Below, piece after piece: positions 1 to 54,522 of a stretch of DNA of 54,522 nucleotides. Source of the stretch: a virus; IMG/VR virus record IMGVR_UViG_3300020395_000014, positions 1 to 54,522 of that record; one strand, 5' to 3'. The notes below the pieces were generated by a model. It had not been told where the DNA came from and searched no databases. It saw nothing but the letters and a program-made list of their open reading frames with translations. Positions within the stretch are counted from its first letter, which is position 1, and every line of letters begins with the position of its first letter. The position numbers and the translations under genes were made by a program.

Positions 1-543
1 CGTAAGCTAACTTACATCAGCAATATCTACGTTGTAAAAGATCCAGCAAATCCTGAGAACGAAGGTAAAGTATTCTTATACAAATATGGTAAGAAAATCT
101 TTGACAAACTAACTGCAGCAATGCAACCTGAGTTTGAGGATGAGGAAGCAATTGATCCATTCGATTTCTGGCAAGGTGCTAACTTCAAATTGAAGGCAAA
201 GAACGTTGCTGGTTATAGAAACTATGACTCTTCTGAGTTTGCCTCTACCAGTGCATTGTTGAAAGATGATGACGCTATGGAAGCAATTTGGAAAAAAGAG
301 TACTCATTAGCAGAATTAGTTGCTGCCGATCAGTTTAAATCTTATGATGAACTCAAGACTCGTCTTGGATATGTTCTTGGCAATAAGCCAGTTCGTAACG
401 ATGCTGAAACTGTAGAGCAAGAGTTTGAAGATGTTAAAGCATCTGCTCCTGTTGAGACAGTAGAATCAGTATCAAGATCTTCTACTACAGAAGATGAAGA
501 TGATGATGCAATGTCGTATTTTTCTAAACTTGCTGCAGAATAA
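1..543 (+). CDS. 32: gp32 single-stranded DNA-binding protein, C-terminal part (5' truncated)
   Basis: The frame is open from base 1, so this is the last 180 codons of a gene that starts outside the window. The visible part begins RKLTYISNIYVVKDP and continues with GKVFLYKYGKKIFDKL and FDFWQGANFKLK, which match the core of T4 gp32, the helix-destabilising protein that coats ssDNA during replication, recombination and repair. The tail is Ser/Thr-rich and then strongly acidic (EDEDDDAMSYF), as in the gp32 C-terminal domain that contacts other replication proteins. The zinc and N-terminal LAST regions lie outside the window. It is followed directly by an overlapping TAATG small ORF and a hairpin terminator. 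Identity is by recognised sequence, not a search. Confidence 0.88.
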   Translation, partial: RKLTYISNIYVVKDPANPENEGKVFLYKYGKKIFDKLTAAMQPEFEDEEAIDPFDFWQGANFKLKAKNVAGYRNYDSSEFASTSALLKDDDAMEAIWKKEYSLAELVAADQFKSYDELKTRLGYVLGNKPVRNDAETVEQEFEDVKASAPVETVESVSRSSTTEDEDDDAMSYFSKLAAE

Positions 544-674
544 TGAAAATCAAGCCTCTTAAACATTGTAGGTTATCCCAGATGAATTTCTTCTACTGGG
601 ATCCGAAAGATGATCCAAGAGAGCCTGAATATTGGAAAGACTCACCTTCGGGTGGGTCTTTTTTAATTAAATAA
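543..674 (+). CDS. Possible 43-residue ORF downstream of gp32
   Basis: The ATG shares its A with the gp32 stop (TAATG), which suits translational coupling. The ORF begins MKIKPLKHCRLSQMNFFYW and ends GGSFLIK. Its last codons run straight through the terminator hairpin at 636-665, so the final residues are encoded by the stem, loop and T-run. That is unusual for a functional protein and may mean the frame is open by chance. I recognise no family. It is listed because the overlapping start is typical of real phage genes. Confidence 0.35.
   Translation: MKIKPLKHCRLSQMNFFYWDPKDDPREPEYWKDSPSGGSFLIK
636..665 (+). terminator. Rho-independent terminator after gp32
   Basis: Stem AAAGACTCACC, loop TTCG, stem GGTGGGTCTTT with one T-G wobble, followed by further T's. 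The UUCG-type tetraloop is a common stable loop. It ends the rightward gp32 transcript and also lies at the 3' end of the leftward gp53 gene (stop at 663-665), so it sits between two converging units. Confidence 0.85.
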
Positions 675-1424
675 ACGTGTATTTTCTGTTGTAATTAATT
701 TACGACTTATATATTGAGAACTTCTATGGTAATTCAATAATTCTTCAAGATCATTATTAAATATTTGTAAATATTCTGGTCTAAGTATGTCTATATTTCT
801 TTTTTGTTCATTTATACCTACTTCATATTCATAGTTAGATATACCTATTGTAGGTTTAATTGTTTCTCCAGAATAATTAATTTTTTCTCCTCCTATTATC
901 CCATACCAAGTATTTGATGTTCCATTATATCTTTTTGCTGGACCATCAATTGTAAACTCTGGTATAGCATCTGCTCCACCATTATTGTCTGCAGTTCTAA
1001 AAGTTTCATTAGGTCCGTTTACAACTTTACCTGCTTCTAATATTAATCTGTCTTTTTCATCTCTAATTTCTATAGTTTCATAATGATGAGTAGCATTTAA
1101 ATTTTCAAGACCGTATTTATTTACAGCATATTCATATAAATTTGTGTTTGATAGTGGCCATTCTGCTTCAATATTAGTGATATTTGCCACAAGAATAACA
1201 ACATAGTCTAATTCTGGATCACTGTATAAGTAATCTGCAACTATATCTGGTCTTGATTCGTCAGGAATAATGTAACTATTAAATATTACTGATTGTTCTG
1301 ATACCCAATCTAATAGTTTAACTTTCCTGAAAAGATTTTTTATAGTAATAAAATCTTTTGATGATGTTTTATTTGGTAATGGTGATGGATACCTTACATT
1401 AGGTAATTTTCTTATGTATGCCAT
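663..1424 (-). CDS. 53: Baseplate wedge protein gp53
   Basis: A 253-residue protein resembling T4 gp53 (196 residues), which joins baseplate wedges. Supporting features are the N-terminal stretch VIFNSYIIPDESRPDIVADY with LYSDPELDYVVILVAN, comparable to T4 residues where 'RPEELANAIYGNPQLYWVLL' occurs, and the C-terminal NEQKRNIDILRPEYLQIF, aligned with NEKLRQIKIIAKSDINSF of T4. It is longer than T4 gp53 because of an insert in the middle (roughly residues 125-200). Its start overlaps the gp48 stop by one base (TAATG), so the two are translationally coupled. It is last in a leftward block of baseplate and head-completion genes. Confidence 0.83.
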   Translation of the reverse strand: MAYIRKLPNVRYPSPLPNKTSSKDFITIKNLFRKVKLLDWVSEQSVIFNSYIIPDESRPDIVADYLYSDPELDYVVILVANITNIEAEWPLSNTNLYEYAVNKYGLENLNATHHYETIEIRDEKDRLILEAGKVVNGPNETFRTADNNGGADAIPEFTIDGPAKRYNGTSNTWYGIIGGEKINYSGETIKPTIGISNYEYEVGINEQKRNIDILRPEYLQIFNNDLEELLNYHRSSQYISRKLITTENTRLFN

Positions 1425-2578
1425 TAGTATCCAACTCCTTTGAGGTTTTCTTCATCATAATCTTCATCGTAAATTGGGTTAATCTCTTTAAATGTCATAT
1501 CTACAACTGTATGTACTGGTGTACCATCAGAGTAAGTTGCATAAGTTCCTGATCCAGTATAGTTAACATTCATTTGTGATAATACACATGGTTTAAATGA
1601 ATTTAAAAATGGATGATCTTTTCCACTTTGTAGATATCTTAATAAGAAAACATCTGGAGCACCTAAGAATATACCACTATTTTTTGAATTTTTAGATCCA
1701 GAGTTTTGATAATCTTCACCTGCTTTAGGAGCCATTGATTGTTTCATCATTCTTATTATTTTTGCAACTTTACCACCTTCACTAGAACTTCTTGGTGAAA
1801 AATTAAATCTAAATTGGAATGATCTTAGATTAACACCACTGAATAATAATTCCTTATTTGAGTTTAGGATTTGTCCAGTTGCTTTTGAAAGAACGGTATT
1901 TGCGTTAATATTAGCACCAAATTGATTAAGTGCTAAACTTGTCATAGATGCTTTTACTATTCTTGATATTGATCCATTTTGTAATCCTATATCTAAATTT
2001 GAATTAATGGCACTAACTGCTTTAGTAAATCCTTCACCAACATCTCCACCTTCTTGCATAGCAAGTTGACCCATTTCTAATGCTGCAAGAGTGAATATAT
2101 TTCTATCATCTTCTTGGAATTGGGTTGATGATGAAGCACTTATATTTTGAGGTATTGGGAGTTCTACATAAAATCTTGTTTTCTTTTTATATGCACCACC
2201 AGTATCAGAATCAGTAAATCTTTTATAACGAGTATGCATACCCGTATTCATTTTAAATTCTGCATCTATTTTTCCTTTATCTCCAATATTTCCTAACTGA
2301 CCTTTTTCAATATCCATATTAAGTTTAAAATCTGGATCTCCTGATGATGGTGCAAGGTATTTAACAGCTTGTATAAGTAAAGAATCTTCTCCATCAGAAA
2401 CGCTTCTTTTTTCTGGATAACTATAGAACTCTGGTGATCCATATTTTCCTGTTTGTCCAGAACTACTATCTCCACCATTTACTGGTGTAGTTAGTTCTGA
2501 TAAATTATTTTCTTGTCTATACTTATTCTGAAGATCTCTGTTTTCTTGCGGATCTACCCGCCAGGTTCCCATTGCCAT
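1424..2578 (-). CDS. 48: Baseplate tail-tube cap protein gp48
   Basis: A 384-residue protein close in length to T4 gp48 (364), the protein that sits on the hub and starts tail-tube polymerisation. The second half carries LFSGVNLRSFQFRFNFSPRS and KIIRMMKQSMAPK, the tube-like beta-fold signature of the gp19/gp48/gp54 group, and the end has MNVNYTGSGTYATYSDGTPV with VDMTFKEI, the closing beta strands of that fold. The N-terminal 80 residues are polar and low complexity. A TATAAATA box lies 26 bases before the start. It precedes gp53 with a one-base overlap. Confidence 0.85.
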   Translation of the reverse strand: MAMGTWRVDPQENRDLQNKYRQENNLSELTTPVNGGDSSSGQTGKYGSPEFYSYPEKRSVSDGEDSLLIQAVKYLAPSSGDPDFKLNMDIEKGQLGNIGDKGKIDAEFKMNTGMHTRYKRFTDSDTGGAYKKKTRFYVELPIPQNISASSSTQFQEDDRNIFTLAALEMGQLAMQEGGDVGEGFTKAVSAINSNLDIGLQNGSISRIVKASMTSLALNQFGANINANTVLSKATGQILNSNKELLFSGVNLRSFQFRFNFSPRSSSEGGKVAKIIRMMKQSMAPKAGEDYQNSGSKNSKNSGIFLGAPDVFLLRYLQSGKDHPFLNSFKPCVLSQMNVNYTGSGTYATYSDGTPVHTVVDMTFKEINPIYDEDYDEENLKGVGY

Positions 2579-2599
2579 TATCGACCTATTTTAGTATTA

Positions 2600-3001
2600 T
2601 CAGCTATTTATACGAAATCTTGCAAAAGGTATACCATCAAGATCAGTTAATTCAGAATGTGTAATTTCATATAGTCCACCTATTATTTCATTCCATGTAT
2701 ATTGTCTCATTGTATTCCAGTGAAAATTGATTCCACGAAACCCCCATTCAAAAACATCAGTAACTGCTACCATTGGATGTTGATCATATCTTAAGTTGGG
2801 AGTTTTTGCTTTATATAAGAATACATAATATTTTCCTTCTGATGGTCTTTTACTACCTTCTGTTAACGATTCTATGATTTTCATCATTAGATCGTCAGGG
2901 TGTTCTGTACCAATTAAATCATTAAGTATATGTGATATTCTATTTCTTGATTCTCTTGCTTGCCTTAGTTTTTCTTTTTGGCGATTAATAAAAGATGCCA
3001 T
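2600..3001 (-). CDS. Conserved phage protein of unknown function (133 aa)
   Basis: A basic, helical N-terminus (KEKLRQARESRNRISHILNDL) is followed by a compact region with YYVFLYKAKTPNLRYDQHP, then FEWGFRGINFHWN and ITHSELTDLDGIPFARFRI. The pattern Y-D-x-x-P near G-F-x-G-I-N-F-H recurs in many large-phage virion-associated proteins, as far as I recall, but I cannot name a function. Its start overlaps the gp4 stop by one base and it lies between gp4 and gp48, so a role in head or tail completion is inferred from position only. Confidence 0.7.
   Translation of the reverse strand: MASFINRQKEKLRQARESRNRISHILNDLIGTEHPDDLMMKIIESLTEGSKRPSEGKYYVFLYKAKTPNLRYDQHPMVAVTDVFEWGFRGINFHWNTMRQYTWNEIIGGLYEITHSELTDLDGIPFARFRINS
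2605..2612 (-). promoter_or_regulatory. T4-type late promoter box (TATAAATA) for gp48-gp53
   Basis: Minus-strand TATAAATA, identical to the T4 late promoter consensus, ends 26 bases before the gp48 start codon. It lies within the last codons of the upstream 133-residue gene. Confidence 0.72.
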
Positions 3002-3438
3002 TATTTTATCCCAAGTTCTTTTTCAGTAACCACTTTAAATTCCAATTGTCTATCAGCACACCATTCTCTTGCTTCTTTCCATTTTGCTTGGTTCTTTGCA
3101 TATTCGTATGCTTCACGAATATAACCAGGAGTTTGACGTTTTGGTTTTTTAGGTGGAGAGCATTGCTTTAAAGGCTTTACTTCAATAACATATCTTTTTA
3201 TTTGACCATTAGTTTCTTTTACTTTCATATAGAAGTCTGGAAAATATCTATGTGGTTTTCCATCAACGGGAGATATGTAAGGTATTGCTATTTCTTCACT
3301 GTTCCATTCTAATATATTAGAGTTTTTATCACAATAAACCATAAATTTTCTTTCCCATAATGACCTAAAGATTATATTTGTTGGATCACCTTTATACTTT
3401 CGTGGGTGAGATGGTTGATATTTTCCTTTATAAGCCAT
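3001..3438 (-). CDS. 4: Head completion protein gp4
   Basis: At 145 residues it matches T4 gp4 (150 residues), which finishes packaged heads before tail joining. Matching features are the MAYKGKYQPSHPRKYKGDP start, RSLWERKFMVYCDKN (T4 RSNWEKFFFEWLDKN), WNSEEIAIPY, RYFPDFYM and the YVIEVKP motif. Asp68 in PDFY and Glu86-Val-Lys88 have the order of a PD-(D/E)xK nuclease site. This agrees with proposals that the family is nuclease-like, but activity is not shown. It is first in the leftward operon, with a CTAAATA late box 26 bases upstream. Confidence 0.9.
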   Translation of the reverse strand: MAYKGKYQPSHPRKYKGDPTNIIFRSLWERKFMVYCDKNSNILEWNSEEIAIPYISPVDGKPHRYFPDFYMKVKETNGQIKRYVIEVKPLKQCSPPKKPKRQTPGYIREAYEYAKNQAKWKEAREWCADRQLEFKVVTEKELGIK

Positions 3439-3445
3439 CTAAATA
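3439..3445 (+). promoter_or_regulatory. Late promoter box (CTAAATA), rightward
   Basis: CTAAATA lies immediately next to the start codon of the leftward gp4 and 29 bases before the GTG of the rightward tube protein. It is one half of an inverted pair with 3464-3470. Confidence 0.6.
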
Positions 3446-3463
3446 GAAATGATATAATAAAAC

Positions 3464-3470
3464 TATTTAG
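3464..3470 (-). promoter_or_regulatory. Late promoter box (CTAAATA), leftward
   Basis: Minus-strand CTAAATA placed 25 bases before the gp4 start. It faces the rightward box across 18 bases, so the two promoters should initiate within a few bases of each other. Confidence 0.6.
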
Positions 3471-3474
3471 AGTA

Positions 3475-4305
3475 GTGGCAGCACCAATCCCAAAGAAAAT
3501 ATCTCAGATATTGCCAACATTTCAAAATGTCGCACAAACTTCTAATTATCTGGTGCAATTTAGTATGCCGCCAGGTGGTTTAAGAGATTTCCTTGAAAGT
3601 AAAGGAGTTGATTGGAGATTTCATTCCGATCAGATAGGATTACTTTGTAATCGTGCTTCTTTACCTGGAAGTGGATTTGCAACTGCTGATATAGTAGGTG
3701 ATTATCAAGGAGTTGTTGAGAAAAGACCGCATACAAGAAAATTCACTCAAATAACTTTAGATTTTTATGTTGATAATGAATATAAAACTCTTAAGTTTTT
3801 AGAACATTGGATGGAGTATATTAGTGGTGGTTCTCCAGCAAATTCTGTTGATGATGCCTATAATTTTAAGATGAGATATCCAGAAGAATATAGATCAGAG
3901 AATACTAAAATAATTAAATTTGAAAAAAATTATAGACAATCACTTGAATATGGTTTTCGGGGATTATTTCCTTATGAATTAAATTCTACAAGGGTACAAT
4001 ATGATAACTCTCAGGTTTTAGTTGTATCTGCTAATTTCTTATATGATAGGTATATTTGCGGAGAATCTAGTTCTTGGTCAAGAGAAAGAGGAGTAGATCG
4101 TAATAAAAAGGGAATTGATAAATCAAGATCTATGAATAGATTCATGGGTGGAGATGCATCAATAACTCAAACTCTTAATGCTAATGCACCAGGAAATAAA
4201 GAATTAAAAAATAACTTAATAAGTAATGCAATTGATCCTAATTTAGGTAAAGATGGAACAGTTGTTGGATCTCAATATAGTAGTGGATGGTATGATGCTT
4301 ATTAA
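3475..4305 (+). CDS. Tail tube / baseplate tube-initiator-like protein (gp54 or gp19 family)
   Basis: GTG is chosen as start because upstream codons lie in the divergent promoter and the reverse gp4 gene. The product is about 276 residues and starts AAPIPKKISQILPTF after the initiator. It has NYLVQFSMPPGG, then LPGSGFATADIVGDYQGVVE and FTQITLDFYVDNEYKTLKFLEHW. This is the order of a Myoviridae tail-tube fold: beta strands, an 'R-x-F-T-x-I' strand and a helix near 'F-x-x-W'. The length is nearer T4 gp54 (320) than gp19 (163). It could be the gp54 counterpart that starts tube growth on gp48. There is no clear Shine-Dalgarno. The C-terminal 60 residues are polar and probably flexible. Confidence 0.65.
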   Translation: MAAPIPKKISQILPTFQNVAQTSNYLVQFSMPPGGLRDFLESKGVDWRFHSDQIGLLCNRASLPGSGFATADIVGDYQGVVEKRPHTRKFTQITLDFYVDNEYKTLKFLEHWMEYISGGSPANSVDDAYNFKMRYPEEYRSENTKIIKFEKNYRQSLEYGFRGLFPYELNSTRVQYDNSQVLVVSANFLYDRYICGESSSWSRERGVDRNKKGIDKSRSMNRFMGGDASITQTLNANAPGNKELKNNLISNAIDPNLGKDGTVVGSQYSSGWYDAY

Positions 4306-4320
4306 CTTATTTTTACACTG

Positions 4321-4327
4321 CTAAATA
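4321..4327 (+). promoter_or_regulatory. Late promoter box (CTAAATA) for the gp26-like gene
   Basis: CTAAATA 22 bases upstream of the ATG at 4350, in a 44-base gap with no other feature. Confidence 0.68.
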
Positions 4328-4349
4328 AAATTACTGAATTGCGATTATT

Positions 4350-5072
4350 ATGCCTTTACCAAAGATTTCGACTCCTTCTTATGAGTTAATTATTCCTTCT
4401 ACAAAGAAAAAAGTTAAATTTAGACCCTTTTTAGTTAAGGAAGAGAAAATTCTTATATTGGCTATGGAGAGTAATAATCCTACTCAAGTAGCTAATGCTG
4501 TTAAAGATGTTATTTCATCTTGCATTCTTTCAAGGGGTGTTAAAGTAGAATCTCTTTCTACATTTGATATTGAATATATTTTCCTTAATATACGTGGAAA
4601 ATCTGTAGGTGAAGAGATTGAAGTTATGATTACTTGTCCTGATGATGAAAAGACACAAGTTTCATCCGTTATTAATATTGATGAAATACAGATACAAGAA
4701 TCAAAAGATCATTCTAAAGATATTAAATTAGATGATAATCTTACACTTAGGATGAAATATCCATCAATGAGTGAATTTATTAAATCAAATTTTGCTGTTT
4801 CTGCAGATGCTGTAGATGTAGATGATACTTTTAAATTAATTGCTTCTTGTATAGATCAAATATATTCTGAAGAGGAATCTTGGGCAGGTTCCGATTCTAC
4901 TGATAAAGAGTTGAATGAGTTTGTTGAACAATTAAGTTCAAAACAATTTAAAGAAGTTGAAAATTTCTTTAATACAATGCCTAAATTATCACATACTGTA
5001 AAAGTTACAAATCCAAATACTAAAGTTGAAAGTGAAGTTGTATTGGAGGGATTACAAAGTTTTTTCGAGTAA
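4350..5072 (+). CDS. 26: gp26-like baseplate hub / tail assembly chaperone
   Basis: A 240-residue protein of the T4 gp26 type (208 residues). It has IPSTKKKVKFRPFLVKEEKI followed by LILAMESNN, the hallmark 'k.rpf.vkEek.ll.a.es.d' start, then VISSCILSRGVKVESLSTFD and DIEYIFLNIRGKSVGEEIE. The second half (TLRMKYPSMSEFIK, then EFVEQLSSKQFKEVENFF) is helical. Position just before the tape-measure candidates, together with the frameshift signal in its last codons, makes it the equivalent of the lambda G product: a chaperone that coats the tape measure. A -1 shift at T_TTT_TTC would give a 302-residue fusion with the next ORF. Late promoter box at 4321. Confidence 0.8.
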   Translation: MPLPKISTPSYELIIPSTKKKVKFRPFLVKEEKILILAMESNNPTQVANAVKDVISSCILSRGVKVESLSTFDIEYIFLNIRGKSVGEEIEVMITCPDDEKTQVSSVINIDEIQIQESKDHSKDIKLDDNLTLRMKYPSMSEFIKSNFAVSADAVDVDDTFKLIASCIDQIYSEEESWAGSDSTDKELNEFVEQLSSKQFKEVENFFNTMPKLSHTVKVTNPNTKVESEVVLEGLQSFFE

Positions 5073-5102
5073 GTATGTCGCATGAAGATCTTGCGTCATA
5101 CT
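5060..5102 (+). other. Programmed -1 ribosomal frameshift signal
   Basis: The slippery heptamer T TTT TTC is in the gp26-like frame at 5060-5066. After a 5-base spacer, a stem pairs 5072-5077 (AGTATG) and 5079-5082 (CGCA) with 5092-5095 (TGCG) and 5097-5102 (CATACT). One T-T mismatch lies inside and the loop has 9 bases. The -1 frame from the heptamer is open (Phe-Phe-Arg-Val-Ser-Met) and is the frame of the downstream 60-codon ORF. Heptamer type, spacing and structure fit canonical -1 recoding. Seen in the sequence; function inferred. Confidence 0.78.
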
Positions 5103-5257
5103 ATAAAATAAATTTTGCCTTAATGCAACATCATAAATATAGCTTAACAGAGTTAGAAAATATGATACCTTGGGAAAGGGAAATTTATCTATCTCTTCTT
5201 CAGCAATATATTGAAGAAGAAAATTTAAAAGCACAACAAGCAGCAGCAAATGGCTGA
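5075..5257 (+). CDS. Tail assembly chaperone second part (T-like), expressed by -1 frameshift
   Basis: Sixty codons, beginning MSHEDLASYYKINFALMQHH and including the helix LTELENMIPWEREIYLSLL, then a charged tail. It lies in the -1 frame of the gp26-like gene, directly after the slippery site, and its first codons form the stimulatory stem. There is no good ribosome binding site of its own: the ATG is 3 bases after the gp26 stop. The helix with 'PWERE' followed by a Tyr/Leu-rich stretch resembles the short second domains fused by frameshifting in tail chaperones before tape-measure genes (lambda GT, P2 E'). It overlaps the next gene by 8 bases. Independent translation from ATG 5075 cannot be excluded. 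Confidence 0.7.
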   Translation: MSHEDLASYYKINFALMQHHKYSLTELENMIPWEREIYLSLLQQYIEEENLKAQQAAANG

Positions 5258-6818
5258 ACCAGCATCACCAGTAGCAGGATCAATACAAGGTATTAGAAGA
5301 AGTGTTTCTTCTAGTATGTTTGCAGGTGGTGGTTTACCTGGTAATATGATTACCAGACCAGATCCAACAACTACTACTTTAATACAAAATAATTCATTAT
5401 TAGTAAGAGGACTTACTGGTAGAATTGGTCAATTAGAAAATAATATTGCTGTATTAACAAGTGGTTTAAATGGATTACAGCAAAGTTTAGCTTTAAGTCA
5501 AAGTTTAGAAAGGCAGAGAGAAGAAGCAAAGGCTAAAAGAGATTTTATACTTGCACAACAAGCATTAAGGGAAGGAAAAGAAAGTGCTATAGAATCTAAG
5601 ATTGTAAATGCACTTACTTCACCTGTTAGAAGAATTGGATCAAAAGTACAATCCAGTTTAGCGAATCTACAGAATTTTTTAGGATATCTTGTTGGTGGAT
5701 GGTTTAGCGTTCAGGCATTATCAATTTTAAAAGCAAGAGCTGAGGGTAATACTCAGAAATTGGGAGAATTAAGACGTAAATTATATAAAAATCTTTTATT
5801 TGTTGGTGGTACTCTTCTTTTACTTAAAAGTGGATTGGGTCTTATACTGAGAACCTTATCAACAGTTGGTAAAAGAATTGCTTTATTTTCTATTAATAGG
5901 TTAGTTAAAGCACCTCTTATTGCTTTGACTGGATTATTATCTCGTTTATTTGGTGGTATTTTTGGTAAAGGTGCTGGTAAAGCAGGTTCTTTTCAGGGTG
6001 GTGTAAGTTTATTTGGTGCAGCAGATGAAGCATCAAATATGACTAAGAAACAGAAGACAAAACAATTAAAGAAAAATAAAAATAAATGGTGGAGATCTAA
6101 TAAAAGACCAAGTTCATTAGGTACTAAGGGTCTTGGTATTAATATTGGTATTCAATCTCTTCTTTTTGGTAAAGATATTAAAGATACTATTGTAGATGAG
6201 AGTATTGCTTTTGGTGCAGGTAAAATTGTTGAACGTGGTCTTAGGAAAAAGTTTGGAATTCTTGCCGATATTGGTGGTATTTTAACATGGATAAGTGTAA
6301 GTGAGATTCTAAATTTCCTTAGATTTCAAAATAGTAAAGAATCCTCTTCACAATCTGAGAATCAAACTAGTGATAATAATAGTGGCATAAATGCAAGTCT
6401 TATGTCACCAATAAGTGCAGTGGATCTTCAGAATGATATTTTATCAAAAAAACCTCAAGAGGGTGATTATGAAACTAAAGAAGAATTTAATCGTGCTAAT
6501 GATGCATTTGCTCTTAAGTATGGTGATCGGTTACAATCTTTACAAGAAGAGATTAATAGTAGTGGGGATGAAAAAATAGTAGCAAATCAAAATAATCTTC
6601 AAATTAAAAAGAATGATAAGCAGATTAATCAATTACAAGAACCTGCACCTCTTATTGTTCCAATGAATGCTGCTTCAAATGCTGGTCAATCATCTGGTTC
6701 TTCTCCTGGTGGATCAACTTCATCTGGATCTGGTGAGATCCCTGATATAGCATCTTCTAATGGTGATAATGATTATGTATTTCTTGCATATAAGCAGTTT
6801 CAAGTAGCTCCAGTTTAA
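5250..6818 (+). CDS. Putative tape-measure / tail structural protein 1 (522 aa)
   Basis: Residues 42-110 form a predicted coiled coil (leucine/glutamine heptads, QLENNIAVLTSGLNGLQQSL). A hydrophobic segment follows at 141-160 (FLGYLVGGWFSVQALSIL) and another at 181-200 (NLLFVGGTLLLLKSGLGLIL), then a Gly/Leu-rich helical region to about 245 and a basic patch (KKQKTKQLKKNKNKWW). The remainder is helical and ends in a polar Ser/Gly-rich linker. Coiled coil plus membrane helices plus position right after the frameshifted chaperone are the usual marks of a tape-measure protein. T4 gp29, the equivalent, has 590 residues. I do not see direct similarity to gp29. It starts inside the preceding ORF. 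Confidence 0.6.
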   Translation: MAEPASPVAGSIQGIRRSVSSSMFAGGGLPGNMITRPDPTTTTLIQNNSLLVRGLTGRIGQLENNIAVLTSGLNGLQQSLALSQSLERQREEAKAKRDFILAQQALREGKESAIESKIVNALTSPVRRIGSKVQSSLANLQNFLGYLVGGWFSVQALSILKARAEGNTQKLGELRRKLYKNLLFVGGTLLLLKSGLGLILRTLSTVGKRIALFSINRLVKAPLIALTGLLSRLFGGIFGKGAGKAGSFQGGVSLFGAADEASNMTKKQKTKQLKKNKNKWWRSNKRPSSLGTKGLGINIGIQSLLFGKDIKDTIVDESIAFGAGKIVERGLRKKFGILADIGGILTWISVSEILNFLRFQNSKESSSQSENQTSDNNSGINASLMSPISAVDLQNDILSKKPQEGDYETKEEFNRANDAFALKYGDRLQSLQEEINSSGDEKIVANQNNLQIKKNDKQINQLQEPAPLIVPMNAASNAGQSSGSSPGGSTSSGSGEIPDIASSNGDNDYVFLAYKQFQVAPV

Positions 6819-6821
6819 TAT

Positions 6822-8327
6822 ATGTCAGATAGAAATACTAAAAGGGTACATACCTCATTAAATATTACTTCTAAAAGTCTACGAAAGATAAGTGAGACTA
6901 CTTCTAATCTTTCTCAAGGTCTTGTTAAATCAATTAGAGTGACAAGAGGTATTGTACAAAAAACTAAGTCTCATAATGAATATAAAAGGACTTTAATTGG
7001 AAGAGATGATACTTTTTTTAGGAGAAGAAGAGAAGCTGTTTTAAGAAAGGATAGAGAGGATATTATAGAAGCAGGTAAAGTTGGTGGTCCTATGAGGATG
7101 CAGGGAAAAATACCTACTTCTAGTACAAGAGGATTTTTGGGAAGAGTACTTAATTTGTTTGGTGTTGTTTTAATAGGTTGGATGGTGAGAACATTGCCAG
7201 AGTTGATTAAGAAGACAAATAAGTTTATTAAAACTATAAAGGATGCAGCTACAACTCTTAGTAATTGGATAGAATCTGTTGGTAGTAATATAACTGCTTT
7301 TACGAATGATTTTGGTGAGATATTAAGTGGTGTATTGAGATTAGAATTTACTAAAGAGAATGAAACCATCGAAACTGAGATGGAGGATATAAACAAAAAA
7401 TTTGCATTAATTGATCAGGATCTTAGTTTATCAATGGCAATGTATATGAATCCTAAAATGTATGGTTTGAATTCATTTGATCCTGATGAGATTATGGAAT
7501 CTAATATGGGAGTTAAGCCTGGAAAAAATCAATGGTGGGACTTTCTTGATTTATTTCCTAATCCTCCAAGTAATCCTACTGATGGGGAAATTGAGGAAGA
7601 AGGTGAAGTAGATCCTGATGAAGACGGTACTCTTATTAATAGTGGTGATGAGGAAACTGAAGATAAAGTTAATGTTGAAGTTGATAAAGTTAAAGAATTA
7701 GATCCAAAACAATTAATTGAAGATTCTGATGATGAAAAACTACAACAAGCTAAAAAAGAATCTGGTCTTGATAAAACTCCTGATATAAGAGGATTGGATG
7801 GTAAAGAACTTTCACCTGAAATAAATGCACAGCAAGAAAAGGCATTAGATGCTAGTGGATGGAAAATGTTTAAGAAGGGTGGGTTTATAAAAGGAAAGTC
7901 TCATGAACAAGGTGGAGAAAAGGCATTAGTTGAATCTGGTGAAGGTATTTTAAATAAAGAAACAACTGAAAAGATTGGTGGTGAGGACACTATAAATGCT
8001 TTAAATAGTAAATCTTTTTGGAATATTAAAAGAAATGATAATATAGAATCTACAATAAATAATAAATCTAATGAGGAGCAATTTGCAAGAAGAGATTTAA
8101 AAGTTCAGAATAAAATTAATACTAAAAAGAAGGTGGATTTGCAATTAGCTGAAAGGGTTAAGGTTGATAGGAAAGGTCCAGTTATAATGGTTAGTTCTCA
8201 ACCTTCTTCTGGATCTTCTTCTGCATCTCCTTCTGGTGGATCAAAAACTAAAGTTGTTATGCTTGGTAATAATAAACCTGGCAATTTTATTAAACAAGTT
8301 CAATCTTTACAATACGCATATACTTAA
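6822..8327 (+). CDS. Putative tape-measure / tail structural protein 2 (501 aa)
   Basis: Architecture resembles the preceding protein: a basic helical N-terminus (1-100), then one hydrophobic segment at 105-130 (FLGRVLNLFGVVLIGWMV), then helices. Residues about 230-330 are very acidic. From about residue 353 there is GGFIKGKSHEQGGEKALVE, followed by SGEGILNKETTEKIGG and DTINALN. This G-G-x-x-x-G-x-S/G-H-x-x-G-G…E-x-G-E pattern is common near the C-terminus of phage tape-measure proteins. The tail is Ser/Gly-rich. It may be the second half of a two-gene tape measure, or a partner protein. The gene is 3 bases downstream of the previous one. Confidence 0.58.
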   Translation: MSDRNTKRVHTSLNITSKSLRKISETTSNLSQGLVKSIRVTRGIVQKTKSHNEYKRTLIGRDDTFFRRRREAVLRKDREDIIEAGKVGGPMRMQGKIPTSSTRGFLGRVLNLFGVVLIGWMVRTLPELIKKTNKFIKTIKDAATTLSNWIESVGSNITAFTNDFGEILSGVLRLEFTKENETIETEMEDINKKFALIDQDLSLSMAMYMNPKMYGLNSFDPDEIMESNMGVKPGKNQWWDFLDLFPNPPSNPTDGEIEEEGEVDPDEDGTLINSGDEETEDKVNVEVDKVKELDPKQLIEDSDDEKLQQAKKESGLDKTPDIRGLDGKELSPEINAQQEKALDASGWKMFKKGGFIKGKSHEQGGEKALVESGEGILNKETTEKIGGEDTINALNSKSFWNIKRNDNIESTINNKSNEEQFARRDLKVQNKINTKKKVDLQLAERVKVDRKGPVIMVSSQPSSGSSSASPSGGSKTKVVMLGNNKPGNFIKQVQSLQYAYT

Positions 8328-9638
8328 ATGGCAGCAATAGATAAGTCAATTTATGAAAAAATTATAATAGAGTCAGCAGATCAATCAAAAACTGTTGATA
8401 TTGCTCCAGGTGTTGTTAGTATAGATTATTATGAGGATATTTTTTCACCTACAATTACAGTTAAACTTCAAGTAGTTAATGTTGGTAATGCTATTAAGGA
8501 TGAGAATAATAAATTTCAATCAATATATAATGGATTGCCTTTAAGGGGTGGTGAAAGAATTAGTTTAAAGGTAACTGGTAATACTGATAATAATCCAGGA
8601 TTGGATTTTAGTGAACAGGAGAATTACTTATTTGTTTCCAGTATTACTAATGTTATTTCTACTACAGAAGTTGAAGGATTTACTTTAAATTTAGTCTCTC
8701 GTGAAGCATTGACAAATGAAACTTCAAGAGTTGGTAGAAAGTATCCAGCATCATTAAAAATATCAGAAACTGCAAAGGATATTATAAAAAAATATTTGGC
8801 AACAAATAAAGATACTTATATAGATCCAACTCAAAATCCTTATGGATTTATTGGTAATATGAGAAAACCATTTACAATATTAACTTGGTTAGCATCAAAA
8901 TCTGTACCAGAATCTTCTTCCGAAGATGCTACTGCTGGATATGTTTTCTTTGAAACTAAAAAAGGATATAATTTCAGATCAATAGATGATTTAATATCAT
9001 CTGATCCTTATGAAAATTTATATGTTTTTACTGAAGTTGTACAATCAGTTCCAGATAATGATTTTAAAATTATGAAATATAATACTAATAAGAATCAGAA
9101 TCTTATAGGTAATATGCAAAGAGGTACTTATTGTAGTCAAAGAATGTTTTTTAATCCTTGTAATTTTGAATATACTTCTACAAAAGATGGTAAATTTGAT
9201 TTGGAGAAATATAAAGAAAAAAGTAGTAATCTTGGAAAGGATATAACTTTACCAAAAGTTAATCCTAATTCTGATTTAACTTTGGGTGAAATACCAACGA
9301 GGAATGTAACTGCAGTTTTAGATATTGGAACTATAGAAAAAGGTGTTTCTGTTGATGAAAATGCATCTCCTGCAAGAATACAGTCTCAAGCATTGATGAG
9401 ATATAATACGATTTTGACACAAAATATATCTATGACTATACCATCAAATACTAATCTATGTGCTGGAGATATAATTAGATGTCAATTCCCTAAAGTACAA
9501 ATGGGTACTAAAAAAACTGAAGATAGTGAGCAAACTGGTCTATATATGATTAAGGAACTATGTCATCATTTTGATTCTACTGGATCATATACTTCATTGA
9601 AATTGATTAAAGATACGTTCGGAAAGGCAGAAAAATGA
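8328..9638 (+). CDS. Baseplate hub protein, gp27-like
   Basis: A 436-residue protein whose first half (IDYYEDIFSPTITVKLQVVN, PLRGGERISLKVTG, then LVSREALTNETSRVGRKYP) follows the plan of gp27/late-control-D hub proteins: an initial beta-barrel with 'yyEDifsP.it..l.i.n', then a second barrel. KPFTILTWLASKSVP and GYVFFETKKGYNFRSIDDL match the 'P...i.wl...s......g.~fye...Gf.f.sl..L' segment of that family. T4 gp27 forms the trimeric ring under gp5. The gp5-like gene starts inside its stop (ATGA), so the two are coupled, as expected for hub partners. The family call is from motif order and context. Confidence 0.72.
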   Translation: MAAIDKSIYEKIIIESADQSKTVDIAPGVVSIDYYEDIFSPTITVKLQVVNVGNAIKDENNKFQSIYNGLPLRGGERISLKVTGNTDNNPGLDFSEQENYLFVSSITNVISTTEVEGFTLNLVSREALTNETSRVGRKYPASLKISETAKDIIKKYLATNKDTYIDPTQNPYGFIGNMRKPFTILTWLASKSVPESSSEDATAGYVFFETKKGYNFRSIDDLISSDPYENLYVFTEVVQSVPDNDFKIMKYNTNKNQNLIGNMQRGTYCSQRMFFNPCNFEYTSTKDGKFDLEKYKEKSSNLGKDITLPKVNPNSDLTLGEIPTRNVTAVLDIGTIEKGVSVDENASPARIQSQALMRYNTILTQNISMTIPSNTNLCAGDIIRCQFPKVQMGTKKTEDSEQTGLYMIKELCHHFDSTGSYTSLKLIKDTFGKAEK

Positions 9639-11737
9639 TTGAAGAATCTATTATAAAATCCAATTTTATTGGAAGAGATGGGTATGTTTGGTGGATTGGA
9701 CAGGTTGCACCAGAGAAAGCTCAAGGTGCTCAAATAAATGGATCTGGTTGGGGTAACAGACGTAAAGTTCGTATAATGGGGTATCATCCTCAAAATACTG
9801 TGGAACTTCCTGATGAGGATTTACCTTGGGCAACTGTATTGTTACCAACAACTGCTGGATCTGGTAAAGGTAATAAAGCAACAACTATATCAATATCACC
9901 TGGTGATAATGTTATGGGATTTTTTGCAGATGGTGATGATGCACAACAACCTGTTATAACTGGTGTTTTTGGTAATACATTATATTCTCCAAATGGTGAA
10001 TATGAAAGACCCTTTCAACCATTTACTGGATATACAAGTAAGATAAAAAATGATGGATCTATTGTAATAGCAGATGAGACTAATGAGGAGAATGCTTTAT
10101 CACAAAAATCTCCAAGACATGTATCTACTGATATTGCAAATAAGATTAGTAGTGAAACTGAGAGAGTTGCTTCAGTTGCTGAAGGTAAAACTGTAGTATT
10201 TGGTAGTTCTTCACCAACTTCTAAAATAAGTAAGATAACAAGTGAGGTCGAAGGGCTTGTTAGTGATATTAAAGCGATAAGAAATCCTCTTGGTGAAATT
10301 TCTGATAAGATTCCTCTTAGTAAAGAAGTTGGATCAATAAAAGGTTTAATTGATTCAAAAATTGATGGGGTAACTAGTAAAATAACTGGATTATCAAATG
10401 GGTTAATTGGAGATATGACAGGGGCTCTTTATAAAGATGGAATGGCTCCAGCATTAAATGGTGGGTTAAAGACTTTATATAATGGTGTTTTTGCAACAAC
10501 TTTTGCAGCAACTAAGAGTAGAGCTAGAGCAAAACAAGCAGGAGCAGCAGCACAAGCAGCGATGTTATTACCAGTTCAAGCAATTCAGCAATTTTTACCT
10601 TGTGCAGTACAGAATGTTGCTAATTCAATTGGAGATTCAATTAAAGCATTATTGAAGGGTTTAATTGATAATGTAACAAATTTTGTTTCATGTATTGGAG
10701 AACAATTTGTTGCTGGAATTATGAATAAAATTATTGGGGGATTAACTAATGTATTGGGACCACTTATGGGAGGAGTTTCTAATATTTTAGGTGGTTTTAG
10801 TTTAGGTGGATTTCTTAGATCAAAGGCAGCAGGATTAATTGCTATTGAGAAAGCATTAAAATGTCGTCCAACTTTTAATTATGATGCTTCAAGTAATGAA
10901 TGGGTAATTGGAAAAGGTCCAAAGAGTGCTGTTGGTGTTAGTGTAGATGCTATCATGGAAGCTGCAAATGCTGCCGATGCACTTACTAAAGGTTTAGTTG
11001 ATAAGATTCAGGATCTTAGTATTGCAGGTGGTTCATTAGGAATGTTTGATTTCTTGAATCCAAGTGTATCTGCTCCAGGGTTTAGTAGTGGTCTTGGTAA
11101 ATGTTATGCTGGACCACCATTAAATTGTGCAGGAATAAAGGTTAATATTTTTGGTACTAATGGAAAAGGTGGGATAGGAAAAGCAATTGTTGGTGCTATT
11201 GTTGGTCAAGGTAATCTTGCTACTGGTAGTATTATTGGAGTAGATTTAGTAAGTGGTGGATCTGGTTATAATGCTGCACCATTTATAGAAATAACTGATG
11301 AATGTAGTAATGGATATGGTGCTATAGCAAAGGCAGTTGTTGATTTTGATGAGGATTCTCCTACTTATCAGCAAATAATTGACATTTATATTGTTTCTGA
11401 AGGTGAAAACTATCCTGTTCCTGAAACTGAAACTGGTGAAGATATTGATTATGTTCCTGGTCCTGTTGTTATTCTTGATCCTGGTGTAAAATATGATCCT
11501 GATGATAAAGTTACTGATAATGATGGAAATGAATATACAACTTATATTGACGATAATGGTAGAATAATAAATGTAATTCCACCAGATTCATCAACAACTA
11601 ATATTAAACGGGTTGAAAATCTTCCAGAACTTATTATTTCTACTAAAACTGGTAGAGGTGCTATATTAAAACCAACTCTTAGGAGAAGAGATACTTATCA
11701 GGGTGAAATAAAGCAAGTTATTGATTGTGTGAGCTAA
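9635..11737 (+). CDS. 5: gp5-like baseplate hub protein (OB domain, no lysozyme)
   Basis: Residues about 10-115 are the gp5/VgrG OB-fold: RDGYVWWIGQVAP, NRRKVRIMGYHPQNTVELPD, then EDLPWATVLLPTTAG, comparable to T4 'VRVRIFGVHP…PTEDLPWMSVMVP'. The T4 lysozyme domain and beta-helix do not follow. Instead there is a helical Gly/Ala-rich region (170-420, many hydrophobic stretches) and a C-terminal beta region with SGGSGYNAAPFIEITDEC and further G-x-G-Y repeats (about 535-640). So the hub part is present, but the cell-wall lysozyme is absent and the spike is a separate downstream gene. It overlaps the gp27-like gene by 4 bases. At 700 residues it is longer than T4 gp5 (575). Confidence 0.82.
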   Translation: MIEESIIKSNFIGRDGYVWWIGQVAPEKAQGAQINGSGWGNRRKVRIMGYHPQNTVELPDEDLPWATVLLPTTAGSGKGNKATTISISPGDNVMGFFADGDDAQQPVITGVFGNTLYSPNGEYERPFQPFTGYTSKIKNDGSIVIADETNEENALSQKSPRHVSTDIANKISSETERVASVAEGKTVVFGSSSPTSKISKITSEVEGLVSDIKAIRNPLGEISDKIPLSKEVGSIKGLIDSKIDGVTSKITGLSNGLIGDMTGALYKDGMAPALNGGLKTLYNGVFATTFAATKSRARAKQAGAAAQAAMLLPVQAIQQFLPCAVQNVANSIGDSIKALLKGLIDNVTNFVSCIGEQFVAGIMNKIIGGLTNVLGPLMGGVSNILGGFSLGGFLRSKAAGLIAIEKALKCRPTFNYDASSNEWVIGKGPKSAVGVSVDAIMEAANAADALTKGLVDKIQDLSIAGGSLGMFDFLNPSVSAPGFSSGLGKCYAGPPLNCAGIKVNIFGTNGKGGIGKAIVGAIVGQGNLATGSIIGVDLVSGGSGYNAAPFIEITDECSNGYGAIAKAVVDFDEDSPTYQQIIDIYIVSEGENYPVPETETGEDIDYVPGPVVILDPGVKYDPDDKVTDNDGNEYTTYIDDNGRIINVIPPDSSTTNIKRVENLPELIISTKTGRGAILKPTLRRRDTYQGEIKQVIDCVS

Positions 11738-11745
11738 GATAAATA
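11738..11745 (+). promoter_or_regulatory. Late promoter box (GATAAATA) for the spike gene
   Basis: GATAAATA directly after the gp5-like stop and 22 bases before the ATG at 11768. Confidence 0.68.
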
Positions 11746-11767
11746 CTTAATACTAAGATATTGTAAT

Positions 11768-12430
11768 ATGGCAGAAAGACCAGATCAAAATTGGCAAAAC
11801 CGAGAGTATGTTAATTTCGGACCTGGATTTAGGATTGATACTGGAAATCCTCAGATGGGTTTGAATGGATCTACAGTCTATGACCTTTTTGGTTCTGGTG
11901 CTGATAATAACACTAGTTCTCTTGGAATGACTAATGGTGGATTGTATCACATATACAATGATCAGTGTATTGATATTGTTGGTGGTGCTAAAGCAAAAGA
12001 TGGTGAATGTTGTATTAATATTATTGGTAAGAATGGGGATGTTACCATAACTGCAATGGCAAATGGTCAAGTTAAAATAACTGGTAAAAATATTACAATT
12101 GATGCTGATGAAGATATTAAAATAGATGCTGGAAAAAAGATGACTTTAAAAGCATCGAATGAAATTGAATTGGATACACCTGTTTTAAATACCACTGCTA
12201 TGGCTGGTAATCTTGCTCCTCGTGATGTAACTTTTGGTGGATTGGTCTTTAGTGGTACTGAGGTTGGAACACCTGAGATTGCAAAATCATTTACTGGTGG
12301 TTCTTTTAAAAGTCCATTTAAAGATATGGCAAGTAGTATGGAGAAAATGGCAGCAAATTCTGGTATTAATGCTGCATCTATTGAGAGTGCTGCTTCCAGT
12401 CTTGAGGATAAACTTGGAGGACTTCTATAA
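11768..12430 (+). CDS. Baseplate spike protein with gp5C/VgrG-type beta-helix
   Basis: A 220-residue protein. Residues about 85-140 consist of short alternating strands of the kind 'G-D-V-T-I-T-A', 'G-Q-V-K-I-T-G', 'N-I-T-I-D-A', 'D-I-K-I-D-A', 'K-M-T-L-K-A', the octad-like repeats of the triple-stranded beta-helix in T4 gp5C and VgrG. The N-terminal part has a conserved-looking FGPGFRIDTG and two cysteine-containing stretches (DQCIDIVGG, ECCINIIGK). The C-terminus is Ser/Ala-rich and helical. It would form the membrane-piercing needle that sits on the OB hub protein. Own late promoter; TAATG overlap with the next gene. Confidence 0.78.
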   Translation: MAERPDQNWQNREYVNFGPGFRIDTGNPQMGLNGSTVYDLFGSGADNNTSSLGMTNGGLYHIYNDQCIDIVGGAKAKDGECCINIIGKNGDVTITAMANGQVKITGKNITIDADEDIKIDAGKKMTLKASNEIELDTPVLNTTAMAGNLAPRDVTFGGLVFSGTEVGTPEIAKSFTGGSFKSPFKDMASSMEKMAANSGINAASIESAASSLEDKLGGLL

Positions 12431-15400
12431 TGACTCAGGAAGAGAATTTTGGGGGACTGGATAATTTTAAGGTAGGTAATGTTGCCGAATTTTATAATGA
12501 TGTTCATGTTTATGGAAAATTATATGCTGATTTAGAAGGAACTGCTTCTGGAGGTACAGGAACAGGTGGTGATGGGACATTTATAAATCTTGACGTAGAA
12601 AAGAATATTACTATTGGTGGTGATTTAAGAGTTGAAAATCTTATTGATACCGATTATTTGACAGTAAGACACAGACTTCATGTAGGTGTTGGTGGTACTG
12701 TATTAACAGTTATATCAAAAGGTGAGATAGCTGATGGTGAATATGGTAATAGAGTAGGTATAGGTACTACCCAACCAGATACAAAATTCCAAGTAGGAGA
12801 TAAATCTTTTGTTGTTACTGAAGGTGGTTCTACAGGTATAGGTACTACTCAACCTGATGGAATATTCCAAGTAGGTAATGAATGTTTAACTGTTACTGTT
12901 AACCCGTGTAGAGTCGGAATAGCAACTACAGTACCTGATGGAAGATTTCAAGTTGGATATAGAGAAAAATCGTTTATTGTTGCTTCTGATCCAGTAACTG
13001 GAGTATCTTCGGTAGGTATAGGAACTACTCAACCGTATCAAAGATTCCAAGTTGGAAAATGGGATGACTCTTTTGTTGTTACTGATACTGGTATAGTTGG
13101 TATTGGAAGTACAAATCCTGGTAATATACCTGGATACAATGCTTCGCAAGAAGGTCCGATTAAACTTGATATTGAAGGATCTGTAAAGATTGATAAAAAT
13201 ATTATTGACTCTGCAGATTCTCCAGGTGCAAATGGATGGTATTTAAATCGAGATTCTAATGGAATTAGGTGGGTAAATGCATCTCCTGTAAATCTTGATG
13301 GAATATATGTACAGGATGAGAGTGTTTATTTACCTATTAATGGTACTTCTCAGTTATTCTCGACTATTAATTTTAGACAGGTTAATAGTCTTGGATTAGG
13401 AACTGATACCGTACTTCCTATCCCTGATCCAGAAAATCCAACACAAATTGCAAGAATACAAACTCAAGATTTGTGGGGTCATGTAGGATCTGCTAATGAT
13501 GCACCAATCTATAGGATGACTAAGGTTGGTATTAAAAATGATAATCCAAGTACTGATTTAGATATTTCTGGCACAGTTCATGCAACAGGTGCTGTTGATT
13601 TTGACACTACATTGAATACTGATGGTGCTGTTACATTTAATTCTACATTAGACGTAGATGGTGCTACAACTCTTAATAATACATTAGATGTAGATGGAAT
13701 AGCAACATTTAATGATCTTACAGATTCTACAAGTCCTACTGCTCCTGCTTCCGTTCAAATTGATGGTGGTGTTGGAATAGCAAAGAGATTATTTGTTGGT
13801 GGAGATACTAAAATTGAATCACCAACACAATCCACAACTAAAGACATTGGTGCTCTTGTAGTTGATGGTGGTGTTGGTATTGAGAAAGACGTTAATATTG
13901 GTGGTGATCTTCATATTCATGGTACTACACAATCTCCAACTAAGGATCTTGGTGCTTTAATAGTTGAAGGTGGTGTTGGAATTGAGAAGAACTTAAATGT
14001 TGGACAGAATACAAAACTTATTGGTACTTTAGAATTAGAAAGTTCTTTAATTGATTATAATAATTTAATACCAGATCCTAACGATGCGTCTAATCCAAGA
14101 AAGGATTGGAGATTAACTTCTATTGGTGTTGGTGTATCTTGGAGACCATCTGGTGTTGAAACTGAAAATATTATCTTTGTTACATTGGATGGTGATGATG
14201 ATAATGAGGGGCTATTAGAGGGTGATGCCTTAAGAACTATTGGTAAAGCAGCAGAAAAAGCACAACCAGGAGATACAATTAAAGTTCGTTCTGGTGTATA
14301 TTATGAAGATAATCCGATTGGATTAAGAACAGATGTTACTGTAAAGGGAGAAGATATTAGACTTGTAACAATTATACCTAATAATCCTAATTGGGATGTA
14401 TTCCATGTTAGAAGAGGATGTTTGATTGAAAATCTAAATTTCTCTGGTACATCAGTATCACAAGATAATACGGATTGTGCTGCAGTTGCTTTCCCACCAA
14501 CACAAGCGTATATTAGTGCTGGAGTTTCACCTGCAGCTGTAAGTGGTTTTCTTGATGTTGGTCCTGCAAATGAAGGACCAAGTGGTAGATGGAGATCTCC
14601 ATATATTAGAAACTGTACTAATTTTATGAGTAAGAGTATTGGTATGAGGATCAATGGTCATCATGTTGATGCTTCATTTACTGGAACTAATGATCTTGGA
14701 CAAGATTTAAAGAGTATGGTTTGTGACTCATTTACACAATATAATGAAGCAGGTATTGGTGTTTCTATTTCTAATAATGGATATGCCCAATTAGTTTCTA
14801 TCTTTACGATTGGAAATCAAATAGGTATTGGTTGTACATCTGGTGGGCAATGTGACTTAACAAACTCAAACTCTTCATTTGGTACTTATGGATTAGTTTC
14901 TGACGGTACTAGTGTTGTTGAATTTGATGGTAATTTAAATGCTGATATAAACGGTGAATCTGATATAGTGGTATTAAATCAAGTTAGAGATTTTAATACA
15001 CCCAGACAATTTAGAACTCCATTTGATGGACAAGGTGCTTATTTCCATTTAGATATGAATGATTATCCAGATAGTCCATCTAGTGCATCAATTACCAAAC
15101 CTTTACAATTTATAAGAGGTGTTACTGTTGTTAATGGTGGTAATCCTGGTGATTATGCTGCATCTGCACCTCCTCTTGTTACTGCTACTCTTCCAGAAGG
15201 TCCAGAATCAATTTTTGCTGAGTTTTCTCCTAATGTAAGTGCTGCTGGAACTATTACTTCTGTTGATATTATTGCTAGTGGTAGGAATTTCTTACCAACC
15301 CAAAATGTTGTTTTGAGTATTTCTGGAAATGGATCTGCACAATTAACAGCAGATATGGATCCAATTTTATATACTATTGATGAAGCAACCACAGTTTCTT

Positions 15401-15762
15401 CAGTTACTGGATTATCTACAGTAACTTTTAATGAGTTTATACCTTATAAGGTTAAGTCTACAAGTAAGATGGAATTTGTAAGATTGAGTAGAATTATAAC
15501 CAGTTCACATTCCTTTGAATATATTGGTGCAGGTACGGATATAAATATTGCGAACCCCTTCCAAGGTGGAAAACCAATACCTGAGAATGAAGTTGTTGCT
15601 ATAAACGGTGGACAATGCCCATTCACAAGTACCGATCAGAAAGGTAATTTTAGAATTGGTGATGGTCTAACTATTGACCAGACAACTTCTACTATTAGAG
15701 GAAGAGACTTTAATAGAGCAATACAAGCACAAATGACCCCGTTAATTTTAGCGTTGAGATAA
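12430..15762 (+). CDS. Large baseplate/tail-fibre structural protein (1110 aa) with beta-helix
   Basis: Residues about 107-235 contain four to five repeats of V-G-I-G-T-T-Q-P…F-Q-V-G, a beta unit common in phage fibre proteins. Residues about 330-520 have repeated 'GGVGIEKdvNIGGDL' strands. From about 578 (IIFVTLDGDDDNEG, LRTIGKAAEKAQPGDTIKV, GVYYEDNPI) a right-handed beta-helix of the pectate-lyase/DUF1565 type begins. The C-terminus (SHSFEYIGAGTDINI, GGQCPFTSTDQKGNFRIGDG) is paralogous to a region of the large protein at 42181-47829. It follows the spike gene with a one-base overlap, which suits a baseplate-proximal fibre or wedge-associated protein. No enzymatic site recognised. Confidence 0.68.
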   Translation: MTQEENFGGLDNFKVGNVAEFYNDVHVYGKLYADLEGTASGGTGTGGDGTFINLDVEKNITIGGDLRVENLIDTDYLTVRHRLHVGVGGTVLTVISKGEIADGEYGNRVGIGTTQPDTKFQVGDKSFVVTEGGSTGIGTTQPDGIFQVGNECLTVTVNPCRVGIATTVPDGRFQVGYREKSFIVASDPVTGVSSVGIGTTQPYQRFQVGKWDDSFVVTDTGIVGIGSTNPGNIPGYNASQEGPIKLDIEGSVKIDKNIIDSADSPGANGWYLNRDSNGIRWVNASPVNLDGIYVQDESVYLPINGTSQLFSTINFRQVNSLGLGTDTVLPIPDPENPTQIARIQTQDLWGHVGSANDAPIYRMTKVGIKNDNPSTDLDISGTVHATGAVDFDTTLNTDGAVTFNSTLDVDGATTLNNTLDVDGIATFNDLTDSTSPTAPASVQIDGGVGIAKRLFVGGDTKIESPTQSTTKDIGALVVDGGVGIEKDVNIGGDLHIHGTTQSPTKDLGALIVEGGVGIEKNLNVGQNTKLIGTLELESSLIDYNNLIPDPNDASNPRKDWRLTSIGVGVSWRPSGVETENIIFVTLDGDDDNEGLLEGDALRTIGKAAEKAQPGDTIKVRSGVYYEDNPIGLRTDVTVKGEDIRLVTIIPNNPNWDVFHVRRGCLIENLNFSGTSVSQDNTDCAAVAFPPTQAYISAGVSPAAVSGFLDVGPANEGPSGRWRSPYIRNCTNFMSKSIGMRINGHHVDASFTGTNDLGQDLKSMVCDSFTQYNEAGIGVSISNNGYAQLVSIFTIGNQIGIGCTSGGQCDLTNSNSSFGTYGLVSDGTSVVEFDGNLNADINGESDIVVLNQVRDFNTPRQFRTPFDGQGAYFHLDMNDYPDSPSSASITKPLQFIRGVTVVNGGNPGDYAASAPPLVTATLPEGPESIFAEFSPNVSAAGTITSVDIIASGRNFLPTQNVVLSISGNGSAQLTADMDPILYTIDEATTVSSVTGLSTVTFNEFIPYKVKSTSKMEFVRLSRIITSSHSFEYIGAGTDINIANPFQGGKPIPENEVVAINGGQCPFTSTDQKGNFRIGDGLTIDQTTSTIRGRDFNRAIQAQMTPLILALR

Positions 15763-15763
15763 G

Positions 15764-16801
15764 ATGGCAATAGCACCCGTAAATAAGTTTATTAATATTG
15801 CTGTTCCAGTTTCTCCTGGATTGCAAAAAATATATGAGGTTCCAACTGGTAGTACATCTTTGTTGTTATATGCTCAAGTTGCAAATGTTGGTGTTGGCAT
15901 AACTTACCCAAAAGTTACATTTTTTCAAAGAAGAGAATCAAGAAGTACTGGTAATACAAGAGATGTAAGAATTATACAAGATGCAGAAATACCACCTAAT
16001 GATGCTTTAATATTAGTAGATGGTAGAATAGTTTTAGAAAAAACTCCTATAGTTCTTGATAGGGTTTATATTAAAGGTACTCAACAGAATGTTGGTATAG
16101 TTACTGGTGTTGATTATGATGAACCAACAGGAATTGCTACTGTAATGTGTAAAGAAAATCATGGATTTATTGCTGGAAATGAAGTTACTTTAGGTGGATT
16201 GTATTTTACTTGCTCATCATATTCTGGAATTACAACTAATGTTTTTCCAGACCCTCAACAATCTTATACTGTTGATAGTATAGTTGATAATGTTGGTATA
16301 TCAAGAACATTTTCAATGACTGTTGGAGGAGCAAGTGGTAATCCTCATACTTATAATTCTGCTTTACATAGATTCTCAAGAGCAAATTTTGAAGCAGTTG
16401 AAGTTATAAGTGGTGGTTCTTCTGGGTCTAAATTTAATGTTACTCATGCATTGTATAATGGAGATAATATTGCAAAAACTATGGAGGGTATTACTTTAGC
16501 ACCTGGAGAATTGGTATTGACTATAGGTGCTAATAGTTTATCTAATGGTGATAAAATTAAGATAGTGGATAATTCAGTATTCTTTAGATGCTCTATGGAT
16601 GATTATTATACGGAACATTCTTATCCACGAGATACTGATCCTGCTGGATCATCATCAACATCTACTAATGAACTAACAATTGCTGTTGTTGCTACTAATA
16701 GTAGTATAAGGGTTAATGTTGGTCAGAGTCGTGCTGGTGGATTTGTTGCTCCTTTGGAAATGGAATTAACTGCGAGTGTCTTAGAAAACAGTAATGTCTA
16801 A
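15764..16801 (+). CDS. Virion structural protein of unknown function (345 aa)
   Basis: Begins MAIAPVNKFINIAVPVSPG, with a tube- or jelly-roll-like beta start (YEVPTGSTSLLLYAQVANVG). It then has an interesting middle segment at about 117-165, TGIATVMCKENHGFIAGNEV followed by TLGGLYFTCSSYSG, a module of the 'H-G-F-x-x-G-x-x-V-t-l' type that also appears in the 42181-47829 protein. The C-terminus is beta-rich and Ser/Thr-rich. It lies tightly between two fibre-like genes (2 bases after one, 8-base overlap with the next), so a virion role is likely. No family named. Confidence 0.6.
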   Translation: MAIAPVNKFINIAVPVSPGLQKIYEVPTGSTSLLLYAQVANVGVGITYPKVTFFQRRESRSTGNTRDVRIIQDAEIPPNDALILVDGRIVLEKTPIVLDRVYIKGTQQNVGIVTGVDYDEPTGIATVMCKENHGFIAGNEVTLGGLYFTCSSYSGITTNVFPDPQQSYTVDSIVDNVGISRTFSMTVGGASGNPHTYNSALHRFSRANFEAVEVISGGSSGSKFNVTHALYNGDNIAKTMEGITLAPGELVLTIGANSLSNGDKIKIVDNSVFFRCSMDDYYTEHSYPRDTDPAGSSSTSTNELTIAVVATNSSIRVNVGQSRAGGFVAPLEMELTASVLENSNV

Positions 16802-19163
16802 GAAGTATATTAGCGGTAGGGCTAAACGAACCCCCCAAGATCAATTAAAGGACGATAGGTATAGGTATCTTGGATTAGAACAGGCAGAGCCTAATCTTGC
16901 CGATCCTATAACTAGCCCTCCTGTTCCTTCTGGACAACAGTATCAGTTGGTTTCTGTTCCTGGTTTTGAGGGTAAAAGATATTGGGTTCCTGTTGGTGGT
17001 GGAGTAATTCCAGGTGCTATTAGTGTATATGATGAAGGTATTCTTGTTAGTGCTGCAAGTAGTATAACCCAACTTAATTTTGTAGGTGCAGCAGTAACGG
17101 CTCAAGTAGATGTTCAACATCCTTCTGGTCATCCAGGTATTGCTGCAACTGTAACAGTTATTCCTGTTACTATAGGAGAAGATCCTCCATTAGATCCAAA
17201 TCATGGTGAATTGTGGTGGGAAAATGATCATGGTGATTTGTGTATTTACTATGATGATGGTGATAGTAGTCAATGGGTAACAGTAATTGCTGGTGGTGGA
17301 GTTGGTCCTCCAGGTCCTCCAGGTTCTCCTGGACCAGGTGGTGGTCCTCCTGGACCTCCTGGACCTCCAGGTTCTGGTGGTGGTGATGGAAGTCCAGGTG
17401 AAGATGGTCCTCCTGGTCCTCCTGGTCCTCCAGGTGGTCCTCCTGGACCTCCTGGACCTCCAGGTTCTGGTGGTGGTGATGGTAATCCTGGTCCTCCTGG
17501 TCCTCCTGGACCTGGTGGTGGAACCATTGATAGTGTAAAGCAATACAGAACTCCTGGTGTAGAGAGGAGTTGTGAAAGTCCAGTATTTGTAGTTAATAAT
17601 GATACTATTGGTATTGGATCTACAAGTAATGCTTACGGAAATAGATTTTCTCAAGAGGAAGATCCAACAACTGCTCCTGGTGGTAGTTGGACTGTTTGTG
17701 ATGGTGATTTATGGTATGATACTTCAGCAACTTCAGGATCTGCTTCTGGTAGCGGTATTTCTTTAAATATAAATCTTCAAGATATTTTATCATTATCTAA
17801 TGATGGAGAACTTAGTGCTGATGATGCAAATGCGGATAATATAGTTTTTTGGGATGATTCTGAATCAAAATTAACATATTTAACTCTTGGTACAAATTTA
17901 TCAATCACTGGTAATACAATTAATGCTTCTGGTGGTGGAGTAACTGATGGAGATAAAGGAGATATAACCGTATCAAATGCTGGTACAAATTCTGAGAATT
18001 GGAATATTGATGCTGATACTGTTGGTACTACTGAATTATCTGCAACAGGTACAGCAGATGCTACAACATTCTTGAGAGGAGATAATACTTGGCAGCCTAT
18101 TAGTGGTATTGGTGGTGGAGGTGGTAGTCCAGGTGGTTCAACAACATTTCTTGGACTTACTGATACACCAAATTCATTTACTGCTAATAAGTGGTTAAAG
18201 GTAAATTCTAATGGAGATGCTCTTGAATGGACAGATGCTCCTACTGGTGCTACTGTAACTACTGATGATGTTCCACCAAGCAATCCTTCTGATGGCGATC
18301 TTTGGTGGGATTCTGTCAATGGTATTTTAAATGTATATTATGAAGATGCTGATAGTTCACAATGGGTTAATGCCAGTGGTAGAGGTACAGGTGGTAGTGG
18401 AGGTAGTGGTCTTAGTGTAGTTACTGATGATGTTCCACCAAGTAATCCTTCTGACGGTGATCTTTGGTGGGATTCTGTCAATGGTGAGTTAAAGGTATAT
18501 TACGAAGACGTTGATAGTTCTCAGTGGGTTGATGCTAGTGGCGGTGGTGCAGAAGGTCCACCTGGTCCTCCTGGTGCTGATTCAACTGTAGAAGGTCCAC
18601 CTGGTCCTCCTGGTACTCCTGGCGGTCCACCTGGTCCACCTGGTCCTCCTGGTGCTGATTCAACTGTAGAAGGTCCACCTGGTCCTCCTGGTGCTGATTC
18701 AACTGTAGAAGGTCCGCCTGGTCCTCCTGGTGCTGATTCAACTGTAGAAGGTCCGCCTGGTCCTCCTGGTGCTGATTCAACTACTCCTGGACCTCCAGGT
18801 CCACCAGGAGGTGGAGCATTAGTAACTACTGATGATGTTCCTCCAAGTAATCCTTCTGATGGTGATCTTTGGTGGAATTCTGTTGATGGTATTTTAAATG
18901 TATACTATCAAGATGCTGATAGTTCTCAGTGGGTTAATGCCAGTGGTAGGGGTACAGGAAGTGGCGGTGGTGGTACATCAGTAACTACTGATGATACTCC
19001 TCCAAGTAACCCTTCTGATGGTGATTTATGGTGGGATTCGGATACAGGTGAGTTAAAGATATATTATCAAGATGTTGATAGTTCTCAGTGGGTTGATGCT
19101 GCTAGTGGAGGAAGTTCTTCTGGCACTGGTATGTTTAGATCTAATTGGGATATGCCCCTCTAA
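16794..19163 (+). CDS. Collagen-like tail fibre protein (789 aa)
   Basis: N-terminus SKKYISGRAKRTPQDQLKDD and GLEQAEPNLADP looks like a virion attachment domain. Residues about 166-245 and 583-680 are Gly-Pro-Pro triplets interrupted by GGG or EDG/ADST linkers, which should form collagen triple helices in a trimer. Between them are modules used throughout the cluster: five copies of the GDLWW…YY…DSSQWV unit (about 40 residues each), one 'LTDTP…KWLKVN' unit and one 'DGDKGDITVS…LRGDNTW' unit. It ends FRSNWDMPL, similar to the end of the 38186-38941 protein. A late promoter for the next gene overlaps its stop codon. Confidence 0.75.
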   Translation: MSKKYISGRAKRTPQDQLKDDRYRYLGLEQAEPNLADPITSPPVPSGQQYQLVSVPGFEGKRYWVPVGGGVIPGAISVYDEGILVSAASSITQLNFVGAAVTAQVDVQHPSGHPGIAATVTVIPVTIGEDPPLDPNHGELWWENDHGDLCIYYDDGDSSQWVTVIAGGGVGPPGPPGSPGPGGGPPGPPGPPGSGGGDGSPGEDGPPGPPGPPGGPPGPPGPPGSGGGDGNPGPPGPPGPGGGTIDSVKQYRTPGVERSCESPVFVVNNDTIGIGSTSNAYGNRFSQEEDPTTAPGGSWTVCDGDLWYDTSATSGSASGSGISLNINLQDILSLSNDGELSADDANADNIVFWDDSESKLTYLTLGTNLSITGNTINASGGGVTDGDKGDITVSNAGTNSENWNIDADTVGTTELSATGTADATTFLRGDNTWQPISGIGGGGGSPGGSTTFLGLTDTPNSFTANKWLKVNSNGDALEWTDAPTGATVTTDDVPPSNPSDGDLWWDSVNGILNVYYEDADSSQWVNASGRGTGGSGGSGLSVVTDDVPPSNPSDGDLWWDSVNGELKVYYEDVDSSQWVDASGGGAEGPPGPPGADSTVEGPPGPPGTPGGPPGPPGPPGADSTVEGPPGPPGADSTVEGPPGPPGADSTVEGPPGPPGADSTTPGPPGPPGGGALVTTDDVPPSNPSDGDLWWNSVDGILNVYYQDADSSQWVNASGRGTGSGGGGTSVTTDDTPPSNPSDGDLWWDSDTGELKIYYQDVDSSQWVDAASGGSSSGTGMFRSNWDMPL
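18552..18785 (+). repeat. 39-base tandem repeat encoding collagen-like [13 protein letters not shown]
   Basis: Units start at 18552, 18591 (interrupted by an extra GTPGGPPGPP stretch), 18669, 18708 and 18747. Copies differ at single third-codon positions (cca/ccg), and the last ends Thr-Thr instead of Thr-Val. The near identity at the DNA level suggests recent expansion by slippage or unequal recombination within the collagen region. Confidence 0.85.
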
Positions 19164-19166
19164 ATA
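19160..19166 (+). promoter_or_regulatory. Late promoter box (CTAAATA)
   Basis: Overlaps the stop codon of the collagen-like gene and lies 21 bases before the ATG at 19188. The leader (ATAGTAAACAGGAA) is shared with the paralogous gene at 38967. Confidence 0.68.
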
Positions 19167-19187
19167 GTAAACAGGAATTAGAATATT

Positions 19188-19577
19188 ATGGCAGCAACAG
19201 TCTTAACAGGAACAATACCTAATGGTGGTAGTTTTAGTTACACCAATAATACTGGTGGAAATGTTAGATTTATAGTTTATCTTTTAAGTGCTGGCTATAG
19301 CAATGGTAGTAGTGCAGCTGGAACATTTAGAATTGGTGGTTCAGGTAATAATGGGGTACAATGGACTCTATATGAAACCACTAATGTTGGTAAATATGTA
19401 GCTAACGGGGGGTCCGCAGCATTTCCACATGGATTTGCAAAACAAAATGAAGGAGAACCATTTCCAGTTGAATTTATGTTAGGTGATGGTCATTCTGTTA
19501 ACTGGAATCCACCAACAGCAACTAGTTGGTTTTCTAATCCAAAATATAATTTTGTGGTGATACCAGAAAATGGATAA
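19188..19577 (+). CDS. Small fibre-cluster protein, paralogue of 38967-39341 (129 aa)
   Basis: Starts MAATVLTGTIPNGGSFSYTN and ends YNFVVIPENG. The protein at 38967-39341 starts MAATVYSGSGNWSYTNST and ends YNIVVIPESG. Between these, both have FxLGDGH/WLADGH followed by a short beta segment. It looks like a small all-beta domain with no signal peptide. Each copy follows a collagen-like gene and precedes a gene with the FPNSP N-terminal domain, so it may be a fibre tip, decoration or trimerisation subunit. Function unknown. Confidence 0.65.
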   Translation: MAATVLTGTIPNGGSFSYTNNTGGNVRFIVYLLSAGYSNGSSAAGTFRIGGSGNNGVQWTLYETTNVGKYVANGGSAAFPHGFAKQNEGEPFPVEFMLGDGHSVNWNPPTATSWFSNPKYNFVVIPENG

Positions 19578-19580
19578 CAA

Positions 19581-19588
19581 AATAAATA
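19581..19588 (+). promoter_or_regulatory. Late promoter box (AATAAATA)
   Basis: 26 bases before the GTG start at 19615, just after the preceding stop codon. Confidence 0.62.
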
Positions 19589-19614
19589 CTTTCACATTAA
19601 GAGGTTAAAAATAG

Positions 19615-22600
19615 GTGGCAATAAATTTTCCAAATAGTCCAAGTACCAACGCAAGTCATACTGAAAATGGTTTGACTTGGATTTATGATGGAACTACTTG
19701 GAATTTACAAACAACTATACAATCTGGTGCAACTACATTTACTGGTTTAACTGATACTCCAGGTTCTTATACTGCTGATAAATGGGTTAAGGTAAATGCT
19801 GCAGGAACTGGTATTGAATTAGTTTCTGCTCCTTCTGGTGGTGGAGTAACTGATGGAGATAAAGGTGATATAACTGTATCAGCTTCTGGTGCTACTTGGA
19901 ATATTGATGCTGGTACTGTTGGTACTACCGAATTATCTGCAACGGGAACAAAAGACGCTACAACATTTTTAAGAGGGGATAATACTTGGCAACTTATTAG
20001 TAGTATTACTGGTAGTGGTAGTGTATCTGATGGAGATAAAGGTGATATTACTGTATCAAACTCTGGTGCTACTTGGAGTATTGATGATGATGCTGTTGAT
20101 TCAGCAGAAATAGCAAGTGGTGCTGTAGATCTTGACCATTTATCTGCAACTGGTACGAAAAGCAATACAACATATTTAAGAGGAGATAATACTTGGGCAA
20201 CTATTACTGCTGGTAGTGGTAGTGTATCTGATGGAGATTATGGAGATATAACAGTATCATCTTCAGGTGCAAATTGGAATATTGATGCCGATACTATTGG
20301 TACTACTGAATTATCTGCTACAGGAACAAAAGATGCAACAACATTTTTAAGAGGGGATAATACTTGGCAACTTATTAGTAGTATTAGTGGTGGCGGTGGT
20401 GTATCAGTAACTACTGACGACACTCCTCCAAGTAACCCTTCTGATGGAGATCTTTGGTGGGATTCTGTTGCTGGTGTCTTAAATGTATATTATCAAGATG
20501 CAGATAGTTCTCAGTGGGTTAATGCTTCTGGTAGTCATGGTGGTGCTAATGTAGTTACTGATGATACACCACCTTCTAATCCTAATGACGGTGATCTTTG
20601 GTGGGATTCTAATAATGGTGAGTTAAAAATATATTATGAAGATGTTGATAGTTCTCAGTGGGTTGATGCTGGTGGAGGCGGTGGATCAGGTGGTGCAAAT
20701 TCTGTACAAGTACCAGTATTTGATCAATCAGAAACTACTACTGGATCTTCATTTAATGGTACAGCAACCCGTGTTGATTTTGCTAATAATCCTGCTAGTG
20801 ATCGTCATGTAGATGTTAAGTTTGAAAAATTAAATAATAATGATATATATGAATTTAAACTTGAATATTTTTCTAGTGGTACTAACAGTTATAAAGGATG
20901 GTATCTGGCTGATAAGCAATCTACAGGAATTGATGGTAATAACACTGCAGATGGACAACGTAAGATATCAGGAAAATTACCCAGTGGTCAAAGATGGAAA
21001 GCTTATAGTCAAACCCAAGATGCATCTGCTGGTGCTACTTTCTGGTTAGAGGGAGATTCCCAAGGTAATACTACTCTTCCAGGTTGGGATTGGCCATCAA
21101 CAGGTCTTGCAACAGAGTGGGATCCACAAACTCCAGGTACCTATGGTGGTATAGACACTTTTCATATCGTCATTGACATGCCACGTAAGAAGATGTGGAT
21201 CAAAGAGTACAATGAATCATATGAAGAGGGTTATGGACTCTGGTTACATGCACATAATCATCCTGCACATGCACTTAGTGTCGTTGATCCTACGTCAACC
21301 CCATCAATTTTTATAAGAGATACTGGAACTGGTGAATATTATTTCAGTGTTGGTATGTTTATACCAAGTGATGGTCAGGCATATTGTACTATGGAACCTA
21401 TACCAGAACAGTACAGTGCGTTCCGTAATCTTAGTGGAAGCAGTAGTTCTAGTAGTTCTGGTTCAACTACATTTACTGGTTTAACTGATACTCCAGGTTC
21501 TTATACTGCTGATAAGTGGTTAAAGGTTAATGCTGCTGGAACTGCCCTTGAATTTACTAATGAACCCAGTAGTGGTGTTACAGATAAGATAGAAGAAGGT
21601 GATAGTAAGGTCGAAGTAATTGATACTGGAACTGATGGAAGAGTTATAATCACAATTGATGGTGAAGAAAAGTTTAAATTTGATGAGGCTGCTCATGGGA
21701 TGGGCGGTCATTTTACAGTCAATGGTGGTGGTTTATCTGGAGAAGGGGCAAAAGTAACTTTAGATAGTGGTGATGGTACTGGTAGTGTAAGTTTCTTTAA
21801 TGCTGCAACTACTGGAGGTACTGAGACTTATAGTTTACCAACAGCATATCCAACTGATGATGGACAGATTCTATCATCAACTATGGCTGGAGTTATGTCA
21901 TGGGTAGATGATAATAGTGGTACTACTGCTACAGATAATATTTTTGAATCCAATAGTAAAGTAGAAGTAATTGATACTGGAACTGATGGAAGGGTTATAA
22001 TCACACTTGATGGTGAAGAAAAGTTTAAATTTGATGAGGCTGCTGATGGAAAAGGTGGTTGGCTTACAGTCAATGGTGGTGGTGTATCTGGAGAAGGTGC
22101 AAAATTAACTTTAGAGAGTGGTGATGGTAGTGGTGGTATAAGTTTCTTTAATTCAAAAACTACTTCAGGTAGTGAAAGTTATAATTTACCATTAGCATAT
22201 CCAACTGTTAGTGGATATGTTTTATCAGCAACTACTACTGGTGATATGTCATGGGTTGCTAATTCAGGTGGTAGTGGTCTTCAAAATATTGTAGAAGATC
22301 TTACACCACAGTTGGGTGGTAAGTTAGATACTAATACTCATAATATTGATTTTACTGATGATTCTGCTGCTTATTTTGGTGGATTCAGTTCATCTTATGG
22401 TTATGGATTATCTCTACATCATGACCCTAATAATGTTAATGGAAATATTTCTTTTATAGACGATAGGAGTTATAATGGTCTCCATATCATGTATGGAACT
22501 TCAACTGATTCTTTCGGTAATTATGTAAGTAAGGTATTATTTAAACAAAGAACGGGAAATGGTATTCCAGCATATGATCTAAAGGTATGGAATAGTGGTG

Positions 22601-25600
22601 TTCAACCACGTAATATCCTTGATAAGGATACTGAAGCAGGAACAGCAGGTCAAATATTAAGTGCTACTGGTCTTGGGGGTCTTGATGGGTTAGATTGGAT
22701 TAATAATAATTTCTTAACTCTTAGTGATACACCAAGTACATTTACTGCTAATAAGTGGTTAAAGGTTAATGCTGCTGGAAATGCTCTTGAATGGGCTAAT
22801 GAACCTACTGGTAGTGATACTAATACAACTTATAGTATATCTTGTGCTGATGGTGACAATGCAGATGAAGAAAAGATTAGATTAACTGCTGGTGGTGATG
22901 GTAGTGGAACTGATGATATAGTTTTAGAAGCTGGTACTGGATTATCAATAGCAAGGTCTGGAGATAAAATTACACTTACAAATACTGTAAGTAATACAAA
23001 TACACAATTATCAACTGAACAAGTTCAGGACATTGTTGGTGCAATGGTTGATGGTGGAACTGAAACCAGAATAGGTGTAACATATGATGATACAACAGGA
23101 AAACTTGGTTTTGTTGTTGATGATATGACTGGAGGAAGTGTTCAAGATAAGATACAAGAAGGTACTACAGTTGCAGAGGTATATCAAGCTGGTGGTGGAA
23201 CAGGAAAATTCACTGTTGATATAGAAGGTACAGAAGCAATTGCAATTGATGCAAATCGTCAAATATTAATTAGTGGTAATCAGACTGGAGATAATATAGC
23301 AAAAATTTATAATTCTGATGATGGAACAGGTGGTGGTGTACTTGGAATATATGCTTCATCAAATAATGCTACTCCAAGAGATGTAAGATTCTATAGTGGT
23401 GGTGGTACAGCAAATGAGACATTCCGTATAGGAAAAGATGGTGAAATACATTCATTTGGAAGAATGACCTTTAAGCATCTTGATTCAAGTTTAGAGGGTG
23501 GACAAATATCCTTTGAGAATATTGTTGGTGATAGAGTATATTCAATTGATGCTTATGGAAATAGCAATGCTAATTCTATTATTAGAATTATTGATGAACA
23601 AACATTGACTGGAGGTGTAGGTACTCAAAGATTCTGTGTTAATAGATCTGGTGCTTTCGGAATTGGTAATGTAGGAAATGAAGATTATGGAGCTTCAGGT
23701 AAGGTATTATTGAGTCAAGGAGCGACTCAACCACCTAAATGGGAAACTGTTTCTGGTGTTCCTGCTGCTGCTGGTGGATCTAATAATCAGTTCCAATATA
23801 ATAGCAGTTCATCACTTGCTGGAAGTGATATACTTGTAATGACTAATGATACAGGATATACTGGTAGTGGTCCAAGTTTAACTATTGATGGATCTGGTGG
23901 TAGTGGTGGTGGTTTTGGTAATATTACTTGGGAACCTGGTATTAATGGATTATCTTTCACAAGAGATGCATTCGCACTTTGGGGAGCACCTGATAATAAC
24001 ACAATAAATATGAAAGCTAGTATTGGTTATTCTAGCTCTGTTCAAAGATGGATTCTGAATAACCCTGATACTGGGGGTATGAGTATTGAGAGTAGAGGTG
24101 ATGTAATATTTCAAAAACAGAACAGTCCTAACACTGTTCATATGGTTATTAACCAGACTACTGGTGTTGAGATTAAGAATAGTTTAGATTTATCAACTGC
24201 TACTATTAAAGATAAAGATGGTGACGTAGGAACTCCAGGACAAGTATTAAGTTCAACTTCAACTGGAGTTGATTGGATTACTGTTTCTGGTGGGGGTGGA
24301 TCACCATCTACTCCAGGTGGTAGTGATACCCATGTACAATTTAATAATGATTCTTCATTTGGTGGTGATTCTACGTTTACCTTTGATACTTCTTTATCTA
24401 CAAATACATTAACACTTGAAGGTGCATTCAATTTAGCAGCAGATAGTAGTGCTACTGGTACTGGTGCTAGGATAACTGTTGGTGCTGGTGGAGAATTAGA
24501 AATATTCCATACTTCTAATAACACCTCTGGTATAAGAAGTTCTGGTACTGGTGTATTTGCTATCCAGAATAATAATCAAACTGGTAATAACAATTGGAAT
24601 AAAGCAATACAAATCCAAGCATATGGTGATATTCAATTACGTCATATGACTGGTCCTGATGCCGTCTATTGTACTGCTGGAGGATCTGTTGGTTTATATT
24701 ATAGTGGACAAGGTCCTAAATTAGAGACCACTGCAACGGGAATAAAAGTTAATGGTACTATTGAGACTGGTGGTAATATACCTGTTGTTAATGTAACTAA
24801 TTGGTCAAGTACTGCTGATGATAATGCAGGTACATCAAAATCAGGAACTATTAATAGAGCTGCTTTTGAGAAAGCAATACAGTCTTTATCTAGTACTGGT
24901 GGTATTCTATACGTTCCTCATGGAGATTATCCAATAACTGGCACAATAAATTTACATAATGGAACTTACTATTCAACAGTTAATAGTATGAAGTATAGTT
25001 TTGATGGTGAGGAACAACCTACTATTACTTTACAGAAGGGTGGTACTTATAAATTTGATATGTCAGATAGTACTAATAATAATCATCCATTAAGATTTTC
25101 AACAACTGCTGATGGTACTCATGGTGGTGGTACTGAATATACTACTGGAGTAACTCAGGTTGGTACTCCAGGTCAGGCAGGTGCATATACACAAATAACG
25201 GTAGATGCAAGTGCTCCAGTAACTTTATATTATTATTGTCAACAACATAGTAATATGGGAGGAACTAGTAATATTTCTGATTCATCTGGAGGACCTTTAG
25301 GTGATGGTGGTGGTATAGTTATAATGGGACCAAATTATAGAATTGGTTCTGCTGATTTAGAAGGAGCAAGATTAATATCACAAAACGCTACTGATGATAT
25401 ATTTAAAATAACTAATGTAAGAAATGTAGAAATTAAACAGTTAACATTTGATTCTGCAGTTACAAGAACTGCTGGTGCTGCTATTCATTGTCATTCTACT
25501 ACAAATACTCAACAGATTAAACTTGAGAGACTTTATATTAGACAACACTTTAGTGGAATTAAAATGGATGGACACTCTATTTCAATTCTTAGAGATATTG

Positions 25601-26466
25601 AAATTAGACATATTCCTGATGTAGCAAATTCGTTTGGTCTTCAGTTTAGTGCATCTGCAGGTGGTTCAGAAAAAATAGATCAAATAAGATGTCAAAATGT
25701 TCTTATTGATGGTGATGTACTTGGCGGTAATTCAAATAATGGTAATGCAAGTAATAATACGGTGGGAATTCAAATAAAAGATAGGGTAAATTCAATATGG
25801 TTTGATCATTGTGTATCTAATCGTTGTAAAATTGGATTCTTAATGGATTCATCTGTTCCTAGTGGATCAACAACTAATCCTGGAGCATTCTTCAGATTGA
25901 ATGATTGTGATTTTGATACTAATAGTTTATGTGGTATTTCTATTGAGGGTGGTAGTTTTATTTGGATTAATTCTCCATACATTGGTAGTAATAAGAAAAA
26001 TGGACTTAGAACCACCTCTGGTTTTACAGGTGTATTAAGAATAAATGATGCTGATTGTAGAGGTAATGGTGATCATGGAATTAATATTCAAAGTACAAGT
26101 CATAAGAAGATATTCATTAATAACCCACAATGTTGTGAGAATGGTTCAACAGTGTGGGGTGAAACTAATGTTTCTGATGGTATTCGTGCTGCTTCTCCAT
26201 CAAATGATATTCAGATAATAGGTGGACAATGTGGTGGTGATAATATGGGAGGAACTGGAGGTAATCAAACCAATGCAAGTAGAATGCAATCTCGTGGTAT
26301 TGCGTTAGGTGCTCTTTGTAATAGATGTACTGTAGCATTCGTTGATTGTAGTGATAATAAAGATGATGCACTTGATTTTCCAACTAGTAATGGTACTAAT
26401 AATTGGATTCTTGGTGTTGCTGGTCATCACAGTGGAGCTGATGTTAGGGGTACATGGCCAGGATAG
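19615..26466 (+). CDS. Giant modular tail fibre/tailspike with cupredoxin-like insert and beta-helix (2283 aa)
   Basis: GTG start; the first residues after the initiator are AINFPNSPSTNASHTENGLT, the N-terminal domain shared by five proteins here. Next come repeated modules: LTDTP…KWLKVN (three), DGDKGDITVS…LRGDNTW (three), GDLWW (two). A SPRY-like beta domain lies at about 363-605 (IVIDMPRKKMWIKEYNE), followed by two 'KVEVIDTGTDGRVIIT' units. A pectate-lyase-superfamily cap begins near 1725 (GGILYVPHGDYPITGTINL), is interrupted by a cupredoxin-like domain (about 1790-1890; His1824, Cys1875, His1878, Met1881), then resumes as a long right-handed beta-helix to the end. The C-terminus has many Cys and Asn-Gly turns. 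Likely a trimeric spike; the substrate is unknown. No S74 chaperone domain is seen. Confidence 0.75.
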   Translation: MAINFPNSPSTNASHTENGLTWIYDGTTWNLQTTIQSGATTFTGLTDTPGSYTADKWVKVNAAGTGIELVSAPSGGGVTDGDKGDITVSASGATWNIDAGTVGTTELSATGTKDATTFLRGDNTWQLISSITGSGSVSDGDKGDITVSNSGATWSIDDDAVDSAEIASGAVDLDHLSATGTKSNTTYLRGDNTWATITAGSGSVSDGDYGDITVSSSGANWNIDADTIGTTELSATGTKDATTFLRGDNTWQLISSISGGGGVSVTTDDTPPSNPSDGDLWWDSVAGVLNVYYQDADSSQWVNASGSHGGANVVTDDTPPSNPNDGDLWWDSNNGELKIYYEDVDSSQWVDAGGGGGSGGANSVQVPVFDQSETTTGSSFNGTATRVDFANNPASDRHVDVKFEKLNNNDIYEFKLEYFSSGTNSYKGWYLADKQSTGIDGNNTADGQRKISGKLPSGQRWKAYSQTQDASAGATFWLEGDSQGNTTLPGWDWPSTGLATEWDPQTPGTYGGIDTFHIVIDMPRKKMWIKEYNESYEEGYGLWLHAHNHPAHALSVVDPTSTPSIFIRDTGTGEYYFSVGMFIPSDGQAYCTMEPIPEQYSAFRNLSGSSSSSSSGSTTFTGLTDTPGSYTADKWLKVNAAGTALEFTNEPSSGVTDKIEEGDSKVEVIDTGTDGRVIITIDGEEKFKFDEAAHGMGGHFTVNGGGLSGEGAKVTLDSGDGTGSVSFFNAATTGGTETYSLPTAYPTDDGQILSSTMAGVMSWVDDNSGTTATDNIFESNSKVEVIDTGTDGRVIITLDGEEKFKFDEAADGKGGWLTVNGGGVSGEGAKLTLESGDGSGGISFFNSKTTSGSESYNLPLAYPTVSGYVLSATTTGDMSWVANSGGSGLQNIVEDLTPQLGGKLDTNTHNIDFTDDSAAYFGGFSSSYGYGLSLHHDPNNVNGNISFIDDRSYNGLHIMYGTSTDSFGNYVSKVLFKQRTGNGIPAYDLKVWNSGVQPRNILDKDTEAGTAGQILSATGLGGLDGLDWINNNFLTLSDTPSTFTANKWLKVNAAGNALEWANEPTGSDTNTTYSISCADGDNADEEKIRLTAGGDGSGTDDIVLEAGTGLSIARSGDKITLTNTVSNTNTQLSTEQVQDIVGAMVDGGTETRIGVTYDDTTGKLGFVVDDMTGGSVQDKIQEGTTVAEVYQAGGGTGKFTVDIEGTEAIAIDANRQILISGNQTGDNIAKIYNSDDGTGGGVLGIYASSNNATPRDVRFYSGGGTANETFRIGKDGEIHSFGRMTFKHLDSSLEGGQISFENIVGDRVYSIDAYGNSNANSIIRIIDEQTLTGGVGTQRFCVNRSGAFGIGNVGNEDYGASGKVLLSQGATQPPKWETVSGVPAAAGGSNNQFQYNSSSSLAGSDILVMTNDTGYTGSGPSLTIDGSGGSGGGFGNITWEPGINGLSFTRDAFALWGAPDNNTINMKASIGYSSSVQRWILNNPDTGGMSIESRGDVIFQKQNSPNTVHMVINQTTGVEIKNSLDLSTATIKDKDGDVGTPGQVLSSTSTGVDWITVSGGGGSPSTPGGSDTHVQFNNDSSFGGDSTFTFDTSLSTNTLTLEGAFNLAADSSATGTGARITVGAGGELEIFHTSNNTSGIRSSGTGVFAIQNNNQTGNNNWNKAIQIQAYGDIQLRHMTGPDAVYCTAGGSVGLYYSGQGPKLETTATGIKVNGTIETGGNIPVVNVTNWSSTADDNAGTSKSGTINRAAFEKAIQSLSSTGGILYVPHGDYPITGTINLHNGTYYSTVNSMKYSFDGEEQPTITLQKGGTYKFDMSDSTNNNHPLRFSTTADGTHGGGTEYTTGVTQVGTPGQAGAYTQITVDASAPVTLYYYCQQHSNMGGTSNISDSSGGPLGDGGGIVIMGPNYRIGSADLEGARLISQNATDDIFKITNVRNVEIKQLTFDSAVTRTAGAAIHCHSTTNTQQIKLERLYIRQHFSGIKMDGHSISILRDIEIRHIPDVANSFGLQFSASAGGSEKIDQIRCQNVLIDGDVLGGNSNNGNASNNTVGIQIKDRVNSIWFDHCVSNRCKIGFLMDSSVPSGSTTNPGAFFRLNDCDFDTNSLCGISIEGGSFIWINSPYIGSNKKNGLRTTSGFTGVLRINDADCRGNGDHGINIQSTSHKKIFINNPQCCENGSTVWGETNVSDGIRAASPSNDIQIIGGQCGGDNMGGTGGNQTNASRMQSRGIALGALCNRCTVAFVDCSDNKDDALDFPTSNGTNNWILGVAGHHSGADVRGTWPG

Positions 26467-26470
26467 AGTT

Positions 26471-26478
26471 AATAAATA
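26471..26478 (+). promoter_or_regulatory. Late promoter box (AATAAATA)
   Basis: In the 36-base gap before the ATG at 26503, 24 bases upstream of it. Confidence 0.62.
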
Positions 26479-26502
26479 TAAAAAAGATAGTATAAAAGTA
26501 TA

Positions 26503-29500
26503 ATGGCTATTAATTTTCCTAACAGTCCAACTACAAACGAAACACATACTGCTAGTGGTAAAACTTGGAAGTGGGATGGTACATCTTGGAATTTAGAATC
26601 AAATGCAAGCAATTATACTTTACCTATTGCTACTGCTTCTGCTCTCGGTGGTATTAAGATAGGTGATAGATTAACAATAGATTCTTCCACTGGTGTTTTA
26701 GACGCAGATGTTCAGTCAGGTGGTGGAGGAATATCTGATGGAGATAAAGGAGACATAACAGTATCAGCTTCAGGTGCTACTTGGAATATTGATGCTGATA
26801 CTGTTGGTACTACTGAATTATCTGCAACAGGTACAGCAGATGCAACAACATATTTAAGAGGGGATAATACTTGGCAACTTATCAGTGGTATTGGTGGTGG
26901 AGGTGGTGGTCTTCAAAATATTGTTGAAGACACGACTCCCCAGTTAGGTGGAACTTTAGATACAAACAATCACGGTATTAATTTTGCTGATAACGTAGAG
27001 ATGCGTCTTGGTACAGGCAATGGTGCTGGTGGTGATGGAAGAATAAAACATGATGGTAGTAAATTTTTAATTGATAATCCTGTTGAAGGTACTATTCAAT
27101 TAGGTCCAGCTCCTAATGGTCACGTTGAGATATGGAATAATACTTTTAGACTAAAGAATGGTGATGGAACTAAGACATACATGATGACCAATCATCAAAA
27201 TGCAAAAGAAATTTCTTTGTATTTTGATGGTAATAAAACTTTTGAAACTACATCAGATGGAATTCAGGTTTTTAATGGATATTCTGCTGGTGGTAAAGTA
27301 AGTTGCCACAAGTTAAATATTAGTTCTGATGATGATGCTGGTAATGATGCTTGGATTCAGATAGGATCTAGTGCAGACCTCAAACTGTACCACGATTCTA
27401 CAGACAGTTACATTAATAATATTACTGGTGCTCTTAAATTAGTTAGTCCTAATGGTATAAACATTGGAGGACTTACATACCCTCAAGTTAATGGTTCGAC
27501 TGGAGAAGTTCTTACTTCTGATGGATCAGGTGGTATCTCATGGCAATCTTCATCTAGTAGTGGTAGCACGGTTAAGAATATTACAGTTACAGTAAGCACA
27601 GCTGCTAATGGTCAGGCATCAGGTGTTTTTTACATGGATGGCGTACAGAATCCTCCAATGGATCATATTGAGAGGGGAGTCACTTATGTCTTTGATCAGG
27701 CAGATTCATCTAACGAAACTTTTAATAGTTCAAATCATCCTTTGATGTTTAGTGCAGGTGATGATGGTGACCATAATGGTAATGGACACTATATGACAGG
27801 CATTCAATATAAATTGGATGGTGTAAACAAGACTATGGCAGAGTATGTTTCTGGATTCAATGCTGCCACTGATCGTACAGTAACATGGGTAGTTCCTACT
27901 GATGCACCTGATACAATTTACTATTGGTGTCATCACCATACAAATCAAGGTAATAGTATTAGTATCAATAATGCTTGGACTGCTTTACCTACATTTACTG
28001 AACTTACTGATACTCCAAGTTCTCTTACTGCTGATAAGTGGCTAAAGGTTAATGCTGGTGGTACTGCTTTAGAATATACCAATGAACCTACAGATACTAC
28101 TTATAGTAATGTTACTACGTCTGCTGCTGGATTAGTCCCTATATTACCAGCTTCATCTACTGGTAAGTTCTTTAAAGATGATGGTACTTGGACTGACACA
28201 ACTGATACAACATATTCTCAATCATCAGTTGCTGATAGTAGTAATGTAAAATTAAGATTGAGTGATGGTACTACTGATGATGATATTCTTCTTTCAGCAG
28301 GTACTAATGTTACTTTCAGTAATATAACTGCTGCAGGATTTACTATTAATTCTGCTGGAGGTGGAAGTGGAGGTGGAAGTGGAAGTGGACCTCAATGCCC
28401 AACAATAGACACAACTGCTTCTTCTAGTGGTTGGACATATTCAAATATGGTTGATGGTCATAATCGTACTGTAAGTGTTGGTGCTGCAGGTCATATGGAC
28501 CTTAAGTGTATAAAATTAGATAATGATACAATTTATGAATTTAGAGCTGCTGCTAATAGTGGTCAGTATTGGGGATGGTATATGAGTGATGATGCAAGTA
28601 TTAAAACTGAGGGTCAATCTCAAGATCTAACAAATAATTTATATAAAGTATTCCAAGGTGGTTTTCCAAGTGGTAATTGGATAGCAAATGGTGATCAGGC
28701 TGGTAATATTGTAATGAATTCTGGATTTGATTGGACTACTCATGGTGCTACAGAAAAATTAACCAGTATAAATTGGGGCAATGAACTTCATTTTGTAATT
28801 GATATGCCACATCGTAAGGTGTGGATAAAGGGTATTGACCATTATGGTAATCAAGAAGCAGCTTGGTGGGTTTATACTACTAATCAAACTCCTGGTACTC
28901 CTGTTCGTGCAGATAGTAATCCAACTTTCTTCTTAAGAGAAGATGGTGACATGGCATCTCTTTCTGGAGATTATTACTTTAATATGGCAGTGTTTGCTGG
29001 TCATTTTGGAACTATTACCATAGAACCAATACCACGAACAGAATCCGTATTCCGTTCTATTGGTGGTGGTATATCTGATGGAGATAAAGGTGATATTACT
29101 GTATCAAACTCAGGTGCAACTTGGAATATTGATTCTGGTACTGTTGGTACTACTGAATTATCTGCTACAGGAACAAAAGATGCGACAACATATTTAAGAG
29201 GTGATAATACTTGGGCAACTGTTAGTGGTGCAACTGATACAACATATGACTTAGTATATACAGAGCATAGTTTAGGATCTGGTAGTGGACTTGGTAATGA
29301 TTTAATCATTAAGTTAAGAGATAGTAATAATAATGATGATGAGATTAGTATAGTTTCTGGTCCTAATGTATCATTTAGTCATGATACTACTAATAAGAAA
29401 CTTACTATTTCTTCTTTTAATAATGGAATTAGTGATGGTGACAAAGGAGATATTTCAGTAACAAATACTGGTGCTGTTTGGAGTATTGATAATGATGTAA

Positions 29501-31665
29501 TAGAAGAGAAACATATTAATGCTGGTGGTACTGTTGGTGCTAATAAAGTTTTAGTATATGATGCTGCTGAAGCTACTAACTGGAAATGGGCAGATCAATC
29601 TGGTTCTGGGGGCGGTGCTACAGATAAGATAGAAGAAGATAATAGTTCAGTAGAAGTAGTAGATAGTGGATCTAACGGAAAGATTGCACTTACACTTGAT
29701 GGCAATGAAAGGTATCGCTTTACGGACGGTGTTTTGAGTTTTGCTAGTGGAAGTTCTATAAGGATGACTGGTATAGCAGGTGGAATTACTGCTGGTTTGC
29801 ATATGGATGGTGCTGGTACTACTGGTTCTGATGGACATGGTAGAGTAGCTATTTTTGGTAATACTGGAGATTTCAAGATATTAGATAGTACTGGTTCTGG
29901 TGACACCAATATGGCTGTCTTCACCAAAAATGATTCAGTTGATTTGTACTTTAATGGAACAAAACGTCTTGAAACAGCAAGTTCGGGAATTAATGTTGTT
30001 GGAACTACCACTACAGGACAATTAAATGTAACTGGAGTTTCTACATTTGTTGGTGGTATAAAGGATAAAGATGATAGTACAGGAACACCAGGTCAGGTAT
30101 TAACTTCTACTGCTGGAGGTCTTAAATGGGATACTGTTAGTGGTGGAAGTGGTGGTGCTAATGTAACTACTGATGATACTGCACCATCAACTCCTTCAGA
30201 TGGTGATTTATGGTGGGATTCTGTTGCAGGAGAATTAAAGATATATTATCAAGATGCTGATAGTTCACAATGGGTTGATGCTGCTGGTAGTATTCCATCA
30301 TCCACACATCCTACATTTACTAATGTTGCGACTTCATCTATTAATGTATCTGGTATGGCTACATTAGGTGATACTGGGATTGGTCATACTGTTGGTATAG
30401 GATCTACTGCTTATTTTGGTGATGGTGGAATACACCTTCAAGGAGTATTGAAGGGTAGGGAAGTTGGTAATAAAATTAGAATTTCCAGTCATATAATTCC
30501 TGAATCAAATGCACAATATGATTTGGGTAATGCTGAGTATAAGATTCGACATTTATTCTTATCGGATAATAGTATAAAGTTTGTATCTGATACCAATGTA
30601 GAGAAATCGTTAGGTGTTGATTCTAATAACTTAATGTTTGATGGTAAACAAGTTCTATCAAATGTTGTACTTACTGGACTTGATAATAATGATACTTTAA
30701 AATATAATGGTACTAATTGGGTTAATACACCAATAGCAGCAGGTTCATTTACTGGATTAACTGGTACACCTTCAACATATACTGCTGATAAGTGGTTAAA
30801 GGTTAATTCTGGTGGTACTGCTTTAGAATATACTGATGCTCCATCAGGTTCATTTACTGGATTAACTGGTACACCTTCAACATATACTGCTGATAAGTGG
30901 TTAAAGGTTAATTCTGGTGGTACTGCTTTAGAATATACTGATGCTCCAAGTGGTGGCGGTGGAAGTCCAGGTGGGTCTGCTAATCAACTCCAAATTAATG
31001 ATGGAAGTGGTTTTGCTGGTTGTAATTTACAGTATGATAGTTTTTTAAATGGTTCACTTGCATTTCATGATGATGCTGGTGTATTTGGTTCAAGAATAAC
31101 TTGCTACCATAGTAGTATTGGTGGAGGAGATAGTTCTATGCTCTTCTATGTTGGTGGTACTACTTTCACCTTCCCTTTACAGTTAAAGAATACTGGTGGC
31201 ACATCTGGTGGTAATGAAGTTTATGTTAATGGTACTCTTAGTAAAGCTGGTGGTTCGTTTAGAATACCTCATCCTGTTGCTGGTCTTACAACTACAAAGG
31301 ACTTAGTTCATTCATTTATTGAAGGTCCACAAATGGATCTTATCTATCGTGGTACTGTTGCTTTAGTTGCTGGTATTGCTACAGTTAATCTTGATACTAA
31401 GGCTGGTATGACTGAAGGTACTTTTGAAGCATTGAATAGAGATGTACAATGTTTTACATCAAATGAAACGGGATGGACTGTTGTTAAAGGATCTGTTACT
31501 GGTAATAAATTAACCATACAATCAAAAGCTACTACTTCTACAGATACTGTTTCGTGGATGGTTGTTGGTGAAAGACAAGATGCTACTATTAAAGGATTAA
31601 ATATGACAGATGCTGATGGTAATCTTATTGTAGAACCAAATCAAACTTCAACACCTACCAGCTAG
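26503..31665 (+). CDS. Giant modular tail fibre with cupredoxin-like domain (1720 aa)
   Basis: Starts MAINFPNSPTTNETHTASG, the shared N-terminal domain, with a WKWDGTSWNLES tryptophan motif. It contains three DGDKGDI units, one GDLWW unit and three TP…KWLKVN units, two of them a 105-base tandem duplication. A cupredoxin-like domain spans about 365-490 (His412, Cys476, His479 and Gln482 in the axial position). A SPRY-like domain at about 630-850 (FVIDMPHRKVWIKGID) is paralogous to that of the preceding protein. The C-terminal 125 residues (FIEGPQMDLIYRGTVALVAG, GTFEALNRDVQCF, WMVVGERQD) look like a recurring marine-phage fibre C-terminal domain, possibly a folding chaperone. Function: host contact, inferred. 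Confidence 0.74.
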   Translation: MAINFPNSPTTNETHTASGKTWKWDGTSWNLESNASNYTLPIATASALGGIKIGDRLTIDSSTGVLDADVQSGGGGISDGDKGDITVSASGATWNIDADTVGTTELSATGTADATTYLRGDNTWQLISGIGGGGGGLQNIVEDTTPQLGGTLDTNNHGINFADNVEMRLGTGNGAGGDGRIKHDGSKFLIDNPVEGTIQLGPAPNGHVEIWNNTFRLKNGDGTKTYMMTNHQNAKEISLYFDGNKTFETTSDGIQVFNGYSAGGKVSCHKLNISSDDDAGNDAWIQIGSSADLKLYHDSTDSYINNITGALKLVSPNGINIGGLTYPQVNGSTGEVLTSDGSGGISWQSSSSSGSTVKNITVTVSTAANGQASGVFYMDGVQNPPMDHIERGVTYVFDQADSSNETFNSSNHPLMFSAGDDGDHNGNGHYMTGIQYKLDGVNKTMAEYVSGFNAATDRTVTWVVPTDAPDTIYYWCHHHTNQGNSISINNAWTALPTFTELTDTPSSLTADKWLKVNAGGTALEYTNEPTDTTYSNVTTSAAGLVPILPASSTGKFFKDDGTWTDTTDTTYSQSSVADSSNVKLRLSDGTTDDDILLSAGTNVTFSNITAAGFTINSAGGGSGGGSGSGPQCPTIDTTASSSGWTYSNMVDGHNRTVSVGAAGHMDLKCIKLDNDTIYEFRAAANSGQYWGWYMSDDASIKTEGQSQDLTNNLYKVFQGGFPSGNWIANGDQAGNIVMNSGFDWTTHGATEKLTSINWGNELHFVIDMPHRKVWIKGIDHYGNQEAAWWVYTTNQTPGTPVRADSNPTFFLREDGDMASLSGDYYFNMAVFAGHFGTITIEPIPRTESVFRSIGGGISDGDKGDITVSNSGATWNIDSGTVGTTELSATGTKDATTYLRGDNTWATVSGATDTTYDLVYTEHSLGSGSGLGNDLIIKLRDSNNNDDEISIVSGPNVSFSHDTTNKKLTISSFNNGISDGDKGDISVTNTGAVWSIDNDVIEEKHINAGGTVGANKVLVYDAAEATNWKWADQSGSGGGATDKIEEDNSSVEVVDSGSNGKIALTLDGNERYRFTDGVLSFASGSSIRMTGIAGGITAGLHMDGAGTTGSDGHGRVAIFGNTGDFKILDSTGSGDTNMAVFTKNDSVDLYFNGTKRLETASSGINVVGTTTTGQLNVTGVSTFVGGIKDKDDSTGTPGQVLTSTAGGLKWDTVSGGSGGANVTTDDTAPSTPSDGDLWWDSVAGELKIYYQDADSSQWVDAAGSIPSSTHPTFTNVATSSINVSGMATLGDTGIGHTVGIGSTAYFGDGGIHLQGVLKGREVGNKIRISSHIIPESNAQYDLGNAEYKIRHLFLSDNSIKFVSDTNVEKSLGVDSNNLMFDGKQVLSNVVLTGLDNNDTLKYNGTNWVNTPIAAGSFTGLTGTPSTYTADKWLKVNSGGTALEYTDAPSGSFTGLTGTPSTYTADKWLKVNSGGTALEYTDAPSGGGGSPGGSANQLQINDGSGFAGCNLQYDSFLNGSLAFHDDAGVFGSRITCYHSSIGGGDSSMLFYVGGTTFTFPLQLKNTGGTSGGNEVYVNGTLSKAGGSFRIPHPVAGLTTTKDLVHSFIEGPQMDLIYRGTVALVAGIATVNLDTKAGMTEGTFEALNRDVQCFTSNETGWTVVKGSVTGNKLTIQSKATTSTDTVSWMVVGERQDATIKGLNMTDADGNLIVEPNQTSTPTS
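30741..30950 (+). repeat. Near-perfect 105-base tandem duplication inside a fibre gene
   Basis: Two 35-codon units, 30741-30845 and 30846-30950, differ only in the last few bases (ccatc against ccaag). Each encodes a 35-residue unit beginning GSFTGLTGTPSTYTADKW. The lack of synonymous drift points to a very recent duplication, or to gene conversion. Confidence 0.9.
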
Positions 31666-31672
31666 CTAAATA
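31666..31672 (+). promoter_or_regulatory. Late promoter box (CTAAATA)
   Basis: Immediately after the stop of the preceding fibre gene and 30 bases before the ATG at 31703. Confidence 0.65.
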
Positions 31673-31702
31673 CAATTATAGGTAAATTTCAGTAATTAAA
31701 TA

Positions 31703-34474
31703 ATGGCTATAAATTTTCCAAACAGTCCGAGTAATGGTCAAGTACATAGTGCTTGGACAGGTGTTATTAATAAGTCTTGGAAATGGGACGGAACCAAGTG
31801 GAATATAATTGGTGGTGATGGTGGTAGTGGATTCCAATCCAGTTTTCTTTCACTTACTGATACTCCAAGTTCATTTACTGCTGATAAATGGATTAAGGTA
31901 AATGCTGCTGGAAATGCTCTTGAATTAACTAATGCTCCTTCAGGTGGTGGAGGATCTACTACATTAGATAAGATAGAAGAACTTGATAGTAAGGTAGAAA
32001 TAACTGATAGTGGAAGTAATGGTACAGTTATAACCACCATAGATGGTACAGTTGCTGCTACATTATCAGCTAATAGTGGTGTTGCAAAGTTTACTCTTGA
32101 AGGTGATGTTAATACATCAGGTTCTGGTGCAATACTTGATCTTTCTGGTGGTGGATCTAGTGTAGGAAATATAACATTCCAGAATAAAAGGACAACAAGT
32201 GGAACTAATGCTTATGAATTACCATTAGCGTATCCAACTTCTAGTGGATATGTTTTATCATCAACTACTGGTGGAGAGATGTCATGGGTTGCCAATTCAG
32301 GTGGTGGAATTACTATGGATTCATCCATAGGATCTATATTTTCAGTAAGTGGTAGTGGAGTATTTTCTGCTGGTGATCCAGAAGCAGATAAGATTCTGTT
32401 TTGGGATGATTCTGCAAGTGAATTAAGATATTTAATGATGGGTACTAACGTTACTATCAATGGAACTACTCTTGATGTTAGTGGTGGATCAGCATCTGCT
32501 GGAGGAAGTGCTAATTATATTCAATATAATGATGGTAGTAATGGATTTGCTGGTTCTTCTCTGTTTAGAATTAATACGTCTAGTGTACGATTATTAGAGT
32601 TTTGGGATTCAGGAAATTCAGGTGCAACTGCCACTGCTGCTATAGGAGTCTATTGGGAGTCTATAGCTGGAAATATACCTGAGAAAAATGAACTTTTGTT
32701 CTATGGAGCAATGTCCAATGCTTCTGGTCCTGCTTTTAGTGTTGGAACAGATTATGTACAGCTTCGTCAAAAGTTAAAAGATGGAACAGGTGCTTTTGGT
32801 ACTTCAGGACAGTTTTTAAGGGTAGATACAAACGGTAGTACTAAATGGGAAACTTATAGTGGTGGTGGAGGAGGAGGTAGTAGTCTAACCTATGATTTAC
32901 TATATGCTGAACATAGTTCATCAAGTGGTTCGGGAACTGGTAATGATGCGATTATTAGACTAAGAGATAGTAGTAGTAATGATGATGATGTTTATTTGGT
33001 TGCTGGTAGCAATGTTACATTATCTCACGATACTTCTAGTAAAAAGATTACTATTGCTGCCTCTGGTGGTAGTGGTGGCGGTGGTGCTACAGATAAGATA
33101 GAAGAAGGCAATACAAGTGTAGAATGTATTGATACGGGTACTGATGGTAATATTGTATTTAAAACAGAAGGAAGTACTACAATTGAGCTTACAACACTTA
33201 AACAGTTGAAAGTTTATGGTACTCAGACTGGAAATAATGTAGCAGGTTTCTATAATGATACTAACTATTTTGGAATATTTGCTTCATCTAATAATCTAAC
33301 TAATAGACCTATTACATTATATACTGCTTCTGGTACTGCTTCAGCAGCTTTGACAGTTGCTGCTACTGGTGAAACTCTTCTTCATGCAACAGATGACATG
33401 AATAATGAAGGTGGTCATTTACAATTTGAAAATTCACAAGGAAATCAGGATTATGCAATTGATGTTTATGGTGGAAATTCAGGTGTTGCTGGAGAGGCTG
33501 ATCATGTAATAAGAATTATTGATCAGATAACACAAACTGGAGGTACTGGTACTCAAAGATTTGCAGTTAATAGATCTGGTGCTTTCGGAATAGGTCATGT
33601 AGGATCAGTTGATTATGGAACTTCAGGTGAAGTATTAATGAGCCAAGGTGCTAATACACCACCTAAATGGGAATCTGTTTCTGGTGGCGGTGGCGGTGGA
33701 TCCGATACAACCTATGATTTAATATATGCCGAACATAGTTCATCAAGTGGTTCGGGAACTGGTAATGATGCTATTATTAGATTAAGAGATAGTGGTAACA
33801 ATGATGACGATGTTTCTTTGGTTGCTGGTAGTAATGTTACATTAACTCATGATACTTCTAATAAAAAGATTACTATTGCTGCCTCTGGTGGTGGAGGTAG
33901 TAGTCTTTCTATAGGTACAAATGTAACGGATGTTCTTTCAATAAGTGGTGGTGACATTATTGCAGATGATGCAGGTGCAGATAAATTAGTATTTTGGGAT
34001 GATTCTGCAGGTAAATTAACGTATTTAACTGTTGGTTCTAATCTTACTGTTACTGGAACTACTATTACTGCCTCTGGTAGTGGTGGAGGTGGTGGTACTT
34101 TAGCATCAAGAACTTCGATCACTATACCTACTGAAAGTTATACTGGAGGAGAAATAAAGAATAAGACCTTTACAGGATTTAAATCTTATGCTCTTTTCAA
34201 AATCCTTACAACAAGCGATGCATGGGTAAGATTATATACAGATTCAACTTCAGCAAATGCTGATGCTAATAGACTTGAAGGAACAGACCCTGCTCCAGGT
34301 TCTGGTGTTATTGCAGAAGTAATTGGTAATGGTACTTTTATGATGTCTCCTGGAGTTATTGGATTTAACGGTGAGGCGAACTACTCTACAACCATGTATG
34401 CAAAAATAAAAAATAGATCCAGTTCTTCTGCATCTATATCTGTTAGTTTCCAAGTATTACAGTTGGAGGCTTAA
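31703..34474 (+). CDS. Modular tail fibre protein (923 aa)
   Basis: Third consecutive protein with the FPNSP N-terminal domain (MAINFPNSPSNGQVHSAW, then SWKWDGTKWN). It has one LTDTP…KWIKVN unit, two 'DKIEE…VE…DTGTDG' units, two 'YAEHSSSSGSGTGNDAIIRL' units and the segment TQRFAVNRSGAFGIGHVG, also found in the 2283-residue protein (TQRFCVNRSGAFGIGNVG). The C-terminal 120 residues (FTGFKSYALFKILTTSDAWV, DPAPGSGVIAEV, SVSFQVLQLEA) are a beta-sandwich-like terminal domain that I have seen repeatedly in cyanophage fibres. It precedes the protease gene by 3 bases, so the two are co-transcribed. Confidence 0.72.
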   Translation: MAINFPNSPSNGQVHSAWTGVINKSWKWDGTKWNIIGGDGGSGFQSSFLSLTDTPSSFTADKWIKVNAAGNALELTNAPSGGGGSTTLDKIEELDSKVEITDSGSNGTVITTIDGTVAATLSANSGVAKFTLEGDVNTSGSGAILDLSGGGSSVGNITFQNKRTTSGTNAYELPLAYPTSSGYVLSSTTGGEMSWVANSGGGITMDSSIGSIFSVSGSGVFSAGDPEADKILFWDDSASELRYLMMGTNVTINGTTLDVSGGSASAGGSANYIQYNDGSNGFAGSSLFRINTSSVRLLEFWDSGNSGATATAAIGVYWESIAGNIPEKNELLFYGAMSNASGPAFSVGTDYVQLRQKLKDGTGAFGTSGQFLRVDTNGSTKWETYSGGGGGGSSLTYDLLYAEHSSSSGSGTGNDAIIRLRDSSSNDDDVYLVAGSNVTLSHDTSSKKITIAASGGSGGGGATDKIEEGNTSVECIDTGTDGNIVFKTEGSTTIELTTLKQLKVYGTQTGNNVAGFYNDTNYFGIFASSNNLTNRPITLYTASGTASAALTVAATGETLLHATDDMNNEGGHLQFENSQGNQDYAIDVYGGNSGVAGEADHVIRIIDQITQTGGTGTQRFAVNRSGAFGIGHVGSVDYGTSGEVLMSQGANTPPKWESVSGGGGGGSDTTYDLIYAEHSSSSGSGTGNDAIIRLRDSGNNDDDVSLVAGSNVTLTHDTSNKKITIAASGGGGSSLSIGTNVTDVLSISGGDIIADDAGADKLVFWDDSAGKLTYLTVGSNLTVTGTTITASGSGGGGGTLASRTSITIPTESYTGGEIKNKTFTGFKSYALFKILTTSDAWVRLYTDSTSANADANRLEGTDPAPGSGVIAEVIGNGTFMMSPGVIGFNGEANYSTTMYAKIKNRSSSSASISVSFQVLQLEA

Positions 34475-34477
34475 TAG

Positions 34478-36421
34478 ATGTCTACTAAAAAATATGTTGT
34501 TACTCTAAAAAAATATGATGATTTGGACAACTTTTATACTGAGATGGAAGCATCATCTGGTAATGCAACTGTACCAACTAGAGTTTGTAACTGTACTGAG
34601 AAAAGAGATATTAGTAGAAATACAAATTATGAATTAACTGATGAGGAAGCAGTAGAACTGAGAAAAGATTCAAGAGTATTGGCTGTTGAATTAGAACCAT
34701 CTGCTCTTGGTATATTTCCAGAACTTAATGCGAGTGGTCCATATCAGAATGAATCTAAAACTTATACTAGATTTTGGAACCAGACTGATCAAGCATCTAC
34801 TTGGAATAATACACATAAAAATTGGGGAATTGCAAGACATTTAGATGGTTCTAATATTCCACCAGATTGGGGAATGTTTAATGCTTCTGGTATAGAAAAT
34901 CAAACAAAGATTACTAATACAACAAGTTCTGGTAAAAATGTTGATATTGTGATTATGGATCATTTTATTAATTCAGATCATCCAGAATTTGCAATAAATG
35001 CTGATGGTAGTGGTGGATCTAGAGTTAATCAAATAAATTGGTTTGGGAGTGATTATGCATCTATGATGTCGGCTAATAACATGGTTACTTCTGATACGTA
35101 TAGTTATGGTTCACAGAGTTATACTATTAGTGGTACTACATGGAGTGAGGGATCTGCTGGAAGTAATCATGGAAATCATGTTGCTTCACTTGCGGCTGGA
35201 AATACTCATGGTTGGGCAAGAGATGCAAACATTTATAATATAACTTTTCAAACCAATTTATTGAAAAGAAATCATGGAAATTCTGCTATAGGTGGTTCTG
35301 CACCAGATTTTTCTTATGATTGTATAAGACACTGGCATAATAATATAAAGACAGTAAATCCAGCAACAGGTAGAAAGAATCCAACTATTATTAATATGAG
35401 TTGGGGTAATACTAACAGAATGCGTCTTAGTCAAGTGACTGGTATGGATGGTCGAACTGGATTTTCTGATATGGCTGGAAGAAGTGATTTTGAAAAAAAA
35501 GCAATACTTGAGGCTGAAGGAATATTTTGTTATTATGCCTATAGTGCTGTTGATAATGATAATGTTTGGTGGTGCGAAATGGGATTTTATACCTATTTTT
35601 TGGCAGGACCAATAGCTGATTTAGAGGACATGTTTGAGGAGGGAATAATTGTAGTTTCTGCAGCAGGTAATTATTCTACAAGAGGTACAATACAGAATGA
35701 AATAGATTATAATACTAAAGTATATGGTAAGCCCGATTGGGCAATTGGATTAACAGGATACAATGAATGGTGGGCAATGAGAGGATCTACACCTCAGAAT
35801 TTAAGAACTACTACAGGTGATGTAATTGCTGTTGGATCTGTTAGTCCTGATGAAGCAGAATATAGAGATAATTTTAGTACATATAGTAAAGCAGTTGATA
35901 TATGGGCTGTAGGAAATGGAACTGTTGGTGCTTATTATGATGATAAAGGTGATGGAGGTAGTAATAATAATGGTAATGGGGTAAATGCTCGTATTAAACA
36001 AGATCCAAGAAGTAGTAGTTTTTTTATTGGACCAATGACTGGAACAAGTATGGCATCTCCTCAAGTGGCAGGAGTAATTGCTTGTCTTTTGGAACAGGAA
36101 CCAAATTTAAAACAATCAGATGTTCTTCAACATTTAATAGAGAATGCAACAGATAATGTTGGTAATGATGGTGATATAACCAATTATGCACTCCGAAAAA
36201 AAGGACTGTTGGATTCTCCTAATAGAATGTTAAAATATGTTAAAAAAAGACCAGAAACTGGAACTGTTTATCCACATCCTAATCATAGTAATCGTAGACC
36301 AGATATAGATAGTACATCTGTAACAGGAAGGAAATATCATAGTAATGGTGGAAGTTTTACTAGTGGTGCAACTGGAGTTAAATGGCCAAGAACAAGGCAG
36401 GTAGTGACAAAACCTATTTAA
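34478..36421 (+). CDS. Subtilisin-like serine protease (peptidase S8), probably virion-associated (647 aa)
   Basis: All S8 catalytic elements are visible. Asp161 is in DIVIMDHFINSDHPEF. His231 is in SNHGNHVASLAAG. Asn398, the oxyanion residue, is in VVSAAGNYS. Ser524 is in GTSMASPQVAG. Residues 1-75 (KKYVVTLKKYDDLDNFYTEM … LRKDSRVLAVELEP) resemble an I9-type propeptide, which would make it self-activating. There is no signal peptide or membrane segment. The 80-residue C-terminal tail is basic and Ser/Gly-rich. It sits between fibre genes in the late cluster without its own promoter, so it is probably made late and packaged on the tail. Possible roles are degrading host surface protein or maturing fibres. 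Substrate unknown. Confidence 0.88.
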   Translation: MSTKKYVVTLKKYDDLDNFYTEMEASSGNATVPTRVCNCTEKRDISRNTNYELTDEEAVELRKDSRVLAVELEPSALGIFPELNASGPYQNESKTYTRFWNQTDQASTWNNTHKNWGIARHLDGSNIPPDWGMFNASGIENQTKITNTTSSGKNVDIVIMDHFINSDHPEFAINADGSGGSRVNQINWFGSDYASMMSANNMVTSDTYSYGSQSYTISGTTWSEGSAGSNHGNHVASLAAGNTHGWARDANIYNITFQTNLLKRNHGNSAIGGSAPDFSYDCIRHWHNNIKTVNPATGRKNPTIINMSWGNTNRMRLSQVTGMDGRTGFSDMAGRSDFEKKAILEAEGIFCYYAYSAVDNDNVWWCEMGFYTYFLAGPIADLEDMFEEGIIVVSAAGNYSTRGTIQNEIDYNTKVYGKPDWAIGLTGYNEWWAMRGSTPQNLRTTTGDVIAVGSVSPDEAEYRDNFSTYSKAVDIWAVGNGTVGAYYDDKGDGGSNNNGNGVNARIKQDPRSSSFFIGPMTGTSMASPQVAGVIACLLEQEPNLKQSDVLQHLIENATDNVGNDGDITNYALRKKGLLDSPNRMLKYVKKRPETGTVYPHPNHSNRRPDIDSTSVTGRKYHSNGGSFTSGATGVKWPRTRQVVTKPI

Positions 36422-36427
36422 TATATT

Positions 36428-38155
36428 ATGGCAGTTAAGATAAGGAAGGATGGTCAGTGGGTAACTATTAGTGGCGATGCTGCTGTTGGTCCTCCTGGTC
36501 CCGCAGCAAGTTTAAACGCAGGAACTACATCTACTGCTTCTGCTGGAACTCCTGCATCAGTTACTAATACTGGTACTGCTTCTGCTGCTGTATTTGATTT
36601 TGTTATACCAGCAGGTGCTGATTCTACAGTTCCTGGTCCTCCTGGTCCTCCAGGAACTCCAGGTAATGATGGTAATGATGGTACTGATGGTACTCCAGGA
36701 ACACCAGGATCAAATGGTACTAATGGTGTTGATGGAACACCAGGAAATAATGGAGATGATGGACCTCCTGGTCCTCCAGGACCTCCAAATGGACCTCCTG
36801 GACCTCCTGGTGGTGATGGAACACCAGGTAGTCCTGGACCTCCTGGTCCTGCTGGTGGTCCTCCTGGACCTCCTGGACCTGCTGGTGATGATGGCACTCC
36901 AGGTAATGATGGTACTCCAGGAACTGATGGAAACCCTGGTCCTCCAGGATCTGCAGGAGGTGATGGTAGTGGATGGACAGGTGGTACATATGCTTCTTCT
37001 ACAGGAAAAGTAACATTTACATCAACTGATGGTCTTGGTTTTGTAACTGGAGATTTAAGAGGTACTGATGGAAATCCTGGACCTCCAGGAACTGATGGAG
37101 ATGATGGAACTCCAGGTGCTGCAGCAACTATAGCAGCAGGACCTACAACAACTGTTGCTGCTGGAACTCCTGCATCAGTTACTAATAGTGGTACTTCTTC
37201 TGCTGCTATATTTGATTTTAGTATACCTCAAGGTTCTTCTGGACCTCCTGGTCCTCCTGGAACTGATGGTGATGATGGTACTCCAGGTACTAATGGTAAT
37301 GATGGAACCCCAGGTACTAATGGTAATGATGGAAACCCAGGATCTGATGGAAATCCAGGATCTGATGGAAACCCTGGTCCTCCAGGTCCTCCAGGTTCTG
37401 CAGGAGATGATGGTCCTCCAGGTGGTGCTGGAAACCCAGGTCCTCCAGGTCCTCCAGGAACTGCAGGAGATACTGGAATACCTACTGGTGTTATTTTAAT
37501 TTGGTCTGGTGCATCAAACGCTATCCCTTCTGGGTGGACACTTTGTGATGGTAATAATAGTACACCAAATTTAACTGATAGATTTGTACTTGGTGCAGGT
37601 AATAGTTATTCTGTTGATGCTACTGGTGGTAGTAAAGATGCTGTAGTTGTTTCTCACAATCATTCTGCTTCATCTTCATCTTCATCTTCTTTAAGTGGTA
37701 CGAATCATACACACTCATTCTCAGATTCTTTCTCTGCATCTGGATCTCATGACCATTCATTTTCAGGATCTGGATCCGATTCGCATAGTCATGGTGTTAC
37801 TGTAAGTGATTCTGGTCACCAACATTATATGCCAGCACCAGCGTATAATACTCTTTGGGGACAACAATCTTATACGTATCCTGCTTGGGGTAGTATGCAG
37901 AATATGTACAGTGGTAGTGGATCTGCTAACGTTAGTGGTAGTTCTGGAAGTGAAACCGTATCAATATCTGTATCTGGTAGTACAAGTAATGAAAGTGTAA
38001 GTATATCTGGATCTGTATCTGGTAATACAGGTAATCCTTCTGCAACTCCTTCTGTAAGTACATCTACATCTACATCTGTTGGTAGTGAAGGTGTTAGTGG
38101 AACTGATAAAAACTTGCCACCATACTATGCTTTATGTTATATTATGAAAACCTAA
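36428..38155 (+). CDS. Collagen-like short tail fibre with tail-collar domain (gp12-like tip, 575 aa)
   Basis: Residues 18-350 are mostly Gly-x-Y triplets ([17 protein letters not shown]), interrupted by two copies of 'AGTPASVTN…AAVFDF.IP'. From about 352 ([40 protein letters not shown]) it is a phage tail-collar domain as in T4 gp12, where the fibre tip is held by metal bound to His-x-His. Here there are five HxH motifs: HNH 410-412, HTH 427-429, then HDH, HSH and HQH 464-466. The C-terminus ([14 protein letters not shown]) is the usual collar end. Likely a trimeric receptor-binding fibre. Confidence 0.82.
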
Positions 38156-38156
38156 G

Positions 38157-38164
38157 AATAAATA
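38157..38164 (+). promoter_or_regulatory. Late promoter box (AATAAATA)
   Basis: 21 bases before the ATG at 38186. A purine-rich AAGAGAGGT between them could serve as ribosome binding site. Confidence 0.65.
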
Positions 38165-38185
38165 AGAGAGGTATAATAGTACAGA

Positions 38186-38941
38186 ATGTCGAACCATATT
38201 GATTTTCCTAATAGTCCTACTATAAATGAGACTTACCAATATGGTAGTGCTATATGGAAGTGGGATGGTGTAGTATGGAGAAGAATCGACGGTGCTGGAA
38301 ATACAGGTGCTCCTGGACCTGAAGGTCCTCCAGGACCTGGTGGATTAACTGGTCCTCCAGGTACTCCTGGAACTCCTGGTGATGATGGGGATGAAGGTCC
38401 TCCTGGTCCTCCAGGTCCTCCAAATGGACCTCCTGGACCTCCAGGTCCCGATGGAGATGATGGAACTCCTGGTAATCCTGGTCCTCCAGGAACTGGAAGT
38501 CCAGGTACTCCTGGTACTCCTGGAACTCCTGGACCTCCAGGTGAAGATGGTAATCCTGGACCTCCTGGTCCTGCTGGTGGTCCTCCTGGTCCTCCAGGAA
38601 ACCCAGGTCCTCCTGGTCCTCCCTCTCCTGGACCTCCAGGTCCTGATGGAGATGATGGAACTCCTGGTACTCCAGGTACTCCTGGACCTCCTGGTCCTGC
38701 AGGTATTGCTGGACTACAAATCAGTGAAACTCCACCAACTTCTCCTGCACCTTCAGAGGGTGATTTGTGGTGGGAAAGTGACACTGGAGCATTATATGTG
38801 TATTATAATGATGGTAATAGTGATCAATGGGTAGCAGTAGCACAAGGTCCTGCTGGATCTCCTGGTCCTCCAGGTTCTGCTGCTGGTAGTGGTGCTGGTC
38901 CATTTGAAAGTCAATGGCATATTCCAATGGGATTGCCATAA
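38186..38941 (+). CDS. Collagen-like fibre protein with FPNSP N-terminal domain (251 aa)
   Basis: The N-terminal 35 residues ([33 protein letters not shown]) are the shared attachment domain. Residues about 40-180 are nearly continuous Gly-Pro-Pro, Gly-Thr-Pro and Gly-Asp-Asp triplets. A single GDLWW unit (about 191-220) and a short GPPGSAAG stretch precede the end, [12 protein letters not shown], similar to FRSNWDMPL at the end of the 16794-19163 protein. The arrangement resembles a short trimeric collagen fibre capped by small beta units. It is followed by a small MAATV-type protein, as in the first collagen cassette. Confidence 0.74.
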
Positions 38942-38944
38942 ATA
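38938..38944 (+). promoter_or_regulatory. Late promoter box (ATAAATA)
   Basis: Overlaps the preceding stop codon and lies 22 bases before the ATG at 38967. Same leader motif (ATAGTAAACAGGAA) as before the paralogue at 19188. Confidence 0.65.
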
Positions 38945-38966
38945 GTAAACAGGAAATTAAAAGATT

Positions 38967-39341
38967 ATGGCAGCAACAGTATATTCAGGATCGGGTAATT
39001 GGAGTTATACCAATAGCACTGGTGAGAATGTTCGTGTGATTATTGGTATTGCTCTTGCAGCAGATAATTCTCAAGCATCGACTGTTGGTATTAAATTGAG
39101 ATTTGGATCAGCTGGATCTGGTTATATGTTTGAAGAAACTAGTGGAACTAATGATAGATTTGTAGGTTTTGGTAAACATATTACAAGTTCTGGTCAAATG
39201 ACCAGAGCTGTAGCAACTAATGGTGGAACTTTTGTAGATGAATTTTGGCTTGCAGATGGACATACTGCTAATTTAGATGCTGTTAGTGGTTCGTACCCTA
39301 TTAAATGGTACAATATAGTGGTGATACCAGAGAGTGGATAA
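38967..39341 (+). CDS. Small fibre-cluster protein, paralogue of 19188-19577 (124 aa)
   Basis: Starts MAATVYSGSGNWSYTNST and ends IVVIPESG; it shares start, end and the W/F-x-L-x-D-G-H segment with the 129-residue protein. Beta-rich, with no recognised domain, cysteine or signal sequence. Its stop overlaps the next gene's start (TAATG). The same neighbours (a collagen-like gene before, an FPNSP gene after) and the same promoter leader indicate a duplicated cassette. Function unknown; a fibre accessory or tip subunit is possible. Confidence 0.65.
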   Translation: MAATVYSGSGNWSYTNSTGENVRVIIGIALAADNSQASTVGIKLRFGSAGSGYMFEETSGTNDRFVGFGKHITSSGQMTRAVATNGGTFVDEFWLADGHTANLDAVSGSYPIKWYNIVVIPESG

Positions 39342-40819
39342 TGGCAGCATTTGATTTTCCAAATAGTCCTGAACTAGACGAGACTCATACCGAAAATGGT
39401 GTGATGTGGAAGTGGAATGGGTATGCTTGGGATAGAGTTCCAAGTAATGGACCTGAAGGTCCTCCTGGTCCTCCTGGTCCTGCAACTCCTGGACCTCCTG
39501 GTCCTCCAGGAACTGGTAACCCTGGTCCTCCTGGTCCTCCAGGAAATACTCCAGGACCTCCTGGTCCTCCTGGTCCTCCAGGCACTGGTGGTGGTGCAGG
39601 AACATTTTTAGAATTAACAGATACTCCTGATACTTCTCCTGGATATTCTGGACAATCTGGTAAAACAGTTAAAGTAAATTCGGGAGAAACTGCTTTAGAG
39701 TTTACTCCATTAGATTCTGGTCCTCCAGGACCTCCTGGTAATCCTGGTCCTCCAGGAGAAGATTCAACTACACCAGGTCCTCCTGGTCCTCCAGGCAGTG
39801 GTCCTCCTGGTCCTCCAGGTGAAGATGGTGAGGATGGTACTCCTGGAACTGGTAATCCTGGTCCTCCTGGTCCTCCAGGAACTGGAACTCCTGGTCCTCC
39901 TGGTCCTCCAGGTACTAATGTCGATACAACTTATTCATATACTGTTGAAAATGCTGGCGGTGGAAATGTTAATTTAAAATTAGACGGAACAGAAAATACT
40001 TCATCCGCAACTGATTATACTATTAAATTCAATGCTGGAACTGCTCTTACAAATTCAGTTCAGAGTCAGAATGAATTTACAATGAATCTGGATAATACTG
40101 CTGTAACTCCTGACTCATATACTAATGCAAACATAACTGTTGACCAACAAGGTAGAATAACAGCAGCATCGAATGGTTCTGCTGGTGGTGGCGGTGGTGG
40201 TGCAAATTTACAAACATTTACATCATCTGGAACTTGGACAAAACCATCTGGATATAGTCATTTTTGGGTAATTTGTATTGGTGGAGGTGGTGGATCTGGT
40301 GGTGCTAATGCACAAGATGATGATGGATGTGATGGTGGTGCTACTGGTGGTGGTGGAGCTGGTGGTATGGGTATGTGGATTTATGCTGCATCAAGTTTAC
40401 CTGCTTCAATGTCTGTAACTGTCGGAACTGGTGGAGGTGGTGGTTCCTCTGGTGGTGGATGGGTTGGTGGAACTGGTGGAACTGGTGGAACAACAACATT
40501 TGGAAATACTGGTCTTTATGGTGCAGGTGGTACTGGAAGTAGTGGAACAGATTACTCTCCTAATACTAGAGTATCTGAGGGTGGTACTGGTGGAGCAGGT
40601 AATGGTTTTGGGATGAATGGTGCAAATGGTGGAGATGGTAATATGGCCACAAGTGCTGGTAATACTACTGTCGATGAACATGCTGCAAGAGCTCAAGGTG
40701 GAATGTCTGCTTGGGGTGGTAGAAGTTATGGAGAAGGTGCAGATGGTGTTGTAACCTGTGATCAGAATACTTCTGGTAATTCTGGATCAAATGGGTGTAT
40801 AATGGTATTTGGTTTTTAA
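39341..40819 (+). CDS. Collagen-like fibre with glycine-rich adhesin tip (492 aa)
   Basis: The start is placed at 39341 because [19 protein letters not shown] is the shared N-terminal domain; an upstream in-frame ATG at 39305 lies in the preceding gene. Residues about 35-90 and 125-200 are Gly-Pro-Pro triplets. The C-terminal part begins [20 protein letters not shown] and becomes glycine-rich ([34 protein letters not shown]), ending NGCIMVFGF. Poly-glycine loops on a beta start of 'sGtWtkP' are typical of phage adhesin tips such as gp38-type and glycine-rich fibre tips. Likely a distal receptor-binding fibre. Confidence 0.76.
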
Positions 40820-40831
40820 GAGGTAATTAAA

Positions 40832-41251
40832 ATGGGTAGGTATGCTATTATTGAAAATAATATAGTAACAAACATTATAGAATGGGATGGTAATACAACT
40901 ACTTGGACACCTCCTACTGGATCTGTTCAGGTTGCTTTAGCAGCAACTGGAATTGCAGATGGTGTTGGTGTTGGGCAATCTTATTTTGAATCAACAATTG
41001 TAGTTCCACAACCAGTAGATTTACGTACTACAAGTGACCATTATAAACAACTTAGAATGAAAAGAAATAAAAAATTATCTGCTTCAGATTGGACTCAATA
41101 TCCTGATTCCCCATTAGATTCTACTAAGAAAGCAGAATGGAGTACATACAGACAGGAATTAAGAGATTTGCCAGCAAATGTTACTGATAGTAATGTAAAG
41201 GATATCGCATATAAAGCATCACATTCATCTTGGCCAACAAAACCATCATAA
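40832..41251 (+). CDS. Tail fibre assembly chaperone-like protein (139 aa)
   Basis: MGRYAIIENNIVTNIIEWDG, then a short middle and a C-terminal helical region with YKQLRMKRNKKLSASDWTQY and EWSTYRQELRDLPANV. 'R-n-x-x-L-x-x-s-D-W-T-q-x-x-D-x-p' and 'W-x-x-Y-R-q-x-L-R-d-l-p' are the signature of phage tail assembly chaperones (PF16778-like) found directly after fibre genes. It lies 12 bases after the glycine-rich adhesin gene, with a GAGG-type ribosome binding site, so it probably helps fold or attach that fibre, as T4 gp38 or gp57A do. Confidence 0.75.
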   Translation: MGRYAIIENNIVTNIIEWDGNTTTWTPPTGSVQVALAATGIADGVGVGQSYFESTIVVPQPVDLRTTSDHYKQLRMKRNKKLSASDWTQYPDSPLDSTKKAEWSTYRQELRDLPANVTDSNVKDIAYKASHSSWPTKPS

Positions 41252-41290
41252 ATGTGTTATAATAATTATTATTAATATTTGGCATTTGTA

Positions 41291-41890
41291 ATGAATGATT
41301 TAATACAAATTATTAAAATTCTTAGTGATGAAGATTTAAAAATAATTAATAAGCATATAGACGAAACATGTGAATTTAAAAAAGCGACTGTTTTTAGTGG
41401 AAATATAAAAAATAAAGCTAAAGTTGATACTACTATAAGATCAAGTGTTTCAACATCATTAGTTGATGGTGATGAAGCGACTAATCTTTTACATGATAGA
41501 ATCAATTCTGCTTTAGTTGATTATAAATTTAAAGTATCAAAATTATGTCAGAATTTTACATATTATCCTGTTCCTGGTGGTAGAGGCACAAAATCTTGGA
41601 GAGAAAGTATACAGATACTTGAATATAGTGGTGGACAAGAGTATAAATTTCATCACGATGCTGCTCAAAGACCACAATTACCTGAATATGAAAGAAAAAT
41701 ATCTGTGATTGTTTATTTGTCTAATGGATTTGAGGGAGGTGGAACAGAATTTCCACATGCAACTTTTAAACCAAAGGCAGGGTATGGTTTAATTTTTCCT
41801 TCTAATTGGTGTTATCCACATTCGGGTCAATCTGTAACTAAGGGTAAGAAAAGAGTAGCAGTTACATGGTATTATGTAACATTATCTTGA
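41291..41890 (+). CDS. 2-oxoglutarate/Fe(II) oxygenase, prolyl 4-hydroxylase-like (199 aa)
   Basis: A TTG at 41279 could add four residues; the ATG at 41291 is preferred. The core is a double-stranded beta-helix oxygenase. It has the iron motif HxD in EYKFHHDAAQRP, then ISVIVYLSNGFEGGGTEFP, the 'GGxTxF' segment. The distal iron His is in WCYPHSGQSVTKG, and the following basic residues in GKKRVAVTWYY are expected to hold 2-oxoglutarate. This order matches the P4H family (hydroxylation of prolines, Fe2+, 2-oxoglutarate, O2). The location beside four collagen-like fibre genes suggests the substrate. Similar oxygenases in cyanophages have unknown substrates, so another target is possible. Confidence 0.86.
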   Translation: MNDLIQIIKILSDEDLKIINKHIDETCEFKKATVFSGNIKNKAKVDTTIRSSVSTSLVDGDEATNLLHDRINSALVDYKFKVSKLCQNFTYYPVPGGRGTKSWRESIQILEYSGGQEYKFHHDAAQRPQLPEYERKISVIVYLSNGFEGGGTEFPHATFKPKAGYGLIFPSNWCYPHSGQSVTKGKKRVAVTWYYVTLS

Positions 41891-41915
41891 CGAGATTTAA
41901 TTTTTGTGGTATCAT
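41887..41915 (+). promoter_or_regulatory. Sigma70-like promoter (TTGACG - 17 - TATCAT, extended -10)
   Basis: TTGACG at 41887-41892, spacer of exactly 17, TATCAT at 41910-41915 with TGG just upstream (extended -10). Unlike most promoters here it is host-type rather than late-type. It precedes the 68-codon ORF at 41938 and overlaps the stop of the oxygenase gene. Confidence 0.62.
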
Positions 41916-41937
41916 ATTAAAAAATTGGTATAGTTAA

Positions 41938-42144
41938 ATGGATAATGATCCGAATGAATCTGTAGAAAGTATATTAATTAATATATGTAAAAGAACTATT
42001 ATACTTTTTAGTGATCTGGGTGATCAGAAAGTGGTTGAGTGTGATAATATTGATCAATTTATGTCTGTTATGGAAGTTATAAAAGATACTGCAGATCCAG
42101 AAATTATTACCTATATTGATCCTGTAATTAACAAAGCTAAATAA
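41938..42144 (+). CDS. Conserved small phage protein of unknown function (68 aa)
   Basis: MDNDPNESVESILINICKRT, then IILFSDLGDQKVVECDNIDQ, then a helical end. The 'NESVESILI' start and the 'KVVECD…D.F' middle give it the look of a small cyanophage-conserved protein, but I know no function. No membrane helix or signal. A host-type promoter sits directly in front, suggesting early or constitutive expression, in contrast to the late genes on both sides. A late promoter box for the next gene overlaps its stop. Confidence 0.62.
   Translation: MDNDPNESVESILINICKRTIILFSDLGDQKVVECDNIDQFMSVMEVIKDTADPEIITYIDPVINKAK
42137..42143 (+). promoter_or_regulatory. Late promoter box (CTAAATA)
   Basis: Overlaps the stop of the 68-residue gene and lies 37 bases before the ATG at 42181. 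Confidence 0.62.
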
Positions 42145-42180
42145 AGTATAGAAATACCACCTGGACAGTAGTATAAGAAG

Positions 42181-45100
42181 ATGCCTCTTAATAAGTTAGA
42201 GAATTTTATAAAGAATAGTGAAGGTCGCATTCTTTATGTAAATCCCAATGATCTTGATGCCACTGATGGAATTGAAAATCAGGGTAACTCATTAACAAAA
42301 CCATTTAAGACCTTACAAAGAGCACTCTTAGAGTCAGCAAGATTTTCATATTTAAGAGGTAATGATAATGATATAGTAGAGAAGACAACTATATTATTAT
42401 TTCCTGGTGAACACCTTGTAGATAATAGACCAGGCTTTGGTATTAAAAATGAATCTGGTGTTGCAAAGGCAATAAGTCCAAATGGATCAGAGAGTGGAGC
42501 ACAGAATACACTTACTTTAACTCTTAATTCAAACTTTGATTTAACACAAGAAGATAATATACTTTATAAGTTTAATAGTACAGAAGGTGGTGTTATAATT
42601 CCAAGAGGAACTTCTGTTGTTGGATTAGATTTAAGAAAGACGAAGATAAGACCTAAGTATGTTCCTAATCCTACTGATGAGAATGTAAAGGGATCTGCAC
42701 TCTTTAGGGTTACTGGTGCTTGTTATTTCTGGCAATTTACTATTTTTGATGGAGACGAGAATACTTTAGTATATACTGACCCAACTAATTTTGACCTTAC
42801 TAATAGATCAAAACCAGTATTCTCTCACCATAAACTAACTGTATTTGAATATGCTGATGGTATTAATAAGTTAGATTCTTTTGGTGGATTAACTGATTTA
42901 GATGTTTATTATAGTAAACTATCTAATGCATATAATAGGGCTTCAAGTAGAGATATTGATCAAAAATTCCCTTCTGATGCAAAATCTTTTGCGAAACAAA
43001 GACCTGAGTATGAAATTGTAGGTGCTTTCTCATCTGATAGAATTCAAATTACAGCACTTAGATCTGGTGATGGTGCAACTCCTGGTCCAGTTGTTACTGT
43101 AACTACTGCTATTCCTCATGAATTAACTGGTGGAACTCCAATTAAAATTGAAAAGGTTAATGTACCAGATTATAATATTTCTACAAAGGTTCAGAGTGTT
43201 TTAAGTGATACTCAATTCACATATCTATTACCACAAGTAGATCCATTTTTACCTGCTGGAGTTGCAGGTGGATTAAGTGTTGGTAATGCAACAGTAAGTG
43301 TTGAAGTTGATACTGTTACTGGTGCATCTCCTTATATCTTTAACTGTTCATTGAGATCAGTTTATGGTATGCAGGGTATGAAGGCAGATGGATCTAAGGC
43401 AACTGGATTTAAATCTATGGTTGTTGCCCAGTTCACTGGTGTCTCTTTGCAGAAAGATGATAGAGCATTTACAAAGTACAATGCTAGAAGTAGAGATTTT
43501 GATGTTATAGATTACACCAAACAAACTGGTGAAACTTTATCATCTAAATCATCATCACCAAATCCTTCAAAGGTATATCACTTAGATAAGGATGCTGTTT
43601 ATAGGAATGGGTGGAAGACTGCACATATTACATTAGCAAATGATGCTGTATTACAGATCGTTTCTGTGTTCGCTATTGGTTATCACATTCACTTCTTAAT
43701 GAAGTCTGGTGGTGACGCATCAATTACAAACTCTAACTCTAACTTCGGTCAGTTTGCTCTTGCTGCTGATGGATTTAAGAAAGAATCGTTTGATAAGGAT
43801 AATAAAGGATTTATCACTTCAGTTATTACACCAAAAGCAGTTGTTTCTGCAGATACCAGAGTAGATTTACCCCAATTAGATAAAGCAAGGATTGTTGCTG
43901 CTGCTAATGATGAAAGAATATACTTATTAGGGCAAGACAATAAATCAGTTCTACCTTCAGAGATTGCTCAAGGATTTAGAATTGGTGCAAAAGTTAATGA
44001 AAAATTATACATTGAGAAGGGTGGTAGTACTTGGGAAGCAAAAATTGTATGTTCTACTCGTGATGCTGGTGATAATCCAACAGGTACTTCATTTACTTCA
44101 GAAAAAGCATACGAAGCAATTCATAATGATACTACTAATAATTCTTCCAATGCAATTCATAAGATAACAATTGCTGGTGGACATGAGTTAAGTAATGGTG
44201 AGTCTATAAGAATTTTTAAAGATAATGCAGATCTTCCTGAAGGATTAGATCCTCATAAGATATACTATGCAATTACTGATGGTAAGAATAGTACAAGACA
44301 AGATGGTATTCAGTTAAACAGTCTTGAAATACAGATTGCAGCATCTAAGACTAACGCAGAAAGAACAACACCTGCATATATTAATACAATATCAAGCCCT
44401 GATGCTGGTATTTTACATATTATTAGTAGAGTATCTGATAAGGATCCTGGTGAAATTGGTCATCCAATGCAGTTTGATACCTCAACATATACTATTGGTA
44501 GTGAAACTAAAGTTGGTGGTTGGTTTATTCATGTAGAAGGTGGTTCTGGAAATACGATTTATGCTAATAGAGCAACGTTATCTGATACAAATGATGAGAT
44601 ACCTTATATTACCAGAAAGAGTGATAGTAGAAGTTTAGATGATAAACTATACAAGTTTAGATATGTTATTCCTAAAGAATTAAAGAATGCACGAGATCCA
44701 CAAGATAGTTTTGTTATACAGGAATCCAGTGATACAAATGTTAGAGATGATGTTGATTTTACATTAAATGATATAATAACTGATTCTGCTACATTAGGGT
44801 ATGATTTTGAAAGAAATACAAGATTTATTTCATATCTTGATTATAATGTAAGTACAAAAATTGTTACTATTAGATCTGATAAAAATCATAATTTAAATCC
44901 TGATGAAGTTATTACTCTTAAAAACCTAACTTGTACTGTTAATCCAACTGGTATTGAGAATCGTGGATATAATGGAACCTTTAAAGTAATTAGTGTTATT
45001 GATTCTAAAACCTTTACATATAAGACAACTGATATTTTAGATGTAGTTCATAATGTAGGAACTTGGAATAATGACGTTCATACAAGATCACTTTCTTTAC

Positions 45101-47829
45101 CAAGATTCCAAAGAAACAATAATGATCAAAACCTATTCATCTATAGATCTGAAACTATAAACAAATATGTTGAAGGATCTCAGGATGGTGTTTATCATCT
45201 ATATGTTTTAAATGGTGGAAACAAACTTGAAAAACAATTTACTGATTCGAGATATAATCAGAATGTTGTTAATCTTTATCCAGAATTAGATCGAGATAAT
45301 GTTGAAGATAATCCACAGGAAGCAACAAGTTATGCAAAAAGATTCCCTCTTGGTGATGTTGTAACTAATGATCTTAAGAAGAGTATTACCAGAGAAACTG
45401 CTAATAAAGCACTATTAAATTTTGGTATTAGTAATAGTATTACTAATGTTACTAATAACGATGGAACTTCTCCTATATTGAATTTAGATAAGGAGCATGA
45501 TCTTCAAGGTTTGAATTATGGTGGAACATTAACAGGTGGATCAGGTCATACTGATGGTACATATCATAATATAAAATTATTTGATGATGCATCTGCACCA
45601 GCTTCTGCTGTATGGAAAGGTGCTACTGCTAAAGTTGTTGTTAGTGGTGGAGCAGTTACTGAATATGAAATCGAACAATCTGGTTCTGCTTATAGTTCAA
45701 GTTTAAGTCCATTATACTTTGATAGTTCATTACCATCTGCTGGTGGTATTGGTGGAGCTCCAAGTTCAAATGTCGCTTTTGTAGAGGCTGGTATAACAAC
45801 TGCAACAGGTAATTATGTTCAAGTAACAGGTATAAGTACAGGAACTGATGCTTATTATAGAATAAATGCTGTTCCTTCTACAAAATCTATTGCAATTAAG
45901 AAACCTCTTACAGATAGGATTCTTGATGGTCAACAAGTAATTGATTTAGGTCCTTGGGTAGCGGTTTCATCTGCTGCTTTACCAAGTCCAAACCCTGATG
46001 ATATTACAATAAGTACAGTTACATGTACTGCTGCTCATGGTTTATTAGAGGGTAATTCATTCAGAGTTCTTGATAATAATGATAACAATCTTGGTGATTT
46101 TATAGTTTCTGAAGTTATTGATGTTACTTCTTTCAAAGTAGATATTGGATCTACTACTGATTTAGTAAATCCTACTTACATCCTCAAGCATGGAATGTCT
46201 TCTAATAATGCAGGATCTGATAAGGCTGGTGAGAATTTAGGTACAAGAGGATTATCATTCTTTGAGCATGAGAATTTAATACTTGGTGAAGAGATTAATA
46301 GTGCAACAAGTGATAAGTTTACAATTAAATTATCTGATGGAACAACCACTCAAGAGTCAATAGAAAGTAGATTACCTTTAGGTTCTTACATTCAAATTGA
46401 TGGAGAGATAATGAGAGTTGTTAAGAGTACACTCTCATCTGGTAAAATAACAGTTCTTCGTGGTGCATTAGGTACTATTGTTGATAATCATGTTATTAAC
46501 TCTCAGATTAAGAAGATTAAACCAATACCTATTGAATTAAGAAGACCTTCTATACTTCGTGCATCTGGTCATACGTTTGAATATCTTGGTTATGGTCCAG
46601 GTAACTATTCAACTGCTCTTCCACAGGTTCAATTAAAGACACCTACTGAAAGGGAAGAGTTCTTATCACAATCACAAGAAACATCTTGTGGTACTGTTGT
46701 TTACACAGGTATGAATGATAAGGGTGATTTCTATATTGGAAACACTAAGATTTCATCTGACTCTGGTGAACAGATAACATTTGATATTCCAGTTCCAACT
46801 GTAACGGGTGAAGATCCAAGTCAATTGAGTGTTGTATTTGATGAAGTAATTATTAAACAGAGATTACTTGTTGAGGGTGGATCATCCAAACAGATTCTAT
46901 CTCAGTTTGATGGTCCTGTTACATTTAATGGTAAGGTTAGATTTAATGAAACTGTTACTATTACTAAGGACTTCACCGTTGATGCTAAAACCTTTATTAA
47001 TGATTCTACAGATTCTGATCCTTCTACTACTGTTTGTACTACTGGTTCTCAAACTTTACAAGGTGCTTTCACTGTTAAAGGTGGAGTTGGAATTGGTAAG
47101 AGATTGAATGTTTGTGGAGATACTAAGATATTCTCAACATCTGCAACAGCATTTACTGTTATGGGTGGTGTATCTATTGGTGGTGATACCTCTCTTGGTG
47201 GAGATTTAACAATCACAGGAACATCAACCTTTGGTGATATAAAACTACCTGATAATAAGAAAGCCTACTTCGGGACTGGGTTGGATATGGAAATCTTCCA
47301 TGACGGGACCGACTCAATTATCAAAAATGATAATGGTATTCTTAAGATTCAAGGTGGTACTGATGCCAGTGAGCATGTTGAAATTTATACTGGTTCTAAT
47401 GTTGCATTAAGAGCAGTAAACACTTTAGGTGCAAACTCAATACAGTTGATGTATAATGGAGCAACTAAATTACAAACTTCTAATAATGGAGTTGGTATTA
47501 CGGGTGATCTTAGTTGTACTGGTGATATTACTGCGTACTTCTCTCCATCTGATAGTACATTAAAAGATAGTGTTACTCCTATATCTAATGCCTTAGATAA
47601 AGTAATATCAATTAGTGGTAATACATTTACTTGGAAGGAATTTAGAGATCAAACTCTAGCAGGTACACAAGATACTGGTGTAATTGCACAAGAAGTTGAA
47701 GCACTTGGTCTTCCTGGTTTAGTTAGAACTAATGAAGATGGTCATAAATCAGTTTCATATCAAAAACTAATTCCAGTTTTGATTGAGGCAATCAAAGAAC
47801 TATCAGCCAAGGTTGATGCTCTATCCTAA
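42181..47829 (+). CDS. Giant tail/baseplate fibre with beta-helix and S74 autoproteolytic chaperone (1882 aa)
   Basis: The N-terminus (GRILYVNPNDLDATDG, SLTKPFKTLQRALLESARF, TILLFPGEHLVD) is a pectate-lyase-like beta-helix entry as in the 12430-15762 protein. The middle contains repeated 'H.L..G..i.i' beta units. SGHTFEYLGYGPGNYS and GTVVYTGMNDKGDFYIGN, near 1460-1520, are paralogous to the C-terminus of that protein. The last part has GGVGIGKRLNVCGDTKIF strands and the motif DMEIFHDGTDSIIKNDNG. Residues 1790-1882 are a peptidase S74 intramolecular chaperone: Ser1790-Asp-Ser-Thr-Leu-Lys1795, then VIAQEVEALGLP, VSYQKLIPVLIEAIKEL. It is expected to trimerise the fibre and cleave itself off before Ser1790. 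Confidence 0.82.
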   Translation: MPLNKLENFIKNSEGRILYVNPNDLDATDGIENQGNSLTKPFKTLQRALLESARFSYLRGNDNDIVEKTTILLFPGEHLVDNRPGFGIKNESGVAKAISPNGSESGAQNTLTLTLNSNFDLTQEDNILYKFNSTEGGVIIPRGTSVVGLDLRKTKIRPKYVPNPTDENVKGSALFRVTGACYFWQFTIFDGDENTLVYTDPTNFDLTNRSKPVFSHHKLTVFEYADGINKLDSFGGLTDLDVYYSKLSNAYNRASSRDIDQKFPSDAKSFAKQRPEYEIVGAFSSDRIQITALRSGDGATPGPVVTVTTAIPHELTGGTPIKIEKVNVPDYNISTKVQSVLSDTQFTYLLPQVDPFLPAGVAGGLSVGNATVSVEVDTVTGASPYIFNCSLRSVYGMQGMKADGSKATGFKSMVVAQFTGVSLQKDDRAFTKYNARSRDFDVIDYTKQTGETLSSKSSSPNPSKVYHLDKDAVYRNGWKTAHITLANDAVLQIVSVFAIGYHIHFLMKSGGDASITNSNSNFGQFALAADGFKKESFDKDNKGFITSVITPKAVVSADTRVDLPQLDKARIVAAANDERIYLLGQDNKSVLPSEIAQGFRIGAKVNEKLYIEKGGSTWEAKIVCSTRDAGDNPTGTSFTSEKAYEAIHNDTTNNSSNAIHKITIAGGHELSNGESIRIFKDNADLPEGLDPHKIYYAITDGKNSTRQDGIQLNSLEIQIAASKTNAERTTPAYINTISSPDAGILHIISRVSDKDPGEIGHPMQFDTSTYTIGSETKVGGWFIHVEGGSGNTIYANRATLSDTNDEIPYITRKSDSRSLDDKLYKFRYVIPKELKNARDPQDSFVIQESSDTNVRDDVDFTLNDIITDSATLGYDFERNTRFISYLDYNVSTKIVTIRSDKNHNLNPDEVITLKNLTCTVNPTGIENRGYNGTFKVISVIDSKTFTYKTTDILDVVHNVGTWNNDVHTRSLSLPRFQRNNNDQNLFIYRSETINKYVEGSQDGVYHLYVLNGGNKLEKQFTDSRYNQNVVNLYPELDRDNVEDNPQEATSYAKRFPLGDVVTNDLKKSITRETANKALLNFGISNSITNVTNNDGTSPILNLDKEHDLQGLNYGGTLTGGSGHTDGTYHNIKLFDDASAPASAVWKGATAKVVVSGGAVTEYEIEQSGSAYSSSLSPLYFDSSLPSAGGIGGAPSSNVAFVEAGITTATGNYVQVTGISTGTDAYYRINAVPSTKSIAIKKPLTDRILDGQQVIDLGPWVAVSSAALPSPNPDDITISTVTCTAAHGLLEGNSFRVLDNNDNNLGDFIVSEVIDVTSFKVDIGSTTDLVNPTYILKHGMSSNNAGSDKAGENLGTRGLSFFEHENLILGEEINSATSDKFTIKLSDGTTTQESIESRLPLGSYIQIDGEIMRVVKSTLSSGKITVLRGALGTIVDNHVINSQIKKIKPIPIELRRPSILRASGHTFEYLGYGPGNYSTALPQVQLKTPTEREEFLSQSQETSCGTVVYTGMNDKGDFYIGNTKISSDSGEQITFDIPVPTVTGEDPSQLSVVFDEVIIKQRLLVEGGSSKQILSQFDGPVTFNGKVRFNETVTITKDFTVDAKTFINDSTDSDPSTTVCTTGSQTLQGAFTVKGGVGIGKRLNVCGDTKIFSTSATAFTVMGGVSIGGDTSLGGDLTITGTSTFGDIKLPDNKKAYFGTGLDMEIFHDGTDSIIKNDNGILKIQGGTDASEHVEIYTGSNVALRAVNTLGANSIQLMYNGATKLQTSNNGVGITGDLSCTGDITAYFSPSDSTLKDSVTPISNALDKVISISGNTFTWKEFRDQTLAGTQDTGVIAQEVEALGLPGLVRTNEDGHKSVSYQKLIPVLIEAIKELSAKVDALS

Positions 47830-47835
47830 TAAATA
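47828..47835 (+). promoter_or_regulatory. Late promoter box (AATAAATA)
   Basis: Overlaps the preceding stop codon and lies 17 bases before the ATG at 47853. Confidence 0.62.
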
Positions 47836-47852
47836 ACTAAAAATTATTATAA

Positions 47853-49778
47853 ATGGCTAATATCAGGAAATCATTTAATTTTCGTAATGGTGTTCAAGTT
47901 GATGATGATAATCTAATTGTCAATCCCTATGGTCTGGTAGGTATAGGAACTACTATACCTACTGAGGCACTTGATGTTAGAGGAAAGGTTAAAGTTATTC
48001 AAGATCCTAATGTTCTTGGATCTGGAGTACTTAATGCAACTACTGGTATTGTTACTTCTTTAACAGTTGTTGAGTTAGAAGTTAATGGAAATGATTTTTC
48101 TGCTGGTGTAATTGGTGCTGGTATTAGTGTTGGAAAGGCAGGTGTTATAACAGCAACAGATCCTACGGGTGTTGTTACTTATTATGGTGATGGTAAGAAT
48201 TTATTAAATTTACCAACATCCCAATGGTTAGATATGGATGTTGGTTTAGGTTATACAAGTATATACGCTCAAGGTGGGGTAGGTATTTCAACTGATGATC
48301 CAAGATTTTTCTTACAGGTTGGTGGAAATACTGATTTAGGATATTTTGCTGATGGTGTAGGAATTAATTCTCGTGGTGGTGTTGTAGCAACAGGAGTTGT
48401 TACTGCTACTACATTTAATGGAAGTGTATTGGGTGATATTCAAGGTGGAATTGGAACTATTACACAGATTTTATCCACTAATGCTCATGCTACTGGTATT
48501 GTAACTGCTGGTATTGGATTTACTGGAGATGTAAGGGGTAATATTCTCAGTGGTATATCAACTATAGTTCAAATTAAATCCACTAATGCTCATGTTACTG
48601 GTATTGTAACTGCTGGTATTGGATTTACTGGTAATCTTACTGGTAATGTAGTAGGTCATGTAGAAGGTAATATAGTAGGTAATGTAGATTCAGTCGGTGT
48701 TTCTACATTCCACGAACTTAAAGTTACTGGAAGTATTTCTGGAGACACTGTATCTGGTATTCTTACCACTGGTGATCTAACTTCCAGTAGATCTGTACTT
48801 GGTATATCAACTGCAAGTAAACTTCACGTTACTAATCAACTTGGAGTTGGAATTAATAATCCATTAAAACAAATTGAAGTTTTTAGTGTAGGTATATCAA
48901 CTGTTGATATTCAGAGTGAAGAGACTGCAATATTACAGTTAAGTCAAAAATCATCTGTTGGAATAGGAGAAAGTACTGCTCAATTTAAGTTTGGTCAAAG
49001 TCCTAAGACTCTTGACATAATTAATGGTGATACTGGTAATGTCAATACTGTTATACATGGTGGTGGATTTGTTGGTGTAAATACTGGATCATTTAATTGG
49101 GTTTATGGTAAGACTAATACTAATTTAATGACTCTTGATTATAAGGGTAATTTGGGTATTAATAAGATACCAGAATATCCTTTAGATGTTGCTGGAATAG
49201 CAACATTTGCTGATAATGTTTATGTTAAGAGTAATTTAGATGTTCAGGGTGATACTGTTATTGATGGTAACTTAACTGTTTCTGGAACAACTCAATTTAG
49301 TTTACCTGATCTTATAAGTTCTAATATTAATAGTAGTAGTGGAATATCTACTTTCTTAAATATCCATGTTGAACAGATTATTTCTGGTGTAACAACCATT
49401 GGAATTGGTACTGCTTTGGAAAATATTGGTCCAAATATTGATCTTGATTGTCCGTTTGGAACAGCAGTCTTTAATAAAGTTGGAATTGGATCAACTCAAC
49501 CAATGGCTCAGTTGGATGTTGCTGGATCTATTCAAGGAAAATCATTCTTTGGTATAGGTGAATCTTTAGCATGTGCTGTTGACTTCTCTTCTGCTGGTAA
49601 GAATTTAGGTGGAGCATTAGGTAATAAGTCATTTATGGTTCCACCAAGAGTAACAAATACTGAAAGGAATAATTTAATTAATATAATAGGTGGGGCAATA
49701 GTTTACAATACAACAAATAGTAAACTGCAAGTCTATGTTGGATCTTATCCATCTGGTTCATGGGTTAATCTTCATTAA
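47853..49778 (+). CDS. Fibre-like structural protein with VGIGTT and AGIGFTG repeats (641 aa)
   Basis: Begins MANIRKSFNFRNGVQVDDDN, followed by LVGIGTTIPTEALDVRGKV, a beta repeat found also in the 12430-15762 protein and typical of fibres. Residues about 200-290 repeat 'STNAH(A/V)TGIVTAGIGFTG' twice, with 'GNI.G' linkers. Further 'VGIGSTQPMAQLDVAGSI' units lie near 545. The C-terminus (KSFMVPPRVTNTERNNLI, GAIVYNTTNSKLQVYVG, GSWVNLH) is the common end of phage structural proteins that show data-like beta repeats. Own late box; 10 bases before the next gene. Likely virion fibre or baseplate decoration. Confidence 0.68.
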   Translation: MANIRKSFNFRNGVQVDDDNLIVNPYGLVGIGTTIPTEALDVRGKVKVIQDPNVLGSGVLNATTGIVTSLTVVELEVNGNDFSAGVIGAGISVGKAGVITATDPTGVVTYYGDGKNLLNLPTSQWLDMDVGLGYTSIYAQGGVGISTDDPRFFLQVGGNTDLGYFADGVGINSRGGVVATGVVTATTFNGSVLGDIQGGIGTITQILSTNAHATGIVTAGIGFTGDVRGNILSGISTIVQIKSTNAHVTGIVTAGIGFTGNLTGNVVGHVEGNIVGNVDSVGVSTFHELKVTGSISGDTVSGILTTGDLTSSRSVLGISTASKLHVTNQLGVGINNPLKQIEVFSVGISTVDIQSEETAILQLSQKSSVGIGESTAQFKFGQSPKTLDIINGDTGNVNTVIHGGGFVGVNTGSFNWVYGKTNTNLMTLDYKGNLGINKIPEYPLDVAGIATFADNVYVKSNLDVQGDTVIDGNLTVSGTTQFSLPDLISSNINSSSGISTFLNIHVEQIISGVTTIGIGTALENIGPNIDLDCPFGTAVFNKVGIGSTQPMAQLDVAGSIQGKSFFGIGESLACAVDFSSAGKNLGGALGNKSFMVPPRVTNTERNNLINIIGGAIVYNTTNSKLQVYVGSYPSGSWVNLH

Positions 49779-49788
49779 GGAGTAATTA

Positions 49789-52530
49789 ATGGCAGTTAGT
49801 GTAACAAAAGCTGGTCCATATTTCACTTCAGGTGAAATAAAGTGGAGTGAGTTTAGATCTAAATTTAAAGAAAAAAGTTCTGGATCAGTATCTGCTTCAG
49901 AACTTTTTCGTGACGTTAGATTAGCAGAGAGAGATCCAATTGTACCTGATTCTACTGAGAATACTTCTATACCAGTAGATTCATATCCAAATGGAACATT
50001 TTCTGGTAATAGTAATAATTGGAAAGCATCTTTAATGAGAAATTCCATTAAAAGATATACTGCTAATCAAAGTGGAGATAATAAGTTTTTAGATTTGGGA
50101 TTGAAGAGTGGATCTGATGGTATTGATTGGGATGGTCAAAATGATTTAGATACTGTTGGAAAAACAACTGGAAATTATACAAGAAATGTTCAGAAGATAA
50201 TCAATATAGCAGGAAGAGCCTTTTCTGATGATACTGGAACTAATGGATTAACTGGTGATGGTGGAACGGGAAAGGATAAGAAACCAGCAGCAAAATTAGT
50301 TTTACCTGATCCATTAAAAGCATTAAATGTAAGACTTTATGTTACTGGTGGAATATATGGATCTGCTGGAAGATCAGGATTTTATAATTATGCATCTCAA
50401 CCTGATAAAACTTTAAGTGATCCTGGTAAGGATGGTGGACCTGCTTTGACCATAAGACATATGGGTTCAGAGAGTAGAACATACATTTACAATCAAGGTG
50501 GAGAGATATTTGGTGGTGGAGGAGGTGGTGAGCAAGGTCAAATGGGTGCATGGCCTACTCAAGCAGGTATATGTCAACCAGCATCTTCAACATCATGTAG
50601 TACTTCATATTATCTTGGTGGGTATAATGAAGGTTGTCATGGTAGTGGAACTGGTGGATGTCCCAGTGGTGGATCTGTGTATGCAAGTTTACATATAGCA
50701 ACATTACCTTGTCCTCCAGGAACTCATGATGATCCCTCTGCTGGATATGGATCTATTTCTGCAGATTATTGTAGAGTAATTAATTGTACAACATATACTC
50801 CAAGTCCTTGTTCATCTACCACACCAGAACAGGGTTTAGGTGGTGCTGGTGGAGAAGGTGCTGGATGGGGATATAGACAAGCTATTAGTGGTGGAAAACA
50901 AACTAGAACATTAGGTCAACCAGGAAGATCTGAAAATATATACGCTGAATGTCAAGCTTGTGCTCAAGGTCAATCACCTTCAGGTGCTACAAACTCTACT
51001 CCTGGTGGTAAAGGTGGAGATGGTGGTGATTATGGACAACCTGGTGGAAACACTCTTGGTAGAAGTCCTCTTGCTACTGGATTATCACAAGGAGAAGGTG
51101 GTGGTAAAGGTGGTGCTGCTATTTGTGGAAAATTCTTTAAAACACCTATATTTGGTAGCACAGGAAGTGCTAATGTTAAAGGATCTGTTGGTTTAGAATG
51201 TGATGGAAGTGAAGGTACTCCAGATCCAGTTCCTGACATGCCAACAATTACTGCAAGTCATGCTGAACATATTAGATTTAATTATCCTGCAATAGATAAT
51301 ACAAATAAACAAACTTTAAATGTAACTAGTGCTTATAATTCCAGTGGATTTGCTCAAGGACCAGTTAGATGTAAACTTTATTTCTGGTGGAAAGAGATAT
51401 TTAATATTGGTTCTTATGGTGTAGAAAAGATTGAGATAAAAAAATCTGATGGTACTTTAGTTTGGTCGGTAGAAGTTGATAAAAGTAAACAAAGAGGTAA
51501 TAATTTAGTTAATGGAGATTTACCAATAACTGAATTTGAAGAAGGAATTTACGATGTTATATACACTGGATTATCCTTCTTTAACCAACCTTCTTCTGGT
51601 GCGAATTGGTTGATTAATGATAGAATAATGGAATATGGTCAGAAATTAAGATTCTTTGATGATACTCAAAATTTAACTTCACAGAATTCAGAACTTGTAA
51701 TAGCACCAGCAGATGCCACTTTTGATAGTGGTGATGGTAAGACTACAAGATGGATTGAATCATATAATTCTCAAACTATGGGTAATAAACTTGAAGATGG
51801 GTCTTGGGAATATATTGCTATTCAACAGTATTGGTCACAATTTATGCGAGATTATGCAATGTGGGGAAGTAATGATCCTGGTACTCAAGATGGTACTGAT
51901 CAAGATTACACTACAACTTGGCTTTGGAATATTCCTGATGTAAGTAAGGAAGGTGAATATACCTTCGAGATTGAGTCAGATAACTTAGCAGAATGGACTA
52001 TTGATGGTGTATCGAAAGGTAAAACTACAGATTATGATAGTCATTATCCTGCTAATGATGCTGTTAGTAAAATGGGTAAATGGGTAGATACTCAAACTGG
52101 AACCTCAATTACAGATGGTACTCCATACAAACAGTCTTTTGCTGTAGGTAATCATACAATCTCGATAAAGGTAACTAATAGACATGTAGGAGGAAGTGAT
52201 CCTGAAAATTGGCAATATAACCCTGCTGGTGTTGCATTTAGAGTTACTTTTGGTGGTCAGGAAGTATTTAATTCAACAGATATTGTAATGTCAGAAGGAA
52301 CTACGTATGGTAGATCATCAATATCTTGGGTTGCAACAAATGTAGATACAAGTGCAAGTTCTTCTGACTCAATATTTGGAACAGATACTCCTATGGATGC
52401 AAGTTTTAATGTAACTAAAACATTGCAAGGAACTACTCCAATTGCTCCTACCAGTGGATCAACTGTTTATAAGTTGTATGCGAAGAACGATGCTGGTACT
52501 TCTAATCCTGTTGTGATTAACATCAAGTAG
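49789..52530 (+). CDS. Large cysteine/glycine-rich structural protein with PA14-like domain (913 aa)
   Basis: The N-terminus (VTKAGPYFTSGEIKWSEFRS) and a beta-rich region to about 240 look like a virion attachment part. Residues about 238-420 are Gly-rich with clustered cysteines (GICQPASSTSCSTSYYLGG, GCHGSGTGGCPSGG, PCPPGTHDD), an unusual composition for this genome. A region at about 684-830 (SKEGEYTFEIESDNLAEWTI, GNHTISIKVTNRH, GVAFRVTFGG) resembles PA14/GLEYA-type sugar-binding beta domains. The end is Ser/Thr-rich. It has a strong AAGGAG site and closes the late cluster before a terminator. Probable adhesin; exact role unknown. Confidence 0.65.
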   Translation: MAVSVTKAGPYFTSGEIKWSEFRSKFKEKSSGSVSASELFRDVRLAERDPIVPDSTENTSIPVDSYPNGTFSGNSNNWKASLMRNSIKRYTANQSGDNKFLDLGLKSGSDGIDWDGQNDLDTVGKTTGNYTRNVQKIINIAGRAFSDDTGTNGLTGDGGTGKDKKPAAKLVLPDPLKALNVRLYVTGGIYGSAGRSGFYNYASQPDKTLSDPGKDGGPALTIRHMGSESRTYIYNQGGEIFGGGGGGEQGQMGAWPTQAGICQPASSTSCSTSYYLGGYNEGCHGSGTGGCPSGGSVYASLHIATLPCPPGTHDDPSAGYGSISADYCRVINCTTYTPSPCSSTTPEQGLGGAGGEGAGWGYRQAISGGKQTRTLGQPGRSENIYAECQACAQGQSPSGATNSTPGGKGGDGGDYGQPGGNTLGRSPLATGLSQGEGGGKGGAAICGKFFKTPIFGSTGSANVKGSVGLECDGSEGTPDPVPDMPTITASHAEHIRFNYPAIDNTNKQTLNVTSAYNSSGFAQGPVRCKLYFWWKEIFNIGSYGVEKIEIKKSDGTLVWSVEVDKSKQRGNNLVNGDLPITEFEEGIYDVIYTGLSFFNQPSSGANWLINDRIMEYGQKLRFFDDTQNLTSQNSELVIAPADATFDSGDGKTTRWIESYNSQTMGNKLEDGSWEYIAIQQYWSQFMRDYAMWGSNDPGTQDGTDQDYTTTWLWNIPDVSKEGEYTFEIESDNLAEWTIDGVSKGKTTDYDSHYPANDAVSKMGKWVDTQTGTSITDGTPYKQSFAVGNHTISIKVTNRHVGGSDPENWQYNPAGVAFRVTFGGQEVFNSTDIVMSEGTTYGRSSISWVATNVDTSASSSDSIFGTDTPMDASFNVTKTLQGTTPIAPTSGSTVYKLYAKNDAGTSNPVVINIK

Positions 52531-52552
52531 TGTTTAATTCTTAATTATTATA

Positions 52553-52618
52553 CATACGTTTGTATGGGTTGTAAGCGAAACTTTATATTTTTTTAAGAAC
52601 CAGTGGCACGACTGGCAC
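52553..52618 (+). other. Intergenic small hairpin and TGGCAC direct repeats
   Basis: CATAC-GTTT-GTATG at 52553-52566 can form a 5-pair hairpin. TGGCAC occurs at 52604-52609 and again at 52613-52618, nine bases apart, just before the terminator and early promoter. The spacing of about one helical turn could suit a bound protein. Role unknown. Confidence 0.4.
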
Positions 52619-52622
52619 AAGG

Positions 52623-52645
52623 ACTCCCTGACAAGGGAGTTTTTT
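52623..52645 (+). terminator. Rho-independent terminator closing the late cluster
   Basis: Stem ACTCCC (52623-52628), loop TGACAA, stem GGGAGT (52635-52640), then a run of T's. It ends rightward late transcription and overlaps the -35 element of the next promoter. Confidence 0.85.
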
Positions 52646-52656
52646 AATGGTATAAT
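52628..52656 (+). promoter_or_regulatory. Sigma70-like early promoter (CTGACA - 17 - TATAAT)
   Basis: CTGACA at 52628-52633 (one base from TTGACA), spacer exactly 17, consensus TATAAT at 52651-52656. The -35 lies in the loop of the terminator hairpin. It lies 21 bases before the helicase start and fits an early gene read by host RNA polymerase. Confidence 0.78.
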
Positions 52657-52677
52657 ATATCCAACTGAGAAACATTG

Positions 52678-53859
52678 ATGCCATTACGTCCACACCAAAC
52701 TGATGCTCTGGATGCTATGGCAAACCATTCTAAGGGGCAAATTATCGTTCCTACAGGTGGTGGTAAGACCATGTGTATGATAGAGGATGCTAAGAGAGTA
52801 TTCCGTACACAAGAGGTTGCAACCATTGTCGTAGTCGCTCCACGTATCCTATTAGCAGAGCAACTATGTTCTGAGTTCTTGGAAACAGGAGAGTTTAACG
52901 ATGTAAGAGTCATGCACGTTCACAGTGGTGAGACTGACCATTTCTCTTCAACTAAAGTTGATGATATTAGATACCATAATTTCCTATGCTATGAGTCTAA
53001 TCAGTTAATCTTTACAACATATCATTCATTACACAGAATACAAGAGAGTAATATTGTAGTTGATGTAGTTTACTTTGACGAGGCACATAATAGTGTACAA
53101 CGAAACTTTTTCCCTGCTGTGGAACATTTTGCAACTATGGTTGCTGACAGGAGTTTTTTCTTTACTGCTACTCCTAAGCATAGTCTTACTCCTTTCAAGG
53201 CAGGAATGAATGATACTAAGGTGTATGGTCAGGTAATTGCTAATGTACCAGCACCTAAGTTAGTAGATCAGGGTTATATCCTTCCACCTAAAGTTGAGGT
53301 ATATAAGACTCGTTTGCTACGAAAGGATGAGATATTTGCTGATGTAGAGTCAGAGCAAATGCTCAATGCTATCGAAAGATTGAATGTTGATAAGGTTCTT
53401 ATATGTGCCAAGTCTACCAAACAGATTGTTAATATTACTTCTCAGTCTGATTTTTGTTATGAATTAAATCTTCGTGGTTATAATTGGATGTATATCACTG
53501 CTAAGACAGGTGCTATCATCAATGGTAAGAAAGTAGGTAGAGATAAGTTCTTTGAGACTCTCAATGCGTGGGGTAAGGATGATGATAAGAAGTTTGTAGT
53601 ATTACATCACAGTATATTGGCAGAAGGTATTAATGTAAAGGGATTAGAGGCAGCATTGTTTATGCGTAACATGGATTATATTACTATCTCTCAAACGATT
53701 GGTAGAGTAATTCGTTTAGGTAATATTAATAAGACACATGGTAAAGTTTGTATTCCAGTGTATAATAATGTTGGGATCAGTACCGCACGTAAGGTTGAGT
53801 CAGTAGTTGATACTGTATTCAATAAAGGTGAACCAGCAATTTCAGTAATAACACGATGA
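52678..53859 (+). CDS. SF2 DEAH-box helicase
   Basis: A 393-residue protein (ATG at 52678, adjacent to an in-frame TTG at 52675) with ordered SF2 motifs. These are LRPHQTDALDAM (Q-like), VPTGGGKT (Walker A, Lys30), VVAPRILLAEQL (Ia), DEAH at 134-137, FFTATPKHS (III), VVLHHSILAEGINVKGLEAA (V) and QTIGRVIR (VI, Arg343/Arg346). This is the UvsW/type III restriction-helicase style of SF2 ATPase, acting on DNA or RNA duplexes, with a Q-T-I-G-R-V-I-R motif VI. It is smaller than T4 UvsW (503). It has its own early promoter and overlaps the next gene by 4 bases (ATGA). Confidence 0.86.
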   Translation: MPLRPHQTDALDAMANHSKGQIIVPTGGGKTMCMIEDAKRVFRTQEVATIVVVAPRILLAEQLCSEFLETGEFNDVRVMHVHSGETDHFSSTKVDDIRYHNFLCYESNQLIFTTYHSLHRIQESNIVVDVVYFDEAHNSVQRNFFPAVEHFATMVADRSFFFTATPKHSLTPFKAGMNDTKVYGQVIANVPAPKLVDQGYILPPKVEVYKTRLLRKDEIFADVESEQMLNAIERLNVDKVLICAKSTKQIVNITSQSDFCYELNLRGYNWMYITAKTGAIINGKKVGRDKFFETLNAWGKDDDKKFVVLHHSILAEGINVKGLEAALFMRNMDYITISQTIGRVIRLGNINKTHGKVCIPVYNNVGISTARKVESVVDTVFNKGEPAISVITR

Positions 53860-54374
53860 TTAATTTTGAACTATTTGATTTTCCCTCTATCTTTGGTGTG
53901 GTTAAATCCACAGATGGATTAAAGAGGCAACAGACACGCCCATTAAGGGCAGAAGTACAAGAGATTGCCATTGCAAAGTATAGTGGTGGTCAATTAAAAT
54001 ATGTTGGTGATACTGAGAATGGTAGAGACTTCTTAGGTATTCACGATAATATCTATTATGAATCAAAGGGTATGGATGGATTGTTTCTTAAAACAAAACC
54101 ATATACCAGAGAGGTAACACTTATGAATTTTAAAGGTAGGAATAAAGGGTTGCCAGAACAAACATTTGATTATATGCTATTATGGGATACTAAGAATTAT
54201 ACTGCTGGAATATGCAGTTGGAACTCCTGTATGAAAAATACAAAACTTAAAGATGATTCTGTATCATTTAAAGTCAATTTTGATGATATTACATTTGTTG
54301 CAAAGAATGTAGTACCTAAAGAGAAAGGTGACTTTGGTGCTAAACTTTATAATCTAATCAAAGAAAGCGTATGA
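53856..54374 (+). CDS. Unknown protein coupled to the helicase (172 aa)
   Basis: MINFELFDFPSIFGVVKSTD, then GRDFLGIHDNIYYESKGMDG and TREVTLMNFKGRNKG, then FDYMLLWDTKNYTAGICSW. Mixed alpha/beta, no membrane segment. The helicase stop lies within its start (ATGA), which implies linked expression. A partner of the helicase, for example a nuclease or substrate-binding subunit, is possible, but no catalytic motif is clear. Its stop again overlaps the next start (ATGA). Confidence 0.65.
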   Translation: MINFELFDFPSIFGVVKSTDGLKRQQTRPLRAEVQEIAIAKYSGGQLKYVGDTENGRDFLGIHDNIYYESKGMDGLFLKTKPYTREVTLMNFKGRNKGLPEQTFDYMLLWDTKNYTAGICSWNSCMKNTKLKDDSVSFKVNFDDITFVAKNVVPKEKGDFGAKLYNLIKESV

Positions 54375-54522
54375 ATATCAAAGAAGACGAATACATGTCA
54401 AGTGATGTGTGGAAAAGAAATATTCCACCAGTTACTAATTTTAAGAGAGGAAGTACCTACAATCAATTTGGTATGTGGGTTATGTGGACTTATTATATCA
54501 TTGTTGCTATGATGATAGTAAG
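54371..54522 (+). CDS. Truncated membrane protein at the window end
   Basis: Begins MNIKEDEYMSSDVWKRNIPP, with a 4-base overlap with the preceding gene, and continues to the end of the window. Residues from about 34 (FGMWVMWTYYIIVAMMIV) are a hydrophobic, Trp-rich segment, likely a transmembrane helix. About 50 codons are visible. No family recognised. Confidence 0.55.
   Translation, partial: MNIKEDEYMSSDVWKRNIPPVTNFKRGSTYNQFGMWVMWTYYIIVAMMIV

Follow-up and report, generated by a model that had tools for sequence, protein, structure and literature searches.

The stretch of marine viral DNA analysed here (the window: positions 1 to 54,522 of IMG/VR record IMGVR_UViG_3300020395_000014, 54,522 nt) encodes a homolog of T4 gp26 whose stop codon is followed closely by an open reading frame (ORF) of only 60 codons. 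The region studied, positions 4,350 to 5,102, raises the question of how this small ORF is translated and what its product does. In phage lambda, a gene located between those for the tail tube and the tape measure yields a short chaperone, gpG, and, at a low level, the −1 fusion gpGT, neither of which is found in the virion (PMC5009743). The same 2016 review describes the G-T frameshift as conserved throughout the long-tailed phages, T4 excepted (PMC5009743). In T4, gp26 and gp51 are counted among the chaperones of hub assembly, and the particle lacks gp51 (PMC3004832). Our analysis makes it very probable that gp26 is the short tail assembly chaperone form (TAC-N) and that −1 frameshifting yields a 302-residue long form (TAC-NC), the two making up a chaperone pair of the lambda type.

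A slippery heptamer and a stem at the end of gp26

All features described below lie on the plus strand. The gp26 ORF (4350..5072, 240 aa) ends with the 0-frame codons AGT (5058), TTT (5061), TTC (5064), GAG (5067) and TAA (5070), the stop occupying positions 5070..5072. These codons contain an in-frame heptamer of the X XXY YYZ type, T TTT TTC (5060..5066), located 10 bases before the stop. A 5-base spacer (5067..5071), composed of the GAG codon and the first two bases of the stop, separates the heptamer from a putative stimulatory stem with the 5′ arm at 5072..5082, a 9-base loop at 5083..5091 and the 3′ arm at 5092..5102. The arms, AGTATG-T-CGCA and TGCG-T-CATACT, form 10 pairs with one T-T mismatch. 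The −1 frame, which begins CGA GTA AGT ATG TCG, is open across the junction up to a stop at 5255-5257, extending 61 codons past the gp26 stop (54-67 in the presumed frameshifting relatives). The predicted fusion consists of gp26 residues 1-239 (ending in QSFF), the tripeptide RVS and the 60 residues of the small ORF, 302 residues in total. Base for base, this agrees with an earlier note on the same DNA, which had described the heptamer, spacer, stem and loop, the open −1 frame entering the 60-codon ORF and a fused form of about 302 residues.

The 71-nt segment of the window has a folding energy of −16.8 kcal/mol (z = −3.4). In addition, the window holds 38 ORFs that reach 100 codons or more, and none but gp26 combines a slippery heptamer within its final 120 nt with a −1 extension that reaches 40 codons. 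Given the fold, the uniqueness of this ORF and the near-invariant position and codons of the heptamer in relatives (see below), the arrangement of heptamer and stem is far beyond chance.

gp26 and the small ORF together correspond to gp51

The gp26 of the window matches PF12322 (E = 1.2e−74; 251 bits against a curated cut-off of 24.5) and phrog_150 (E = 2.6e−81), and is 74% identical to that of Prochlorococcus phage P-SSM2. The −1 segment, comprising RVS and the 60-codon ORF (5066..5257), is the putative C domain (TAC-C) of the long form. The ORF aligns to phrog_634, the gp51 family annotated as baseplate hub assembly catalyst, over the C-terminal half of the family (E = 1.5e−28), as well as to the C-terminus of an Aeromonas T4-like gp51 (BLASTP, 37%, E = 4e−9). 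It also matches the end of the gp26 family phrog_150 (positions 238-278), which implies that fused members of this family exist. Along the gp51 of Aeromonas phage SW69-9, the counterparts of gp26 and of the small ORF follow in the same order: its residues 14-197 align to gp26 residues 23-240 (E = 8e−10), and residues 200-247 align to the small ORF (E = 4e−9). T4 gp51 aligns likewise by profile comparison, the profile (A2) including one gp51 sequence (L340), and T4 gp26 aligns to the gp26 part alone. Judging by these alignments, the predicted fusion has an equivalent with a gene of its own, gp51, in T4 and in the Aeromonas phage, so that the two T-even genes, 26 and 51, would correspond to one gene plus a slip in the window. 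The 54.5-kb window has a single copy of gp26 and a single copy of the small domain, and thus no separate full-length gp51. In T4 record KJ477684 (L081, 2192-2941) the gp51 frame is intact, without a CDS feature in the listed stretch.

The AlphaFold2 model of gp26 has a pLDDT of 89. Its most probable PDB match is the HK97 tail assembly chaperone 2OB9 (probability 0.60, about 75 columns), which is non-significant by E-value (0.85). A sequence-based search for a relative of solved structure returned chance matches only.

Gene order and proposed function

Tail tube, gp26 (TAC-N), the small ORF (TAC-C) and tape-measure candidates follow one another in the window, and this is the gene order of other tail assembly chaperones. 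The tail tube protein gene was identified at 3463..4305 (phrog_45, E = 2.8e−35); the ORF opens at 3406, position 3463 being an internal start selected for searching. Tape-measure candidate 1 (5250..6818, 522 aa), in which a central hydrophobic stretch is discernible by eye, comes directly after TAC-C, at the place where the earlier note had put such candidates. Candidate 2 (6822..8327, 501 aa) was assigned by position only. Neither candidate has a match in PHROG, Pfam or NCBIfam; their identity is thus based on position and on the annotation of Rhizobium phage RHph_I1_18, where the second gene after the homologous pair is named tail tape measure protein, and not on homology. The tape-measure position of the window (5250-8327) is occupied by two consecutive genes of ~500 aa and that of S-PM2 by one of ~1170 aa; the former is possibly a split tape measure.

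From these elements we infer slippage, its rate and a chaperone function along the following lines. Most ribosomes translating gp26 would terminate at the TAA at 5070. A minority would stall at the stem five bases past the heptamer, and pairing of an upstream GGAGGG element (see below) with the 16S anti-Shine-Dalgarno sequence would aid the pause. The Phe-tRNAs on TTT and TTC would then slip back by one base and re-pair on TTT TTT, and the slipped ribosomes would continue via RVS into the 60-codon ORF, producing the 302-residue TAC-NC. By analogy with lambda gpG/gpGT, both forms may coat the tape-measure protein, the C domain may recruit tail tube subunits, and both forms may leave before completion of the virion. 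In T-even phages, genes 26 and 51 would each supply one of the two forms. The likening of gp26 to the lambda G/GT chaperones, put forward in the earlier note, is supported by the gene order, by the equivalence of gp51 to the fusion and by the weak hint of an HK97 chaperone fold.

Alternatively, gp26 and the fusion might be structural components of the hub rather than chaperones of the tail tube and tape measure, with the frameshift serving baseplate hub assembly. The T4 literature does name gp26 and gp51 hub assembly proteins, and some genetics places gp26 in the hub (PMC3004832). However, the short/long architecture and the position between the tail tube and the tape-measure candidates speak for chaperones, as do the absence of gp51 from virions (PMC3004832) and the publication of gp26/gp51 as TAC genes. 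A structural role in the hub therefore seems unlikely, although the two views overlap, because the tape measure attaches to the hub.

Conservation of the heptamer and of an upstream element

To assess the conservation of the junction, relatives were collected from IMG/VR and from named phages, and 285 distinct gp26 ends were compared. T TTT TTC is found exactly at −10 from the stop in 278 of them; these loci share kinship, so the counts do not represent independent events, although the lineages are very distant. Distant T4-like lineages with the heptamer at −10 include Schizotequatrovirus and Nanhuvirus, and the same holds for Stenotrophomonas DLP6, Menderavirus Ps15, Cronobacter LPCS28, Vibrio EniLVp02 and D480, Aeromonas 65 and Nitratidesulfovibrio SRB7757. 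In Sinorhizobium phiM7 the sequence is T TTT TTT, at −13. The heptamer is absent in six of the 285 ends, namely, in T4, Enterobacter SonariX, Aeromonas SW69-9 (a gp51) and three Ackermannviridae-type loci. In Methylophilales Melnitz, T TTT TTT occurs at −7. The codon choice at the junction is equally constrained: xxT TTT TTC is used in 278 of 278 cases, compared with 1 of 290 other Phe-Phe pairs in the same genes and an expectation of 8% from codon usage.

Several divergent loci deserve mention. In Rhizobium phage RHph_I1_18 (L348, 1498-1535), T TTT TTA is located 34 nt before the gp26 stop instead of at −10, resulting in a longer overlap of the two frames. The Ackermannviridae-type loci without the heptamer come from Vibrio (L084, 3201-3230; L085, 3198-3225; L350, 1453-1480). 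In two of these three, L085 and L350, gp26 ends in a short T-run followed by C and overlaps the next start as TAATG; these ends resemble the GTTTTT motif reported for Vandenendeviridae and possibly represent a single-tRNA slip or a coupled start. Streptococcus phage vB_SagM-GXN1 (L352), named as a Streptococcus agalactiae phage, has a partial match to T4-type gp26 without the heptamer, and the host or the identity of this record is doubtful.

Nine bases 5′ of the heptamer the window has a Shine-Dalgarno (SD)-like sequence, GGAGGG (5045..5050). An SD-like core of at least 4 nt is present 8-10 nt from the heptamer in about 74% of the 278 loci, against a background of about 20%; most of the S-CAM4 lineage lacks it. 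The Glu codon of this element is GAG in 154 of 199 cases, versus 30% elsewhere. By analogy with dnaX, GGAGGG is likely to be an upstream frameshift stimulator.

The downstream stem covaries and differs between lineages

Folding of the 45 bases that begin 4 nt past the heptamer gave a mean z of −2.64 over 176 representatives, 76% of them being below −1.5, whereas eleven control windows in the same loci gave mean z values from −0.57 to +0.15. Pairing in the 11-pair stem amounts to 92.9% over 67 window-like sequences, compared with 25-47% when the stem is slid by 1-3 columns. Two-sided changes in these sequences amount to 30 cells versus 10.1 in shuffles, with none of 500 shuffles as high; as the covariation group (A) was picked for ATG and TCAT, the pairs in columns 16-40, 17-39 and 18-38, together with the 3′ side of 19-37, were bound to be invariant, and the information resides only in the remaining pairs, chiefly 21-35. 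This chief covarying pair, corresponding to bases 5080/5094 of the window, is UA in 36, GC in 19 and AU in 9 of the 67 sequences, and U-A, G-C or A-U in 98 of 102 sequences. It changed ~12 times on the gp26 tree (single sides alone: 10 and 11 changes). On one side of the pair is a mostly synonymous third codon position (mostly Ala), on the other a second position at which changes alter the amino acid (Glu/Ala/Val), so its covariation is not explained by protein constraint. Conservation of the heptamer and the stem with compensatory changes, which the earlier note had proposed looking for, is thus borne out in the relatives.

Members of the S-PM2 and S-CAM4 lineages also have a stem, with a wholly different sequence and register, and the predicted stems of the S-RIM2 lineage are weak. 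Overall, the stem differs between P-SSM2-like, S-PM2-like and S-CAM4-like lineages, and both the SD-like element and a backup start codon may be present or absent. We lean towards a scenario where the heptamer has been frozen in T4-like phages and the stimulatory RNA repeatedly rebuilt, the frameshift ratio being the conserved trait and the RNA its tunable part, with T4 later splitting the gene. A pseudoknot considered for S-CAM4 (CTCTTCC/GGAAGGG with ATAATA/TATTAT) was rejected upon inspection, because no base would be left for its third loop to span a 7-bp stem; only the first hairpin was kept. A search for an Rfam family produced sub-threshold chance matches only.

Does the small ORF have its own start?

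The small ORF might instead be a separate gene (gp51), translated from the ATG at 5075 by termination-reinitiation coupled to gp26, in which case the heptamer would be incidental. Indeed, database records list gp26 and gp51 as distinct genes, the sequence TAAGTATG puts an ATG (5075..5077) 2 nt past the stop, and Ackermannviridae lack the heptamer and have the start overlapping the stop as TAATG. However, the ATG of the window sits within the stem and is preceded only by a weak GAG 5 nt upstream. Moreover, 122 of the 278 heptamer-bearing loci contain no ATG, GTG or TTG between the heptamer and a point 12 nt past the stop. In most of the start-less loci the first ATG is located 53 nt past the stop, inside a conserved stretch, and the preceding peptide, IALFHNTLEGYYKTNF, is conserved as well. 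In those lineages frameshifting is the only plausible route to the domain. An incidental heptamer is also at odds with the invariant choice of T TTT TTC, which is otherwise rare. Taken as the general mode of expression, a separate gene is thus very improbable, although a start of its own may provide a third product in some lineages. About half of the loci, the window included, keep an ATG 2 bases after the stop, and in the start-bearing lineages some independent initiation, yielding an additional free small protein, is possible. The earlier note had set frameshifting against an independent ribosome binding site for the small ORF: frameshifting stands in the 122 start-less relatives, whereas the window itself does contain a start codon, albeit a poorly placed one.

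Transcriptional slippage on the T6 run, which would put part of the mRNAs into the alternative frame, finds a homopolymer at the junction, but is hardly credible, because six T residues are short for polymerase slippage, the run is fixed as T6C in codon phase over 278 loci without variation in length, and a covarying RNA stem 5-9 nt downstream is the expectation for ribosomal frameshifting.

Relation to known frameshifting systems

A −1 frameshift in TAC genes of T4-like phages is already known in its essentials. Vladimirov, Gautam and Davidson (2022, Virology 566:9-15, pmid 34826709) reportedly identified the TAC genes of T4-like phages, with frameshifting conserved in several groups and T4 using genes 26 and 51; the family, the junction and the proposal are reportedly the same as here. 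Our results extend the 2022 proposal to a cyanophage-like contig and add the stem covariation, the replacement of stems, the SD-like element and the loss of start codons across lineages. With this independent evidence from RNA comparison, the published prediction becomes a strongly supported one. Of the papers citing the 2022 study, PMC10885494 states that in some T4-like phages the short and the fused form have separate genes, and PMC12846349 describes poly-T signals as known from the TAC-N genes of this phage group.

Compared by architecture, lambda gpG/gpGT shares with gp26 the logic of a short form plus a −1 fusion and the position in the genome. The same logic applies to the P2 E/E+E′ and HK97 gp13-type chaperones, the 2OB9 match to HK97 being non-significant by E-value. 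The lambda heptamer is G GGA AAG, whereas the junction studied here has T TTT TTC, an SD-like element and a clear downstream stem. This three-part layout is that of E. coli dnaX, which has an SD-like element, the heptamer A AAA AAG and a stem ~5 nt downstream. The two differ in the heptamer and in the outcome, as the dnaX frameshift leads to early termination and the one proposed here to a longer product. Frameshifting in T4-like phages would close the gap left by the T4 exception to the tail-chaperone frameshift. It would also assign a concrete function to gp26 and gp51, on which baseplate assembly in T4 has long been known to depend.

Ribosomal slippage is annotated in none of the Syn1, S-RIM2, S-CAM4 and S-RIM4 records (L092, L093, L094 and L095), in which the start of the small ORF is annotated ~50 nt late, within the conserved domain, or the ORF is missed. 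More broadly, the small ORF is mis-annotated in many database records: they omit it, split it off or place its start within the conserved domain.
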